This document shows, piece after piece, positions 1 to 64,000 of a stretch of 64,000 nucleotides of DNA (the first letter of the stretch is position 1; every line of letters begins with the position of its first letter). The translations under genes were made by a program, and so were the position numbers. The notes beneath the pieces were generated by a model. The model ran no database searches and was not told where the DNA came from. It saw only the letters and a list, made by a program, of their open reading frames with translations. Source of the stretch: Mesorhizobium sp. (lineage in GTDB: Bacteria; Pseudomonadota; Alphaproteobacteria; Rhizobiales; Rhizobiaceae); NCBI GenBank assembly GCA_004017535.1, contig SAJS01000024.1, positions 27,190 through 91,189 of the forward strand. The letters are read 5' to 3'.

Positions 1-430
1 GGTCGGGGTTGAAGCGCAGGGCGAAGGCCGGGCATGTAGAGGGCCTGGCGAACATTGGCCCGGCCGCCCCGGATGAAGGCGCGGCCGCTCCATTTTGCCG
101 AGGCCGGCGAGGCTTGCGGCCTTTGGTTCCGAGTTCCGGCATGTCGATGGTGAGTGTGCAGGCGGTGGCATCCGAGGCGCCATATGCTGGTCAGGATTTC
201 GCGGCGCTGGACAGCGTCGGGATCGGCTTTCATGAGGGTAAGCATCGTCTGATCGATATCGCTGAGTTCACGTGGATCTGCTCCAGCCACTCGTTGTTGT
301 GGCGCCTGAGCAAGGCAAGCGGTCAAGGTCTGGCTCTGGTGCTGGCTGCGGTGCGATCCCCGCACGGGCCAGGTGCCGATCGTGTCGACGATCCACCTCG
401 CCGCGACCAGAGAGCTGCTACTCTCTTCCG
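1..430 (-). pseudogene. IS110-family transposase, C-terminal relic
   Basis: On the minus strand, pieces of an IS110/IS116/IS902 transposase can be read across different frames. One frame gives RAFIRGGRANVRQALYMPGL (about 20-110), the conserved C-terminal block of this family. Another gives ADPDAVQRREILTSI (about 190-240), followed by MPELGT. Several frameshifts and stops separate the pieces, and the element runs off the left edge, so it is a dead fragment. The family call rests on the conserved GGRANVRQALYMP motif; the exact borders are uncertain. Confidence 0.75.
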
Positions 431-434
431 CTGT

Positions 435-730
435 TCATTCTGGCCTCTTCGCAATGAATGTCATAAAATCACCTGTCGCAATTAATGGTTTTTGATTTGG
501 CTCCAACAGCTGGCAGATATCGCCGAGAGTTCCGCAGAGAGCGTCGAAAGTTTTGGCCGCCTTCTTCCGCAGCCGCGCCTTGAGTTTTGAGCAGACCTGT
601 CTTGATCGGGTTGAGATCGGGCGAGCATGGCGGCAGGATCAGGAGCCAGTGCCCCTTTGGCCAACCAGTGGGCGGCGCGTACCTTGCCGACAATCTGGGG
701 TTCCGAACCCGACAGTTGGTTTTCAACCCG
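435..730 (-). pseudogene. IS630-family transposase, C-terminal relic
   Basis: The minus strand encodes LPPCSPDLNPI, the hallmark of the IS630 DDE domain. After a frameshift near 600 it continues as KLKARLRKKAAKTFDAL and GTLGDICQLLEPNQ, ending at a stop at 435-437. This is the normal order for the last third of an IS630 transposase. The N-terminal part and the terminal repeats are missing. It abuts the IS110 relic, so two elements decayed side by side here. Confidence 0.8.
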
Positions 731-1173
731 ACAGTGGCCCGCCTCAGAGCAGGCTACCGCCCTTCGGAGCAGGCAAAAGCTAATCGAGGTTCGCGGGTTC
801 CGGTTTGAGTGTGCAGGTCGCTGCGCGCCTGATCTTTCGGTCTGGCGGCACATGACAAAAACCCTCATTTTGGCCGACGATACCCGGTCAGGAGCGGGTA
901 TCGCAGTCGAGAAGCGACCCGAGCACGTCCACAAGATGTGCCGAGTTTGCAAGGTGTGTCATTGTTTCTGTCAACGTTCGAGCGACAGCGCACGACGAAA
1001 CGTCTGGCATACGCCTCGTCTGGCACGAGCCTCGCATATGTTGCAGTTGCTGCTGGAGATCAGGCGATCGAGTGGGCCTTGCTTTTCCGATTTTGCTGCG
1101 CCTAAAGTCTCGTGTACAAATCAGGCTGGCGTGAATGGCCTGCCTAAGTGCGACTTATTACAAAGGAATGGAT
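731..1173. other. Intergenic stretch without a recognisable gene
   Basis: Open frames here are short, overlap each other on both strands and show no family motif. The stretch probably holds further insertion-sequence debris plus the promoter region of the cold-shock gene. A near-match to a -24/-12 promoter (TGGCACG at 1021, but TCGC instead of TTGC) is present and is not called. Confidence 0.4.
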
Positions 1174-1386
1174 ATGGCGACTGGAACGGTGAAGTGGTTC
1201 AACAGCACGAAGGGTTTTGGTTTTATTCAGCCTGACAACGGCGGTCAGGATGTCTTTGTCCACATTTCCGCTGTTGAACGAGCGGGCCTGTCGACCCTTA
1301 ATGAGGGCCAGAAGATCAACTACGAGGTGGAACAGGATCGCCGCACGGGAAAGTCCTCTGCAGGCAGCCTCAGCAAGGCTGGCTAA
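1174..1386 (+). CDS. cspA: Cold-shock domain protein (CspA family)
   Basis: This is a 70-residue single-domain cold-shock protein, a five-stranded OB-fold that binds single-stranded RNA and DNA and acts as an RNA chaperone. Both nucleic-acid-binding motifs are visible: RNP1 as KGFGFIQ and RNP2 as VFVHIS. The ATG at 1174 is preferred over the one at 1168 because the AAAGGA ribosome site (1162-1167) abuts 1168 but lies six bases before 1174. The C-terminus ([18 protein letters not shown]) is slightly diverged from the usual form. Rhizobia carry many paralogues, so the symbol is a family name and no particular role is implied. Confidence 0.9.
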
Positions 1387-1531
1387 CGGTCCGGGAAAGC
1401 CTTGGCAAGGTTTCGTCATCGCCGGAACGCATTGACGGCTCGAAACCCGGGCCGGAGCATGCAAGTTAATGCCGCGGCAGGGATTGCTGGAGCCATCATT
1501 AATTACTCTGGAAATGAGGCTCTTGGACGGG

Positions 1532-1556
1532 AAAGGCGGGGCTCATCCCCGCCCTT
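1532..1556. terminator. Bidirectional hairpin between cspA and the mucR-like gene
   Basis: GGCGGGG (1535-1541) pairs with CCCCGCC (1547-1553) around a five-base loop, with A-rich bases on one side and CTTT on the other. It sits between two converging genes (cspA and the mucR-like gene) and could end transcription from both. Confidence 0.6.
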
Positions 1557-1616
1557 TGATTCCGCGCAGATTGGGCCTACGGCTGCTGCGCGTCCGGAAC
1601 GACTGTTGATACGGAT

Positions 1617-2087
1617 TTAGGCTGCGACCTTCTTGCGGGTCCGTTTCGCCGGCGCCGGGGCGGGGGCTTCCGGCTCTTTCGGTTTGCGGCCGAGTCCCAT
1701 GGTCTTGGCCAAGGCGGAGCGCGCAGCGGCGTAATTCGGCGCCACCATGGGATAATCCGACGGCAGACCCCATTTGGCGCGATATTCGTCTGGGGTCAGA
1801 CCATAGTGCGTCGCCAGATGGCGCTTTAGCGATTTGAATTTCTTGCCGTCTTCAAGGCTAATGATGTAGTCCGGTTCGATCGACTTTTTGATCGGGACAG
1901 CAGGTTTTTTTACAGGCACAGGCTCTTCTGCCGGTATGAGTCCAGCCGTGCCGTTTAGAGCCCCGTGCACTTGGGCGATCAGGGCAGGAAGCTCCCCCGC
2001 CGGGACGGGGTTGTTGGAGACGTAGGCTGATACAACATCGGCAGTGAGCTCGATGAGGATGTCGGTCTTGTGGGGTTCTTCTGTCAT
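1617..2087 (-). CDS. MucR/Ros-family transcriptional regulator
   Basis: 156 residues. The MucR/Ros family consists of small DNA-binding regulators of exopolysaccharide, motility, virulence and symbiosis genes in Rhizobiales. The conserved core (GKKFKSLKRHL, then TPDEYRAKWGLP and YPMVAPNYAAARS) is complete, followed by a Pro/Ala/Lys-rich tail. In Ros the zinc ligands are Cys-X2-Cys and two histidines; here both cysteine positions are replaced (Ser77 and Asp80), while His90 and His94 remain. Mesorhizobium homologues without these cysteines that fold without zinc have been described, so it may still work. The start at 2087 has CCGGAGAAG just upstream. A nod box lies about 470 bases upstream in the right orientation. 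Confidence 0.9.
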   Translation of the reverse strand: MTEEPHKTDILIELTADVVSAYVSNNPVPAGELPALIAQVHGALNGTAGLIPAEEPVPVKKPAVPIKKSIEPDYIISLEDGKKFKSLKRHLATHYGLTPDEYRAKWGLPSDYPMVAPNYAAARSALAKTMGLGRKPKEPEAPAPAPAKRTRKKVAA

Positions 2088-2219
2088 AAACTTCTCCGGG
2101 CAGCTTGAAACACAGTTGGGCGAAGTGTCGCTACATAGTGGCGGTTGCCGCTGAAAGCAAATGGATCGACGGGTGCGCTGCTCCTCCACCATTGAAGTCT
2201 CGGCGACGCATCCCGTCAT

Positions 2220-2981
2220 CGTCCATCGCTAAAGGCAGCGTATTGAATTATGGGAGCGGTCGCGCCCGCCCCACCATAGCGATACAGCAAGACAATCAAA
2301 AAAGCCGGTCTTTGCTTGGCCCCAAATCTTTTCTCCTTTCGTGAACGCTGAGCTGCCAAGCTGCTACAGTTCACCTCGCGGGGCAACCGTGCACAACACA
2401 GGAGTCGCCCGAGCGATACATTCTTCACTTGCCGCTTATCAGCGCTGGTGATTGCACTTTGCAGCCTGCCTCCGGACCCGCAGCGCTCACGCTGTTGGTT
2501 TTGCGCCTGCAGGCGTCGGAAGTCGGATCGCCGCAGCTAATTTCCTCAGGCGGACGAATTCAACAAATCGATTGTTTGGATCGAAGGCATCCGCACCATC
2601 GATGCCTCTAGAATAGGATCCAGCTACAATCACCGTGCTGTAATGGCAGGGACGGCCAGCACAAGCGCGACACGATCCGGCGGGTCCATCGCTGCGTTAC
2701 GTATTCATGGCTACTGCATCGGGCGCTCGGTCGACCGCCTTAAGCCAGGTCGCCGCATTGCGAGACGGTGACCGGCGAGGGAGAGGGCGCTCTGGCAACG
2801 AAGCGAGGCGGGTGGCCTTGCGGGTGGCCGCGTGATGTCATCCGGCTCTCCTGCCGATCTCTGCCGGCCAGATCTGGAGCAACTGTTTTGCATAGATATG
2901 GCTCTCTTCAGGGGGCCATCTATGATGGGAGCCGAGCGCGTGTTCGAGCGGGGGAACAGGCTGCACATGCGCTGTGCCCAC
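2220..2981. other. Gene-free stretch holding the nod box
   Basis: Apart from the nod box at 2556-2604 I see no supportable gene. The part from 2090 to 2555 would be a long 5' leader if the nod box drives the MucR-like gene. The part from 2605 to 2981 has only short overlapping frames with no recognisable motif. Confidence 0.4.
2556..2604 (-). promoter_or_regulatory. nod box (minus-strand orientation)
   Basis: Read on the minus strand from 2604 to 2556, the sequence matches the 49-base NodD-binding consensus. It has CATC, then GATG at the right distance, then ATC, AAACAATC, GATTT and AAT, each in register. Mismatches are one base in the first block (CATCGAT for CATCCAY) and a few in the TTACC segment. 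It points toward the MucR-like gene ending at 1617. No other convincing minus-strand gene lies between, so that gene is the likely target. Confidence 0.75.
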
Positions 2982-3524
2982 CTATTGCGATCGTGCTAAC
3001 CTTGGTTGTTCGGACTTGCCGTTAAAGGCAAGCGACAGATTGAAGTTATGCTGCACCATCTGATTGCCTGGCTCGTTTTCGAGAGCTCGCCGATACAGGG
3101 CCTGTGCCGCGTCATGCCGCCCCTCAATGTCCAAAATCACGCCCTTCGCATTCAATGCACGTACGTTTCCTGGGGCTGCAACCAAGACGCTGTCGAGCAC
3201 CTCAACCGCTTCGTGCGGGCGCTTCTGGCCCACCAAGGCATTTGTAAGTCGTATCGCCGCATCAACATTGTCCGGGTGCTGCTTCACCTCATCCCGCAAA
3301 GCCCGCTCTTGAACATCCTGACCAACTTCGCGCAAAATGCGTTCGCGCATAGCCGGATCGATTTGATCGGCGCTGAGCAACTCGGGGGAAGATGTCTCCT
3401 GCACGGAAAGAGCCGGCTTTTGCCAGCTGGCGCAACCGCCCAAAGGCAGAATGGCGAGTAGGGCAAAAAGAAGTGAGTTCCGGCGCAGAAACATAGGCGA
3501 TGGAGAAACTGTATTACTATTCAT
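2982..3524 (-). CDS. y4yS: T3SS-linked TPR lipoprotein (y4yS type)
   Basis: 180 residues. The N-terminus is a lipoprotein signal: a charged start, a hydrophobic stretch LLFALLAILPLGG, and Cys31 in a GGC lipobox. The rest is helical, with tetratricopeptide-like repeats (HPDNVDAAIRLTNAL; APGNVRALNAKGVILD; ALENEPGNQMVQHNFNLSL). In the rhizobial T3SS cluster a TPR protein, y4yS, follows rhcV at the end of the nopC-nopA-y4yQ-rhcV operon; the position here is the same, 53 bases after rhcV. The likely role is an assembly or pilotin-like factor at the outer membrane, which is an inference from fold and place. A start at 3494 (second Met) is possible. Confidence 0.8.
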   Translation of the reverse strand: MNSNTVSPSPMFLRRNSLLFALLAILPLGGCASWQKPALSVQETSSPELLSADQIDPAMRERILREVGQDVQERALRDEVKQHPDNVDAAIRLTNALVGQKRPHEAVEVLDSVLVAAPGNVRALNAKGVILDIEGRHDAAQALYRRALENEPGNQMVQHNFNLSLAFNGKSEQPRLARSQ

Positions 3525-3577
3525 ATTATCTCTCAGTTATCGGGGAGGCGCGTGGCGTTCAGTTAGGAAAGGTGGGA

Positions 3578-5641
3578 CTACTCTAACAATCCGCTGTTCG
3601 ATCCGTGCGGGAGTGTGACGGATCCTGCGGGGCGAATTGTAAAGTCGGAGGCGAGGTCTTGATAAGACAGCACGGCGAGATCAATCCCGTTTCGCGTCAG
3701 AAAGCCGCGGACGAAACGTCGGACATCCATCGACGTCAACAGAATAGGGCGGGTTTGACCCGGTTCTGCGTTCGAAAGGACCTGACGTATCTGTGATAGC
3801 ATCGCTTCGCTTTGCCGATCCTCCAGTGCGAGATAGGGGCCTGCATCCGAATCTCGAACCGCGCCACGCATCACATCCTCGCTCTCGCGCTCGACGACCA
3901 AGGCGGACACGATGCCCTCCGTGTTGGCATGGCGGTGGCAGATCTGTCGCTTCAAACCAGAACGGACATATTCCGTCAGGAGGGCAACGTTTTGCTCACG
4001 CTCGCTCCATTCGGCCAATGCCTCCAACACGAGACGGGTGTGGCGGATTGGGATACCTTCCTCCAGGAGGCGGCGCAGAACATCGGCAATCCGAGGAATC
4101 GGCGTCGTGCGTAGCACCTCTTTCACAAGCTCAGAATATTCCTGCTCCATTCGGCCCAGGAAATGTCGGGTCTCTTGGATGCCCACCAATCGCGGTGCGT
4201 AGCGGGTCAACGCTGCATGGACGCGCAAGGCGAGGAGTTCGCCGGGAGCCCTATGCTCCGTGCCGGCGCCCGTAAGGGCCTTTGCAGGGGTATGTTCAAC
4301 CGGGAGTCTGTCCGTTTTCGGCTCACGTCTAAGGGGGACACCGCTCGAGTCGACGTGCGCTACATCGGCTCGGAGCGTCATCTGGTTTGGATCTAAGGCG
4401 TCCTGTTCGACTGGCACGCCCTCGACATCAATCCGGAATTGCGATGCAGGCAGCTGCTCGTCAACCAAGACAGGGATGCGAGGAACGATAATGCCCAGAT
4501 CGGCTGTGACCAGGAGCGAAACGCGCCCAATATGTTTTTGCAATTCGGCTTGATCGACCGCCTGCATAAGATCTGGCGCTAGAAAAAATGCGATCGGGAA
4601 TTCCTTCGCAGGCGCGGCTTGCTTAGGCTCCGCTGCAGTTCCACCTTTCGCATCGGCAGTGCCGGCGCCCAGCACATCAGCCTTGACAATGCTTGCCGCA
4701 GCGAACACTGCGGCCAGCATCAGAAAGACGGGGAGGGGAAACCCAGGAACGAACCCCATTACAACCAGGACGCCGGCCGCCAGTCGCAAGGCTCGAGTGC
4801 TGGCCGTGAGCTGACTGACCATTTCGGTACCGAGGTTGATCCTCGCCGTCCCAGTCACACGGGTGACGATGGTCGCCGCAGTAATGGAGAGCAGAAGGGC
4901 CGGAATCTGCGATATCAATGCATCGCCTATCGTCAGCAGAGTATAGTGATGCAGTACCTCGCCGAAGGACATGCCCTTGGAGAGCAGGCCGATCGAAATT
5001 CCACCCAGCATGTTGATGCAGATAACCACCAGCCCGGCGATGGAATCGCCCTTCACAAATTTCATCGCGCCGTCCATCGCACCATAGAGTTGGCTTTCCT
5101 TCTCTAATTCGGCGCGCCGCCGGCGGGATTCGTTGGCATCGATGTGGCCGTTGCGTAGCTCTGCGTCGACCGCCATTTGCTTGCCCGGCAGAGCATCCAG
5201 CGTGAAACGCGCCGCCACTTCTGCCACCCGTTCGGCACCCTTCGCGAGGACCATGAATTGCACCATGGTGACGACCAGAAATATGACGAAACCCACCACG
5301 ATATTGCCTGAAATGACGAAATCGCCAAAAGTATGAATAATGCTGCCGGCCTCCCCCTCGGCCAGGATCAGTCGCGTCGTTGCGACCGTGAGCGCGAGAC
5401 GGAATACAGTGGAAATCAAAATAACGCCGGGCAAAGAGGAAAAATCAAGTGGAGTACTGACATACAGGGCAACCATCATCAGCAGTATGGCCAACCCCAT
5501 ATTGAATCCTATCAGGGCGTCGACCACCACGACCGGGATAGGCATGACCATCATCGCGACAGCCAGAAGCAGCATCAACGCAACCATTAAATCCGGGCTG
5601 GCCGGCGCACGCTTGATGAAGTCACGCAGGACGTTGGCCAT
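3578..5641 (-). CDS. rhcV: RhcV, T3SS export-gate protein (SctV/FlhA family)
   Basis: 687 residues, the usual length for the family. RhcV forms the nonameric inner-membrane export gate that receives substrates from the ATPase. The first 340 residues hold about eight membrane segments, with the family signature (the FHIPEP region) near residues 130-170 (AERVAEVAARFTLDALPGKQ). The C-terminal half is the soluble cytosolic ring domain. It lies between the SctD homologue y4yQ and the TPR lipoprotein, as in other rhizobial clusters. The ATG at 5641 gives the standard start MANVLRDFI. The frame is intact with no sign of damage. Confidence 0.95.
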   Translation of the reverse strand: MANVLRDFIKRAPASPDLMVALMLLLAVAMMVMPIPVVVVDALIGFNMGLAILLMMVALYVSTPLDFSSLPGVILISTVFRLALTVATTRLILAEGEAGSIIHTFGDFVISGNIVVGFVIFLVVTMVQFMVLAKGAERVAEVAARFTLDALPGKQMAVDAELRNGHIDANESRRRRAELEKESQLYGAMDGAMKFVKGDSIAGLVVICINMLGGISIGLLSKGMSFGEVLHHYTLLTIGDALISQIPALLLSITAATIVTRVTGTARINLGTEMVSQLTASTRALRLAAGVLVVMGFVPGFPLPVFLMLAAVFAAASIVKADVLGAGTADAKGGTAAEPKQAAPAKEFPIAFFLAPDLMQAVDQAELQKHIGRVSLLVTADLGIIVPRIPVLVDEQLPASQFRIDVEGVPVEQDALDPNQMTLRADVAHVDSSGVPLRREPKTDRLPVEHTPAKALTGAGTEHRAPGELLALRVHAALTRYAPRLVGIQETRHFLGRMEQEYSELVKEVLRTTPIPRIADVLRRLLEEGIPIRHTRLVLEALAEWSEREQNVALLTEYVRSGLKRQICHRHANTEGIVSALVVERESEDVMRGAVRDSDAGPYLALEDRQSEAMLSQIRQVLSNAEPGQTRPILLTSMDVRRFVRGFLTRNGIDLAVLSYQDLASDFTIRPAGSVTLPHGSNSGLLE

Positions 5642-5873
5642 CGAGACACCTTTGCAATCGGTTGAGACTTACTCTGCTGTTACGCCATGAAACGTGGCTT
5701 TCGAACTCCGAAGGCGCCTCAGCCTTGGCCAGCGCGTGACCCTGCATGAGAGCCACAAGCAGGCGCGAAATGGCTGGGCAGCAAATGTTTCCAACGCAGC
5801 CAGCTTGTCAGCACCGAGCGCGACAGGATGTTTGGCTGGCCATAGAGTGCTGCTTGATGGGGCCTGCGAGCTT

Positions 5874-6764
5874 TCAATATTGGAGAGCAGCAATGCGGCC
5901 ATTCCTGCTCAGCAGCACACGGCTGTCCTCAATACGATCGACCACCCATCCATCAGCCAAAATGGCGCCGACAAAATACTTCTCGCTGTCGATGACAATA
6001 TATGGTTGGACCCCATGCCACACAGCTTCGACCGCGATTGCGGATGGCGCCTTCTCCTCTTTGATGAGCACTCCGTTCACCAGTGTTAGAGTACCCTTGG
6101 TGCGACGATCGAACGATTGCTGAAGCTTCTGCCAGCTGATGACCGATTCAGACGTGACGGTGCCTTCGGCGGTCACAACACCCTTTGCCGACCCAATCTT
6201 GACGTCGAGAAGACCCGCTCGATCGACTTCCTCCTGCAGCTCTTGGGCCGCTGCCTCCGTAAGTTCATTGTCAGCGCGGTGACTGATCGTTCTGGACGCG
6301 ACTTCAGCCCGAAGTGAATTGGGGCTCGATCCACTTGCATTGCCAAGATAGGAGATCGTGCCTGAAAGCGCGCCGATCCCGAGTGAGCTGATTATGACCA
6401 TGGCGAGCACACCGATCGGTAGGCGCGGTATGCCGGTCGAACCAGGCGGCTCTGCATCCTGCACGGACAAAGCAATGGACATCTCGCCTACGAGCAGGAC
6501 GACAGGAAGGGGCACAACAACGGACTGGCCTGCGGCGATATTCCGGTTGCCCTCGATACTGAGTCCGGGTGCAAGCGCCTCCAGTTCGATCGACTTGCCA
6601 AGAAGAGTTACACGAAGGTGATGCGGTGCCAGTCCCTGCTCGACAAAGACCAAATCGGCATCGAAGCCGCTGCCGATTAAACACTTTTGAAGATCCGTCT
6701 TGCCGGTCAGACCGCAATAGTGCCCCGAACGCACTTCGAAACGGAGGGAAACGGCGTCATCCAC
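5874..6764 (-). CDS. y4yQ: Y4yQ, inner-membrane ring protein (SctD/YscD-like)
   Basis: 296 residues. The N-terminal 110 residues look like a cytoplasmic FHA-type beta domain. One membrane helix follows (LAMVIISSLGIGALSG, about residue 120), then a periplasmic part with small alpha/beta ring-building repeats. That layout is SctD, the protein forming the inner-membrane ring with RhcJ. Rhizobial versions are very divergent and are usually named only y4yQ. The start is a GTG at 6764 with GAGAG about eight bases upstream. It is preceded by nopA and followed by rhcV after a 232-base gap. Confidence 0.8.
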   Translation of the reverse strand: MDDAVSLRFEVRSGHYCGLTGKTDLQKCLIGSGFDADLVFVEQGLAPHHLRVTLLGKSIELEALAPGLSIEGNRNIAAGQSVVVPLPVVLLVGEMSIALSVQDAEPPGSTGIPRLPIGVLAMVIISSLGIGALSGTISYLGNASGSSPNSLRAEVASRTISHRADNELTEAAAQELQEEVDRAGLLDVKIGSAKGVVTAEGTVTSESVISWQKLQQSFDRRTKGTLTLVNGVLIKEEKAPSAIAVEAVWHGVQPYIVIDSEKYFVGAILADGWVVDRIEDSRVLLSRNGRIAALQY

Positions 6765-6881
6765 AGAGCATCTCTCAAACAGGATAGAAGCCGCATGGCA
6801 ATTGCCATGCGGCTCATTTCGGGACTACGTCGCGTCAATAAGGAGACGCGCTAGGGGGCAGTCTAAAACCCGCTTCCGACA

Positions 6882-7124
6882 TTACGAAACGCGTTCGTCG
6901 GCGGCCTTCTTGATGGTCTGGAGATTGGTCGTTAGAGTGCGCAACTGGACACTCCTTTTCGTCGCCTCCAAGCTAACATTGGTTAGTTCCTGCACTTGCG
7001 CCTGAAAAGCAGTAGCATCAGCTCCGCTTGTATTGCCGGGAGTGCCACTGTTAGTTTTATCGGTATTGCCGGCGCTACTGGTATTGGTATTGCCTGATTT
7101 TTTATTATTATCAACTGCAGCCAT
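6882..7124 (-). CDS. nopA: NopA, T3SS pilus subunit
   Basis: 80 residues. NopA is a major component of the extracellular T3SS appendage of rhizobia. The N-terminal half is low complexity and rich in Asn, Ser, Thr and Gly (NNKKSGNTNTSSAGN), while the C-terminal half is an amphipathic helix (FQAQVQELTNVSLEATKRSV) as in needle/pilus subunits. The ATG at 7124 is chosen over 7130 because AAAAGGA ends directly at 7130 and lies six bases before 7124. It sits between nopC and y4yQ, exactly as in the nopC-nopA-y4yQ-rhcV arrangement. The low-complexity head is longer than I would expect for NopA. Confidence 0.85.
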   Translation of the reverse strand: MAAVDNNKKSGNTNTSSAGNTDKTNSGTPGNTSGADATAFQAQVQELTNVSLEATKRSVQLRTLTTNLQTIKKAADERVS

Positions 7125-7196
7125 GATCATTCCTTTTTCTGTTGGAGTTGTGCCGTCAATAACGGCCTGTATGACCTCACGCCGGATTTTCCCGCG

Positions 7197-7526
7197 TCAG
7201 GCATCTTCTGTGTCATCCAAAGCTTCATCGGCCTCAGCCATCGCATCGTTCGCGAATTGGAACGCGAACGATCGCAGGATACTTTGGAAGGCTTCACTTT
7301 GTGCTGCAGACTGTGAGTTGTCTTGAAGTTGATCATTTGAAACGGTCCGGTTATCCGCCCGATCGTTCCCGCCAGCTGGCTTGCCATCATTCCCACCAGC
7401 TGGCTTGCCATCATTGCCACCAGCCGGCTTGCCATCACCAGAATGCTCGGATTTCGAATCCCCATGGCCCTTTCGGATCAAGGAAGTCCCGAGGTTGCCA
7501 ACTCCACTCCCAATTGCTGCTATCAT
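7197..7526 (-). CDS. nopC: NopC, T3SS secreted protein
   Basis: 109 residues. NopC is a small secreted protein encoded directly upstream of nopA. The start at 7526 (MIAAIGSGVGNLGTS) is chosen because GGAG lies six bases before it; an upstream ATG at 7541 lacks a ribosome site. The protein contains three tandem copies of an eight-residue unit (GKPAGGND), encoded by a 24-base DNA repeat. This seems to lengthen the variable centre relative to other NopC proteins. The C-terminal part (SEAFQSILRSFAFQFANDAM) is helical and conserved in style. A tts box about 65 bases upstream should drive this gene and the four genes behind it. Confidence 0.8.
   Translation of the reverse strand: MIAAIGSGVGNLGTSLIRKGHGDSKSEHSGDGKPAGGNDGKPAGGNDGKPAGGNDRADNRTVSNDQLQDNSQSAAQSEAFQSILRSFAFQFANDAMAEADEALDDTEDA
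7372..7443. repeat. Three tandem 24-base repeats inside nopC
   Basis: Units beginning at 7372, 7396 and 7420 are near-identical (plus strand CCAGCTGGCTTGCCATCATT with one or two changes). The repeat length is a multiple of three, so copy number can vary without breaking the frame. Confidence 0.9.
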
Positions 7527-7589
7527 CAGGTACTCCGGCATTTGCCATTGGCGGCGACGTGTTAAAGGTTAACCTCGATCAAGCTAAGG

Positions 7590-7614
7590 GCGGGAGCTTT
7601 CGAGAACCTGACGG
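7590..7614 (-). promoter_or_regulatory. tts box upstream of nopC
   Basis: On the minus strand, GTCAGGTTCTCGAAAGCT starts at 7612. It matches the TtsI-binding core GTCAGnTTnTCGnnAGCT. It lies about 65 bases upstream of the nopC start and in the right orientation for the nopC-nopA-y4yQ-rhcV-y4yS operon. Confidence 0.8.
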
Positions 7615-8061
7615 CTTTTGACAAAAACCGGCCAGCGCAAAAACGTATGCTCTGCAGGATGTTGCTCTCGCATCGAACAGTCGACCACGATCTCGGCTGT
7701 TCGGCCAATCCCGCCGTCCACGCATGCCGCGACCGAATGGCAGCCGCAGCAGCTCGTTTGCATCCTCGATGCTGTGGTGTCGAACAGGAGACACGGTCCA
7801 CGTGCTGCATGACCGCAATGACCGTATTCTTGCTGGCTCCACGGGCGCACGCAACGAGCAGGAACTCGGTCTTTGCATCACCATTCTCTCGCCTGCACAT
7901 CACGGCCCGGCGCGGTGAGCTCATTGGCTTCGAGAAGGTCGGCGACCGTACGAACATGGGATGGTCTGCCGGCTTTGGGAGGCCGGTGCGGATCCTCTTC
8001 TCACCATATCGAAAGCTTGAAGCGGTCGGATTTTCTTGCCCTGTTCGTGAGAACTCCCATC

Positions 8062-8082
8062 GTCAGCTAATCGTCAGCCAAG
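8062..8082 (+). promoter_or_regulatory. tts box upstream of the large putative effector
   Basis: GTCAGCTAATCGTCAGCCAA, followed by G, fits the tts core with the TCG centre and AGC half in register. It is on the plus strand and reads toward the 816-residue effector gene, whose ATG is about 460 bases further on. The gap holds no credible gene. Confidence 0.75.
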
Positions 8083-8541
8083 CGGTCTATCTAGGCCGGC
8101 CGTGCCTGACCTTCGGATCCAAAGGTCCCGTCTCGACACTTTTTGTAACTATAGATCGAAATGGTTTCCCGCGCGATACGCAACGCACACGCTTCTCTGA
8201 AGCAAATGTGTGACTTTGTCGGTGGCGAACGAGAGGAGTGACGCCTCAATAAAATCGTCAGGCACGTGTCTAGGAAGGGGAGCTAGCCGAGTTGGTCTGA
8301 TTTCATTCGCTGTTCCTGGAAATCGGCGGACTGAAGCGCTGATAATCTCAGGACATCGATGGCAACGTTGCGAAAGTCCTGTGAGCTCGGGCCAATCTTG
8401 GCCTGCTACTGAGAAGCACTTTGGCGGGAACATTACGCCGTCGCGGGTCTGGCTGACCGTGACGTTAACCGAAAGATGCCGCTGGTCTCGTCAGCCGCCA
8501 GCACAATAGCAGCACATTCTCGCCTACTACGGAGACGCAAT

Positions 8542-10992
8542 ATGAAGGGCATTGGCCGACCACGGAAATCGCAGGCTGAAACTGGAGCCAGCCGCGCGGG
8601 GCGGGCGAGCAGTTCCCTTTCGCAATCAAGTCTTGCTGCGGGAGAAGGTGGACAGTCATTCGATTCCGTTGTGGAGCAGATGCGCTCTGGGGACGCCGAT
8701 AGGAGGCCCTCCTCCCTTCCAGTTGCGCGCGGTCCAGGCGATGCCCGCGAAAGTCTGCCAGGCGCCTCGATTGGCGAAGATCAAATCCTGAACGCACCGC
8801 CACGTGGAGCCGCTGCGCCACCACGCGGAACCGTAGCGCCACGTGGCGCAGCCGCAAGGCGGCGCGGTTCTCCCTCCATGTCTGAGGGCGAAGCCATGGC
8901 GCCGGTCGGTAGCCAACTATCAACCGCGCAGGTGGAAGGCACCAGCTCATCGTCAAATGAAGATATCAGTCCGACACAGCTCAGAATGAACAGTCTTGTT
9001 CAACAACTGACTGATTGCGAGGCTGCGGCCAGGAAAACCGACGTCCCCGAGGAGGCGGTGGAGCTGATCAGTCGGGTCGTCGATGCAGCCTCAGCAATTC
9101 TGGAGTACCGCGCTAGCCTGCCTGCGGCTGAGGCGCAGACAATTATGCCAGACGACAAGGTGCGTAGATGTTGCCAGATCGTGTGCGACGCCGCGAATGA
9201 AGTAGACAAACTTGGCCTGTCGACGATCACGAAATTGGACAAAAAGACCAAGAAAGCGGCAGGTATGGTCGATAAACTCTACTCCTACTCCCAGGCGGAC
9301 CGGCAGGAGCTGTTGATTTTAAATGTGGAGAACCACCATACGGCGGCAATTAAGTGGTGGGAAAAAAAGGCATGGCGCTCCGAACGGCAGCGATCCGCCT
9401 GCGCTGCCACCGCTAGCCTATCCAGTGGAACGCCCGTGATGCGGGAAGCCGAGCGGTGCGCACTGCGGCTGCGTGCCGGCTCGGTACTGAGTGTCAGGAT
9501 CTGGCTGGTCCGTGAGCGGATCGGTCTTGCGCGGGCCAAGATTGAACTGCGGGCGAGCAGGTTCGAGCCAGATTTGAAGGAACTCCTCGTCGGTCGAAAT
9601 GGAGTGGTGCAGCTGATGGCAAGCGCCGGTCAAGAAGCTCTTCGCGCCCTCTCTTTGGCGAAGGGCATAATGGATGATGGCAAAGCACTCAACGCTCATG
9701 ATTGCGCGGTTGTAGAAAAAATCATGGAGCGGCTTTCGGATTTTGGATTGGCGTTGCACGAGGTGCATACCAAGCTAAGCCATACCTACCCAGATGCCGG
9801 CCTCCCATTGAAACTGTTCGAACGGATCGTGGACGATGCATGGATCACTGCGCACGATGCCATGCACTTGTTGAACCTGCAGTCTCCGCCGTCAGCCATC
9901 ATGGCGCCACAGGCCCAGGCGGGCGCTGCGATGCCGGCCAGGGCAGGCGCTGCGATACCGGCTGACACTGCTGGTACGGCTGCAGTGTCAGAAGGCACTA
10001 CAGCGCGAAGGAAAGGGAAGTCAAAGCATAAGTCGGCAGCTCGCGCCGGGACTTCTGCCGCCGGGCAGCCATCAACACCAGTCGCTGCGAACGCCGGCAC
10101 AGTGCCAGCAGCCAAGGTTCTCGCGCGCTCGGATCAAGTTGCGAGTACACAGGTGAGAGCGCAAGAGGTGGCTGCGAGTTCGTCGGGGGCAGGCTCGACA
10201 ATCGGGGGCGCCGCGTTGTCAATGGAGGTATTGACGGAGCGGCTCAAACGATTGGACGAACTTTTGCAGTTCGATCTGGCCGGTCAGCAAAGCGTCGTCT
10301 CCCAAGTGCGCCAGATGAAGCCTGAGGAGGCCGGTAAGGTCGTGGACGATGTGGCCCAGTACCTGCGAGCCCAGGCCATTGAGATGCAAACCTGTCTCGC
10401 CGGGTTGCAGGGGCGTAATGTACGCCTGCTACTCACCTCCACCCAGCTACCCAAAGTGCACGAACGCACAGACCAGCTCAAAGGGTTGCTGAACATGGTG
10501 CTGGGACAGGCCAACGCATTGAATGAAGGAAAAGCCGGCATTACGACTGATTGCATGAAGACCTACGCATTTCCGGCGCAAAAATACCTGGAACATTTGT
10601 GCAATGCCGACGAATTGATGCCGCCGGAGGCACCGATCGCGCTGCGTGGCGAGCCAGGAAAGCTGTTTGAGATGAAGCTGCAGCCCAAGATGCTGGTCAA
10701 TGGTGCGATGCCGAGCCCGATGTGGGTGCACATCCACACGAGTCGCCCCGTCATGGCCAGAAACTTGGAAGGGCTGGCTGATTCCGAATTCACCGCTTGC
10801 CACGTTAAATCCAACGAACAGCGCGGCTACAATCGAGAGCGAGAGGAAGCCGATGCTAGGTCCGGTCGCGAGAAGGTCATAATTCATCGCGGCAAACTCA
10901 CCCCCGCTTTCTGTAAGTCCTTGTTGACCTCGGGGCTTGGCCGCCAACCACGCCATTCGCGTGCCGAGCTCCCGTCGGCGCAGGCTGCATGA
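8542..10992 (+). CDS. Large putative T3SS effector, function unknown
   Basis: 816 residues, starting at the ATG at 8542, which has GGAG seven bases upstream. The N-terminus (MKGIGRPRKSQAETGASRAG, then Ser-rich) has the Ser/Ala/Gly-rich, disordered character of T3SS export signals. A Pro/Arg/Gly repeat segment lies at about 85-109 (PPRGAAAPPRG). A helical domain of about 300 residues follows, then an Ala/Pro/Lys linker at about 450-530, then a second helical domain from about 560 to the end. No membrane segment or catalytic motif is visible. A tts box upstream and the location between nopC and nopP support an effector. It faintly resembles large helical effectors of the XopP/RipH type, but I cannot establish this. 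Confidence 0.75.
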   Translation: MKGIGRPRKSQAETGASRAGRASSSLSQSSLAAGEGGQSFDSVVEQMRSGDADRRPSSLPVARGPGDARESLPGASIGEDQILNAPPRGAAAPPRGTVAPRGAAARRRGSPSMSEGEAMAPVGSQLSTAQVEGTSSSSNEDISPTQLRMNSLVQQLTDCEAAARKTDVPEEAVELISRVVDAASAILEYRASLPAAEAQTIMPDDKVRRCCQIVCDAANEVDKLGLSTITKLDKKTKKAAGMVDKLYSYSQADRQELLILNVENHHTAAIKWWEKKAWRSERQRSACAATASLSSGTPVMREAERCALRLRAGSVLSVRIWLVRERIGLARAKIELRASRFEPDLKELLVGRNGVVQLMASAGQEALRALSLAKGIMDDGKALNAHDCAVVEKIMERLSDFGLALHEVHTKLSHTYPDAGLPLKLFERIVDDAWITAHDAMHLLNLQSPPSAIMAPQAQAGAAMPARAGAAIPADTAGTAAVSEGTTARRKGKSKHKSAARAGTSAAGQPSTPVAANAGTVPAAKVLARSDQVASTQVRAQEVAASSSGAGSTIGGAALSMEVLTERLKRLDELLQFDLAGQQSVVSQVRQMKPEEAGKVVDDVAQYLRAQAIEMQTCLAGLQGRNVRLLLTSTQLPKVHERTDQLKGLLNMVLGQANALNEGKAGITTDCMKTYAFPAQKYLEHLCNADELMPPEAPIALRGEPGKLFEMKLQPKMLVNGAMPSPMWVHIHTSRPVMARNLEGLADSEFTACHVKSNEQRGYNREREEADARSGREKVIIHRGKLTPAFCKSLLTSGLGRQPRHSRAELPSAQAA

Positions 10993-11534
10993 CAGGGCAC
11001 GTACTTTGGGGTCTAGGGCAGAATGCGGCCGGCCACGCTGTGAGTCAGCGAGCATTTCTCCTGGCCAAACCGCGAATGCCGCTGCGCGAGTTGCGGTCCG
11101 GCGATTGGAGTCGATCGGCTACCGTCAGGGCCGATTTGCGATGTCGCGTTACCTGCTGTTGACGTGGCGGCGTATCTTGCCTCCCATCCAACTTATCGCC
11201 GAGATCGCGCCGCCAAGATCGAGGCGGAAGGTCTTCCTGCGAGCGCGGAGCAGGCATAGCCGATCCGATCGGGATCGGCGCATCGCAACGACCCAACGGT
11301 GTGGTGGAGAAAATTGGATTCGGGAGAGCTCGTATCCAAGAGGCGGAGTTCCGGCCCGAATACAATCCGCTCGCAAGCACCCACGATGCGCATCCGCAGT
11401 TTATTGTCTGGGAGATGGGCTGGATTGCTCGGCGGCGCTGGCGCTAAGGCGGGGCTGTCGCCGGACAATTAGCATTCACTGCCAACAGCCTTGCAACCGT
11501 CACCAGTTGCAAGGCTCGGCGGCGGGTCGACAAA
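10993..11534. other. Gene-free stretch between the effector and nopP
   Basis: The effector gene and nopP converge here. Short frames exist on both strands but change frame or stop quickly. Fragments such as DVAAYLASHPTYRRDRAAKIEAE suggest a degraded gene on the plus strand; I do not recognise it. Confidence 0.35.
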
Positions 11535-12338
11535 TCACATGAAATCGTCGTCGGACCCGCTATCGCTGCTGTCGCTGTCCTCGGTTTTGTGGAGATAGAG
11601 TGGAGGTTTGCCTGCACGCTGCCACTCACCGGCACTGTTCTTCGTCCATTTGTCGGGATGCTGCGTAGGGTCAAGCACCAGGTCGCCATGATCCACTTCA
11701 ACAAACCCCATCGTCTGCGCGCGCGCTTGTGCTTCCGGATTAGCCGCACGCCAATTCAGCAACGGTCGGTCGCCGTCTATCCGAAGTTGATGCTCCAGCA
11801 GAATATCGCCCGCATTTTCGACGAGCGGATGGGCGACTTGAAGATCCACTATGGAAGTGACCTCAGTTCGACCAGGAAATTGTTCCCGCCAACTTTCCGA
11901 TTCGAACTCGTTCATGCTGAATCCGCCTTCCATTCTCAGCAGTCCGGCACTCCGGTCTCCCAATTGGTAACTGAAATATCGCGCGTGCTCCGTATCTCGA
12001 CGGATGCCATATTGCTGAGCAACGTCCGCGGTGCGCCTGGCTCGTGACGATACGAACTCCGAATACTCTTGAGGATTGTCGGCGATGTGCGTGATTTCAT
12101 CACCATGAAATTGCCTCACCTGTCTCCTGAAGGAAGTCCTGTTGATCTCCACCACAGGAGGTCGGGAATTGAGGGAGTATGCTTGGGGAGCCGCCGATGA
12201 TGAGGCGCCGCTACCTTCCGATCCGGATAAGTGCATTCGGGCAAATGTGTCCGCGAACCCTTCGCTTCCTGCATCCGATTGCTCGCCGGCATTATGCGCG
12301 CGGTAACTATCGGATGAGCCACCAATTCGACCATACAT
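11535..12338 (-). CDS. nopP: NopP, T3SS effector
   Basis: 267 residues, starting MYGRIGGSSDSYRAHNAGE, which is the recognisable N-terminus of NopP. NopP is delivered into host cells by rhizobial T3SSs, is phosphorylated by plant kinases and influences host range. The N-terminal 60 residues are Ser/Gly-rich (export signal); the middle is a compact domain (EITHIADNPQEYSEFVSS), and the acidic Ser/Asp tail (SDSSDSGSDDDFM) offers many phosphorylation sites. The start is the ATG at 12338, with AGGAG 11 bases upstream, a little far. It has its own tts box at 12403-12423. As in strain NGR234 (y4yP), it lies between rhcU and the nopC-nopA-y4yQ genes. Confidence 0.85.
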   Translation of the reverse strand: MYGRIGGSSDSYRAHNAGEQSDAGSEGFADTFARMHLSGSEGSGASSSAAPQAYSLNSRPPVVEINRTSFRRQVRQFHGDEITHIADNPQEYSEFVSSRARRTADVAQQYGIRRDTEHARYFSYQLGDRSAGLLRMEGGFSMNEFESESWREQFPGRTEVTSIVDLQVAHPLVENAGDILLEHQLRIDGDRPLLNWRAANPEAQARAQTMGFVEVDHGDLVLDPTQHPDKWTKNSAGEWQRAGKPPLYLHKTEDSDSSDSGSDDDFM

Positions 12339-12402
12339 GACGATTCGTACTCCTATGTTTCGCAACCGAGCTCAAGTTAGCACGGCTGTTCAACATAGGG
12401 CG

Positions 12403-12423
12403 CTTAGTTGACGACTAGCTGAC
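12403..12423 (-). promoter_or_regulatory. tts box upstream of nopP
   Basis: Minus-strand GTCAGCTAGTCGTCAACTAA begins at 12423. It matches the tts core well and is 65 bases upstream of the nopP ATG, reading toward it. Confidence 0.8.
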
Positions 12424-12694
12424 GAGGGCATTCCAACGGCTGCACCAATCAAATCCGCACTGCCGGCCTCAAAACCTCGGACTGCGCCACGCACCGGCCA
12501 GCAGAGGCTGAAAGGTCATGCCCGGAGGACTTGCCGTAGTTGCTGGGTGGCAGATCCGAGGGGAGTGATTGCCCCAGGCCCGCGGTTGCGCGGTTGGCCT
12601 GACAGAGACACTGGGGCACGGATGGCCAGCCGACATTTGCCACTAGCATGGAACCAGGTCAGTTTTGAACTGGGCAGTCGTGGACTTCCAATGA

Positions 12695-13732
12695 CTAGGC
12701 CAAGCCTGCGGCAAAGAATGCTTTCGCGACAGGCTGGAAATATTGCATAGGAACCGCGTGGCCGAGTTTTGTAGTGCTTATCAGCTGACGCGCTAAGACA
12801 TGGTCATGGACGATCGTCAGGCGTAGTGCCCGCGCCTCACTCAACACATGTGAAACGCGCTCACCTTCGGCACGGCAAACTAAGAACGGCACCCCGGTTT
12901 CACCGCGAACGTAACGCAGACCGATCAGGACCGCCCTTCCTGTTAAGACCAGCGTGGCGCGATGCACGCCAAGCGCAGGCTCGTCGGCCGCCTCCTCGCG
13001 GATGCGACGCTGTTCACCTTTCAACTCTGGCGCTCCTTGCTGATCCTTCGACTCGCGCGTCACTTCGGTATTGGTCATGCGCATTTCGCGCAGATACAAC
13101 GCGCGCTGGAGCAGGAGATCGATCAGTCCGCCGACCAGCAGTGCGCCGGCGCCAATTCCCATCAGCAATTTTGTCTCCATAAAGATGAGGCCAACACAGC
13201 CCATGCCGCAGATCGGCAGAGGGACCATTGTCTTCCACATCCCGAGAAGGACAATGGAAAAGGTTGCGCTGAGAACCAATACCTTGAACATGGTCTTGCA
13301 GACTTCGACCATGGAACGAGCAGACCCCAAGCGCTTCAGCCCTTCAAAGGGGTCAATTTTCTTAAAGCTGAGCTTCATCGGCTCCAGAGAGAAGACAAAT
13401 CCACCATTGGCTAGCAGGCTGGCCAAAATCACCGCGGCGACGAGGGTTCCAAGCAGCGGGCCAACAGCCGCGACGGTGAGTTGGACGAGCACAACCAATG
13501 CCTGCGGCACCGCGGTATCGAAAGGTAGGCTCTGCAACTTGGTGGCTAATAGGAGCGCTTCCCGGCATTTGTCCTCGATCACGCTGCCTCTTAGCCAAAG
13601 GTAGCCGAGCCCAGCGCAAGTCCCGACCGCGCGGACGAAATCGGAGCTACGTGGCAGCTGTCCTTTTTTGCGCGCTTCACTTAACTTCTTCGGGCTGGCG
13701 GCGTGTGTCTTCTCTTCACTTGTGTCGCTCAT
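12695..13732 (-). CDS. rhcU: RhcU, T3SS substrate-specificity switch (SctU/FlhB family)
   Basis: 345 residues. It has the typical N-terminus ([20 protein letters not shown]), four membrane segments between about 35 and 210, and a cytoplasmic domain. In SctU/FlhB the cytoplasmic domain cleaves itself between Asn and Pro of an NPTH motif, switching substrate class. Here the aligned residues 264-267 are TGRA, in the context [18 protein letters not shown], where the flanking IGLRYVRGE is standard. The frame is open throughout, so this is a substitution and not a frameshift. The ATG overlaps the rhcT stop by four bases. It is the last gene of the nopB operon. Confidence 0.9.
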
Positions 13733-14547
13733 GGCAGCAATTTGTCGAACCACTCCAGCGCGCCGTTGGCTTGTGTGACCTCCAGTTTCATGCTCTCCAC
13801 CAGATAGGCAGCGTAGGTGACCATGAGAACTGGAAAGACAATGTTCTTGATTGCCGGAGACAGTTGGCTCGCCTTAAATTGCGGGGCAAAGCGACGCAGC
13901 AGCATCATCGATATATCAATCAGTATCAGGAAGAACACGACAGGCCCCGATACCAATAATGCCGTGCGCATTATGCGGTCGAGAAGCCCCAACAACTCCA
14001 TTGCTCCTGGCCCGCTCAGTGTCGGGTGAAACTGATACACCGGCCAGATCAAGTAGCTGCGGTACAGGACACTGATCAAAGTTTCCAGGCCTCCTGATCC
14101 GACGAATATGGCAATCGCAGTGATCCCCAGAAAAACGCCCATCGCGGAAGCCTGACTGTTCGTCGCGGGATCGGCCGAAGCGGTCGGGCTGCTGATGCCG
14201 CGTTGGTTGTCGATAAGCTCCCCGGCAGCCTGAAGGCCCCAAAGCGGAATGCCAAGAAAAGTGCCAAGGAGTACACCGACAAAAACTTCCTTGAATCCGA
14301 GCAGGGTTAGCTGGATCAGGCGTGTATCAGAATCCAGCGCCGGCAATCCGCCGCTGACGTGTGCCAGGCATGGTAGTGCGAAGCCAACAGCCAAACAGCC
14401 CCGGATCAGCCCACTGATCTGCGAGCGTGTGAATACGGGAAAGATCAGCATGATGCCCATCGCGCGGGCTGCCCCAAGACCTGCCGCAACGACGAGTTCG
14501 AGAGCCGTCTGGATCAGAATTTGAATATCGGCCGATGGCGCGTCCAT
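13729..14547 (-). CDS. rhcT: RhcT, T3SS inner-membrane export protein (SctT/FliR family)
   Basis: 272 residues with about six to eight hydrophobic segments and the conserved block [26 protein letters not shown] of the SctT family (residues about 112-137). Together with RhcR and RhcS it forms the export channel at the centre of the basal body. It starts eight bases after the rhcS stop and its own stop overlaps the rhcU start. Confidence 0.93.
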
Positions 14548-14555
14548 GGGGCGGA

Positions 14556-14831
14556 CTAGTAGCTAAGTGTCATTGCGGGAAACTCGGTGAAGATCTGATC
14601 GGCTAGCTCTATGAGCGGGGCGCTTAGCACAGGAGCAAACAGCCCAATCACCGCGACAACGACCAGAAGCTTCACGGTGAGCGGCAAGCTTTCATCCTGG
14701 ATCTGCGTCGCCGCCTGGAGGATGCCGATGACGAGGCCGACAACCACTGATGCAATGAGCGGCGGTAGAATCCAGATCATGAAAACCACCAGTGATTGGC
14801 TCATAAGAGTAATGATGCTGTATTCAGTGAT
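14556..14831 (-). CDS. rhcS: RhcS, T3SS export protein (SctS/FliQ family), non-standard start
   Basis: About 91 residues with the two membrane helices and the loop [17 protein letters not shown] typical of SctS. By homology, translation should begin at the residue before [12 protein letters not shown] strong ribosome site, GGGAGG (14843-14838), stands six bases before that codon, but the codon itself (14831-14829) is ATC, not ATG. Either ATC is used, or the adjacent CTG at 14837, or the ATG at 14804, which would remove the first nine residues and lacks a ribosome site. The true start is therefore uncertain. Confidence 0.85.
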
Positions 14832-14833
14832 GA

Positions 14834-15499
14834 TCAGCCTCCCGGTAACGTATAACTCAGCACAAGCCCATGCATCAATTTTGACCAACCATCAATGGCA
14901 ACAAACAAAAAGATCTTGAACGGGACAGATATAACAGTTGGTGAGACCATCGACATACCCATTGCCATCAAGATAGTTGTCACTATCAGATCTATAACAA
15001 TAAAAGGCAGATAAAGTAGAAATCCTATCTCAAATCCGCGCTTCAATTCTGATAGCAAGAAAGATGGTACAAGTATTGCAAAGTCATCGGGCGTGGCTGC
15101 AGCGTGCATTTCCTCTGGCCAGACCTTTTCTGTCGAAGATAGGAAAAATCGCCGCTGCTCTTCATTTGTGAATTTCTTGAGATGCTCGCGCAAGGGCTCA
15201 CTTCCGGCTTTAGCGGCGCTTACCCAGTCGTCGAATGTCTGATAGTGGAGCTTGGGATCCGACATGCGGTCATAGGTCTGCTCAGCAACGGGCGCACTAA
15301 CGAACATAGTGAGGATCATCGCCGCGGCGTACAGCACCACATTGGGTGGTATGGTCTGGGTCCCGAGCGCATTGCGGACGAGGAAAAGAACAATTGATAC
15401 CTTTACAAAGGCCGTTGTCGTGGCAACTGCTAAAACCAGCAGACCGAGTCCGGCGGTAACCGCAAGAAGCGCCAGGATTGTCGGCTGAGCTTCACTCAT
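14834..15499 (-). CDS. rhcR: RhcR, T3SS inner-membrane export protein (SctR/FliP family)
   Basis: 221 residues, starting MSEAQPTILALLAVTAGLGL. Four membrane segments are visible, along with the family signature (SELKRGFEIGFLLYLPFIVIDL at about 160-181) and PFKIFLFVAIDGW near the end. It builds the export channel with RhcS and RhcT. The start at 15499 overlaps the rhcQ stop by eight bases, which is why the longer open frame to 15580 is not used. Confidence 0.95.
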   Translation of the reverse strand: MSEAQPTILALLAVTAGLGLLVLAVATTTAFVKVSIVLFLVRNALGTQTIPPNVVLYAAAMILTMFVSAPVAEQTYDRMSDPKLHYQTFDDWVSAAKAGSEPLREHLKKFTNEEQRRFFLSSTEKVWPEEMHAAATPDDFAILVPSFLLSELKRGFEIGFLLYLPFIVIDLIVTTILMAMGMSMVSPTVISVPFKIFLFVAIDGWSKLMHGLVLSYTLPGG

Positions 15500-16556
15500 T
15501 GCATGCAAACCCGCCACGGAGCCTGATGCCCAGCTCTTCTCCGATGCGGACAATGTCGCCACGCCCGATACGCTGACCATTGGCCACTATGTCGACCGGG
15601 CCGTCGATCGGCCATCCAAGTTCAAAAATATGCCCTTCGCCGGCACTTCTTAATTCCCCAAGAGAAATAGGCCAGCGGCCGCATTCAAAGACAAGCACGA
15701 TCTCGACATCGTCGAGATCCTTAGTAAGCTCCAGTTGCGATCCGGGTTGTGTCATATGCGCATTCTCCAAAGGACACGGTCGCGGGCGGAAAGGCCCCCG
15801 CAAGATTAATTCATCGCCGTCAAGATCCGCCCCGGCGCACAACTGGCCGACAGCTAGGGTGATCTGGCCGCGGCCGAACGGCGCAATATCGGGCAACAAT
15901 GCATCACCGACACATGCGCTTCGAAGAAGCGCCGCAGGAAGGCGAAGCGTGCCGACCTCTCCTGCAACAATGAGCGGGAGCTCTGGAGGCAGCCCGCCCA
16001 GCTGCCGCGGCAACTGGGCAAGCAGTTCGCCTAGCGCGCGAAACGCAGGCGGTACTAAGCCGTCAAGAGGCGTGAACAGGAATAGACGGCCCTTGCCCTT
16101 GACCGCGCCGAAAATGATGTCGAGTTCAAGATGAGGAGCCAGCATCGTGGCTTCGCATACGCGCACGAGTTGCACGTTCAGACGCGTCGTCTCCTCCAGT
16201 CGAGTGACAAGCGGCTCAAGAGCGAGTTCGAGAATAAGCGAAGCAGTTGGCTCGGAAGGGAAGGCCAAGCCGTTCTGCACTGTCGTGATGAACTCCTCTA
16301 CGAGCGGGCGCGACAGCGACAAGATGACCGTTTCGGCTCCCACTCTCCAGACGCAGTCAAGCATCGGAATGGCAGCAGGTTCCTGCTGCCAGACAAGCCC
16401 TGCCGTTCGCACCGATAGCGGCACCTCGTTGATCCGGCTTTGAAACGGCGTGCGGGGCGCTGCTGTATCATTGAGCCACGAGACAACCGTGCGGGACAGT
16501 TTCAGAACTGGTTCGAACATGGCGGGTGTGACCGCAGCGGCTATCAAAGACTGCAC
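15492..16556 (-). CDS. rhcQ: RhcQ, T3SS cytoplasmic ring protein (SctQ)
   Basis: About 354 residues from the GTG at 16556. The C-terminal 75 residues are a surface-presentation (SpoA) domain (LDDVEIVLVFECGRWPISLGEL and ANGQRIGRGDIVRIGEELGIRL), which forms the cytoplasmic sorting platform. No ATG occurs near the expected start, and the open frame continues upstream inside y4yJ in another frame, which is unlikely to be translated. GTG 16556 gives the length expected for RhcQ, but an ATG at 16520 is possible; neither has a strong ribosome site. Confidence 0.85.
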   Translation of the reverse strand: MQSLIAAAVTPAMFEPVLKLSRTVVSWLNDTAAPRTPFQSRINEVPLSVRTAGLVWQQEPAAIPMLDCVWRVGAETVILSLSRPLVEEFITTVQNGLAFPSEPTASLILELALEPLVTRLEETTRLNVQLVRVCEATMLAPHLELDIIFGAVKGKGRLFLFTPLDGLVPPAFRALGELLAQLPRQLGGLPPELPLIVAGEVGTLRLPAALLRSACVGDALLPDIAPFGRGQITLAVGQLCAGADLDGDELILRGPFRPRPCPLENAHMTQPGSQLELTKDLDDVEIVLVFECGRWPISLGELRSAGEGHIFELGWPIDGPVDIVANGQRIGRGDIVRIGEELGIRLRGGFACNE

Positions 16557-16609
16557 GGTCGTGTCATTCGGACGACCTCTTGCGACTGTCGGATCCGGTT
16601 GCGCGGCAT

Positions 16610-17122
16610 TTAGGCAAGCGACCCCCTCGCATATTTCAGCAGTATCTCGTCGTCGGCCTCGATCTCGGCTGCGGCCTCCGAATGAGTCTCGACGGCGCGC
16701 CGCACGTCGTCCTCGATTTGTTGCCATTTGTCCCTTGCCGCCGAACATATGACCCATAGCTCCCTCGTCCTGGACGCCGCCATCTCAGCCTCCTCTTGAG
16801 CGATTTGGGCATCATCAAGCATCTGCCGTCTGGAAGTGATCTCAGCGGCAAGCTGTTCAGTGTGAAGGCGGTGACGGTCGAGCGCTGCGCTAGACAAGTT
16901 GTCGAGTGACATCAGATGCTGATAGAGCGCTGCTTCTGTTCTTGAACAATGTTGCTGTATCATTGCAAGCTCCCTAGCGGCATTTTGTACGGCTGAGGCG
17001 GCCACATCGCGCTGGGCTTCCTTCTTGGACAGCTCGCCAAGTGCACGACGCTCTTGCATTTCCTTCAGAAGCCGTAACCTCGAAGACTGAACCCAGTTCA
17101 CGCGGTCAGACGCGACATCCAT
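16610..17122 (-). CDS. y4yJ: Y4yJ, T3SS stalk protein (SctO/YscO-like)
   Basis: 170 residues, almost entirely charged and helical with heptad character (coiled coil from about 15 to 150). SctO proteins are short coiled-coil stalks that link the ATPase to the export gate. Sequence similarity within the family is very low, so the call rests on the position between rhcN and rhcQ and on the coiled-coil character. The start overlaps the rhcN stop by 25 bases. Confidence 0.8.
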   Translation of the reverse strand: MDVASDRVNWVQSSRLRLLKEMQERRALGELSKKEAQRDVAASAVQNAARELAMIQQHCSRTEAALYQHLMSLDNLSSAALDRHRLHTEQLAAEITSRRQMLDDAQIAQEEAEMAASRTRELWVICSAARDKWQQIEDDVRRAVETHSEAAAEIEADDEILLKYARGSLA

Positions 17123-18456
17123 GCGACCGTCTCCTCGAAATCTGACGCGTCATCTTCGCTCTGGCGCAGAAACTCCCTCAGTTCGTCGATTGACGCGACG
17201 GCCCGGTCAGTCAGGGGATCTCCACCTGGCTTGTATTCGCCAACATTGATCAAGAACTCGGTCTCGGCATAGCGCGATAGGAGCTCGCGGAAAATGGATG
17301 CTGCCTTGCGATGTGTCCCCGAAACGACTGCATCCATGACGCGGCTGCGACTCTGCAGCACATCAATAGCGGGGAAATGCGATCGCGCCGCAATAGCGCG
17401 TGAGAGGATGACATGGCCATCGAGAATACCACGCGATTCCTCGGCGATTGGATCACCCGTGCCATCACCCTCTACAAGCACCGTATAGAAGGCCGTGATT
17501 GAGCCCCGCTCACCCATGCCGGCGCGCTCGAGCAGGCCTGGCAGCATGCCAAAAACGGAAGGAGGAAAGCCCCGTCGCGTCGGCGGCTCACCCGCAGCAA
17601 GGCCTATTTCGCGCATAGCGCGGCAGAAGCGCGTCAGCGAATCCAGCATGAGAGCAACGCGTAGGCCCTGATCGCGAAAATATTCCGCGAGCGCAGTCGC
17701 CATTGGAGCGCATTGCGCACGCTCCACCGCCGAGCGGTCGGAGGTTTCAACCACGACGACCGTACGGAGAAGGCCCTCTTCACCAAGATTCCTTTCGATG
17801 AATTCACGAACTTCCCGTCCACGTTCGCCTATGAGCGCCACTATGACGACGTCAGCGGCGGCACCCTTTACGATCTGTGACAACAGCGTCGACTTGCCAC
17901 CACCTGGCTCGCCATAAATCCCGATCCGCTGGCCCTCGCCGCACGTCAGCAGACCATCGAGGACACGGACCCCAAGCGGGAATGGCCGCTCAATCATGCG
18001 CCTCGTCATCGGATTGGGGGCTCTGCCATGCAGGGGCCGAGTTTCGACGGTCTTGATTTCGCCTTTGCCGTCCAATGGGCGGCAACGACTGTCGATCACG
18101 CGACCGAGCAAATCGCCGCCGACGGGCACCTCACGCATTCGGCCAGTGGCCACGACCTCTGCGCGGCTGGATAGGCCCACCAAGTCCCCGATCGGTGTCA
18201 GCAATACACCATCACCCGACAGGCCGATCACCTCGGCCTCGAGCGACAGCCCGGTTCGCGGGTCCTCTAGGAGGCAAAGTTCCCCAATACGAGTATCTGG
18301 CAAGACGGCATGAACCAGTGTGCCGATAGCCCGCGTGATCCGACCGCGCACCGCACGCGTGTCAATTCGCTTGGCCGCAGCCCTCAAAGACGAGATTGCT
18401 GGAACGAGAGCTCGAGTGTCGGCGTCAGCGTTATGTTCTGGGACGGGCTTTCTCAT
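17098..18456 (-). CDS. rhcN: RhcN, T3SS ATPase (SctN)
   Basis: 452 residues, the usual length. It is the hexameric ATPase that strips chaperones and unfolds substrates. The Walker A motif GEPGGGKST is at 182-190, the Walker B region is RVALMLDSLTRF, and the family signature EPPTRRGFPPSVFGMLPGLLERAG is complete. The N-terminal 35 residues are basic and likely membrane-associated. The ATG overlaps the rhcL stop by four bases. Confidence 0.97.
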   Translation of the reverse strand: MRKPVPEHNADADTRALVPAISSLRAAAKRIDTRAVRGRITRAIGTLVHAVLPDTRIGELCLLEDPRTGLSLEAEVIGLSGDGVLLTPIGDLVGLSSRAEVVATGRMREVPVGGDLLGRVIDSRCRPLDGKGEIKTVETRPLHGRAPNPMTRRMIERPFPLGVRVLDGLLTCGEGQRIGIYGEPGGGKSTLLSQIVKGAAADVVIVALIGERGREVREFIERNLGEEGLLRTVVVVETSDRSAVERAQCAPMATALAEYFRDQGLRVALMLDSLTRFCRAMREIGLAAGEPPTRRGFPPSVFGMLPGLLERAGMGERGSITAFYTVLVEGDGTGDPIAEESRGILDGHVILSRAIAARSHFPAIDVLQSRSRVMDAVVSGTHRKAASIFRELLSRYAETEFLINVGEYKPGGDPLTDRAVASIDELREFLRQSEDDASDFEETVAWMSRLTA

Positions 18457-19076
18457 AGCTCGCCTTTTTCACATAGCGTCCCGAAACCAAGGCGCAGCGC
18501 GCGCATCTGGGCGTCAAGTCCCAGGTCGACATTGCCGTACTCGCTCCACAGCACGCACCGTTGCGGCGACAACGTCGGGTCGGGCTCGATCCGCACCCTT
18601 GGTCGACCATCCTGGCCGTCGCATCGAGCAAACTCTCGTGCAAGCATGTCGACTTGCATGGGAGAAACATGAAGGCAAACTTCGGCGCCGCTGTATTGAC
18701 ACTCTATGGCGTGACGAACAGCCCTCACCAGTAGCTCGCCCGGATCGAAAGCGCCGATAAGATCGCTCAATATTTCCATCACGAGCTGCGGCAATTCCTG
18801 CTCCAGAGCCGCCTTTCGTCGCGCGATTTCGGAGATTGTCTCCGCAATCAGCCCTGCCATCTCCTCGGTGCCTGCATTCGAGCCCTCCATGTGGCCGCGC
18901 ACCCACGCCCGCTGGTAAACGGCGCGTGCCCAGTTTCGAACGCGCTGCCGATGCCGTTCTGCCGCGGCAAGCGCTTGCGCGGCGCTGTGCCAGGTTTCGA
19001 GCTCGCTCGCGGGTATCAGTGGTCCGATTGGACGCATCTGCGGCGCTATTGGCCCCTCGGAAAGTTCGGCTGTCAT
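18453..19076 (-). CDS. rhcL: RhcL, T3SS ATPase regulator/stator (SctL)
   Basis: 207 residues. A helical, charged N-terminal half (ERHRQRVRNWARAVYQRAW) precedes a compact C-terminal domain (CLHVSPMQVDMLAREFARC, then VRIEPDPTLSPQRCVLWSEYGNVDLG). This is the FliH/SctL layout. RhcL ties the ATPase to the RhcQ platform. In older rhizobial naming the gene is nolV. Both ends overlap neighbouring genes by four bases, consistent with translational coupling. Confidence 0.9.
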   Translation of the reverse strand: MTAELSEGPIAPQMRPIGPLIPASELETWHSAAQALAAAERHRQRVRNWARAVYQRAWVRGHMEGSNAGTEEMAGLIAETISEIARRKAALEQELPQLVMEILSDLIGAFDPGELLVRAVRHAIECQYSGAEVCLHVSPMQVDMLAREFARCDGQDGRPRVRIEPDPTLSPQRCVLWSEYGNVDLGLDAQMRALRLGFGTLCEKGEL

Positions 19077-19699
19077 TTCACCGGGGTCTCTGTCTCAAAA
19101 TGAGCTAGTACAAGTGAAAGCAATTGGCCGGCGGCGGTCCAATGCTCAGGTGCTGGAGTCTCCGCGGCAGTCCCCTCGGGCAACCGAAGAAGCACGCGGT
19201 TACGCTCGGTCGCTGAACTGTCCTGGAGCCAAGCCCCAAGACATGCATGTCCATCGTATTCGATTTGCTGAGCGAGTTTTTCTGGGTCCGCGATCAGTCT
19301 GTTCTCAACGGCATGCAGCAGGTGTCGGATTCCGAATGCGTGTGCATCCACGCCGATGCGTTTCACAAGGATGGCAAGCTCAGGCTGAGAGACAAACGCG
19401 ACCAGCGAACGGGCATGCCAGATACTACCAGCAAGAAGGGCAGCTCGATATGGATCGTGCCCGCGTAGAAGGTCCGGCCTGCAGCCGATGTGGTTCAGAT
19501 CCACGTCATAGTTGCCCAGCAATTCTGCCAGCCTTGGATGCAGTCTGGAACACTTCTGCAACTTCACTAACGTTTCTGCCGATAACGCTGGATCAAGACG
19601 CGCCGCTAGACGGGTCGGATGGGCCGAAGCCGCAAGCTCGCTCGCGCCCGGAAAACGCAATTGGTGCGGACCATCAGGTCGGGCGGTCTGTATAGGCAT
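19073..19699 (-). CDS. nolU: NolU (SctK-like T3SS component)
   Basis: 208 residues from the ATG at 19699, 13 bases after the rhcJ stop; the longer open frame to 19870 would overlap rhcJ heavily and is rejected. NolU is a poorly characterised cytoplasmic protein of the rhizobial cluster, equivalent by position to SctK/YscK sorting-platform adaptors. Conserved-looking blocks are LNHIGCRPDLLRGHDPYRAALLAG and RIGVDAHAFGIRHL. The ribosome site is weak, so coupling to rhcJ translation is likely. Confidence 0.85.
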   Translation of the reverse strand: MPIQTARPDGPHQLRFPGASELAASAHPTRLAARLDPALSAETLVKLQKCSRLHPRLAELLGNYDVDLNHIGCRPDLLRGHDPYRAALLAGSIWHARSLVAFVSQPELAILVKRIGVDAHAFGIRHLLHAVENRLIADPEKLAQQIEYDGHACLGAWLQDSSATERNRVLLRLPEGTAAETPAPEHWTAAGQLLSLVLAHFETETPVK

Positions 19700-19712
19700 T
19701 GGCAATGAGATG

Positions 19713-20549
19713 TCACCCACGTCCAATTGCAGGCATTCTTTTGCGAATGGCCTCGACAGCAGAAGCATCCCGGCGCCCCTCGACCTTGGAAACGCCGGTT
19801 GATTGCTTGCGCCGACGCGTAGCAACGCTGACCAAGAGATAACAGGCCACTGCGAATACGGCTGCGGCAAAACCTGTCACGGTCGCCAGAATTGGCGCAG
19901 GAAGAGGTGTTGATGCTTGTGGCAAAACAGCAGTCGGATCGGGCCGTTGCTCGTGTGCGGACCGTTCTACCGGCACCAAAACCACTTCCACCTTATCGTA
20001 GGACAAGCCTTCGATGCTGTCGGCTACCAGCATCTTTATCTTTGGCAGCAGAGCCGCGACATTTGTTTTGGCGTCGTGCCTGATAAACACCGCGGCCGAG
20101 GATGGCGTGGCGCCGGCTCGCACAAGGTCGTTATGCGGCAGCACGACGTGAACACGTACAGAAAAAACGCCATCGATATCGCTGATCGTCCGCGACAACT
20201 CTTCGCTCAGGGCATACACGTAACGGGCACGCTCCTCGGTCGGCGAGGCAATCAGGCCTGATCCTTGGAATATCTCACCGAGGTTCTTGAAGGATTGGCG
20301 CGGCAACCCCTTGGCGTTCAGAAGGTTGATTGAGAAGGCGAGCAGCTTTTCGTCAACCTGGATCGTGCTGGTCCCATCCTTGGCGACCACCCGGATCGCG
20401 GCGACCCCGTTGTCTTCAAGAAGTGCGAGCATTTCATTTGCCTCACGCTCTTGCAATTGCGTGTAGAGGTCGGTTTTGCAAGCACTGAGGGCGACGAGAA
20501 CTAGCAGCATGACAAGTCTAACCGACCGCCACCCTGACAGGCCACGCAT
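19713..20549 (-). CDS. rhcJ: RhcJ, T3SS inner-ring lipoprotein (SctJ)
   Basis: 278 residues. The N-terminus is a lipoprotein signal with Cys24 in LSAC. Two periplasmic ring-building domains follow (YTQLQEREANEMLALLEDNG, then GEIFQGSGLIASPTEERARY and VRVHVVLPHNDLV), then a C-terminal membrane anchor at about 217-240. It forms the periplasmic inner ring with the SctD homologue. The start at 20549 is preferred over 20576 because GAGG lies eight bases upstream. The older name is nolT. Confidence 0.93.
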   Translation of the reverse strand: MRGLSGWRSVRLVMLLVLVALSACKTDLYTQLQEREANEMLALLEDNGVAAIRVVAKDGTSTIQVDEKLLAFSINLLNAKGLPRQSFKNLGEIFQGSGLIASPTEERARYVYALSEELSRTISDIDGVFSVRVHVVLPHNDLVRAGATPSSAAVFIRHDAKTNVAALLPKIKMLVADSIEGLSYDKVEVVLVPVERSAHEQRPDPTAVLPQASTPLPAPILATVTGFAAAVFAVACYLLVSVATRRRKQSTGVSKVEGRRDASAVEAIRKRMPAIGRG

Positions 20550-20585
20550 GATTTCGCCCTCGGCCAAGCCAATCATGCGCGCGGT

Positions 20586-21095
20586 TCAGCCTTCCTTCAA
20601 AAGTTTATTCACGGATGATGTGACGCCGCTGACGCCTTTGGAGATAAGCGCCACCTGGGTGACGCCGTTGTAAACATCCCGAAGACCAGCCATCATCGTT
20701 TCGAAGTCTTGCCCTTGTTGAGGAATGCCCGAGATTCCGGTTCCCGCCTCACCTGCGACGGGAAGCTTCTGCGCCGGTCCCGGTAGAGCGCCCTTCGAAA
20801 GGGCTATGTCATGGTCGAGCGCGGGGAAGGAAACAGTGTTGTGTGGATATAGGGAGGAAATCGTCTGCAACACGCGATCGCCCATGCCGCTCGTCGGCGC
20901 AGCCGCGCGCTGAACATCCATCGCCGCAGCAACTGGCGCCGCACTCGCTGGCTCCGCGGCGGCATTGTTTTTCAGCGAGTCGGCTGCATGCCCTAAGGCG
21001 CGCTCAAACTGGGCCTGCTCGACAATCGACGGTGATCCGACCCTGGGGAGGCCAGCCGTTAGAGTGGCAGAGATCGACGTGACAGGCATCATCAT
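20586..21095 (-). CDS. nopB: NopB, T3SS pilus/secreted protein
   Basis: 169 residues, first gene of the nopB-rhcU operon. NopB is secreted and is part of the rhizobial T3SS pilus. The sequence starts with three consecutive Met codons followed by PVTSISATLTAG, has an Ala-rich linker, and ends in the conserved helical tail (FETMMAGLRDVYNGVTQVAL, then ISKGVSGVTSSVNKLLKEG) similar to needle/inner-rod proteins. The start must be 21095 or one of the next two Met codons because the tts box lies only 80 bases upstream. The older name is nolB. Confidence 0.88.
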   Translation of the reverse strand: MMMPVTSISATLTAGLPRVGSPSIVEQAQFERALGHAADSLKNNAAAEPASAAPVAAAMDVQRAAAPTSGMGDRVLQTISSLYPHNTVSFPALDHDIALSKGALPGPAQKLPVAGEAGTGISGIPQQGQDFETMMAGLRDVYNGVTQVALISKGVSGVTSSVNKLLKEG

Positions 21096-21174
21096 GTAAG
21101 GACTCGGTTGCTCTCTCTGACCGGGCGGGCCCCGCCCATTCATCACCCGGTGTCGGCGCAACACTCCTAGGGGG

Positions 21175-21195
21175 GCAAGCTGACAACAAGCTGAC
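21175..21195 (-). promoter_or_regulatory. tts box upstream of nopB
   Basis: Minus-strand GTCAGCTTGTTGTCAGCTTG begins at 21195 and is followed by CCCC. It differs from the core by TTG for TCG in the centre. Its position, 80 bases before nopB and reading into it, fits control of the eleven-gene operon nopB-rhcU. Confidence 0.8.
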
Positions 21196-21281
21196 TAACG
21201 GCGGCGTCATTTCGACATCTAAAATCTCTTCGGCAATTTAGTCACTTGTGATGATTTCAGCGTTTGGTTTATCAGTGCGAC

Positions 21282-21980
21282 ATGCCGAGAACGCTTATCC
21301 AACCCGTCACCCTGCATGTTTTGAGACTTCTCTGTGCCGGGTTTTTTCTGTCCACCGGGATTCACCCGGCGCACGCAGTCCCGCTGTCCCTTCCGGCGAC
21401 ACCCTATAGATACACGGTTCTGGATCAGGAACTCGCTGCAGCGTTGCAGGAATTCGGCAACAACCTGAATATCAGGGTCAACATCAGTCCTGCGGTGAAG
21501 GGGCGAATTCGCGGACGTATGCCTGATTTGCCACCGCGCGCGTTCCTCGACCGCTTGACGAACCTTTACGGTCTCCAATGGTACTATGACGGCCTTGTGC
21601 TCTATGTGTCTGCTGCACAAGAATCGCAAACTCGAATGCTTTTGATGACGTCGATTCGCTTCGATGCGTTCAAGGGGGCTCTCGACAAGCTTGATATCTC
21701 CGACGAGCGCTATGTGGTCAAACCCGTGCCAGGCAATGGCCTCGTCTTCGTTTCCGGTCCACCGCGCTTCGTCGCACTCGTGGAGCAGACCTTTAACGGC
21801 TTGGTGGCGGAGGCGCAGGCGCAGACTCACATAGCGGCCACGCCAAAGGAATCAGTGCTGATCTTGTTTCGCGGCTCCTCCACTACGGTCGTTCGCGACG
21901 GACGACCGGATGCTTCTTATTCTTCTGACATCCCACAACAGGATAGCGTTGGCGGGAAGCCTGAGCTGGGCAAGAAATGA
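21282..21980 (+). CDS. rhcC1: RhcC1, N-terminal half of the split T3SS secretin
   Basis: 232 residues (older name nolW). Rhizobial T3SSs split the outer-membrane secretin into two genes; this one carries the signal peptide (hydrophobic to about residue 29, cleavage after HPAHA) and the N0/N1 periplasmic domains (LAAALQEFGNNLNIRVNISP; DRLTNLYGLQWYYDG; KLDISDERYVVKPVPGNGLVFVSGPP). The pore-forming half is rhcC2, about 11 kb away beside ttsI. It is divergent from nopB and followed by nopX. The ATG at 21282 gives the shortest signal peptide start, although no strong ribosome site is seen. Confidence 0.9.
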   Translation: MPRTLIQPVTLHVLRLLCAGFFLSTGIHPAHAVPLSLPATPYRYTVLDQELAAALQEFGNNLNIRVNISPAVKGRIRGRMPDLPPRAFLDRLTNLYGLQWYYDGLVLYVSAAQESQTRMLLMTSIRFDAFKGALDKLDISDERYVVKPVPGNGLVFVSGPPRFVALVEQTFNGLVAEAQAQTHIAATPKESVLILFRGSSTTVVRDGRPDASYSSDIPQQDSVGGKPELGKK

Positions 21981-22050
21981 ACATTGAGGATTTGCCGCAG
22001 CTCTGAAGAACATGACTGCGGCTACCCCTTTGTGAACTCTTCGCAAACTC

Positions 22051-22071
22051 GTCAGTTTCTCGAAAGCTAAT
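22051..22071 (+). promoter_or_regulatory. tts box upstream of nopX
   Basis: GTCAGTTTCTCGAAAGCTAA starts at 22051, a very good match to the TtsI-binding core. It is on the plus strand about 210 bases upstream of the nopX ATG, in the gap after rhcC1. Confidence 0.85.
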
Positions 22072-22281
22072 CCGCTCATGATGAGTCCCGGCAGCTCTCG
22101 CGGTGACTCCGGCCATTGTGTTGGACCGAACCTTGGAGCCGGCCCGGAACACAGCAATTGAAGGCAGGGCAGGCGCATTCGTGACCTGCCGACGCTTGGA
22201 ATTGTCGAATTTTGTGAAACGCAAGGGATCTTCTGTCGGGGTCTCTTGTGGGGATTTCAACGTCACGTCTGAGGATGCACA

Positions 22282-24219
22282 ATGTCGGCCAGCAATCTTT
22301 CAACTTTCTACCGCTCAAATTCGCTACAGTCCGCAAGGGGTTGGCCGGGCCTGAAAGTTTCCCATTTTGCGACCCAGCATCAGCAAAGTGCATCGTGCTT
22401 CGAAGCGATGCTGTCCACTTGTGTGCTGGCAAACAAGCCCGGCTCTTTCGCGCAAGGGGATCTGCCAACGTCGAATCTTGATTCGACAATGGATAAATTG
22501 CGGCAGGACCCTTTGGGCCATCTGGCACCGGATGTCGAATCGACATTGAAGGGCTTGGAGCAACACCCACTGGATCTGCTGCCGCCACATATGAGGGCGG
22601 CTCTCAAGGAGGACCAATCGCAACGCTCCAAGGCGACTGAAGCCCAACATCTGCTCCGCGTCACCCCGAAGATCGAGCCGGCTCCCAGGCCGAGCCCCGG
22701 AATCACGTGGAACGGTGGGTCGCTGACCACGGCTGAGTTGCAGATTGTTGCGGTACTCAACCGTCACAAGGACCAATGCCCGCTTAGTTGGAAGTCGTTG
22801 ACCGAGAAAGCCAATGATCCCTCTACGCCACCGGATCTGAAAGCGGCGATCAAGGGACTGCAGCAGGATTCGGGACTTTTTTATGCGATTGGCTCGCAGG
22901 GCGACGGCCGCTGTGGAGGCAAGATCAACGCCAAGGACTTGGCCGGATTTTCAAACCACCACCCACAAGTTGCTGCATTTCAGGAAGCCCAAGCGCAAAG
23001 CTACGAGCAGAACTACATACCATCCGACGGCAGCGGAGGTTTGCAGCCTTCGGTCATGACCTTGAGCGATGCCTTGCGGGAGTTTTACCGGTACTCCGAA
23101 AATCTGTCCAAGGACCTGAGTCTGGATGAGTTCAAGAAAATGGTCGGCGGCGAATCGAAAAACGGCAAATTTCCGCCCCAGGTCATTGCGGCGGCGCAAT
23201 ATTTCCTCGATCACCCCGATGCTTGGAACCAGTTGTGCGGTGGCTCGAAAGGGAAGATGCACAAAGAGGATTTCCTGCAAGTCGCCTCATCGTCGATGAG
23301 CCTCACGCAAACTGAGCTGAATACGGTCGAGATGATCAAGGACCATCAGGACACGTTCTTTGGAAGCGGTGTTCTGACTCGCGACAAACTGGCGAAAATG
23401 AAAGACGACAAGAGCCTTGATCCGAAAGTGCGGGAAGCAGCCTCTCAGCTCCTTTCAGATCCTCTTTTGTTTGGCCTCCTGAACAATTCGATCACGGGCT
23501 ATAAGACCCATCATAAATTCTTCGACTTTGGCGGCGGGCATACGGTTGATTCCGGCAATATCAGCAAAAAAGACTTTGCCCATTTTTGCACAAACATGTC
23601 GTCTGCGAACCGCAACGTTCAGCAGCCAATCACCCACGGCGCCCAAACCGCAGAAGAGCAGAATGCCGTCGCGGACATGAAGATGGGCCTGATGGACCAG
23701 CCTGACATTAAGTCAGCCAAAAAGAACGGCGGGGCCGTCATGCACGTCGTCGACTCCGTGCTCAAAATCGAGACGAAAGTGCTCGACTTGGCGGCAACGG
23801 CGGTGGGACTGCTCAGCTTCATTCCGGGCCTCGGACAAGTAGCCGATCTTGCCTCGATGGTTCTCGAGGCTGAGTCGCAAGCAGCCAATCTCCTGCGTAC
23901 GGCCATTAACGGAGGCGATATGAAGCGAGCGCTGGAGGAAGCTGGCCTCAATATGGCCGCGCAGGCGATCGGCCTTATCGCAGGCCCCGAGGTCAAGCTG
24001 GCCATTCGAAATGGGCTCGTAAAGCACCTGATGGAAGAGGCCTTGGCGGCAGGCATTGATCTTTCGGTCTCGACGGCGCAGGACTACGCAGAAGGCTATG
24101 TGAATAACCTCAAAGCGCGCCTTGCAGGCGGCCCTGAGCAAAACCTAGGCCTTCCGAGCATGCCATCATTCCAGAGTGTGGCAAGCAATGTGCCCTTCGT
24201 CGGCATTGCCTTATCCTAG
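22282..24219 (+). CDS. nopX: NopX, T3SS translocon protein (HrpF-like)
   Basis: 645 residues. NopX (older name nolX) is the secreted rhizobial counterpart of HrpF, thought to insert into the plant membrane as a translocation pore. The HrpF-type repeat structure is visible: SWKSLTEKANDPSTPPDLKAA, SLDEFKKMVGGESKNGKFPP and TRDKLAKMKDDKSLDPKVREA are related blocks, each followed by a GKI/GKM-type segment. A hydrophobic segment lies near residues 510-530 (VLDLAATAVGLLSFIPGLG). The ATG at 22282 has GAGG eight bases upstream. The export signal is the Ser-rich start (MSASNLSTFYRSNSLQS). Confidence 0.93.
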   Translation: MSASNLSTFYRSNSLQSARGWPGLKVSHFATQHQQSASCFEAMLSTCVLANKPGSFAQGDLPTSNLDSTMDKLRQDPLGHLAPDVESTLKGLEQHPLDLLPPHMRAALKEDQSQRSKATEAQHLLRVTPKIEPAPRPSPGITWNGGSLTTAELQIVAVLNRHKDQCPLSWKSLTEKANDPSTPPDLKAAIKGLQQDSGLFYAIGSQGDGRCGGKINAKDLAGFSNHHPQVAAFQEAQAQSYEQNYIPSDGSGGLQPSVMTLSDALREFYRYSENLSKDLSLDEFKKMVGGESKNGKFPPQVIAAAQYFLDHPDAWNQLCGGSKGKMHKEDFLQVASSSMSLTQTELNTVEMIKDHQDTFFGSGVLTRDKLAKMKDDKSLDPKVREAASQLLSDPLLFGLLNNSITGYKTHHKFFDFGGGHTVDSGNISKKDFAHFCTNMSSANRNVQQPITHGAQTAEEQNAVADMKMGLMDQPDIKSAKKNGGAVMHVVDSVLKIETKVLDLAATAVGLLSFIPGLGQVADLASMVLEAESQAANLLRTAINGGDMKRALEEAGLNMAAQAIGLIAGPEVKLAIRNGLVKHLMEEALAAGIDLSVSTAQDYAEGYVNNLKARLAGGPEQNLGLPSMPSFQSVASNVPFVGIALS

Positions 24220-24499
24220 CCGTCGCCTTGCGCGGAAGCTTTGGCTCGCGCGCTGACATAAGGGTCATTGTGGCACAAGCAGGGGTTCATCCGCATCAAC
24301 GCAAGCGGTGTTCCTGACGCCATCTGGATCGGACTGTGAGGGGGATGTCCGAAGTCTGTGAAGGCTTCGGTATATGACGACTTCAGAGTTACGCTGAGCC
24401 CAGCCATCTCGAGCCGGTGCGCCGGGTCGAGGTTTTCACGGGCGCCGGCCGGCAGCGGGGATGGTCTCCGGAAGGCACGGCGCGGATGGTGGCGGAGCG

Positions 24500-24612
24500 G
24501 CGCAGCCGAAGGAACGGCTGTCGCGCGCCCAGGGCGGCCTCCCGAACAGCCAGACGATGATCTCCTGCCTTGGGCCTATATCCTTGTGCCCACGCTCAAG
24601 GCAGTCGGCTGA
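24500..24612 (+). pseudogene. IS66-family transposase, extreme C-terminal relic
   Basis: Across one frameshift the plus strand reads LPNSQ then DDLLPWAYILVPTLKAVG and a stop. IS66 transposases (TnpC) end with a motif of the type HPNSQIDDLLPWAY, so this is the last piece of one. Nothing else of the element is clear. Confidence 0.55.
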
Positions 24613-25277
24613 AAACAGCGCTGATTTAAAACAGCATTATCCTGCACTGCACCCTCGATCCTTGCGCTCACCGATCGCTCGTCGACACGCACGCGGTCAA
24701 GTCGTTATCGGCGCTATGCCGATGGGCTTCGAGAGCAAGGTGGACGCTGAGCGGTGCGTCAGCCTCAGGGCGCGGCTGGCCAGCTTTGCGTCTCACGCTC
24801 TATGACGGCAACACCCGGCTGATCCACTTGGCCTGTTCGCGGGCTCCCGGCAGCGGCGCGGAAGCCACGGTCCGCCTTCCTCGGCTTCAGGCCAAAGACA
24901 CCGCAGCATGCTCCAGAGCTATGTCTGCCGCCTTCGCCCCATCGTCGCTGGTCATGTGGAAAGGACAAGTAGGCTACGCACCCCATAATCCCGTCGGGCA
25001 GGATTCGGCAGTCGACGGCGAGACATTCGCCAAACCTCATTCTTGATTCTCAGCAACGTTAAAAAAAATTCACATAATGTTCGTGAGCGTAGTCTCCTGT
25101 CAGGTGGTACATTCGCCACAATATCTGGCGTCTTAGTCGTAGAAAGGACTGTGATCCATCTTCCATTAGCATCCATACCAGCGGATTTACAGCAAATGAC
25201 GAGAGAGGTCTCATGCGGATTGATGGGGATAGAAGGGCTAGCGGCTTGCTGCATCCCGTCCGGGTTGATGCCAGCCA
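24613..25277. other. Gene-free stretch before the ArsR-type gene
   Basis: No supportable gene is seen. The last 230 bases are A/T-richer (a run of eight A at about 25061) and probably contain the promoter of the ArsR-glyA-metK set. No riboswitch fold or recognised operator could be identified by eye. Confidence 0.4.
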
Positions 25278-25622
25278 ATGTTGACACTGGTAAATCGCCT
25301 AAGGACGGCAGCGCATCTTGATCGTCTTCGAATCCTGGGCCTTTGCGCGCATGCGGATCTAACCGTCGGCGAGCTGGCCGATATTACCAGTCTGCCTCGC
25401 GAGCAGGTTCGACGCCACGTCCGGCGGCTGGTCAGAGCCAACTTTCTTTGCTGCAACGAACAACGTCCGCAGTCTTCGTACCATATGCAAGCAGGAGGCA
25501 AGGATGGCGGGCTGGCTCAATTGGTGGTCGATCTCCTGCCCCACGATGATGGCCACCATAAAAGAGACCTACAACGCCTGGAAGCAATACAAGACGCGCG
25601 GTTGAAGGGACCGCCTGCTTGA
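25278..25622 (+). CDS. ArsR-type regulator, short form (SahR-like HTH domain)
   Basis: 114 residues containing a winged-helix domain (LRTAAHLDRLRILGLC, LTVGELADITSLPREQVRRHVRRLVRANFL). The tail (LVVDLLPHDDGHHKRDLQRLEAIQDARL) resembles the linker found after the HTH in regulators fused to a SAM-methyltransferase domain, such as the S-adenosylhomocysteine sensor SahR. The methyltransferase domain itself is absent because the frame stops at 25622, 37 bases before glyA. A truncated regulator or a stand-alone DNA-binding domain are both possible. Its position directly before glyA, metK and adenosine kinase supports a methyl-cycle role, by inference. Confidence 0.7.
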   Translation: MLTLVNRLRTAAHLDRLRILGLCAHADLTVGELADITSLPREQVRRHVRRLVRANFLCCNEQRPQSSYHMQAGGKDGGLAQLVVDLLPHDDGHHKRDLQRLEAIQDARLKGPPA

Positions 25623-25659
25623 TCGTGAAATAGATCAGTCCAAATGGAGCGCGACTACC

Positions 25660-26997
25660 ATGGATAACTCCGCCGGCGGCGCCATCGCGCAGCCCGACAC
25701 TTACGGGCGGCCTCACTTAGCCGCCGTCGACTCCCGCGTTCACGAACTGCTTCTAAGACAGGAGCGCCAGGAGCGGACAACTCTCAAACTGATCGCCTCC
25801 GAGAACTTTGCCTCCTCGGCGGTGTTGGAAGCGACCGGGTCGATTTTCACCAACAAGTATGCCGAGGGATACCCCGGTGCGCGCTACTACGCCGGAAACG
25901 AGATCGTCGATGAGCTTGAGACCCTCGCGATCGAGCGCCTGAAAGCGCTATTTGGCAGTGAACACGCCAACGTCCAGCCTTATTCAGGCTCGCCAGCCAA
26001 CCAGGCTGTCTATCGCGCGCTTTTGAGCCCCCGTGACAAAGTCATGGGCTTGCCTTTACCCGAAGGCGGCCATCTGACTCACGGTTGGTCCGTCAATTTT
26101 TCCGGCAGCGATTATCAGCGCGTCCCGTACAGGCTGCACGAAAAGACACAGCAAATTGACTATGACCACTTGCGCGAGACCGCCAAGGGGGAACGCCCGA
26201 AGCTAATTTGGGTCGGCGGAACTGCTTATCCGCGTATTTTTGACTACGCGGCAATGGCCGAAATTGCTTCGGAGGTGAACTCGTATCTGGTGGCTGACAT
26301 CGCCCACATCTGCGGCCTGGTTGTCGCAGGAGTGCATCCGAACCCCGTGTCCCATTGCGATGTGGTCACCAGCACCTCTCACAAGTCGATCCGCGGTCCC
26401 CGGGGTGGCTTCATTTTATCAAGGAATGAAGACCGTTATCAGCCCCTCCATCATCCGAAGAGCAAACACAATCTGGCCAAACGTATAGACCGCGCCGTGT
26501 TCCCTCTTCTGCAAGGCGGACCGCATATGAATACTATCGCCGCGCTTGCCGTCGCTTTGCAGGAAGCAGCGAACTCGTCCTTTCGTGTCTACGGTCAGCA
26601 GATCGTCCACAACGCCAAGGCTCTGGCCCAGGCGCTTCTGGAGCGAGGTTATGAACTCGTCACCGGGGGCACTGACAATCACATGCTGATCCTTGATCTT
26701 CGGGACCGGCCGCTGTCAGGCAAAGCCTATGCAGAGCGCTTATCGCGTGCAGGCATCATTGCGAATTTCAATATGGTCCCGGGCGACCGGCGGCATCCGG
26801 CGCTGACAAGCGGCATCCGCTTAGGGACACCAGCGGTGACGTCCATGGGCATGCGCGAAACGGAGATGGTGCAGATCGCCGCTTTCATCGACTCGGTCTG
26901 CCGCCAGCCCGATGACCAGGAAGTTCATGCGAGCGTACGAAGAGACGTTGCCGACTTCTGCACTGCGTTCGATGTTCCCGGCATCCCCGACCGATAA
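25660..26997 (+). CDS. glyA: Serine hydroxymethyltransferase
   Basis: 445 residues. GlyA converts serine and tetrahydrofolate to glycine and methylene-tetrahydrofolate with PLP. The PLP lysine is Lys242 in TSHKSIRGPRGG. Other family blocks are complete: LIASENFAS, NKYAEGYPGARYYAG and NVQPYSGSPANQAVY. The active-site region ADIAHICGLVVAG differs slightly from the common DMAHFAGL form, so this is a divergent paralogue and not a copy of a core gene. The ATG at 25660 follows the ArsR-type gene closely, and metK follows after 57 bases, suggesting one operon. Confidence 0.95.
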   Translation: MDNSAGGAIAQPDTYGRPHLAAVDSRVHELLLRQERQERTTLKLIASENFASSAVLEATGSIFTNKYAEGYPGARYYAGNEIVDELETLAIERLKALFGSEHANVQPYSGSPANQAVYRALLSPRDKVMGLPLPEGGHLTHGWSVNFSGSDYQRVPYRLHEKTQQIDYDHLRETAKGERPKLIWVGGTAYPRIFDYAAMAEIASEVNSYLVADIAHICGLVVAGVHPNPVSHCDVVTSTSHKSIRGPRGGFILSRNEDRYQPLHHPKSKHNLAKRIDRAVFPLLQGGPHMNTIAALAVALQEAANSSFRVYGQQIVHNAKALAQALLERGYELVTGGTDNHMLILDLRDRPLSGKAYAERLSRAGIIANFNMVPGDRRHPALTSGIRLGTPAVTSMGMRETEMVQIAAFIDSVCRQPDDQEVHASVRRDVADFCTAFDVPGIPDR

Positions 26998-27054
26998 GCC
27001 ACCCCAATCCAGAAACTCCTCACTAACTCCAGCACTTGAAGCGAGGGCATTTTT

Positions 27055-28230
27055 ATGACCAGGCAGTTCGTGTTCTCTTCCGAATCCGTCGGCGCGGGAC
27101 ACCCCGATAAGATGGCAGACAACATCTCCGATGCCATTCTCGATGCGGTCCTGCGCGCCGATCCGAAGGCGCGCGTCGCCTGTGAAGTGTTGGTGAAGAC
27201 GGGGATGGTCGTTGTGGCTGGCGAGATCACCAGCCATGCACACATCGATTACAGCCAAGTCGCCCGCGATACGATACTCGATATTGGCTACGACGATGAT
27301 GCGATTGGCTTTGATGGTCGACGTTGCGCCGTCGTTCTGGCCCTCACCGAGCAGTCGCCCGACATAAGCCAGGGCGTTGATGAAGGACGAGGGCAGGATC
27401 TCGGGCAAGGGGCAGGGGATCAGGGCATCATGTTTGGATTCGCATGCAACGAGACGGATACATTGATGCCCCTGCCGATCCAACTCGCTCACCATTTGAC
27501 GAAAAGACAGGCCGAGGTCCGGAAAGCGGGACAGCTTGGCTGGCTGCGTCCGGACGTGAAATCTCAAGTGTCCGTACGCTACGAAGGGCTCCGCCCGGTG
27601 GCGCTGGATACCATAGTCCTGTCAACGCAGCATGACGAAGCGGTCTCACAAGCCACGGTCCGCGAAGGCGTCATTGAGGAGATCATAAAACCGGTCCTGC
27701 CGGCCCACCTGGATACTTCGGGGATCAGATTTCTGGTCAACCCAACAGGGCGGTTCGTGGTCGGTGGGCCTGCCGGCGACTGCGGCCTCACAGGACGGAA
27801 GATCATCGTCGATTCCTACGGTGGGACCGGGCGTCACGGCGGCGGTGCCTTTTCGGGCAAGGACCCATCCAAGGTTGACCGCTCGGCGGCCTATGCCGCC
27901 CGGTATGTCGCGAAGAACATCGTTGCCAGCGGCCTTGCGGAGGTCTGCGAGGTTCAGCTTGCCTACGCGATCGGCGTGGCCAGTCCGGTTTCTGTCATGG
28001 TCAATACCTTCGGAACCGCAAGGATCGAGGAAAAAAGGATCGAGCGCCTTGTTCTCGAGGTTTTCAATCTCCGACCGAAAGGCATCATCAAGATGCTTGA
28101 TCTCTTACGGCCGATATACCGCAAGACGGCGACATACGGACACTTCGGGCGTGAAGAGCCTGAGTTCACTTGGGAGAAGACGGACAAAGCTGACGATTTG
28201 CTGCGTGAAGCCGGACCGGCAGCTGCGTGA
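27055..28230 (+). CDS. metK: S-adenosylmethionine synthetase
   Basis: 391 residues. MetK makes S-adenosylmethionine from methionine and ATP. Signatures are intact: the N-terminal [21 protein letters not shown], the loop [10 protein letters not shown], and [22 protein letters not shown]. The length and sequence style are those of the compact E. coli-type enzyme; many Rhizobiales core genomes carry a longer form, so acquisition from elsewhere is plausible but needs a tree. It lies 57 bases after glyA. The adenosine kinase gene follows after 100 bases. Confidence 0.95.
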
Positions 28231-28330
28231 GGGCGGCTGGATCAAGCGCATGCGGCAACCCATTTCAACTCGCGAGACCACGCCCGGCCGGCGTGGCAAG
28301 AAGCCGGCTCGGGTTTTGGCGGAGATTTTG

Positions 28331-29344
28331 ATGCCGGATTATGACGTGCTTTGCATCGGCAATGCCATTGTCGACATCATCGCCCAGTGCGACGAGGAAT
28401 TCCTCGAGACGAACGGCATCATCAAGGGCGCGATGAACCTCATCGACACACAACGCGCCGAACTGCTCTACAGCCGCATGGGCCCGGCGATCGAGGCCTC
28501 CGGCGGCAGCGCCGGCAACACGGCGGCCGGCGTCGCCAGCTTTGGGGGCCGCGCCGCCTTCTTCGGCAAGGTCTCCAACGATGCGCTGGGCGAAATCTAC
28601 GCCCACGACATCCATGCACAGGGTGTCGCCTTCGACACCAAGCCGCTCAAGGGCGAGCCGCCGACGGCGCGCTCGATGATCTTCGTCACCCCCGACGGCG
28701 AGCGCTCGATGAACACCTATCTCGGCGCCTGCGTCGAGCTCGGACCGGAGGATGTCGAGGCCGACAAGGCGTCCGGCGCCAAGGTCACCTATTTCGAAGG
28801 CTATCTGTGGGACCCGCCGCGCGCCAAGGAGGCAATCCGCCAGACGGCGAAGCTGGCGCACGCGGCAGGCCGCGAAGTGTCGATGACGCTATCGGATTCG
28901 TTCTGCGTCGACCGCTACCGCGACGAATTCCTCGACCTGATGCGCTCGGGCACGGTCGACATCGTCTTTGCCAACAGCCACGAGATCAAGTCGCTCTACC
29001 AGACATCGTCGTTCGACGAGGCGCTGGCCCAGATCCGCAAGGATTGCCGGATCGCCGCCGTGACACGCTCTGAAAAGGGCTCCGTCATCGTGCGCGGCGA
29101 CGAGACCGTGGTGATCAAGGCGACCGCCATCAAGGAACTGGTCGACACGACGGGCGCCGGCGATCTCTATGCCGCCGGCTTCCTGCATGGCTACACGCAA
29201 GGCCGCGACCTGCAGACTTGCGGCGACCTTGGCTCACTGGCAGCCGGATTGGTGATCCAGCAGATCGGCCCCAGGCCCCGTCAGAATTTGCGCCGCGAGG
29301 CCGAGCAGGCGGGGCTGACCATTCCGGACGTTCAAACGAGTTAG
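28331..29344 (+). CDS. Adenosine kinase (PfkB family)
   Basis: 337 residues. PfkB-family sugar kinase of the adenosine-kinase type, phosphorylating adenosine to AMP and so removing a by-product of S-adenosylhomocysteine breakdown. The N-terminal [17 protein letters not shown] block and the catalytic DTTGAGD motif (272-278) with GFLHG are complete. The ATG at 28331 matches the usual start [16 protein letters not shown]. Codon use is strongly GC-ending and looks like core Mesorhizobium, unlike the preceding glyA and metK. Substrate is inferred from family and neighbours. Confidence 0.88.
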
Positions 29345-29409
29345 TGGCCTACCTTCCCGTTGTGCAGGCTATCTCGCCAGAAGCGCAATCACGGAATAGG
29401 GAGATCCTG

Positions 29410-30444
29410 ATGTCGAACATGATGAACGCGCTGGTCAAGGCCAGGGCCGAGCCGGGCATCTGGATGGAAGAGGTGCCGGTACCGGAGATCGGCCCCAACG
29501 ACGTGCTGATCAAGATCAAGAAGACCGCGATCTGCGGCACCGACGTCCACATCTACAATTGGGACCAGTGGGCGCAAAAGACCGTGCCGGTGCCGATGGT
29601 GACCGGTCACGAATTCGTCGGTACCGTCGCCGACTTCGGCGCGGCGGTGACCGAGTACAAGGTCGGCCAGCGCGTTTCGGGTGAAGGCCACATCGTCTGC
29701 GGCCATTGCCGCAACTGCCGGGCGGGCAGGGGGCATCTGTGCCGCAACACACTCGGCGTCGGTGTCAACCGGCCCGGCGCCTTCGGCGAGTATCTGGCAA
29801 TCCCTCAGCACAATGTCGTGCCGATCCCCGACGACGTGCCCGATGAGATCGCCGCGATCTTCGATCCACTGGGCAACGCCGTCCACACCGCATTGTCCTT
29901 CGACCTTGTCGGCGAGGACGTGCTGGTCACCGGCGCCGGGCCGATCGGTATTATGGGTGCGCTGGTGGCGCAGTGCGTCGGCGCGCGAAAAGTGGTCATC
30001 ACCGACATCAACCCGGTGCGGCTGGCGCTGGCGAAAAAACTCGGCGTCCAGCATGTGGTCGACGCGTCGAAGGAAAAGCTGCGCGATATCATGCCGGCAC
30101 TCGGCATGACCGAAGGTTTTGACATCGGCCTCGAAATGTCGGGTGCGGCGCCCGCCTTCCGCGACATGATCGACACCATGAACAATGGTGGCAAGATCGC
30201 CATTTTGGGCATTGCGTCGACCGGCTTCGAGATCGACTGGAACAAGGTCATCTTCAAGATGCTGCATCTCAAGGGCATCTACGGCCGCGAGATGTTCGAG
30301 ACCTGGTACAAGATGATCGCGCTGGTGCAGGGTCCTCTCGACGTGTCGGGCCTGATCACACACCGCATCGGGGTCGATGACTACTTCGACGGTTTCGAGG
30401 CGATGAAGAGCGGCAATTCGGGGAAGGTGGTGATGGATTGGTAG
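29410..30444 (+). CDS. tdh: L-threonine 3-dehydrogenase
   Basis: 344 residues. A zinc-dependent medium-chain dehydrogenase oxidising threonine to 2-amino-3-ketobutyrate, which then yields glycine and acetyl-CoA. Catalytic zinc ligands Cys42 and His67-Glu68 are present, as are the structural zinc cysteines 97, 100, 103 and 111 and the Rossmann motif GAGPIGIMG. The usual partner kbl (ketobutyrate CoA ligase) is absent from the window. Codon use is strongly GC-ending like the adenosine kinase gene. It could feed glycine into the one-carbon pathway next to glyA, as an inference from place. Confidence 0.93.
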
Positions 30445-30811
30445 GGATTGCCTTGGCCGCTCTTCAGGAAAAGCTGACGGGACAGCACCCCTCTGGTCCG
30501 CCGGACATCTTCCAACGAGGGGAACATGGCTGGGTGGAGAGCTATGGCTCCGCTAGGTGCGCCCCCTAATCATGATACGGCGACGTATCGCGGCCCATCC
30601 GATAACGGTCGATGGTGGCAATTCGCCTCAGCCGATGACGGAAACCCGGTGAACGGATGCTCACAGGCCCCCACGCGATAGAGGTCGAGGTGTTGCCGCC
30701 GTTTCAGCGGGTAAGATGCGTTAGACGACTTCCGGTACCTTTCCGGTCAGCGAATTAAGGAAGGCAACGAGCCGCATTGGACAGGTCGTGCCATTCCGGT
30801 TCGGGGGAAGT
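30445..30811. other. Gene-free stretch after tdh
   Basis: I see no gene or recognisable element here; it separates the GC-rich tdh gene from transposase debris. Confidence 0.4.
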
Positions 30812-31530
30812 ATGGCGCGGCTCAGCATGGCGACACGGTCGGAACTGAAGCGGCGATCGTGGAGCGTTATCGCGGCGTTGACAAGCGGCGCATTCTGAAT
30901 GAGTTCGGGGCGGTAATCGGCTATTATCGCAAGCGCGCGCGATCCGTCTTATGAACCGTCGTGAGCAGAGGCCGTCTGCGGGCAAGAGCCGCAGCCGCTG
31001 TTACGGCAGCGATGTCCGCGAGGCGCTCATCGTGTTGTGGGAGGCTTCGGAGCGGCTGAGGTCCGCATCGTCGCTCGCGGCGGCCAGCGCCGCCGGGCAG
31101 GAATGAGTTCGGCAGTTCGCCGCTCGGTGCAAGCCCGCACCTTCGGCGATTGGAAAGATCCGCCGCCCGGCTTTGTTGAGCGCATTCGGGCACGTCTTGG
31201 TCGGGGAGCTTCGTGCAGACGATGGTGCTGACCGAAATTGCCACCGGCTGGACCGAATGCATTCCGGTCCGCACGCGCAACAGCGGCAATGTGATCATGG
31301 CGATCAAGCAGGCCCGCTCGCGGTTTCCCTGACCCTGTGCTGCTGTTTGCCGGCATCCGCCCGCACAGGAAGAGCTTGGAAAGCGGTCGATCGTCGTGGC
31401 CTGAATGCGGAAATCGAGGAGCCGTTGGTCGTCGATCTCCAGCCTGAACGCGGTCGTTTCCTGGTGCCGCAAATCGGCTGTTGCATACACATCCCTGTCA
31501 GACGTCAGTTTTCCTCGCCCATTTTGGTGT
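30812..31530 (+). pseudogene. ISNCY/integrase-type transposase relic
   Basis: The plus strand carries, in changing frames, the pieces of one transposase: MARLSMATRSEL at 30812, then EFGAVIGYYRKRA, then YGSDVREALIVLWEASERL, then RTFGDWKDPPPGFVE and QTMVLTEIATGWTECIPV. These are successive conserved segments of a transposase with an integrase-like catalytic core. At least four frameshifts and stops break it, and the catalytic end is missing. The precise IS family cannot be settled by eye. Confidence 0.7.
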
Positions 31531-31743
31531 CGAGACGCGAAGTGCTCTTTTGGACCAGCAAGGCTTTTTGGAAATCTGAGAGCGGCTTTCCGCGGGGCGC
31601 TCCATTTTTGAGCATCAAGCTACCACAGCCAATGACGCGCAGGTTCCACCAGGCTCGCCAGCCTTGAAGGACAGCGAAAAAAGCAGAGCACGACAGACAC
31701 TAGAATCCATCAGGACGCCGCAGTCGTTGAAGATGCGGCGCTG

Positions 31744-31792
31744 CATCCATACCGTGGATGCATTTGATCCAAATAATCGATTTGTTCAATCA
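31744..31792 (+). promoter_or_regulatory. nod box upstream of ttsI
   Basis: A 49-base match to the NodD-binding consensus: CATCCAT at 31744, CGTGGATG, then ATCCAAA, AATCGATTT and CAATC at the end, all in register. The clearest deviations are T for C in AAACAATC and TGTT for TTAC. It is about 320 bases upstream of ttsI and in the same orientation, as known for ttsI in other rhizobia. Confidence 0.88.
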
Positions 31793-31808
31793 GTTTCTCG
31801 AAAGCTAA
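31790..31808 (+). promoter_or_regulatory. tts-box motif overlapping the nod box of ttsI
   Basis: TCAGTTTCTCGAAAGCTAA is identical over 19 bases to the tts box of nopX. Its first bases overlap the last bases of the nod box. It suggests that TtsI can act at its own promoter, either activating or limiting it. Confidence 0.7.
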
Positions 31809-32110
31809 CCCTACCCTCTGTGGGAATCGGGCTCTGAGCCGCGACGCTGCCTTGCGAGCGTAGGGGCTGCACGTAGGAGAGATGATGCAACGAGAAATCG
31901 CACGCGGGTTGCTGGCGTCGTGGGTTCGCCGACCGGCGTATTTGAGCCCGCCAGTTGGTCCTCACCCGCGCCTATTGCCACCGAGCGACTTGCATGTCCC
32001 TCCGACTCGGACCAGTTCCGAGAGCTGCGACGAGTTGCGCGCCGTGTGCTCCGATCAGATGGCCGCCGGTGACGCGTTCGATGGGCCGTCCCTCTTCGAT
32101 AGGAGATGAA

Positions 32111-32797
32111 ATGCGAACGCTGCTCGTGGATCATCATGCGGATCTTGCGCGCGCCATGCGACTTGCGCTCGGGGATGGCGGCTTCGTCGTTGATGTCGTT
32201 GGTACTCTGGAACTGGCCTCGAGTGCATTTTCTTGCGCCAGCTATGAAATTCTCCTGCTGGAATTGGCTCTGCCAGATGGCGATGGCTTGGGTTGGCTGA
32301 GGCAGTTGAGGACCCACGGGCATTCAGTTCCTGCCGTCATTATGAGCAGCCTCAACGATCTCGATAAGCGAATTGCGATCTTCAACGGTGGTGCGGACGA
32401 CTTTCTGCTCAAACCCGTCTCTACCGATGAGCTTATCGCCAGAATGAGAGCCATTCTGCGCCGGGCGACACAAATGACCGACCTGAGGCTCGTATTTGGC
32501 AATCTCAACTTCGATCCGGTCGCCCGACAGGTTTTCGTTGCTGGGCACCCAATGATGATCGCACGTCGCGAACTCTGTATTCTAGAGCATCTGCTTAACC
32601 GGGCAGGCCGCATCGTGCCCCGTGCGCAGTTGGAAGATCACCTCTATTCGTTCAACGACGACGTGTCTGCCAACGCGCTTGAAGTCGGAATCTATCGTTT
32701 ACGTGGACATCTGACCAGATCAGGTGCAACGCCACGGATCAAGACCATCCGTGGCATTGGTTACATTCTAGAATTGACTGACGCGTCATCCGCATAG
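32111..32797 (+). CDS. ttsI: TtsI, activator of the T3SS regulon
   Basis: 228 residues, an OmpR-type response regulator with an N-terminal receiver domain (1-115) and a C-terminal winged helix (about 130-225, including EVGIYRLRGHL and IRGIGYIL). It binds tts boxes and is itself induced by NodD and flavonoids. The phosphorylation site, normally Asp, is Glu51 in LLLELALPDGDG, while Lys101 is kept; Glu can mimic the phosphorylated state, so the protein is probably active without a kinase. The ATG at 32111 has AGGAG five bases upstream (32101-32105). An upstream open frame to 31955 has no ribosome site. Confidence 0.95.
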   Translation: MRTLLVDHHADLARAMRLALGDGGFVVDVVGTLELASSAFSCASYEILLLELALPDGDGLGWLRQLRTHGHSVPAVIMSSLNDLDKRIAIFNGGADDFLLKPVSTDELIARMRAILRRATQMTDLRLVFGNLNFDPVARQVFVAGHPMMIARRELCILEHLLNRAGRIVPRAQLEDHLYSFNDDVSANALEVGIYRLRGHLTRSGATPRIKTIRGIGYILELTDASSA

Positions 32798-32823
32798 TTT
32801 GTCGAATCGAAAGAAGATCTATT

Positions 32824-34290
32824 TTGCTGATCCTTCAACATCCTTGCCTTGCGCTCAATTGGCGGGCGATCGCCATCAAGGTTCCTAGACCTGCAGTGCC
32901 CCGTTACCTGGGCCATCTCCTCTGTGCGCTTATTGTGACTTTCCCACTTGGTGTCGCGGCGCAAAACAAGCAGGACAAAGGCGCGCCGCGTGCGGCTTCG
33001 AATAGCATCAACGCCACGCTGACCCTTTCCTCTTCGCTCGGGGAGACCGTTCATCTGCCCGCGCCAGCCACGACCATCTTTGTTGCTGACCCCACGATCG
33101 CGGATTTTCAGGCACCATCGAGCAAAACAATCTTCGTCTTTGGCAAGAAATCGGGGCGGACCAGCCTATTCGCCTTGGATGGCAACGGCGAGCCTCTCGC
33201 CGAATTGCGTATCGTTGTCACGCAACCGATCGGGGATTTACGCGCCATGTTGCGGGAGCAGGTCGGCGACTATCCCATCCGCGTCAACTATACGCCGCGC
33301 GGCGCAATCCTTAGCGGGACAGCGCCCGACGCAGAGGTCGCCGACACCGCAAAAAGAGTCACTGAGCAATATCTGGGCGACGGAGCGCAAGTCGTCAACA
33401 ACATCAAGGTCGCTGGATCCCTGCAAGTTAACCTCAGCGTGCGCGTAGCCGAAGTCTCACGCAGCGCCATGAAGTCACTCGGCGTCAACCTGTCCGCCTT
33501 CGGTCAAATCGGCAATTTCAAAGTGGGCGTTCTAAGCGGAAGCGGTGCAAGCGCTGGGTCTGGTTCAACCCAGGGTGGCGGTACAGCAGAAATCGGATTC
33601 GACAACGGTGCCGTCAACGTCAGCGCGGTTCTCGACGCGCTCGCCAAGGAGCATATAGCGTCCGTCCTGGCTGAGCCGAACCTCACCGCCATGTCGGGTG
33701 AAAAAGCCAGCTTTCTCGCTGGCGGCGAATTTCCCATTCCTGTCCTGCAGGAAAACAGGCAGGTATCGGTTGAATTCCGTCACTTCGGCGTCAGTCTGGA
33801 ATTTGTGCCGACAGTTCTCAGCAACAATCAAATCAACATTCACGTAACGCCCGAAGTCAGTGAACTGTCGACGCAAGGTGCCGTGCAAATCAACGGAATT
33901 TCCGTGCCGGCAGTTTCCACGCGCCGAGCCGATACGGTCGTCGAACTCGCCAGTGGGCAGAGCTTCGCAATCGGCGGTCTAATCAGGCGGAACGTCAACA
34001 ATGATGTCAGGGCCTTTCCCTGGCTCGGAGAAATGCCGATCCTGGGACCGCTTTTTCGCTCGTCCTCGTTTCAAAAAGAGGAGTCAGAACTGGTCATTCT
34101 AGTTACGCCTTACATTGTAAGACCAGGCTCCAACCCAAACCAGATGAGCGCACCTACCGAGCGGGCGGCACCGGCTTTGAACGGAGGGGGCGCTCCGACG
34201 AATTCCGTGGCAAGTCCCCCGCGAGACCGCGCTGCTATCCGTGCGGGCGCGCCAAGCGCCCAGGGCGGTCTCGGCTTCATCATCGAATAG
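32824..34290 (+). CDS. rhcC2: RhcC2, pore-forming half of the split T3SS secretin
   Basis: 488 residues. After a signal peptide (ending about GVAAQ) comes a beta-rich N-terminal domain (VHLPAPATTIFVADPTIADF), a BON-like segment and a complete secretin domain (GEKASFLAGGEFPIPV; VSTRRADTVVELASGQSFAIGGL; WLGEMPILGPLFRS; ELVILVTPYIV). The first domain and overall build are those of CpaC, the Tad-pilus secretin. Together with RhcC1 it should form the outer-membrane pore. No ATG occurs near the 5' end: TTG 32824 (weak AAGAAG upstream) or GTG 32896, which gives a neat signal peptide, are the candidates. Confidence 0.88.
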   Translation: MLILQHPCLALNWRAIAIKVPRPAVPRYLGHLLCALIVTFPLGVAAQNKQDKGAPRAASNSINATLTLSSSLGETVHLPAPATTIFVADPTIADFQAPSSKTIFVFGKKSGRTSLFALDGNGEPLAELRIVVTQPIGDLRAMLREQVGDYPIRVNYTPRGAILSGTAPDAEVADTAKRVTEQYLGDGAQVVNNIKVAGSLQVNLSVRVAEVSRSAMKSLGVNLSAFGQIGNFKVGVLSGSGASAGSGSTQGGGTAEIGFDNGAVNVSAVLDALAKEHIASVLAEPNLTAMSGEKASFLAGGEFPIPVLQENRQVSVEFRHFGVSLEFVPTVLSNNQINIHVTPEVSELSTQGAVQINGISVPAVSTRRADTVVELASGQSFAIGGLIRRNVNNDVRAFPWLGEMPILGPLFRSSSFQKEESELVILVTPYIVRPGSNPNQMSAPTERAAPALNGGGAPTNSVASPPRDRAAIRAGAPSAQGGLGFIIE

Positions 34291-34299
34291 TGTCGTCCA

Positions 34300-34863
34300 A
34301 TGATGTTGCGTTTTATAATCCTCTTTGTCGCTCTGGCACCAAGCGTAAGTGGCTGCACCAGTACTACGCCAGTTGATGTCGAACCATCGGCACCAATGCT
34401 TGTCCGAGAGGAGACCACCGTCCTGACGTTGCAAAGCCTGCGCGCTTCCGAACGGCAGCGTTTGCGTGTTTTCCTAGACAAGGCCAGTCGCGGCCGGTTC
34501 GATGCCCTCCACCTCCTCATCAGCGGTTCGCCCCAGCTCAGCGCACGGGTAGCCCATCAGGCCAGGCAGTTGGCAATCGAAGCAGACAACATTCAATTGC
34601 TCGATCAACACGACGCCGGCTCAGTGCGAATTGAGGCGATTGTCTATCACGCCCGTCCGCCGGTCTGTCCCTCATATGGTGCTTTACCCAATGAAGAATC
34701 CTTCAAACAGCCGCTTGGTTGTTCGACAGGATATAACCTGGCCGTGATGGTCAACGATCCGCGCGATCTGCTCGACAATCAGGCCGTCAAGTCCGGCGAT
34801 GGCGATCGTGCTTCTATACCAGTTGCCACTTACAGAACATTCGGGACGGATAAAGGTGGCTGA
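34300..34863 (+). CDS. y4xK: Y4xK, CpaD-like lipoprotein
   Basis: 187 residues. A short hydrophobic signal ends in the lipobox SGC (Cys19). The rest resembles CpaD, the lipoprotein partner of the Tad-pilus secretin CpaC: SRGRFDALHLLISGSPQLSARVAHQARQLA and HARPPVCPSYGALPNEE, then GCSTGYNLAVMVNDPRDLL. It starts nine bases after the rhcC2 stop, so the two are coupled, and it probably helps RhcC2 reach or stay in the outer membrane. In NGR234 the equivalent gene y4xK also follows rhcC2. Confidence 0.85.
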   Translation: MMLRFIILFVALAPSVSGCTSTTPVDVEPSAPMLVREETTVLTLQSLRASERQRLRVFLDKASRGRFDALHLLISGSPQLSARVAHQARQLAIEADNIQLLDQHDAGSVRIEAIVYHARPPVCPSYGALPNEESFKQPLGCSTGYNLAVMVNDPRDLLDNQAVKSGDGDRASIPVATYRTFGTDKGG

Positions 34864-34946
34864 TACCGTCCCTTATCTTGGCAGCACTCCTACCGGGGAT
34901 TGAAAGCTCCAATCTCGCCCTGATCTAAAATCAAAGGAACCGCTGG

Positions 34947-36818
34947 ATGCAATATAGGCGCGATATCGAGGGCCTTAGGGCTGTTGCTGTACTTCCGGTC
35001 GTACTCTTTCATTTCGGAATTTCGGCGATCCCGGGTGGCTTTGGCGGGGTCGATATCTTCTTCGTCATCTCCGGCTACCTAATCAGCGGAAGCCTCTTGG
35101 ATGACCTTGAACGCGGCCAATTTTCGATCGTCAACTTCTACTGGCGCCGTGCCCGGCGCATTCTGCCGGCTCTCGTCTTTGTGATGCTTCTCACCTGCAT
35201 TGCGGCATTGTTCATTCTTCTGCCATCGGATCTGCGCGAATTCAGTCTTAGCATCATAGCTGCCTCGACTTTCTGGTCGAACGTTTTTTTCTGGAAAACG
35301 TCAAGTTACTTCTCGATCGATGCCGCGCTTCGACCACTGTTGCACACCTGGTCGCTTTCCGTAGAGGAGCAGTACTACATCTTCGCCCCAATCCTGATGT
35401 TCCTAATCTATCGCTACATCGGGAAGCGCTGGCTGACGACACTTCTTCCGATAATTCTCTGCAGCTTCGTAGTGGCGGTGATGGCGACATCGCTGGCGCC
35501 CACCGCCGGATTCTATCTGCTGCCGACCCGAATCTGGGAACTCATGTTGGGCGCCCTGCTCATGCTCAAACGCCCCCCGCCGTTGGGCAACCGATTCCTG
35601 ATGGAGTCGGTGGGGTTGGCCGGATTTGGCCTTCTCGCCATCGGGTTCTTCGCGATTTCGGAGAGTGATCCGTTCCCAGGCTACAACGCCTTGTATCCAT
35701 GCATGGGAACGGCCCTTCTGATCTATGTTGGCCAAAATTCCCCCTCGACGGTCGCCAGCCGCATGCTCGAAGTCCGGCCGCTGGTCTGGATTGGGCTCAT
35801 CTCGTATTCGTTGTATCTTGTTCACTGGCCGCTCAATGCGTTCGCGCATTATCTTTCGTTCCAAAAACTCGATCCGTTGATGACCGGTGCGATGTTGGTG
35901 GCAAGCCTCGCATTGGCTGCATTCTCCTGGAAGTTTGTAGAGCAGCCGTTTCGACAGAAGAGGACCTTCACCGCCCCGGGGCCTATCTTCGCCTTTTCAG
36001 CGCTCGCGATCGTTGTTCTTTGTGCCGGCGGAGCGGCGGGGGCGCTCGGCAACGGCTTTCCGCAACGGTTTCCGGACTATGTCCAGCGGCGCATTTCCGT
36101 CGGGGACTGGAGGAATGGCATCTGTTTCAACGAGGGCACCAGCCGGATCGAAAGCTGGAATATGGAGGATTGCACGCGCACTCGCGGTTTTCCAACAACG
36201 GTTTTTTTGTGGGGCGACTCCTTCGCCGCGCACTATGTTTCCGGCCTGGGTGCTAACATAAATCGGTTGCAGGCGAACATCGTGGAATATACGTACGCCG
36301 GCTGCCCGCCGATACTCTCTTACTACTCTTACGCTCGTCTTGATTGTGTCCGGTTCAATCGCAAGGCCTTGGACATCATCTTGGAAGCGGACATCAAGAC
36401 GGTTATCCTCAGCGGTAAATGGAGTGACTATGAGGTCAGAGGCTTCGACGGTCTTCAGCAAACAATCGATACGCTTCGTGCCCTGGGCGTGCGCGTGTTT
36501 GTCATCGGCCAGTCTCCGCAGTTCCCAACTGACGTCCGGAAAATTGCGTTCTTCGCCAAGCGCCAAAATCTGGACGATACGTCCTGGCCGATGGCGATGG
36601 ACCCCGGCATCAACGAACGTGTGCGCTCATTTACCAAAGGCGCCACATTCATCGATCCGCTGAAATTCCTGTGCAGCGCAGGACGCTGCCCCTATTCCGA
36701 CAGAGGAGAGTTTGTGTATTTCGACTATGGTCATTTCTCTTCAGCCGGCGCCACACTGGCAATCTCGAAATACTGGCCGGCTTTTGGCAAAGACAATGCT
36801 CTTCCTAAGACGAAGTAG
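34947..36818 (+). CDS. Membrane acyltransferase with SGNH domain (OafA/YrhL type)
   Basis: 623 residues. Residues 1-360 are an acyltransferase-3 domain with about ten membrane helices; the motif RDIEGLRAVAVLPVVLFHFG and the FFVISGYLIS and YWRRARRILPAL blocks are present. After a last helix comes an SGNH-type domain (WGDSFAAHYVSGLG at about 425, YGHFSSAGA near the end). Such enzymes O-acetylate surface polysaccharides. The ATG at 34947 has AAAGGA upstream. It begins 84 bases after y4xK and could be read from the ttsI promoter, though it may have its own. The substrate is unknown. Confidence 0.9.
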   Translation: MQYRRDIEGLRAVAVLPVVLFHFGISAIPGGFGGVDIFFVISGYLISGSLLDDLERGQFSIVNFYWRRARRILPALVFVMLLTCIAALFILLPSDLREFSLSIIAASTFWSNVFFWKTSSYFSIDAALRPLLHTWSLSVEEQYYIFAPILMFLIYRYIGKRWLTTLLPIILCSFVVAVMATSLAPTAGFYLLPTRIWELMLGALLMLKRPPPLGNRFLMESVGLAGFGLLAIGFFAISESDPFPGYNALYPCMGTALLIYVGQNSPSTVASRMLEVRPLVWIGLISYSLYLVHWPLNAFAHYLSFQKLDPLMTGAMLVASLALAAFSWKFVEQPFRQKRTFTAPGPIFAFSALAIVVLCAGGAAGALGNGFPQRFPDYVQRRISVGDWRNGICFNEGTSRIESWNMEDCTRTRGFPTTVFLWGDSFAAHYVSGLGANINRLQANIVEYTYAGCPPILSYYSYARLDCVRFNRKALDIILEADIKTVILSGKWSDYEVRGFDGLQQTIDTLRALGVRVFVIGQSPQFPTDVRKIAFFAKRQNLDDTSWPMAMDPGINERVRSFTKGATFIDPLKFLCSAGRCPYSDRGEFVYFDYGHFSSAGATLAISKYWPAFGKDNALPKTK

Positions 36819-37119
36819 CGGGTCAGACGGCTGACAAGCACCAGTGCGGGTCCCTGTGATTGCTCCTGCTTCGGCAGCAGCCGCGACGATGGAGCTGTTC
36901 AGGTTTAAGGCCACCCGATAGCGACCTAGGATGGGTGCTGCCACGCGGATCGGACTAAGCGTGCATTATCACGTAAATGTTGAGAGAATGAATGGCGCCG
37001 CGAAGGGCAATTCCAGCCATCCACAGCGACAGGCGTGTCGCGGTCCCGACATTGCAGTGGCACTTACCTGACACGGCCTCACACTGCCCTCTAAACGGCC
37101 CCGAATTTGAACTGACCAC
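36819..37119. other. Gene-free stretch
   Basis: No supportable gene is seen between the acyltransferase and the IS3 relic. Confidence 0.4.
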
Positions 37120-37306
37120 CCCTGGCCGGTTCATTGGGCAGGTCAAGGGCTAGGCTGTATTACACAGGGCTCACCCCTTTCAGTCTCAAGTTGGTACGAT
37201 GGGCCGTGGACGGTCGATGCAGACTTCAAGGATGGCGAAAGAAGCTCTCTATGCGTGCGTTGTCGAGGCAAGTGCCTTTGCCAGAGATGCTCGCGGCTGG
37301 AGAGAT
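37120..37306 (-). pseudogene. IS3-family transposase (OrfB) C-terminal relic
   Basis: The minus strand reads ISGKGTCLDNARIESFF, the conserved motif around the last catalytic acidic residue of IS3-group OrfB. After frameshifts it reads TNLRLKGVSPVYYSLAL, which corresponds to the usual end (KGMSPVQYR). The stretch between is deleted. It lies immediately behind the porin stop codon, so the insertion may have trimmed the porin's 3' flank. Confidence 0.65.
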
Positions 37307-37307
37307 T

Positions 37308-38447
37308 TCAAAATGAGCGTTGGAAGCGGAGAATGCCGCCGACGCTGTTCGGCTTGCTCGTGCCCTTGACGGTCGTAGGGTCGGCAGGGCCGACGCCAAA
37401 GTTGCCGTAGTGGTCGTAATCGACCTCGGCTGTGACCGTGAAGCCAGGAACGACCATATAGACGACGTTTGCAGCCAAACCAGAATTCTTGAGCTGATCA
37501 CTCGAGACCTGAAAGTTGAACGAAGTTTTCTCGTCAAACTCGTAGGTGGTGCCCGCCCAGAAAGCCCACTGGCCGTTCCAGATGTTGTACGAGCCGCGCA
37601 CATGATTGGCGATTGCGCCGTTTGAGTCCTCGTTGAGACTGCCATTGGAACCGTAGCCGAACAGTCCAAACAGCGACAGCTGGTTTGTGACAGCGACGTC
37701 GACACGGATCTTGCCGGCCAAAGCTTCGTAGTTGCTGTCATAAGCCGCGACGCCGGTGATCGAGCCCCAGCCTTGCGTGTATTTCAAGCCGGCGACAACG
37801 TGCGGAATATAGCTGTCGATAGTACCGGCTGAGCCCGATCCTTGTTCGAGCGAAATCACGGTCGAAATGCCGTTGCCGGCGTCGAAGTAGGACTGAGCCA
37901 CATTGGTGTCGAAGCCGGCCGACCGAACGAGCATACTATCGAGAACGTTGCCAGCGTAGCTTACAAACGTATCGAAGGCCGACCCGTCCTTGCCAACTCG
38001 CAGGCCCCCCAGCTCGACCCAGGCAGAAGCCAGTGCGAGGCCGCTGTTGAAATCATAGTTCTGAGGACTGTCATGCGAGTTAGCGCTATTGCCAAAATTC
38101 ACGTGGGTTTCGGTATAGGTCGTCAACGCGCCGAGCTCGGTCTGCTGGCCGCTCCAAGTTTTGAACGTGAAGCGTGTGTTGTTTCGCCAAGTGCCTTGGT
38201 CCTCGCCAGTTCTCACATCCGAGGTTCTTGCGCTGTCATAGGATCGGACATCACCCAGGCCGATATCATAACGGACATAGCCGCCGATGCGCAGGCAGGT
38301 GTCGGTGTTGGGAATATAGAAATACCCCGAGCCGAGGACGTCGCAGATCTTGATGTACTCGGCCGGTTCCCGCTCGGCGCCAGCTGCTCGAACGACGGAG
38401 GCGGCGATCAGAGCAGTTAAGCCAAGAAGACGATTCTTGATGTACAT
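37308..38447 (-). CDS. Outer-membrane porin (alphaproteobacterial Omp2b/Rop type)
   Basis: 379 residues forming a predicted 16-stranded beta barrel. A signal peptide (about 24 residues) precedes the family start EYIKICDVLGSGYFYIPNTDTCLRIGGYVRYDIG, and the protein ends in Phe as porins do (GGILRFQRSF). Passive diffusion of small solutes is the expected role. The start is the ATG at 38447 with GGAG upstream; the longer open frame to 38780 has no signal-peptide logic. The last codons are intact despite the IS3 relic next door. Confidence 0.93.
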   Translation of the reverse strand: MYIKNRLLGLTALIAASVVRAAGAEREPAEYIKICDVLGSGYFYIPNTDTCLRIGGYVRYDIGLGDVRSYDSARTSDVRTGEDQGTWRNNTRFTFKTWSGQQTELGALTTYTETHVNFGNSANSHDSPQNYDFNSGLALASAWVELGGLRVGKDGSAFDTFVSYAGNVLDSMLVRSAGFDTNVAQSYFDAGNGISTVISLEQGSGSAGTIDSYIPHVVAGLKYTQGWGSITGVAAYDSNYEALAGKIRVDVAVTNQLSLFGLFGYGSNGSLNEDSNGAIANHVRGSYNIWNGQWAFWAGTTYEFDEKTSFNFQVSSDQLKNSGLAANVVYMVVPGFTVTAEVDYDHYGNFGVGPADPTTVKGTSKPNSVGGILRFQRSF

Positions 38448-38780
38448 GTCTAGATCTCCATGAAGGAATAAAAAGGATAGAGGCGTAAGAGAAAGCTTTA
38501 CTCTAAATTTTGTGCGTGTTGTCTCCAACTTGTGGACGTAAAACCGCTTGACATGGGAGGGTATCCAGCGTAAAAGCCACATGTACTTAGAATAGTGTTT
38601 TCTGCTAGGAAATTCATTATCGTTTATATGTGAAACACTCCGGTCAGACCGCTGCAGCCTCGGAATAGAGCAGCAAGCGACATGCCAACCTGAAGCGTAG
38701 ATGCGGCCGACACCAAAATTGGGCCGACGCGCCTTCGTCTCGCTGGAATCACTTTTTTTGAGGGTCACTGCGAAAAGCAA

Positions 38781-39072
38781 TGTGCGACACGGTTCGCCAT
38801 GTTCGATATGTGACAGTCTCGTTTAACAGCGAGGGCTTCCCGTCTGACCGCAACGGAGGCCGCTTCATGCGCTACCGAGAAGGATTACTGCGCGCGTGCG
38901 GTCCGCAAGGGCTGCGCCAGGAACAGAGGGCGTCCACGTCCGATGTGTCGCATGGTGGCCGAAGCACCTTTTCGCCGCTGTAAGTTCGCCGTGCAGGTAC
39001 ATTGCGCGGCCGGTAGCGAGAAGGGAGCGCACCCTGAAACGGTTGCCTACGGCTCGCCTCGAGTAATTGGCG
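38781..39072. other. Gene-free stretch upstream of porin and small membrane gene
   Basis: Together with 38448-38780 this is the promoter region between two divergent genes; I see no further gene in it. Confidence 0.4.
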
Positions 39073-39486
39073 ATGAACAGCATTCTCGAGAACTTAGTCT
39101 CGACGGAAAGAGCAACGAAAGGAAGCCGCTTGGACGAGCACGATCCGAAGGAAGAACTGATCGAGACCATTTTCCGCAACGGCACAATCACTGCCGTGGG
39201 TATCCTGCTTGCCTTTTCGCTCGGCTTCCTCACTCATTGGGCGGCGAACCCCTTGCCATGGCAACTCTACGATCTGTTCGCCGTAGTGCCGATCCTGCTC
39301 GGCATCGCACTGCAGATGAGAGCGCTGTCCATGCTGCTCGACATGAGTTCCTTGCGCCGCCCCATCTACGAACGCGCCAATCGCATTTTCATGGTCGGCC
39401 TCATCCAGACCGCGTGTGGCGTCGGGATGGCCATCTTGGTCGATCTTTTCGGGATATCGGTAGGGGGCACGCTGCCCGGCGCTTGA
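39073..39486 (+). CDS. Small integral membrane protein, unknown function
   Basis: 137 residues. After a charged head (RLDEHDPKEELIETIFRNG) there are three hydrophobic segments, about residues 40-60, 68-84 and 110-130, with basic loops between. The composition is that of a genuine inner-membrane protein. I do not recognise a family. The start is unsure: the ATG at 39073 lacks a clear ribosome site, whereas a TTG at 39130 has GGAAG upstream. It stands alone, between a porin and a stretch without genes. Confidence 0.6.
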   Translation: MNSILENLVSTERATKGSRLDEHDPKEELIETIFRNGTITAVGILLAFSLGFLTHWAANPLPWQLYDLFAVVPILLGIALQMRALSMLLDMSSLRRPIYERANRIFMVGLIQTACGVGMAILVDLFGISVGGTLPGA

Positions 39487-40000
39487 CGACAAGCCACACC
39501 GCCGCTCATCGCTCGAAGCGACGTCAAGCCGGGGAGCCTTGTGCACCCCCTAGCGGCGCCTTCCTTTCATCAAATGAGCGGACGTCAGCTTTAGAGCGTC
39601 TCGGTGGCTAAAGCCGGTATGGTTTTTCGGCCGGCAGGGAAGGCCGCTGGCTGGACCTGGATGGCGTCTGAACGAGGCTTGACAGGTGCGTTGCGACGTT
39701 TGGCGTCGGACATGAATTTCGCATTGCAAAGTTCTTCCGCAGACGCCTCAAGTACACTGCACTGGCGTCACGTACTCAAACGTTGAATGCGGCACCGCAC
39801 CATCACCTCAGGCGGAACCATGGCACGCGCACTCCCCGGCGTGGTTGATACCGTCCTGTCCAACCGAGACTGCGACATCGCCGCCTCCGCCTTGAAAACG
39901 CGGAGAAAGCGGGACGCACTGACTTAGGTCAGAGACAGGACGAGCGCGCAACGAAACAATGATGGATCAGCGACGTGGGACGACAGCTCCTTGCACACCT
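39487..40000. other. Gene-free stretch
   Basis: No supportable gene. I looked for a FixK/FNR box before the hemN remnant and found none convincing. Confidence 0.4.
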
Positions 40001-40009
40001 CAATCCTGA

Positions 40010-41119
40010 CAAAGTACCGGGACCCCCCGGCCGCCTTGGTATACCATCTATCCGACTGTGCCAGACTTCTCTGCGGCGGTTGGTGCTGACGATTATGAGG
40101 AATGGCTGAGGGGCCTCCCGGCCGACGAATCGGTGTCGCTCTATTTCCACATTCCGTTTTGCCGATCCATGTGCTGGTATTGCGGCTTCCCTACCGCGGT
40201 CACCCGTCGCAACGGCCCGATCCTTAATTATTTGGCGGTGCTGCGTCAGGAGATCAGTTTGGTGTCGGAGCAAGCGCGGCAAGGGCTGCCGGTGAGCGAT
40301 GTGCATTTCGGCGGCGGAACGCCTCACCTTATCGGGCCAGCCGAGCACTTGGCGCTGATGGAATTTCTACGCCGCCACTTCGCTTTCAGCAAAACTGCTG
40401 CGATCGCCGTGGAGATCGATCCCCGAACGTTCACACCGGAAATGGCCGAAGCCTTGGCAGCTACCGGTGTCAACCGCGCGAGCATCGGCGTGCAGAGCTT
40501 TGATCCCGATGTGCAAAAGGCGATCAATCGGATCCAGAGTAAGGTGCAGACGGCCGCTGCCGTCGAAAATCTCCGCCGGCATGGCGTTGGCCATATCAAC
40601 TTCGATCTCATCTTCGGTCTCCCGAAACAGACTGTGCAGTCCTGCATCCAGACCGCGATGGCTGCGGTCGCCATGCGCCCCAACCGGTTTGCGGTGTTCG
40701 GCTACGCGCATATTCCTTCCGTGATAAAGAATCAGCGCCTAATCGAGCAGGCAGGTCTACCGGACGGCGATGTTCGCGCCGAACAGGCTGCAGCTGTCGC
40801 CGAGACACTGGTTGGCGCCGGCTACCGGGAGATCGGGCTCGATCATTTCGCTCTGCCGGACGACGAACTCGCGCTAGCGCAGAAGACCGGGCGCCTGCGG
40901 CGTAATTCGCTGGGATACTCGGCCGATACTTGCAAAAACGTGATCGGCTTCGGCGCGTCGGCTATTGGCCGAGTCGGCGAGGGGTACGTTCAGAACGAAG
41001 TAACACGGGATTCTTACGCCCGGCACATCGCAAGTGGACGTCTGGCGACATCAAAGGGCCACCGTCTGACCGACGATGACCGGGTGCGCGCAGCAATCAT
41101 CGAGCGACCGAATCGATGA
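40010..41119 (+). pseudogene. hemN: Truncated oxygen-independent coproporphyrinogen III dehydrogenase
   Basis: Radical-SAM enzyme of haem synthesis under low oxygen. The cluster motif is present as Cys35, Cys39 and Cys42 (counting from GTG 40058), in HIPFCRSMCWYCGF. Family similarity starts before that codon (WYTIYPTVPDFS, about 40037) but an in-frame stop at 40007 prevents a normal N-terminus. The frame ends at AAIIERPNR, exactly where complete HemN continues with its C-terminal domain, so about 85 residues are missing. It may be a remnant, or a short protein with unknown function. The central catalytic barrel looks unbroken. Confidence 0.8.
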
Positions 41120-41350
41120 GTTGAGGCCACGACTCCGAAGGCATCAGACCTTGTTTGGCGCTCGTCGGCATGGGCTCTCGCAGAAGACTCCGCAAGCGCA
41201 TGCAGGGGACTTCCACTTGACGCCGCGTTCATCATCATCTCGCCTGGGTGCGCTCGATCGCACAACTCGGAGCACGCTGCTCTCGGTGTGAGGCTGTGCT
41301 CTGCAAAGCACCGGTGATCCACCCTGTCCCTGGATAGCAGCTTGACGGCG

Positions 41351-42994
41351 TCATCTTGGAGGACGAGAAAAGATTGTCGAGGTACGGGTACGAATTGCCT
41401 CGGTCGTTCGTTCAATCGAAAGCACTGTCTGCGGAGGCACCTCTCCTTCATGCAGTGACAGGAGATGCTGGCCGACTTCCTTATCTGCTGCGGTGAGTCG
41501 ATGATTTAGGCGGAGAAAGTCCATCCAGGTGGGGGTGCGGAATGTCTCCGTCCAAAGTGACGGTGTTTGCAGATTTCGCTGGAGCGTCCAGTTTCGTGCA
41601 CCGGCACGGCTCTGGACGTGTCGCCGCGTGCGCATGTAGCCCAGAAAGGCCTCGATATTTTCCTCCGATATCAAATACTCGACCTTGGCCACGATAGGGC
41701 CACTTCTGGGTTTCAGATCGAGAGCCACGTCCGGCGGATGAAAAACTGAACTTTCTTGATCCGTTTCTTCCCAGGGACGGACCGGCAACACGATCCCCGC
41801 TGCTGCAACCAGCAACAGAGCGCCCGCGGCGCCCTCCAATGCTGAGGTCAAGGAATAGTTTTGCGCGACAGAACCCCAGATCCAGCTGCCAGCAGCCATA
41901 CCGCCTGCGCTCAAGGCGTAGTAAATGGAGAGCGTGCGGCCTACAACCCACCTTGGGCTTGCCAACTGCACCGACACGTCAATGCCCGTCCAGGTGATAA
42001 GCCAACCCGCTCCGCCGAGCGCCAGCGAAATGGCCGCCACAGGAACCGACGATGTCAGGGCAAGGGAGAGGCAACAGACTGCACAAGCCACAGAGGCGAA
42101 GGCCACCAGCCTGTTTTGAGACGTGACCTTCCTCAAGAAGCCGTTGCCCATGCCCGCGATGAAAGCACCCATGCCGAAGCCGGCCAATAAGATACCGTAG
42201 ACAATTGGCCCACTCTTCAACTGATCCCGGACGACGAGAGGGAGCAACGCCAGAATGGAGATGCTTGCCAATCCGAAAAGAGCTGCTCGGGCGGTCGCTG
42301 CCCTGATCTCCAAAGACATCGCCGTAAAGCGCACTCCGTCATGAATTGCCGTCGTCATTCTCTCACGAGGGAGAGGCGAAGAGCGGACCTCCCATTTGGT
42401 GCGCCATATCGCGCTTATAGGCGCCAGATCACTCACCGCAGCCAAGGCGAAAGCGGCCAGCGGCCCAAAGACGGCCAGGATCACGCCCCCTAAGGCCGGA
42501 CCAACGCTGCGCACAATGTTGTATCCGACGGACATAAGCGTCACTGCGGCCGGAATGTCGCGTTTGTGAAGGATATCGCCGACCGAAGCGTGCCAGGCCG
42601 GATCATTCAAGGCAAAGCCGCAGCCGGCCAGGAAACCTAACCCGAGAATCAGCCAAGGACTGACAAATCCCAGACCCACAGAAATCATCAGCGTCATCGA
42701 CGCCGATGCTATCAGGCAGTGTCCCGCAAACATCACCCACCGGCGGCTGAAGTTGTCGGCAATGGCTCCGGCGAAAACTGAGAGGAAGAACACCGGCAAT
42801 GTAGATGCGGCCTGGACGAGTGCAACCATAAGGTCGGACGCAGAAATCGTTGCCATAAGCCAACTGATGGCGACCGTTTGCACTAGCCAACCCAGGCTGG
42901 AAATCTGGGTGGCCGTCCAAATTGAGCGAAACACCTTGTTTCGAAATGGGGCGAGCGTCTTTGAAACGGGCGGTTGAGGATTTTCGCTCTGCAT
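41351..42994 (-). CDS. Major-facilitator transporter with C-terminal extension
   Basis: 547 residues. Twelve membrane helices fill about residues 20-410, with an MFS-type loop (AGAIADNFSRRWVM) after helix 2. A soluble tail of about 130 residues follows (VEYLISEENIEAFLGYMRTRRHVQSRAGARNW), resembling the small alpha/beta domain of the DUF894/enterobactin-exporter-like MFS family. The substrate is unknown; siderophores and small peptides are typical of relatives. The ATG at 42994 lies 172 bases downstream of the bioZ stop on the same strand. Confidence 0.85.
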   Translation of the reverse strand: MQSENPQPPVSKTLAPFRNKVFRSIWTATQISSLGWLVQTVAISWLMATISASDLMVALVQAASTLPVFFLSVFAGAIADNFSRRWVMFAGHCLIASASMTLMISVGLGFVSPWLILGLGFLAGCGFALNDPAWHASVGDILHKRDIPAAVTLMSVGYNIVRSVGPALGGVILAVFGPLAAFALAAVSDLAPISAIWRTKWEVRSSPLPRERMTTAIHDGVRFTAMSLEIRAATARAALFGLASISILALLPLVVRDQLKSGPIVYGILLAGFGMGAFIAGMGNGFLRKVTSQNRLVAFASVACAVCCLSLALTSSVPVAAISLALGGAGWLITWTGIDVSVQLASPRWVVGRTLSIYYALSAGGMAAGSWIWGSVAQNYSLTSALEGAAGALLLVAAAGIVLPVRPWEETDQESSVFHPPDVALDLKPRSGPIVAKVEYLISEENIEAFLGYMRTRRHVQSRAGARNWTLQRNLQTPSLWTETFRTPTWMDFLRLNHRLTAADKEVGQHLLSLHEGEVPPQTVLSIERTTEAIRTRTSTIFSRPPR

Positions 42995-43166
42995 GAGGTT
43001 TTGCTGGCCTTCGATGAGCGCTGCGATTTGAGCAAGCGGTTCGGTACTTAGACATCGCGGAGCACCGCACGGAACCAGCTCTATGGAGCTTGCCGGCGAC
43101 TATTTACGTATTGAGCCATTCTCATAGTCTCATTCATGAGCAGTCCTGTGCGCAAGCGTCGCTTTA

Positions 43167-44150
43167 CTAAATTCCCACGACAAGCGCGCCGCCGCTGAGA
43201 CCCGCACCCGCTGCCGCCAAGAGGACTTTCTCGCCAGGCCGAAACGGCTGCGCCCGATGGGCGAGCGACAATGAGAGCGGGATCGTCGCGGCGGAAGAGT
43301 TGCCATATTCGGCGATCGTCTTGACCATCGAGTGATCTGTGATGCCGAGGTTCCTGCCGACCGCGTCGAAAATGCGAGCATTGGCCTGATGCGGCACGAA
43401 ACGATCGAGGTCTTGCGGCCTCAGTCGGGCAGCAGTGAGCGCATCTCTCGAGCAGGCGGTCATCATCTCCACGGCCTTGCTGAATACTTCACGGCCGTCA
43501 GTGATCGTCATCCGTGTCTGCGCGAGGTCGAGCTCGCCATGGAACGGCGTGTTGCTTCCGCCGGCGGGAATCTGGATCAGCCCGTAGCCCGAACCGTCGG
43601 AATCCACCGAAGCACCAAGAATGCCCCGGTCAGTGTCTTCGCACGGGCCGATCACCACGGCGCCGGCGGCATCGGCAAACAGCACGGCGCTGGCGCGCTC
43701 GGCCGAATTGATGCGGCGGCTGAGGATGTTGGCGGCGATGACAAGGCTCGCTTTGCCGTGCAGGCGGGTGAACCCGTCGGCGAACATCAGCGCATAGATG
43801 AAGCCGGCGCAGGCGCCGGTCAGGTCGATCGCGCCGGCGCGACCTAGTCCCAGCCGATGTGCGACCAGGGGCGCGCTTGGCGGCAGAAGATGATCGGGTG
43901 TGGAGGTAGCGAGCAAAAGTAGGCCGATGTCGCCGCGGTCGATACCGGCATTGGTCAGCGCCATGTCGCCGGCGTGCGCGGCAAGGGCCGACAGCGTGTC
44001 TTCGTCCGCTGCCCAGAAGCGCGACCGTATCCCGGTGCGCCGCTCGATCCAGCCGGGTTCAAGCCCGAGACGATCTTCGATTTCCGGATTCTCCACCTTG
44101 CGCGCGGGCGCATGATGGCCAAACCCGAGAATGCGCGATGATCGGCTCAT
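43167..44150 (-). CDS. bioZ: BioZ, 3-ketoacyl-ACP synthase for the biotin precursor
   Basis: 327 residues. A KAS III-like enzyme with the full catalytic triad Cys114 (TGACAGF), His254 (VPHQANARI) and Asn284 (YGNSSA). BioZ starts pimelate synthesis in alphaproteobacteria, condensing glutaryl-CoA with malonyl-ACP, and so replaces the BioC-BioH route. It was first found as the last gene of the bio operon on a Mesorhizobium symbiosis island, which is the arrangement here. The ATG overlaps the bioA stop by four bases. Confidence 0.93.
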
Positions 44151-45412
44151 GGCTTTGAGCCGAAGCGTTCGCCGGCCTCCTCGATGGCGTCATAGAGCCC
44201 ATCCAACTCGTTGCCGGTAATGCAATAGGGCGGCAGAAGGTACAGGACATTGCCGAGCGGGCGCACGAGCAGGCCGCGCTCAAGAAAAAAAGCGCGCAGT
44301 TTTGGCCCGATCTCGGCCAGATAACCGGCTGAGCCGGTGCGTAGGTCGAGTGCCGTGATGGTGCCGGTTGCCCGGCAATCGGTGAAGCGGGGGTTGTCGC
44401 GAAAGCGCTGGAGGCCAGCGGCCTGCATCGCGCTCGAGGCCGCGATCCGCTCGGCCACCGGCTCGTCGTGCCAGATCTCGACATTGGCAAGTGCCGCCGC
44501 GCATGCAATCGGATTGGCGGTGTAGGAGCTCGAATGGAAAAACGTCTTCTTGCGATCCTCGGAATAGTGAGTCTGGAAGATGGCATCGGTGGCGATCGTG
44601 GCGGCCAGCGGGATGGTACCACCGGTCAGACCTTTCGAGGTGCACAGGATGTCCGGCGAGACGGACGCCTGTTCGCAGGCGAACATGGTTCCGGTGCGCC
44701 CCCAGCCGGTCATCACTTCATCGGCGATCAGCAGCGTGCCGGCGGCCTCAGTGATCCTCTTCAATTCGGTCAGAACCCAGGCCGGATACATGAGCATGCC
44801 GCCGGCGCCGAGCACGAGCGGCTCGACGATCAGCGCGGCGGCGCGCCGGTCGCGGGAGAGTGCCTCGAACCGATCCAGCGTTTCCTGCTCGCGCCCGGCG
44901 GCCGGGAAGGGGATGGTGTCGACCTCGAACAGCAAGGGCTCGTAGGCGGCGTTGAACACGCCACGGGCGCCGACGCTCATCGCCCCGATCGTGTCACCAT
45001 GATAGCTGTGCTCCATGACGACGATGCGCGAACGCGGCGCGCCGATGTTGCGGAAATAGCCGAGCGCCATCTTCAGCGCGACTTCGATTGAGGTCGAGCC
45101 ACTGTCGGAATAGAACACCCGGTCGAGGCCGGCGGGTGCGAGGCCGACAAGCGCCTCGGCCAGGCGCTCGGCCGGCTCGTGGGTGAAGCCCGCGAAGATG
45201 ATCTGGTCGAGGCTCGACGCGGTCGTCTCGATGGCCTTCATGATGCGGGGGTGGCGGTGGCCATGAGTGACGACCCACCAGGAAGAAATCGCATCCAGGA
45301 TGCGGGAGCCGTCGGCCTTGTGGAGATAGGCGCCTTCAGTCAGCACGATTTCAGGGATCGAGGGCTCTAGCGCGTGCTGCGTGAACGGATGCCAGACTCG
45401 AGACTGCGCCAT
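44147..45412 (-). CDS. bioA: Adenosylmethionine-8-amino-7-oxononanoate aminotransferase
   Basis: 421 residues. PLP enzyme that converts KAPA to DAPA, using S-adenosylmethionine as amino donor. Signatures: [19 protein letters not shown], the phosphate-binding [24 protein letters not shown], and the PLP lysine in CTSKGLTGG. Length is normal. The start codon overlaps the bioD stop (TGATG). Confidence 0.95.
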
Positions 45413-46047
45413 CAGTCGCCTCCGGCAATCATGGCCAGGTCGAAGCCGGAAATCATTGCATCTCTCAACGTTTCACCCGTCAGCGGACCGAGGTGCGGCA
45501 GCCTGCCGAGCTGCGGCACGCCGCCGAATTCCACGATTGTCCTTTGCGTATCGGCCACCTCTTCGCCCATGAAGGCAATGCCGATGAGCGGGATGGAGCG
45601 GGCTCTCAGGGCCTCGATCGACAACAGCGTATGATTGATGGTGCCGAGCGCGGTGCGGGCGCACAGTATGACCGGCAGCCGCCATTGTTCGAATATGTCA
45701 ATGAACCTTGTCTGTCGATTGAGCGGCACCATCAGCCCGCCGGCGCCTTCGATGACGAGCGGTGTCGGCAGGACCGGAAATGAAAGATCGTCGGCCTCGA
45801 TCGCGACGCCGTCGATTTCGGCTGATCGATGCGGCGACAGCGGCATCGTCAGTCGATAGACTTCGGGCAGCACGCGTCCGTCGGGCAAGCCGGAAAGCCG
45901 GGCGACGACCTCGCTGTCAGTCTCCTCGTCGAGGCCCGATTGCACCGGCTTCCAGTAGAAGCCGTCGAGCAGCCCGGCAAGTCCGGCCGAAAACACTGTC
46001 TTGCCAATTCCGGTGTCTGTTCCGGTGACGACGATGCGTTTGGTCAT
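45412..46047 (-). CDS. bioD: Dethiobiotin synthetase
   Basis: 211 residues. It closes the ureido ring of dethiobiotin from DAPA, CO2 and ATP. The nucleotide loop [10 protein letters not shown] is at the N-terminus, followed by YWKPVQSG and [10 protein letters not shown]. The ATG at 46047 overlaps the bioF stop by four bases; the open frame upstream of it is a shadow of bioF and is not used. Confidence 0.95.
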
Positions 46048-47183
46048 GCTCTGGCCAACACCTCGACGAGAGCCTCGACCATGGCGGAAATGTCGGTCTC
46101 GTCGACGTTGAGCGTCAGCGAAATGCGCAGGCGCGATGTGCCCTCGGGCACCGTCGGCGGACGTATGCCGCGTATGTCGAAGCCGCGTGCCTGCAGGGCC
46201 GCCGCCACCGCCATGGTGCGCCCAACGTCGCCGATGACAAATGGCTGGATCTGCGAGCCGCTGGGTACGACGCCGCAGCGCTCGGCCAATTGGCGGCCGG
46301 CGCAGGCAACGCGTTCCTGCAGCTGAGCGCGGCGCATGGGCTCGTCGGACAGAATAGTCAGCGCTTCGCGCGCCGCGGCCGCCATCAGCGGCGAGGGCGC
46401 GGTGGCGTAGATGAACGGCCGGCACCGGTTGACGAGATAATCGCACAGTGTCCTCGGCCCGGTGACGAGTGCACCGGATGCGCCGAGCGCCTTGCCGCAT
46501 GAGTGGAGCGTGACGATGTTGTCGCGGCCTTGGCACGCGGCGGCCAGTCCCCGGCCGTCCGGTCCCCAGACGCCGGTGGCATGCGCTTCATCGAAGACGA
46601 TGAATGCCTGGTACCGATCAGCCAGCGCGACCAGGCTCTCCATCGGCGCGCGGTCGCCATCCATGCTGTAAAGGCTTTCGACGGCGATCCACACTCGCCC
46701 CATGCCGCCTTCAGCGCGCCAGCGGGTGATTGCGTCCTCGACAGCGTCGACGTCGTTGTGCGCGGCCAGCTTGAACTCGGCGCGCCCGGCCTGCGCGCCC
46801 TCATGCATGCTGGCATGGGCGAGTTCGTCGAGGACCAGCAGGTCGCCTTTCTGCGGCAGCGCGGTCAACAGGGCGAAGTTGGCGATGTAGCCGCTGCCAA
46901 AGAACAGCGCACGGTCGGCGCCGAAGAATGCCGCGGCGTCCGCCTCCAGTTGCTCATGTTCCGGTGCGTTGCCGCGCAACAGCCGCGACCCGGTGGCGCC
47001 AACCGGCGTGCCCCGCGCAATCGCCGCCGCAACCGCTTCGCCAAGTCTTTTGGAGGCGGCAAGTCCGAGATAGTCGTTCGACGAGAAGTCGAGACCGGCG
47101 CGCGGTGCGAGCGTCCGCAACCGGTCCTTGCGCGCCAGTCCGCGCAAGGATGCGTCATAGCGGGCAAGAATTGCCTCGTTCAT
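46044..47183 (-). CDS. bioF: 8-amino-7-oxononanoate synthase
   Basis: 379 residues. A PLP-dependent alpha-oxoamine synthase joining pimeloyl thioester and alanine. Motifs: [32 protein letters not shown], and the PLP lysine in [10 protein letters not shown]. The start overlaps the bioB stop by four bases. Confidence 0.95.
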
Positions 47184-48190
47184 TGCGTGGCGAGTTCCAT
47201 CGGCTCGATGCCGAGACGCTGGAACAGAAGGCTATCCTTGTCCTCGCCGGGATTGTCCGCCGTCAGCAGCGTGTCGCCGACAAAGATCGAGTTAGCGCCG
47301 GCAAAGAAGCACAACGCCTGCGTTTCGTCGCTCATCGCCGTCCTGCCGGCGGACAGCCTTACACAGGATTTCGGCATCATCACCCGCGCGAGCGCAACGA
47401 TGCGGACGAAATCGATCGGATCGATGGCGTCGGCCGCGGCAAGCGGCGTGCCTTCGATGGGAATAAGCATGTTGATCGGCACGCTTTCCGGCGGCTCGGG
47501 CAGGTTCGCGAGCGTGACCAGCATGTCGATGCGATCGGTCTTTTCTTCTCCCATCCCGACGATGCCGCCGCAGCAGACTTTCATCCCAACCGCGCGCACG
47601 TGCCCAAGCGTTTCCAGCCGGTCGGCAAAAGTCCTGGTTGAAATAACCTCGCCATAGTAGCGCTCAGAGGTATCGATGTTGTGGTTATAGTAGTCGAGAC
47701 CGGCCTGCTTCAGGCGAGCAGCTTGCTCAAGATCGAGCGTGCCGAGTGTCATGCAGGTCTCCATGCCGAGCGCCTTGACGCCCTCGATCATGGCGACCAC
47801 GACGTCCATGTCGCGCTCCTTGGGACTTCGCCACGCCGCGCCCATGCAATAGCGCGTTGCGCCGCCATCACGCGCCTTGGCCGCTTCGTCGATGACATGC
47901 TTGACGTTCATCAGCTTCGACGCCTTCACCCCGGTTTCGTAATGCGCAGACTGGCTGCAATAGCCGCAATCTTCGGGGCAGCCGCCGGTCTTGATGCTAA
48001 GGAGCCGCGACAGCTGCACTCGGTTTCGATCGAAGTTCTGGCGGTGGATCGTCTGAGCTAGGAACAGCAGATCGTTGAATGGCATGCCGTAGATGGCCTC
48101 AGCCTCTTTGCGGTTCCATCGCGGAGGCGTTCCATCGACCGATTGCATGGTCTGGTTCACGTCGAACTCCGAGTTCATTCCAACCGTCAT
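47180..48190 (-). CDS. bioB: Biotin synthase
   Basis: 336 residues. Radical-SAM enzyme inserting sulfur into dethiobiotin. The cluster motif is Cys71, Cys75 and Cys78 in [25 protein letters not shown] and the C-terminal [13 protein letters not shown] are also intact. The start at 48190 has AAAGG upstream; the open frame to 48307 adds an Arg-rich piece with no family match. It leads the operon bioB-F-D-A-Z, 165 bases after nadC on the same strand. Confidence 0.95.
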
Positions 48191-48355
48191 CGTCAAACCT
48201 TTGTTGCTAGTCCGGTACGCCTTCAGGAGTCTGTCGACCGGCAAGCCCGGTCCGACTTGGCTTTGGAGCGCACTCGCTAAAAGGCGAGCTGCGGCACGTC
48301 TTCCCACCGCCTTCCTACGCCTGCCGAGCTGATGTTGCTCCTCATGCCGTAATCC

Positions 48356-49237
48356 TCAGTTCAAATGCTTGCAGATGTTCTGGTGGTCCGGCATGTCCAG
48401 GCCGATGTCGAGGATCGGGGCGCTGTGCGTCAGCCATCCCATGGAGATGAGATCGACACCGGTCGCCGCAATCGCCGCCGCCGTTTTCGGCGTCACCCGA
48501 CCGGAAGCCTCGGTGATCGTACGGCCACCCACTATAGAAACCGCGCGGGCAAGATCCTCGACCGACATATTGTCGAGCAGCACCGCGTCAACACCAATCG
48601 CGAGCGCTGCATCGAGCTGCTTCAGCGTGTCGACCTCAACCTCGACCTTCACCATATGCCCTGCGGCGGCGCGCGCCCGCTCTATTGCTGTGCGGATATC
48701 GCCGGCGATCGCGATGTGGTTGTCCTTTATGAGCACGCCGTCATCGAGGCCGAAGCGGTGATTGGCACCGCCGCCGACGCGCACGGCGTATTTTTCCAAT
48801 ACCCGCAGGCCGGGCGTCGTCTTTCGCGTCGATACGATCCTCGCCTTGTGACCGCGCACGGCCTCAACCATCGCCGCTGTGGCAGTGGCAATGCCGCTCA
48901 GCCGGCATAAGAAATTGAGGGCAGTGCGTTCGGCCGTGAGCAGGCCTCGCGCGGGTCCGGACAATTTTGCAATGGTTTCCCCGGCCCCGACATCGCTGCC
49001 ATCAGGGCGCCAGATCTGGATGTTGATCGCCGGTTCCACGAGCAGGAAGGCGTACGAGACCAGATCGAGCCCGGCAACGACGCCCGCCTGCCTCGATTTG
49101 AGCACCAACGTGGCAGTGCAATCATGCGGGATAACCGCATCGCTGGTCAGGTCGCCGCATCTGCCCAGGTCTTCGAGGAGCGCACCGCGCACAATCGGTT
49201 CGATTAGGGTCGCGGGGAGGGGGGAGAATGAAATCAT
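48356..49237 (-). CDS. nadC: Nicotinate-nucleotide pyrophosphorylase
   Basis: 293 residues. Makes nicotinate mononucleotide from quinolinate and PRPP. The conserved blocks ALNFLCRLSGIAT, STRKTTPGLRVLEKYAVRVGGG, NHRFGLDDGVLIKDNHI and VEVEVDTLKQ are complete. It begins within a few bases of the nadB stop, completing nadABC. Confidence 0.95.
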   Translation of the reverse strand: MISFSPLPATLIEPIVRGALLEDLGRCGDLTSDAVIPHDCTATLVLKSRQAGVVAGLDLVSYAFLLVEPAINIQIWRPDGSDVGAGETIAKLSGPARGLLTAERTALNFLCRLSGIATATAAMVEAVRGHKARIVSTRKTTPGLRVLEKYAVRVGGGANHRFGLDDGVLIKDNHIAIAGDIRTAIERARAAAGHMVKVEVEVDTLKQLDAALAIGVDAVLLDNMSVEDLARAVSIVGGRTITEASGRVTPKTAAAIAATGVDLISMGWLTHSAPILDIGLDMPDHQNICKHLN

Positions 49238-49238
49238 A

Positions 49239-50780
49239 TCAGGTGCTCCGTATGGTAGCCCGGCAATCGAGTGCGGCCGCGGCCCGCATTGCGCTGTGCA
49301 GTGTCAGCCGTGATGGGCGCGCGTCGGCATCGTGGAGCGGGAAATCGGACCGACAGTGCGCGCCTCGACTCTCTTCCCGCCCCAGGGCCGCCACAGCGAT
49401 CATCAGTGAGACCAAAGCCGGGCCAGAGGCAGCGACATTGTCAGCTGCGATCGGCAGCAGGGTCGCCACCGCTTCGCGCATTGCCTCGCCGTCGCGGATG
49501 ATACCCAGGGCGGCGGAGACAATTGGGCGGACCGCGGAAGCGTCTGGTCTTGGAGGGATGAATGTGGAGCATCTGCGCGGTCGCCGGGTATACGACGTGC
49601 CGGCAACGCTTTCGGCAACCCAGCTCGCGGTGACCGCCGCTTCGGTGAGCGAGTTGCTGGCCAGGCGGTTGGCGCCGTGCAGGCCGGTACAGGCGACCTC
49701 ACCGCAGGCCCACAATCCCTCGATGGAGCTGCGGCCGGCGCTGTCTACGGCGACGCCGCCCATGTGATAATGTGCCGCCGGGCGCACCGGGATCGGGTCG
49801 GTCGCGGGGTCGACCCCTGCGCTCCGGCACAATTCGGCGATGCCTGGAAAACGCTTGCTAAATCTCGGGCCGAGACTTTGCCGTGCATCCAGGAATACGC
49901 GGCGTCCAACGGCAAGCTGGTGCCAAATGGCGCGCGCGACGACGTCGCGAGGCGCAAGTTCACCGCCAGGTGTGTCAGCGAGGAAGCGCTCTCCTCGCTC
50001 ATCGATGAGCACCGCGCCTTCGCCACGCACGGCTTCGCTCACCAGCGGCATCGGCCGGCGCGGACCGTCGAGCGCAGTTGGATGGAACTGTATGAATTCC
50101 AAGTCGGCGAGTTCCGCCCCCGCCCATGCGGCGAGCGCCAGCCCGTGACCCCATGAGCCAGCGGGGTTTGTCGTATCGCAAAACAGCCCGCCGACGCCGC
50201 CAGTCGCCAGCACCGCGCGACGCGTGGGCAGAGCGAGCGCGCCGGCTCGTCCTGCGGCGACCACGGCGATGACCGACCCGTCCTGCACGACCAGCCGGCG
50301 GACCTCCACATTTTCGATAGTGGTGATCGAGGCTGTACGCCGAACCGCGGCGATGAGCACGCGCACCAACTCGCGACCGGTGGCGTCGCCAGCTGCATGC
50401 ACAATCCGCCGTCGCGAGTGTGCCGCCTCGAGCCCAAGTCGCAACGCGCGGTCAGGGTGCTGGTCGAAGGCGACGCCGAACCTTTGGATCGTCCTAATCG
50501 CTTCGGGTGCAGCTCGGACCACTCGCCGCACCGTGGCCTCGTCGCAGAGTCCGTCGCCGGCAGCTATCGTGTCGCAAAGGTGAAAATCCGGGCCGTCGTC
50601 GCCGCCGAGACTTGCCGCAAGACCGCCCTGGGCAAGCTCACTGCAGGCTCCGGTTCCAAGCGGCGCGTTGGTCAAAAGCACGACCGGTTCCGGCGCCAGA
50701 TGAAGCGCCGTCATCAGGCCGGCAATGCCGCCGCCGATGACGACCGGCGCCCCGGCGATGTCGCGAACCTCCAGGCTCAT
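49239..50780 (-). CDS. nadB: L-aspartate oxidase
   Basis: 513 residues. FAD enzyme oxidising aspartate to iminoaspartate, the first NAD step. The FAD-binding [14 protein letters not shown], the [13 protein letters not shown] block and the catalytic-region [10 protein letters not shown] are present, and the [14 protein letters not shown] segment is normal. The ATG overlaps the nadA stop by four bases. Confidence 0.94.
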
Positions 50781-51751
50781 AGGGAAAGCATGCGCTCGAC
50801 CGCGCGGCGGGCGGGGCCGGCAATTTCCGGATCAATCCGGACCTCATGCCGGTTCTGCTCGAGCGCGGCGCGAATGTTGGCGAGGTTGATGCGCTTCATG
50901 TGCGGGCACAGGTTGCATGGGCGAACGAACTCGACGTCGGGATGCGCGACCGCGACGTTGTCGCTCATCGAACATTCGGTCAGAAGGACGACACGCGTCG
51001 GTTTCTCCCGCTCGACATAATCCGACATCGCTGCGGTCGAGCCGGAGAACTCCGCCTCCGCGACAACGTCTGGTGGGCATTCTGGATGGGCCAGCACGAT
51101 GACGCCTGGATGGGCATCGCGCAGTTCCCGAATGTCTGCTGCGGTGAAGCGCTCATGCACCTCGCAATGGCCTTTCCAGGCGATGATCTCGACGTCTGTA
51201 TCGGCTGCCACGTTCCTCGCCAGATATTCGTCCGGCAGCATCAGCACACGCGCCACGCCAAGCGATTCCACCACCGCCTTCGCGTTGCCGGACGTGCAGC
51301 AGATGTCGGACTCCGCTTTTACGGCGGCCGAAGTGTTGACGTAAGTAACAACGGGGACCCCCGGATACCGCAGCCGCATTAACCGCACGTCGTCTGCCGT
51401 GATCGATTCGGCCAGCGAGCAGCCGGCGCTGAGATCCGGGATGAGCACGGTCTTGTTCGGATTGAGCAGTTTTGCCGTCTCGGCCATGAAATGAACGCCG
51501 GCAACCACGATGATGTCGGCGTCGACCGTCACCGCCTTGTGGGCCAACGCCAGGCTGTCGCCGACGATGTCTGCCACGCAATGAAAAATTTCGGGCGTCT
51601 GGTAATTGTGCGCCAGCACCACCGCATTGCGCTCACGCTTCAGCGCTAAGATGGCTTCAATATCGCCGGCGAACGCGAGCCATTCAACGGGAGGGATCAC
51701 CCGCCGGACACGCTCATACAGGGACGCAGCCATAGGTAACGCCCCAGTCAT
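50777..51751 (-). CDS. nadA: Quinolinate synthase
   Basis: 324 residues. Iron-sulfur enzyme condensing iminoaspartate and dihydroxyacetone phosphate to quinolinate. The cluster cysteines are visible in [18 protein letters not shown] and [11 protein letters not shown], and the N-terminal [13 protein letters not shown] is standard. The start at 51751 has GAGG five bases upstream. Two palindromes immediately upstream are probable operator sites for NadQ. Confidence 0.95.
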
Positions 51752-51775
51752 TGGCGCCTCGATTATATTCGGTTT

Positions 51776-51817
51776 GACAATAAGGGAATATGTCTACCTT
51801 GACTATAAGTATGTCAA
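51776..51817 (-). promoter_or_regulatory. Paired palindromes upstream of nadABC (candidate NadQ operator)
   Basis: Two 19-base imperfect palindromes of like design lie side by side: GACA-N11-TGTC at 51776-51794 and TTGAC-N9-GTCAA at 51799-51817. Their centres are 23 bases apart. They sit between the nadQ stop (which the second one overlaps) and nadA, and the second contains a minus-strand TTGACA that could be a -35 element. That nadQ encodes a NAD regulator makes them likely operators. Confidence 0.6.
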
Positions 51818-52776
51818 GCCCGCGCCAGCGGTAATTTTGTCCCGGCGATAGCCCTGTCGTCGAGAACGGCATGGCGGAAGCGATAAAGCTTCGCCGGTCG
51901 GCCGCCCGTGTCGAGGGAGGTCTCCCCAGTCTCCTCAACAAGTTCCTGCTGCTCGACCAATCTCCGGAAGTTCGGCTTGTTGATGAGCCTGCCAGCCAGA
52001 GCTTCCACGGTTCGCTGCAGTTGCAGCAGCGTGAAGGAAGGCCGCATAAGCTCGAACACGACCGGCCGGTATTTGATCTTCGAACGCAGCCGCGCGATCC
52101 CGGTTGCCAGAATACGACGGTGGTCAGCGACCATTGGTTTGCCAGCCGCGGCCGCAATCGCGTCCCTGCCGCCACCGGCCTCTTCAATCAGAGCAGCTTC
52201 ATAGAGCAACTCGTAGCGTTGGAGCGTGAGTTCCTCGTTCCAATGGCGGTCGTCGAAGCCGAAGGCTATCGCAGCGCGCTGCCGGCGCTCGCGTTGAGTG
52301 GTCGGCTCGCTGGCGCCGCCGGCCCACTCAATCAGGCGGGGCCGCAATCTATCGAGCAGCACAGGCGGCGTGCCGAAGCGGTGGTCCTCCCAGGGAAAAT
52401 ATTCGTACCAACTTTGCCAGCCGCACGCGGCCGAGTTCGTTGCCTGTTCCTTCCTGGTCAATGCAAGATAGCTGATTGAGATGACGCGCTGGTGGCGCTC
52501 AGTGCCGATGCGATCGCGATCGGCGAAGGTGTAGAGTTGCTCGATGTATCCCAGTGCATGGCCGGTCTGCTGCTCCACCCACCCCCTCAAACCCGACTGC
52601 AGCGATCGATGCTCAAGCGCAAAAGGTCCAGAAGGGAGGGTGTCCGCATGACCGACGGTGAGGACACAGGGCTCACTGTCGTTTACGGCGACCACGACGG
52701 CAGTCAGGTCCACTTTGGCTTCGTCAGCTTTGACGGCGGCTTTGCCTTTCTTGGTTCTTCTTGTCTGAGGATCCAT
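51814..52776 (-). CDS. nadQ: NadQ-type Nudix regulator of NAD synthesis
   Basis: 320 residues from the ATG at 52776. The N-terminal 160 residues form a Nudix-like domain (LTAVVVAVNDSEPCVLTVG; LGYIEQLYTFADRDR; VISISYLAL) in which the catalytic Nudix box is not recognisable, so it is a ligand sensor. The C-terminal 120 residues are a winged helix (LQRTVEALAGRLINKPNFRRLVE; TGGRPAKLYRF). NadQ, of the COG4111 family, represses nadABC in Rhizobiales; it is related in build to NrtR. It lies 63 bases upstream of nadA. A TTG at 52800 is an alternative start. Confidence 0.82.
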   Translation of the reverse strand: MDPQTRRTKKGKAAVKADEAKVDLTAVVVAVNDSEPCVLTVGHADTLPSGPFALEHRSLQSGLRGWVEQQTGHALGYIEQLYTFADRDRIGTERHQRVISISYLALTRKEQATNSAACGWQSWYEYFPWEDHRFGTPPVLLDRLRPRLIEWAGGASEPTTQRERRQRAAIAFGFDDRHWNEELTLQRYELLYEAALIEEAGGGRDAIAAAAGKPMVADHRRILATGIARLRSKIKYRPVVFELMRPSFTLLQLQRTVEALAGRLINKPNFRRLVEQQELVEETGETSLDTGGRPAKLYRFRHAVLDDRAIAGTKLPLARA

Positions 52777-52948
52777 GTTTGCGAAAGTGGGTTGGCCCAA
52801 CGGAGCGCCTTAATCGATTGAATGTAACCTTGGCAGCCAGCACGTCAACACCGTAGTACTCAAGCGCTGTTTTTAGCTCTTCGCAGTCGCACAAAAATAT
52901 GCCAAACGCGACACCCGCTGTTGGTAACGTAAGGGAAGGGGGCGTCGG

Positions 52949-53785
52949 TTGAGCGCGGCTGGTGAGATAAAAGGGATTACCCCTCCAGATATTCGATTGC
53001 GAAAAGGCCAGACGCCACTTGTATGCTTGACGGCCTACACCACGCCGGTCGCGAGGCTACTCGATCGCCACTGCGACATCGTTCTTGTCGGCGACAGCGT
53101 CGGCATGGTGCTGCACGGCCTGTCGTCGACGCTGGGCGTCACGCTCGACATGATGATCATGCACGGACAGGCCGTTCGCCGCGGCCTTGAACACGCACTG
53201 ATGGTCGTCGACCTGCCCTTCGGTTCCTACGAGGAAAGCCCAGAGCACGCTTTCGGCAACGCTGCGCGCGTGATGGGTGAGACCGGTTGTTCAGCGGTGA
53301 AGCTCGAGGGCGGCGAGACCATCGCGGAAACCATCCGCTTCCTTACCGCGCGCGGCGTACCTGTCATGGCCCATGTGGGGCTGACGCCGCAGGCGGTAAA
53401 CACGTTCGGAGGCTATCGTGTGCAGGGCCGGGGAGCCGATGCAGAGCGGATCAGGCGCGACGCCAGGGCGGTAACCGAGGCGGGCGCCTTCTCCTTGGTG
53501 CTCGAAAAGATACCGGAGCAGCTTGCACGGCAGATAACCGCCGATATCGACATACCCACCATCGGCATCGGTGCCTCGCCATCTTGCGACGGCCAGATTC
53601 TGGTGAGCGACGATATGCTCGGGCTCTTCACATCATTTCGGCCGAAGTTCGTCAAACGCTGTGCCGAGCTCGGTGAGCAGGCTGAGGCGGCAATCGCCGC
53701 TTACGCCACCGATGTGCGGAACCGGCACTTTCCGGCGGTCGAACATCTCTATGTCAACGCCTTGAAGGCCGGAGACTTCACATGA
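52949..53785 (+). CDS. panB: Ketopantoate hydroxymethyltransferase
   Basis: 278 residues. First step of pantothenate synthesis, adding a hydroxymethyl group from methylene-tetrahydrofolate to ketoisovalerate. The metal and substrate blocks [27 protein letters not shown] and [11 protein letters not shown] are complete. The start is a TTG at 52949 behind a strong GGGAAGGGGG ribosome site. It is divergent from nadQ, and a shared control region of about 170 bases lies between them. Confidence 0.95.
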
Positions 53786-54690
53786 GCGTGCCGATCGCTC
53801 GAACCGTGAGCGAGCTGCGCGCCGTCGTTGCGCAATGGCGTCGCTCGGGTGCCACGATCGGTACTGTGCCGACCATGGGAGCCTTGCACGACGGGCATCT
53901 GAGCCTTGTGCGGAAGGCGCTTGAAAGGGCCGAGCGGGTGATCGTGACGCTGTTCGTAAACCCCAAGCAGTTCAACAGCCCCGCCGACCTGATTGCCTAT
54001 CCTCGGACGGAAAGCGAAGATGCTGCCAAGCTCGCGCCGCTGGGCACGCATCTGCTCTATGTGCCGGACGCAGAGGAAATGTACCCGGCGGGCTTCGCCA
54101 CGGTCGTTTCAGTGTCCGGCATCAGCGAATGCCTGTGCGGCGCATTCCGGCCCGGCCATTTCAATGGCGTGGCGACGGTCGTGGCCAAGCTCTTCCTGCA
54201 GGCCGGCGCTGACTTCGCCTTTTTTGGCGAAAAGGATTTTCAGCAACTTCAGCTTGTCAGGCGCTTGGTCCGGGACCTCGACATTCCGATCACTATTGTG
54301 CCCTGTCCGACAGTCCGCGAAGCCGATGGTCTTGCGCTATCGTCGCGTAACGTGCGGCTCTCCCCAGCCCAACGCGCCATTGCCCCAAAACTAGCATCGG
54401 TCCTGCTCGATACGGCCGAGCGGCTTGCACGCGGCTCTCCCATCCTGCCTACGCTTGATGAAGCGCGTGCAACAATTCTGGCTGCCGGCTATCGCGAGCT
54501 CGAATACCTGGAGCTTCGCGGAGAAACAGACCTGCAATCGTTAGCAAGCCTTGACCGACCGGCACGCTTGCTTGCTGCGGCTTGGCTTGGCGACACGCGG
54601 CTCATCGATAACGTCGCAATATCACCCATCGGTAGTTGGTCAGGTGCGCGGAGCTCTCTCCAATCGGAAGCAGCACAGCAATTGCGGTGA
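53782..54690 (+). CDS. panC: Pantothenate synthetase
   Basis: 302 residues. Joins pantoate and beta-alanine with ATP. The nucleotide motif [11 protein letters not shown], then [20 protein letters not shown] and [12 protein letters not shown], are all standard. The ATG overlaps the panB stop by four bases. panD is not in the window, so beta-alanine must come from elsewhere. Confidence 0.95.
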
Positions 54691-54789
54691 TGACGGCGGC
54701 GCGTCGTACGCCCTGCAGGGACAGGCCATCATTTAGAACCACGTCTCCGCCCGGCTTCCAGCAACCTCCGCGAGGTACGCAAAGCGCAG

Positions 54790-55509
54790 ATGCATCGCGT
54801 ATTTGAAACCTTGGTCGAGCAACTCTCTGCAAGCGTCGATGCCGTCGATCTCCATGAGGCAATGGCGTCCGCCGCAGCCGGATTCGACTTTCCGTTCTTC
54901 GCTTATTTCACCTACCCATCCGCTTCCGGCGACACGCCGCGATTGATCTCGAATTATCCATCATCATGGACATCACATTACCTGCAACTGCGCTACCACA
55001 GCGTGGATCCCGTGATCCTGCGGGGACTGCGAGGCTGGGATACCTTCGACTGGGGTGTGGACCGCGATCACCGTTATTTGCCGACCTCGCAGCAGGAAGT
55101 CCTGGAAAAAGCAGCTGAGTTCGGCATTCGCGGCGGACTGACCATGTCGATGCATGATCCTCGCGGCCGGTTCGCCGCACTGACCTTCGCCTCCAACGAG
55201 GCGCATCCGCCACTTTTGAGGTCGCTGACGCGCTACGAAAAAGCAATGCAGTTGGTTGCGATCAACGTTCATATCCATGCCCGGCGCAGGCTCGCCGAAG
55301 ATTGCGTGGTAGATGGCATAACGCTCACCCCGCGGGAGTTCGAGTGCCTGAAATGGGCGGCGTGCGGCAAGTCGGCCTGGGATATCAGCCAGATTCTCGG
55401 TGTCTCGAAACGCACCGTGACCTTCCATCAGGAAAACGCCAAGGCGAAGCTTGGCGTGCGAACCATCAACCAGGCCATAGTGCGGATGGCTGCTCGGGCG
55501 AGATCCTGA
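54790..55509 (+). CDS. LuxR-family quorum-sensing regulator
   Basis: 239 residues with an N-terminal acyl-homoserine-lactone-binding domain (WTSHYLQLRYHSVDPVILRG and WDTFDWG carry the conserved aromatic residues and the Asp-Pro pair) and a C-terminal LuxR helix-turn-helix (LTPREFECLKWAACGKSAWDISQILGVSKRTVTFH). It is followed by a luxI-type gene. The ATG at 54790 gives the usual length. Its target is likely the palindrome at 55526. On Mesorhizobium islands such pairs often control conjugative transfer, but the partner genes are not visible here. Confidence 0.93.
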   Translation: MHRVFETLVEQLSASVDAVDLHEAMASAAAGFDFPFFAYFTYPSASGDTPRLISNYPSSWTSHYLQLRYHSVDPVILRGLRGWDTFDWGVDRDHRYLPTSQQEVLEKAAEFGIRGGLTMSMHDPRGRFAALTFASNEAHPPLLRSLTRYEKAMQLVAINVHIHARRRLAEDCVVDGITLTPREFECLKWAACGKSAWDISQILGVSKRTVTFHQENAKAKLGVRTINQAIVRMAARARS

Positions 55510-55525
55510 TCCTCTCCAAGGCTAG

Positions 55526-55541
55526 CTGTAAAGGTCTACAG
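55526..55541 (+). promoter_or_regulatory. lux-box-like palindrome before luxI
   Basis: CTGTA-AAGGTC-TACAG: perfect five-base arms with a six-base spacer, the same arms and spacing as the Vibrio fischeri lux box. It sits 16 bases after the luxR stop and 60 bases before the luxI start, so autoinduction of the synthase is likely. Confidence 0.75.
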
Positions 55542-55601
55542 GCTGCATTCATGACGGCTTTGCCCTTCGATTGCGTGGACACATCCCGCACGGAGACGAC
55601 A

Positions 55602-56234
55602 ATGATGCAGCTGATAACACCCGACTGCTACGCCGAGTTCGCGAGCGAACTCAGGGAAATGCACGGGCTTAGGTATCGGGTTTTCAAGAAGCGGCTCGAT
55701 TGGGAAGTGCAGACCGAAGGCGAAATGGAAACGGACCCGTTTGACAGCCTGAACCCCGTCTACCTACTTCTCAAGGGGTCCGATTGGCGAACTTGCGGCT
55801 GCGTCCGCCTTTTGCCGACCACCGGACCGACTATGTTGCGCGATACGTTTCCGGCGCTGCTGGATGAGATGGTGGTCCCTGCGAGTGCCGATATCTGGGA
55901 GAGTAGTCGTTTCGCGCTCGATCTCCCTGCGACAGCGCCGAAGGCTGCTGGCGGCCTGGCACAAGCAACCTACGAGCTCTTCGCGGGCATCATCGAATTC
56001 GGCTTGGCCAACAATCTCTCCGGGATCGTAACGGTGACAGATACGCGCATCGAAAGGATCCTTCGTCTCGCGACCTGGCCGTTGTCACGTATCGGACAGC
56101 CCCAGCAGGTCGGCAACACCGAGGCAGTCGCCGGCTTCCTCGAGATTTCCTACGCCAGTCTCTTGCGCATCCGCTGGAGGGGACGCCTGAACGGGCCGGT
56201 GTTGTGGCAACCAGTTCTCATCCAATCGGCATAG
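55602..56234 (+). CDS. Acyl-homoserine-lactone synthase (LuxI family)
   Basis: 210 residues, normal for LuxI. Conserved residues are present in order: the Arg-x-x-Phe and Trp of RYRVFKKRLDW, the acidic pair of TDPFDSLNP, the Arg of CVRLLPT, and the ESSRFAL block. It makes the signal from S-adenosylmethionine and an acyl-ACP. The start at 55602 (Met-Met) has GGAG six bases upstream; an ATG at 55551 would put the lux box inside the leader and is less likely. Confidence 0.94.
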   Translation: MMQLITPDCYAEFASELREMHGLRYRVFKKRLDWEVQTEGEMETDPFDSLNPVYLLLKGSDWRTCGCVRLLPTTGPTMLRDTFPALLDEMVVPASADIWESSRFALDLPATAPKAAGGLAQATYELFAGIIEFGLANNLSGIVTVTDTRIERILRLATWPLSRIGQPQQVGNTEAVAGFLEISYASLLRIRWRGRLNGPVLWQPVLIQSA

Positions 56235-56612
56235 CGCCTGCGGATGCTCAGCCGTGACCTGGGTTAAGTCTGCTCACGGCCGCCACCGCCCGCCGTCAAG
56301 CTGAGGGGACCCGGCCCCACGAGCATTCGACTGTTCCGGTCGATCGACTCGCGCGGCCGGACTTCGGATTTCCGTAGGCGCAACCCGCAGTCCAGCGTGA
56401 GCACGCCAAAATGGCGCCCGTCCGCTTGGAAAGAAGCCAATGTGGCTTCTGAGGTCGCCTTGGAATATTGGACCGGCCGCCGTGAGCGATCCCAACCTCA
56501 AACTTTTGCCGGTATGCCGGTTTGGCCGGACCGTCGGCCAGTCGGAGCAGTCCCCCGATAAGGACCCGAGCTGACGCGCGATCCAACAGCGCCCAAGCCT
56601 ATGCTATGTGCA
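56235..56612. other. Gene-free stretch after luxI
   Basis: No supportable gene; short frames on the minus strand lack motifs. Confidence 0.4.
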
Positions 56613-56846
56613 TTACCGTTCGGTTGGCCATATCGTCCAAGACCGCATGAAGAAGGCTTCCAACCTCCTGCGCAGCGAACTCTGCGCAATTCCTACATCG
56701 GACAATTGAATGAGCATTTTCTTGGCAGCACAGCGCCAGAACGCACTCGCCGCCTCGCCCTTCTTGGTCTCGAGGGCCTGGGCGATACTTTCGACCAATG
56801 TGCGTCGCCGATCCAGCGGAAATACCCAAAAGTTTGAGTCATGCAT
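56613..56846 (-). CDS. Small DUF6074-like protein
   Basis: 77 residues. The pattern VFPLDRRRTLVESIAQALE followed by a tryptophan-containing helix and SSLRRRLEAF resembles a family of short rhizobial proteins of unknown function (DUF6074). The ATG at 56846 has GAGG seven bases upstream. The tail beyond residue 65 looks unlike the family and may be frayed. Confidence 0.5.
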   Translation of the reverse strand: MHDSNFWVFPLDRRRTLVESIAQALETKKGEAASAFWRCAAKKMLIQLSDVGIAQSSLRRRLEAFFMRSWTIWPTER

Positions 56847-57092
56847 CAATCACCTCACAGTTTCAGTTCCACAAAGAAAACACCGGCGTCTTCAAAAGCG
56901 CCCCGCTAGCGCGGTGACGGTTCGCGGCGACATGACGAGTTCCACTTCCCCGTCGACAAGCCATTGGGCGATGAGCCGCCGGACCGCACATCCGACCGCA
57001 GATAAGGTGAACCACCATTGCTGATCCGGCTGCGTTTCCTGTGCCGTTCCGCGACGAGGCGTTCCAGCCCGAATTGACGTCCAATGACTTGA

Positions 57093-57752
57093 TTTCTGAA
57101 AGGGCAGGGCGGTACGAATCCGCTGCATCGCGTCGAACTGGACATCAAGGCTCAGTTGGAGATCGCGCATCAGCCGATCAGGAATGGATATTTTCCCGAG
57201 AGGGGCGTCGCCTCGGTGGTCGCCACCATGACCGGCGGACGGCAATGTGAAGTCGGCATTATCGGATATGACGGGATGACAGGAATTGCCGTCATTCTCG
57301 GACAGGACAGCTCTTCCAACGAGACCTATATCCAGGCCGCAGGCAATGGCTGGCGCCTGCCGGTTGAAATCCTTCGTCCTGCGGTTGCGGAAAGCCCGTC
57401 GCTGCGCACGTCAGTGCTGGACTATGCCCACGCGTTCCTTGTCCAGTCGTCCCGGACGGCACTGGTCAATGGCCACTCCAAAATCGAGGAACGGCTGGCC
57501 CGCTGGTTGCTGATGATCCATGACCGCTCTGACGGAGACAAGATCTACCTGACGCATGAATTTCTGGCGACCATGCTCGGCGCCCGCCGTCCCGGGGTCA
57601 CCACGGCCCTGGAAATGCTTGAATATCGAGGACTTGTCCGTGCCAAGCGCGGCGAGGTCACGATTATCGACCGCGTCGGATTGATGGAACTCACGCATGG
57701 CGCTTACGGCGAGGAGGAGCAACGTTATTTCGGCCTGGCCACCGCTGCCTGA
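57093..57752 (+). pseudogene. Crp/Fnr-family regulator missing its N-terminus
   Basis: From about 57120 the plus strand codes a cyclic-nucleotide-type beta domain (QPIRNGYFPERGVASVVATM; CEVGIIGYDGMTGIAVILG) and a Crp helix-turn-helix (LTHEFLATMLGARRPGVTTALEML). Relatives have about 40 more residues at the start; here an in-frame stop at 57090 cuts them off, and no ATG with a ribosome site is found. A TTG at 57156 would give 198 residues. The DNA-binding part is intact, but the protein is probably not made as a full sensor. Confidence 0.75.
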
Positions 57753-58236
57753 TTGTCCGGTATCGGACATAGGCTTGAAGGCTGCCGAACTCCCGTCCTA
57801 GATCGTGTCAGTCAGAGTTTCAGGAAGGCGGGTGAAAAGCCGCCGAAGCCTATGTTCTGTCCAGAGGCAAGGCCCGGTTCCTCTCCACCGCCCAGGCGAT
57901 CCGCGCCATTCGAACGCTTATGCCGGCGTGCAAAGCGACCGATCGCGAGTTGAGGAATTGGTGGCGGCGACGTCCATCGTTCACGGTGTGCCCGTCGCCT
58001 TCGACGCAAGGACAGCCGATGGAGTAGAACCACGGCTGCATTCCTAGGAGGGAATGCCGCGCCGTCCAGACTGTCAGATCGGGCATTCGTCAGATGGTTG
58101 TCCGCTAACTTAACTGGCAGAGTCTACAGGACGTGTCCAGCATTGCGAACTCACCGATCGCTTGGCGGCCAAAGCTGCCGGCAAGCGATCGCCTCATCCA
58201 GCCGTCTGCACCATCTCATCACAGACATCATCGGCG
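57753..58236. other. Gene-free stretch
   Basis: No recognisable gene; several short overlapping frames only. Confidence 0.4.
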
Positions 58237-58239
58237 ATG

Positions 58240-58629
58240 CTACCTGCCCAGCATATGTCCAGCATTTCGCAGGGCGGCCAGAAGGAGCCTCGCATAGCCT
58301 GTGACATCGATCTGGGCCTGCATGGACAGGGGCATGCTGGTCCAGTTCTCCAACGGTGCAATGAAAGGTGAGAAGGTGCCATTGACAAGGCAACAGCAGC
58401 TAACAAGGCCCTCTCGGTCCAATGCCACCACACCGATCTTGTCGCCTGGATATCCAATGGCTGCGACTCGCTGGACCTCCAGGTCACCGTCAACCCGCAC
58501 GTCGAAAAGAAGGCTACCACGGCTCCTCGTGGCTATCTCAGCCGCCTTCTCATCAAAGCTTGAAGAGAGCAAGCGGACGCTTTCCACCGCCATCTGGAAA
58601 ATCACCAAATCCAGTTCATTCACGGCCAT
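58240..58629 (-). CDS. Hypothetical protein
   Basis: 129 residues from the ATG at 58629. The sequence (VNELDLVIFQMAVESVRLLSS, then VQRVAAIGYPGDKIGVVALD and AQIDVTGYARLLLAALRNAG) has balanced composition and helical segments like a real protein, but I recognise no family and the ribosome site is weak. It stands alone between gene-free stretches. Confidence 0.35.
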   Translation of the reverse strand: MAVNELDLVIFQMAVESVRLLSSSFDEKAAEIATRSRGSLLFDVRVDGDLEVQRVAAIGYPGDKIGVVALDREGLVSCCCLVNGTFSPFIAPLENWTSMPLSMQAQIDVTGYARLLLAALRNAGHMLGR

Positions 58630-58671
58630 ATGGGCAATTGCGCGCAATGGGTGGTGATTGCAATGACACAC

Positions 58672-59241
58672 ACTGCTTGTTCACAGATGTCGGTCACGAA
58701 CGATCATTCGTCGGGTTCCGGTTCCGACCAACGGTGTGGCCACCTGATCGTGCTGCGGTTCGAACATTCCTAACGCGAGCCGAGCGCGCCGTTGATGAGG
58801 ATGGAGTCTAGGTCTCGGGCCCTGCCTCGCGGCTTGCTCATCCTTGGCAGACCCCTTGCAACGCCGCCGCGATGGCGCAAACGCCAGATGACGCTGATCC
58901 ATCGCTTGATCGTGAACTGAGCTTCTGAATACCCTTGGTGGGACAGCAGGGTGGAAGGGCTTGACCAACGCTGCCCCCGTTTTCGAAGAGGGCCCGTCCT
59001 CGATTGAATCTTTGGAGCCCCGTGCGGCGCGCAGGCAAATGTTGACCATCTGGACGCACGTCCCAGACCCCAAGGCAAACAGGAAACCTTCCAGCCAGCC
59101 AAGCTGCGCCGAAGCAAAGAGCGACCTTTGGAATTCCCAAGAACTGAGCCTTCCATAGTTGACTGGCAACCGCAGCGCGAGTGCGGGAGAGCGAACAAGC
59201 ACTGCGTGAGAGGTCCTGCGCGTTTTCCCCTCTTTGCTATT
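58672..59241. other. Gene-free stretch upstream of dctA
   Basis: Long frames on the minus strand here have no motif and overlap each other; I regard them as spurious. The sigma-54 promoter of dctA follows at 59242. A clear NifA site (TGT-N10-ACA) was not found. Confidence 0.35.
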
Positions 59242-59257
59242 TGGCACATCGCTTGCG
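59242..59257 (+). promoter_or_regulatory. Sigma-54 (-24/-12) promoter of dctA
   Basis: TGGCACATCGCTTGCG: GG at 59243-59244 and GC at 59255-59256 with ten bases between, matching TGGCAC-N5-TTGC. dctA genes of rhizobia are transcribed by sigma-54 with DctD. The start codon lies about 80 bases downstream. Confidence 0.85.
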
Positions 59258-59338
59258 CCGAAGTAGGCGCAGCGTTCGACCGGAGCACTGCATGAGAGAA
59301 GGAGGAGCCCCACCCCGATCCGGTCAAGGAGAGAAACG

Positions 59339-60595
59339 GTGTTGGTTCCACAAGTCCCCATAGCGAACGCAGCGGCCCGCAAGCGCCATTTTGCCCGGGC
59401 CTACGTGCAGGTGCTTGCCGCCATAATCCTGGGTCCCGCAATCGGCTATTTCCATTTGGAGACCGGCCAGAGCCTGAAGCCGCTCGGCGATGCCTTCGTC
59501 GATGTCGTCAAGATAATCACCGTACCTGTCATCTTCCTGACAATTGCGACCGGCATTGCCGGCACGAACGATCTTCACAAGGTCGGCCGAGTTGCCGGCA
59601 AGGCGATGATCTATTTCGTCACCTTCTCAACGCTCGCACTTGTCGTCGGACTTATCGTCGCAAATGTCGTTCAGCCTGGCGCTGGCCTCAACATCGATCC
59701 GGCTTCGCTCGATCTCCAGGCCGTGAAGGGCTTTGCGGCCAAGGCCCACGAGCAGTTTGTGACCGGTTTCCTGATGAACATCATCCCGTCAACCATCCCA
59801 GGGGCCTTCGCGGACGGCGACATCCTGCAAGTCCTGTTCTTCTCGGTCCTGTTCGGCGCGGTCTGCCGCTACAACGGCCGCTCGATCTTCTCTCTCGTCC
59901 GATACATCAAGGACGAGCTGCTGCTCGCAACGTCCTCCTCGGAGGCCGCGCTGCCCTCGCTCATGGAGAAGATGGAAAAGGCCGGCGCCACGCATTCGGT
60001 CGTGGGTCTCATTCCATTCAATCTGGACGGCACGAATATGATGCTCGCCGCCCTCTTCATCGCCCAGGCGACGAAAACTGATCTGCCGATCGGCTGCCGG
60101 ATCCTCATGCTGTTTGTCGCATTGTTCCCTTCGAACGGAACAACCCGCATCACCGGTGCAGGCCTCGTCACAATGGCTGCAACGCTCTTTCTTGTTCCGG
60201 CCGCACCGGTCACCTCCGTGGGTCTTATTCTTGGCGTCGATCAGCTTATGTCCGAATGCCACGCGCTGACGATTTTTCTCCGCAGCGTAGCGGCAACGCT
60301 GGCTGTCGCCCGGTCTGGGGCGAGCGGGATAAACGACGATTCGGGGAGCGCCTCACGAGCGGACCGTTCAGTGCTCTGGCGGTGGACGGTCAAGTCGCCC
60401 GGCGTGGTGAACGCAGTTCCCCGCGCGAACGACGCTCAGCTATTGGGGTGGGCCCGATGGCGCAAAGCCGTATTTGAGAAACCGCCAGATCGCACCGGCA
60501 CCTGTGCGCCTGTAGCAACTGCGTGGCACGATCCAAAGCGACCCACTTTACACCAAAAAGGCGGGCCGTTGCTGCCAGGCCGTCCATGGATTTGA
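59339..60595 (+). pseudogene. dctA: Degenerate C4-dicarboxylate transporter
   Basis: Starts at GTG 59339 behind AAGGAG. The first 160 residues follow DctA closely ([70 protein letters not shown]). Then about 75 residues, including membrane helices, are missing in frame: VLFG joins directly to AVCRYNG. Further small gaps remove parts of the substrate-binding hairpin ([24 protein letters not shown], which lacks IPTGYS). Similarity ends near 60330 and the frame runs into foreign sequence to 60595. It cannot form a normal transporter. Confidence 0.85.
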
Positions 60596-61260
60596 GCCTC
60601 ATGTCTAAGACAACTGCCACCACTCTCGCGGTTCTCCTTTTTCTCCTCGCCGTGCTGCTTTCGGTGCTGGTGAGCCATAATAGCGCGCACCCACACCGGC
60701 GGGAAAGGCCGCCCCCGACCATGCAGTCGTGCCAATGGACAGTCAAAAGTGGAGCGGCGCACTCGTCAACGACCCCGCTTCGCCAAATCGCCGGCAACCC
60801 GGAACGTCCGGGGACCCTTCAGCGCTCTGCCGGGCGGACGGTCAGTCGCCCGGCGTGGTGAATGGCGGTCGCGGTTGCCCAGCCCGCGCGAACGACGCTC
60901 AGCTGGTGGGGTGGGCCCGATGGGGCAAGGCCATCTTTCCAGAAACCGCCAGAGCGCACCGGCATCGATAGCTGTGCGCCCTCGCGACTGCGCCCTGTGG
61001 CAAGTGCGGGGCTCGATCAAAAGCATTTTACACCAAAAGGCGGGCCGTTGCTGCCACGCCGTCCATGGATTGGAGACTCATGTCTAAGCCGACTGCCATC
61101 ACTGTCGCAGCTCTTCTTTTACTCCTCGCCGTGCTGGCGAGGCAATATAGCGCGAACCTGCACCGGCAGGCGTGGTCGATCGACTGGCAAAAGTGGAGCG
61201 GCGCATTCGACAACGACCCCCTTCGCCAATCGCCGGCAACCCGCAAGGCGGTGCCGTTCT
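60363..61260 (+). repeat. Decayed tandem duplication of about 450-480 bases
   Basis: Two successive copies, about 60363-60812 and 60813-61260, share the same order of landmarks. These include GTCGCCCGGCGTGGTGAA (60395 and 60847 regions), GCGCGAACGACGCTCAGCT (60422 and 60885), GGCGGGCCGTTGCTGCCA (60560 and 61040), the ATGTCTAAG start (60601 and 61081) and AAAGTGGAGCGGCGCA (60745 and 61190). Between them they have diverged by scattered substitutions and small gaps. Confidence 0.85.
60601..60812 (+). pseudogene. 5' fragment of a dsbA-like gene (first copy)
   Basis: ATGTCTAAG followed by a signal-peptide-like stretch (TTATTLAVLLFLLAVLL), then KSGA and a truncated remainder. It parallels the start of the second, longer copy at 61081 and stops where the duplication begins again. 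It can yield no thioredoxin fold. Confidence 0.7.
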
Positions 61261-61680
61261 GGTCATATTCAATCACTACCACACCTGTCCGCATTGCAGA
61301 CTGGCAGATCTCAACTACCAAAAAGCCTTCAAGAATGATCCCAATCTGAAGCTTGTGATCAGACGGTTCCCGGTCCTGGGACCGGATTCCCAATCGCACT
61401 CGCCTCGAGAAAACAGGGAAAGTTCGACGAATTCCACCGCGCCCTTATGACTTCCCCCAGTTGGATCATTGAAAGGATCACTCTCAAGATCGCAGCGCGT
61501 GTGGGCCTTGACGTTGAGCAGCTCAAGCGGGAATGCAAGATCCGGCCATCGCAGATGAACTTGCGCGCGTCCGCGCACTCGCGAAAGGTCTGCACATCGA
61601 CCGTACGCCCGCGTTGGTGGTCGGCGATATAGTGATCGCCCACCTGGTCGAACATGGCCAGCTTGCAACGCTTGCTCGCC
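61081..61680 (+). pseudogene. DsbA-family thiol oxidoreductase, frameshifted
   Basis: A membrane/signal start (SKPTAITVAALLLLLAVLA) leads, across at least three frameshifts, through a DsbA-type protein: VLVIFNHYHTCPHCRLADL with the redox CPHC motif, then DPNLKLVIRRFPVLGPDS, then ALASRKQGKFDEFHRALM, then AARVGLDVEQLKRE and finally DPAIADELARVRALAKGLHI with a DRTPALVVGD segment. The order is that of an extracytoplasmic DsbA/Com1-like protein. The frame breaks show it is no longer made. Confidence 0.85.
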
Positions 61681-62203
61681 GATGCGCGCTCAAAGCGTGC
61701 AGGCTCTCGTGCGGGGCAGCATCTGTAGATCGGCCACGCTGTTGTTGCCGGAGCGTGCCGTTAGTGGCAGCTGGCTTTGCTGTTGCTCCTCGGCATCTTG
61801 TTGCGGTCATCCAGCTGCCGTGGGCGCCAACAACAATCCTGAGCGCCCGCGCCTGAAGGCGCTGGCCGGGTGCTCGTGAACCGAGCCCGCTTATCTTCGC
61901 CAGGCTCAGGCGGTCTCGGCCCTGCGGCTTCGCCCCCTGGCGCGGGGCAGCCTTCGGCTGCTGACGGTCGCCGGCCTGTCGGCCGGCGTCGTTTTATCGT
62001 GGCCTTCCCCGGTGGCGCAGGGCGGGCAGCACTCCCTTCTAGGCCCGCCGCGGCGTCCCGCAACCCTTCGCTTTCGCTTCGGGTCCTCCACTCCGTTCCG
62101 GTCCTGCGGATGCAGTCCGCCTCCGACGTCGGGCCTTTCCGGTCGCTTTCGCCGCCCACCCCGCTTCCGGGGAGGGCGCGATTGAAGAGCGGAGGACATC
62201 ACG
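61681..62203. other. GC-rich leader before the ardC gene
   Basis: About 520 bases without a gene. The middle is rich in inverted repeats, including CGGGGCAGCCTTCGGCTGCTG and GCCGGCC (61970-61976) pairing with GGCCGGC (61981-61987), the latter followed by GTCGTTTTA as in an intrinsic terminator. It could be a structured RNA leader or transcription stop before ardC. Confidence 0.5.
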
Positions 62204-63205
62204 ATGCGTGCAAACAACAAACGTTGCGGCAGCCGACAGGCTGGCGCAGACAGTGGCGGGCGCACCGGCGCCAGCCTTTATCAGGAAATCACCGACCGCA
62301 TCATTGCCGAACTGGAGCGCGGCACCGTGCCATGGGTCAAGCCGTGGGGCAGGGCAAGGACAGGCCTCGGCCTGCCGCGGAATGCGGCCACCCAGCGCCG
62401 ATATTCCGGCATCAATATCCTGATCCTGTGGGGCGGGGTCATCGATCGCGGTTTCCCCAGCCAGAACTGGCTCACCTTCCGGCAGGCGCTTTCCCTAGGT
62501 GGCAATGTCAGGAAGGGTGAGCACGGCACCACCATCGTTCACGCTGACCGCTTTGTTCCCAAGAACGAAAAGCAACGCGCCGACACCGATGGCGACGAAC
62601 CGCAGGCGGTGCCCTTCCTGAAGCGCTTTACCGTCTTCAATGTCGCGCAGTGCGATAATCTGCCCGAACATCTTTACGCCGCCGGCGAGCCTCTGCCTGA
62701 GCGCGAGATGGTCCCGCAGGCCGAGGCGCTCATTCATGCAACCGGCGCTGATTTTCGCATCGGCGGCGAGCGCGCTTTCTACATGCCCGGCAGCGACACC
62801 ATACAGGTGCCGCCGCAGCCGGCTTTCTTCCACCAGATTGACTATTACCGGACCTGCTTTCACGAGCTTGGCCACTGGACCGGCCACCCGACGCGACTCG
62901 CGCGCGACCTGTCCGGCTCCTTCGGGTCCAAGACCTATGCGCGCGAGGAACTGGTCGCCGAAATCGCATCAGCCTTCATCTGCAGCAGTCTCGGCATCGA
63001 GCCGACCGTGCGCCATGCCGACTACATCGGCTCATGGCTGACGGTTTTGCGCGAGGACAACCGCGCCATCTTCCGCGCCGCAAGCCATGCCTCGAAAGCC
63101 GCCGATTTCCTGCTTGGCCTCAATGCCGATGTCGAAGGCGAGGCACATGCCGAAACCGCCCATGGGAGCGCGCAATCCTCACACGCGACCGCCTTGCGCC
63201 TCTGA
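62204..63205 (+). CDS. ardC: ArdC-type antirestriction/zincin protein
   Basis: 333 residues. The N-terminal half (LYQEITDRIIAELERGTVPWVKPW; NILILWGGVIDRGFPSQNWLTFRQA; GEHGTTIVHADRF) is the ssDNA-binding ArdC domain. The C-terminal half is a metallopeptidase with His220-Glu in HELGHWTGHPTRLARD and the partner YAREELVAEIASAF. ArdC proteins travel with plasmids and integrative elements and protect incoming DNA. The ATG at 62204 has GGAGG eight bases upstream. The gene looks intact. Confidence 0.92.
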   Translation: MRANNKRCGSRQAGADSGGRTGASLYQEITDRIIAELERGTVPWVKPWGRARTGLGLPRNAATQRRYSGINILILWGGVIDRGFPSQNWLTFRQALSLGGNVRKGEHGTTIVHADRFVPKNEKQRADTDGDEPQAVPFLKRFTVFNVAQCDNLPEHLYAAGEPLPEREMVPQAEALIHATGADFRIGGERAFYMPGSDTIQVPPQPAFFHQIDYYRTCFHELGHWTGHPTRLARDLSGSFGSKTYAREELVAEIASAFICSSLGIEPTVRHADYIGSWLTVLREDNRAIFRAASHASKAADFLLGLNADVEGEAHAETAHGSAQSSHATALRL

Positions 63206-63306
63206 TGACGCAAAAGTCGCCCGCAATCAACTCGACAGTTCTTTTGAGGTTGCGCTAACGCCGATGGCCGGCGTTGGCGCCGATCGTTTATCGGACCGAG
63301 GTTCGC

Positions 63307-63333
63307 AAAAAAAGGGCGGCATTGCTGCCGCCC
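63307..63333 (-). terminator. Intrinsic terminator of groEL
   Basis: On the minus strand GGGCGGCA pairs with TGCCGCCC around GCAA and is followed by seven T. It lies 28 bases after the groEL stop codon. Confidence 0.9.
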
Positions 63334-63361
63334 TCTCGTTGCGAAAGCTGCCAGAGCTGGA

Positions 63362-64000
<639 letters not shown>

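What the first reader, a model, noticed from the sequence alone, without database searches (positions are those of the whole stretch)
31744..31808. Composite nod box and tts box in front of ttsI
A near-perfect 49-base nod box (31744-31792) runs directly into a 19-base sequence (31790-31808) identical to the tts box of nopX. The two sites overlap by three bases. NodD control of ttsI is established in other rhizobia; a tts box at the same spot would add direct TtsI feedback. It could be positive, locking the system on, or negative, with TtsI displacing NodD.
Basis: partly seen in the sequence, partly recalled or inferred. Interest (0 to 1): 0.72.

Follow-up and report, generated by a model that had tools for sequence, protein, structure and literature searches.

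The report
NodD site fused to TtsI-type site
In a chickpea-type nodule bacterium, the DNA switch that turns on the master gene of its protein-injection system carries, overlapping the plant-signal site, a near-copy of the site recognised by that gene's own product, and part of this second site is conserved in related bacteria, which suggests that the master regulator feeds back on itself.

Summary
A nod box (31744-31792; 33 of 37 consensus positions) runs into TCAGTTTCTCGAAAGCTAA (31790-31808), identical to 19 bases of the nopX tts box. Caveats: the box's first base, G in 28 of 28 other tts boxes, is A here, and the 'TA' 9-10 bases past other boxes is CC; its score ties the lowest of those 28 (20.9). 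The element goes with ttsI: its right half follows 13 of 25 nonredundant ttsI nod boxes and 0 of 47 other nod boxes, and it contains the best-conserved 13-base stretch of the region, on a level with the nod box. Full or near-full boxes occur in three TtsI lineages; many others keep one half or an altered form, and some have none. It covers the place where other nod-box promoters keep their -10, so I favour TtsI damping NodD-driven transcription here; positive feedback and no effect stay open. Autorepression of ttsI in HH103 is published without a mechanism, but a plasmid listed there also carries the ttsI nod box. No binding was tested.

The parts
31744..31792 (+). nod box (NodD site) of ttsI
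   Evidence: 33 of 37 consensus positions; pattern match, 0 expected
31789..31806 (+). tts-box-like element ATCAGTTTCTCGAAAGCT (13 of 14 fixed positions; first G replaced by A); overlaps the nod box by 4 bases
   Evidence: PSSM score 20.9, equal to the lowest leave-one-out score of 28 other tts boxes
31794..31810 (+). conserved right half plus AACC
   Evidence: 31798-31810 is the best-conserved 13-base stretch of the 420 bases upstream of ttsI over 15 chosen promoters
31804..31809 (+). GCTAAC, at the offset (+14 to +19 after the nod box) where 47 other nod boxes keep their -10-like element
   Evidence: poor fit, score -0.8 against a control median of 5.3
31815..31816 (+). CC at the place of the tts-type TA (box positions +27/+28)
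   Evidence: sequence
32111..32797 (+). ttsI (OmpR-type response regulator, 228 aa, Glu51 at the phospho-acceptor place)
22051..22068 (+). tts box of nopX, the comparison copy
22282..24219 (+). nopX (NolX family)
   Evidence: PF05819, E 1e-204
32824..34290 (+). rhcC2-type secretin gene behind ttsI
   Evidence: PF00263
31882..32109 (+). leader ORF of 75 codons whose stop ends one base before the ttsI ATG (significance open)
   Evidence: no Pfam match

Best explanation
The ttsI promoter is a hybrid: a NodD site joined to a TtsI recognition element. Plant signal plus NodD start ttsI transcription; the TtsI that is made then binds next to and partly over the nod box. In this window the element covers the place where nod-box promoters have their -10, and the TA that TtsI-activated promoters have is missing, so bound TtsI most likely gets in the way of NodD-driven transcription and caps the TtsI level (negative feedback). 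Shown: the two sites, their overlap, the conservation of the right half, its absence after the other nod boxes examined, the missing TA. Inferred: that TtsI binds here (about 0.65 likely), and that the effect is repression (about 0.4 overall).
For: Right half of the box after 13 of 25 nonredundant ttsI nod boxes and 0 of 47 others (threshold set after seeing the scores, which leave a gap between 4.1 and 15.8). It contains the best-conserved 13-mer of the upstream region in 15 chosen promoters. Full or near-full boxes in three TtsI lineages on the best tree (chickpea island, M. tamadayense, M. amorphae/YC-39); in M. amorphae a perfect box sits at the orthologous place although the nod box now lies about 500 bases further up. 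In 11 of the 12 right-half promoters scored, the usual NodD -10 place scores -0.8 (the twelfth 1.3; control 10th percentile 2.8), while two of the promoters without the right half have a good -10 there (NGR234 6.2, L033 4.1). The tts-type TA is absent in the window. TtsI has Glu, not Asp, at the phosphorylation place in 66 of 66 ttsI loci, so its amount may be the main control. In S. fredii HH103 extra ttsI copies lowered ttsI::lacZ, and the authors do not know how (PMC10771577).
Against: No binding data. First G missing (28 of 28 have it) and score at the bottom of the range. The HH103 result may come from NodD1 titration: the ttsI plasmid listed there carries 'the ttsI gene and its nod box' (that it is the one used for the extra copies is my reading), and the S. 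fredii NGR234 promoter keeps only the left half of the box. TA-like pairs at the same offset also occur in some of the 47 control promoters (column counts), so the NodD -10 may work as it is. In 4 of the 13 right-half promoters (L027, L025, L171, L172) the tts-type TA is in place, which there speaks for activation. L179 (2.2) and L125 (-0.7), without an intact right half, also lack a good NodD -10.
Confidence: 0.4

Rival explanations
1. Positive feedback: TtsI bound to the box recruits RNA polymerase to its own promoter and keeps ttsI on after the NodD signal fades.
For: Near-copy of the box of TtsI-activated genes; 4 of 13 right-half promoters, and M. amorphae/YC-39 with a perfect box, have the tts-type TA at +27/+28.
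Against: TA missing in the window (CC at 31815-31816); first G missing; in HH103 extra ttsI copies lower ttsI::lacZ.
Confidence: 0.25
2. Relic or double-duty promoter DNA: the box is a leftover of an older TtsI-driven promoter; the right half is now kept only as spacer and -10 of the NodD promoter and TtsI does not matter here.
For: Left half altered in many relatives, in seven of 14 right-half-only rows by one missing base, a form not seen outside ttsI promoters in the loci held; GCTAAC at the NodD -10 offset.
Against: The other nod boxes show quite different sequence there, and GCTAAC fits their -10 poorly; conservation extends over CTTnTCGAAAG, upstream of any -10.
Confidence: 0.3
3. Chance resemblance created by the nod box end plus a few bases.
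For: The first 3-4 bases of the box belong to the nod box.
Against: 0 hits in 100 shuffles; conservation and specificity; perfect box at the orthologous place in M. amorphae.
Confidence: 0.05

Closest known systems
nod box before ttsI (NB18 of S. fredii NGR234/HH103; ttsI of M. loti/M. japonicum MAFF303099)
   Same: NodD site before ttsI and NodD-dependent ttsI expression (PMC4990936 and PMC8958295, passages); nod box about 290 bases before ttsI in NGR234
   Different: My searches of the held library (listings, and passages of ten papers) turned up no description of a tts element overlapping it; NGR234 keeps only the left half
tts boxes of rhizobial T3SS genes (nopX, nopB, nopC)
   Same: 13 of 14 fixed positions; 19 bases identical to the nopX box
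   Different: First G is A; no TA at +27/+28; lies over the end of a nod box; target is the regulator gene itself
HH103 autorepression of ttsI (PMC10771577)
   Same: Feedback of TtsI on ttsI, sign negative
   Different: Mechanism unknown there; the promoter of the related NGR234 has half a box; the listed ttsI plasmid also carries the nod box
PhoB-type (pho box) activation, autoregulated response regulators (recalled, no call)
   Same: OmpR-family direct-repeat site in place of -35
   Different: Here joined to a LysR-type (NodD) site, with the TA of the own class missing

Membership tests
nod box (NodD site) | 47-49-base consensus with ATC-N9-GATG and ATCNAAANAATCRATTT halves | tested here: met
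   (33 of 37)
nod box (NodD site) | -10-like element 14-19 bases after the box (empirical, from 47 nod boxes here) | tested here: inconclusive
   GCTAAC, score -0.8 against control median 5.3
tts box (TtsI site) | core GTCAGnTTnTCGnnAGCT | tested here: inconclusive
   13 of 14; the missing base is the first G, present in 28 of 28 boxes here (a set chosen with at most one mismatch) and capital in the published patterns read in passages (PMC6689892, PMC3009519)
tts box (TtsI site) | TA 9-10 bases after the core (nta end of the 30-base NGR234 consensus quoted in PMC3009519) | tested here: not met
   CC at 31815-31816
tts box (TtsI site) | bound by TtsI; expression TtsI-dependent | not testable with these tools
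   needs footprint and reporter
TtsI (ttsI gene) | OmpR-type receiver plus winged helix, upstream of the rhcC2 secretin gene in a T3SS cluster | tested here: met
   (receiver, Trans_reg_C, secretin, SctN ATPase, NolX); 79% identical to the NGR234 protein

The most novel reading that the evidence does not exclude
A TtsI recognition element fused to the NodD site is an ancestral part of the ttsI promoter in the Mesorhizobium-Sinorhizobium-Microvirga TtsI clade. Its state (full, left half, right half, or detached from the nod box; with or without the tts-type TA) sets whether TtsI damps, sustains or ignores its own expression, so that strains differ in how long secretion stays on after the plant signal.
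Probability: 0.3. Interest if true: 0.68.

Novelty: new variant of a known kind. Interest (0 to 1): 0.5.

Why it matters
NodD to TtsI is the link between plant signals and effector secretion in rhizobia and is usually drawn as a one-way cascade. A built-in TtsI site would make it a loop. It would offer a direct, testable mechanism for the unexplained autorepression reported in HH103, and a promoter feature by which strains may differ in how strongly or how long they secrete.

Tried and rejected
Trade-off between nod box and tts box quality: looked for because the two lineages with a perfect box have a damaged or displaced nod box, but over 25 promoters the correlation is positive (rho 0.44, p 0.03), so not claimed.

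A tts element at the syrM nod box, which might explain TtsI repression of syrM in HH103: the NGR234 nod box at 61012-61057, before the LysR-type gene that I take for syrM2 (identity recalled), shows none (score -19.6). Of the 7 NGR234 nod boxes that my pattern found, only the ttsI one has any tts likeness (6.0; the others -12.7 to -25.5).

Conserved small protein in the leader: several relatives have an ORF of 71-81 codons starting MRREI, MRREM or MMQREI and ending at or near the ttsI start, but the inside reads in different frames, and many relatives have none by my start pattern; left open.

The key papers on TtsI binding and the ttsI promoter (Wassem 2008; Krause 2002; Marie 2004; Zehner 2008; Okazaki 2010; Sanchez 2009) were not read: Wassem 2008 was looked up and is not held, the others were not looked up; any of them may already mention the site. 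That MAFF303099 is genome G019 rests on my memory of its chromosome length and is not used as evidence. Papers seen: PMC10771577, section 15 and part 1 of 2 of section 18, plus passages; PMC4990936, PMC4311626, PMC3973906, PMC4646503, PMC8627217, PMC8958295, PMC5793154, PMC6689892, PMC3009519 in passages only; all others in search listings only.

Rows left out: of 68 distinct ttsI upstream stretches, 47 had a nod box of at least 26 of 37; 21 were dropped: 16 Bradyrhizobium rows, one contig with 251 bases upstream (L026), L021/L157/L023 and L189 (no such nod box within 1.5 kb). The 47 were thinned to 25 at 85% identity. Controls: of 111 nod-box places in 28 genomes I fetched 70, fewer being distinct; with NGR234 and own-genome boxes this gave 67 distinct sequences after one ttsI nod box was set aside, thinned to 47 (one from NGR234, two from this genome's own loci).

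Full report
What is there. The window lies in genome G000, contig 16, and reads as a Mesorhizobium symbiosis island of the chickpea type: among the nearest named relatives are many Mesorhizobium records with 98-100% identical TtsI whose strain names carry 'Ca' (reading 'Ca' as Cicer arietinum is my inference). The ttsI gene starts at ATG 32111. A nod box occupies 31744-31792 and runs into TCAGTTTCTCGAAAGCTAA at 31790-31808. This 19-mer occurs twice in the window, here and before nopX (22052-22070), and in none of 100 shuffles even with 3 mismatches.

How good the tts box is. I built a tts model from 28 nonredundant sites lying outside the 1.5 kb before any ttsI, chosen with at most one mismatch to GTCAGnTTnTCGnnAGCT. 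It agrees with the published 30-base consensus, including a TA at positions +27/+28 (published form read in PMC3009519). The window site scores 20.9; the 28 sites scored without themselves range from 20.9 to 34.6, median 29.6. It lacks the first G and the TA. It is therefore a near-complete but imperfect tts box.

Is it special to ttsI? A nod-box search of 28 Mesorhizobium genomes found 111 places; I fetched 70 of them and added NGR234 and own-genome boxes. After one ttsI box was set aside there were 67 distinct sequences, thinned to 47. The right half of the tts box follows none of the 47 (best score 3.6), but follows 13 of 25 nonredundant ttsI nod boxes (scores 15.8 to 22.0; Fisher p 7e-8; the threshold was set after seeing the scores and the sequences are related, so the p value is a guide only). 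The other nod boxes show instead a -10-like GCAT-type element at +14 to +19.

Is it conserved? In 15 aligned promoters the stretch 31798-31810 is the best-conserved 13-mer of the 420 bases upstream of ttsI (0.95; nod-box stretches reach 0.94), and the 20 bases after it drop to 0.73. The 15 were chosen from the alignment and nearly all carry the element, so this measures constraint within that set, not across all ttsI genes.

Distribution. On the best tree of 42 TtsI proteins full or near-full boxes sit in three places (well-supported branches force at least two changes): the chickpea island, M. tamadayense (5 bases missing in the right half of the nod box, my reading), and M. amorphae/YC-39 (perfect box, nod box about 500 bases upstream; the leader behind the box aligns to that of four others above the best of 200 shuffles each). 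I put 14 of the 42 rows down as right half only; seven of these have the one-base-shorter left half GTC[AG]CTT, and two (L163, L169) still have CCAG there. S. fredii NGR234 keeps the left half only; S. alkalisoli, Microvirga and two Mesorhizobium keep altered forms; the M. plurifarium group, R. etli Mim1 and the Bradyrhizobium rows show none at that place. Different halves lost in different lines suggest an old full element, though gain in some lines is not excluded. In the genus sample 71 of 144 genomes have ttsI at E 1e-75 or better: 36 with 98-100% identity to the window's protein and 35 others.

How it may work. Tts-type promoters have their TA 9-10 bases after the box, so TtsI sits where -35 would be. 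Nod-box promoters have their -10-like element at +14 to +19 after the nod box. In ttsI promoters with the element these two plans collide: the right half lies on the NodD -10 place (GCTAAC), which fits the NodD -10 model poorly (-0.8 in 11 of 12 scored; control 10th percentile 2.8). Two promoters without the right half have a good one (NGR234 6.2, L033 4.1), but two altered ones do not (L179 2.2, L125 -0.7). The window lacks the tts-type TA (CC), so by geometry TtsI here should hinder rather than drive. In L027, L025, L171 and L172 (4 of the 13) and in M. amorphae/YC-39 the TA is present, so activation is possible there. These are inferences from sequence; I know of no mapped start site.

Link to published work. 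In HH103, extra ttsI copies reduced ttsI::lacZ, and the authors state that they do not know how TtsI represses ttsI (PMC10771577). The element offers a mechanism. Two cautions: the ttsI plasmid listed there carries the ttsI nod box too, so NodD1 titration could give the same result, and also the repression of syrM seen with extra ttsI copies; and the related NGR234 promoter has only the left half. Searches of the held library for an overlap, feedback or autoregulation at ttsI brought up no description of this element (listings, with passages of ten papers seen), but the main subscription papers are not held or were not looked up.

TtsI has Glu at the phospho-acceptor position in 66 of 66 ttsI loci with distinct upstream sequence. 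If this makes it independent of a kinase, as is commonly argued for such changes (recalled), control of its amount is what counts, and feedback at its promoter would matter more.

Verdict. The interpretation (TtsI feedback) is plausible but untested; the sign in this window is more likely negative, by geometry only.

Noticed in passing
window 2558-2603 (-): A second nod box in the window, upstream of a ROS/MUCR-family regulator gene (1617-2219, -); of the 4 places found in this genome it and the ttsI one matched without mismatch.
   Followed up: partly
window 31882-32109: Leader ORF of 75 codons ending one base before the ttsI ATG; several relatives have ORFs of like length and ends but with inner frame differences.
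   Followed up: partly
window 8476-10992 (+): An 838-aa ORF with partial similarity to a XopP effector model (far below the cut-off), about 400 bases behind a 12-of-14 tts-like site at 8062.
   Followed up: no
TtsI residue 51: Glu instead of Asp at the receiver phosphorylation place in 66 of 66 ttsI loci.
   Followed up: yes
L166, L167, L168, L170, about 970-1090 bases before ttsI: A separate, good tts box (score 27.7) several hundred bases above the nod box, of unknown target.
   Followed up: no
G000:C16:22525-23184 and 24401-24940: Two further response-regulator-like matches just outside the window, each with one in-frame stop.
   Followed up: no
L121 (M. amorphae), between nod box and tts box: About 500 bases without an evident long ORF separate the nod box from the perfect tts box.
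   Followed up: partly
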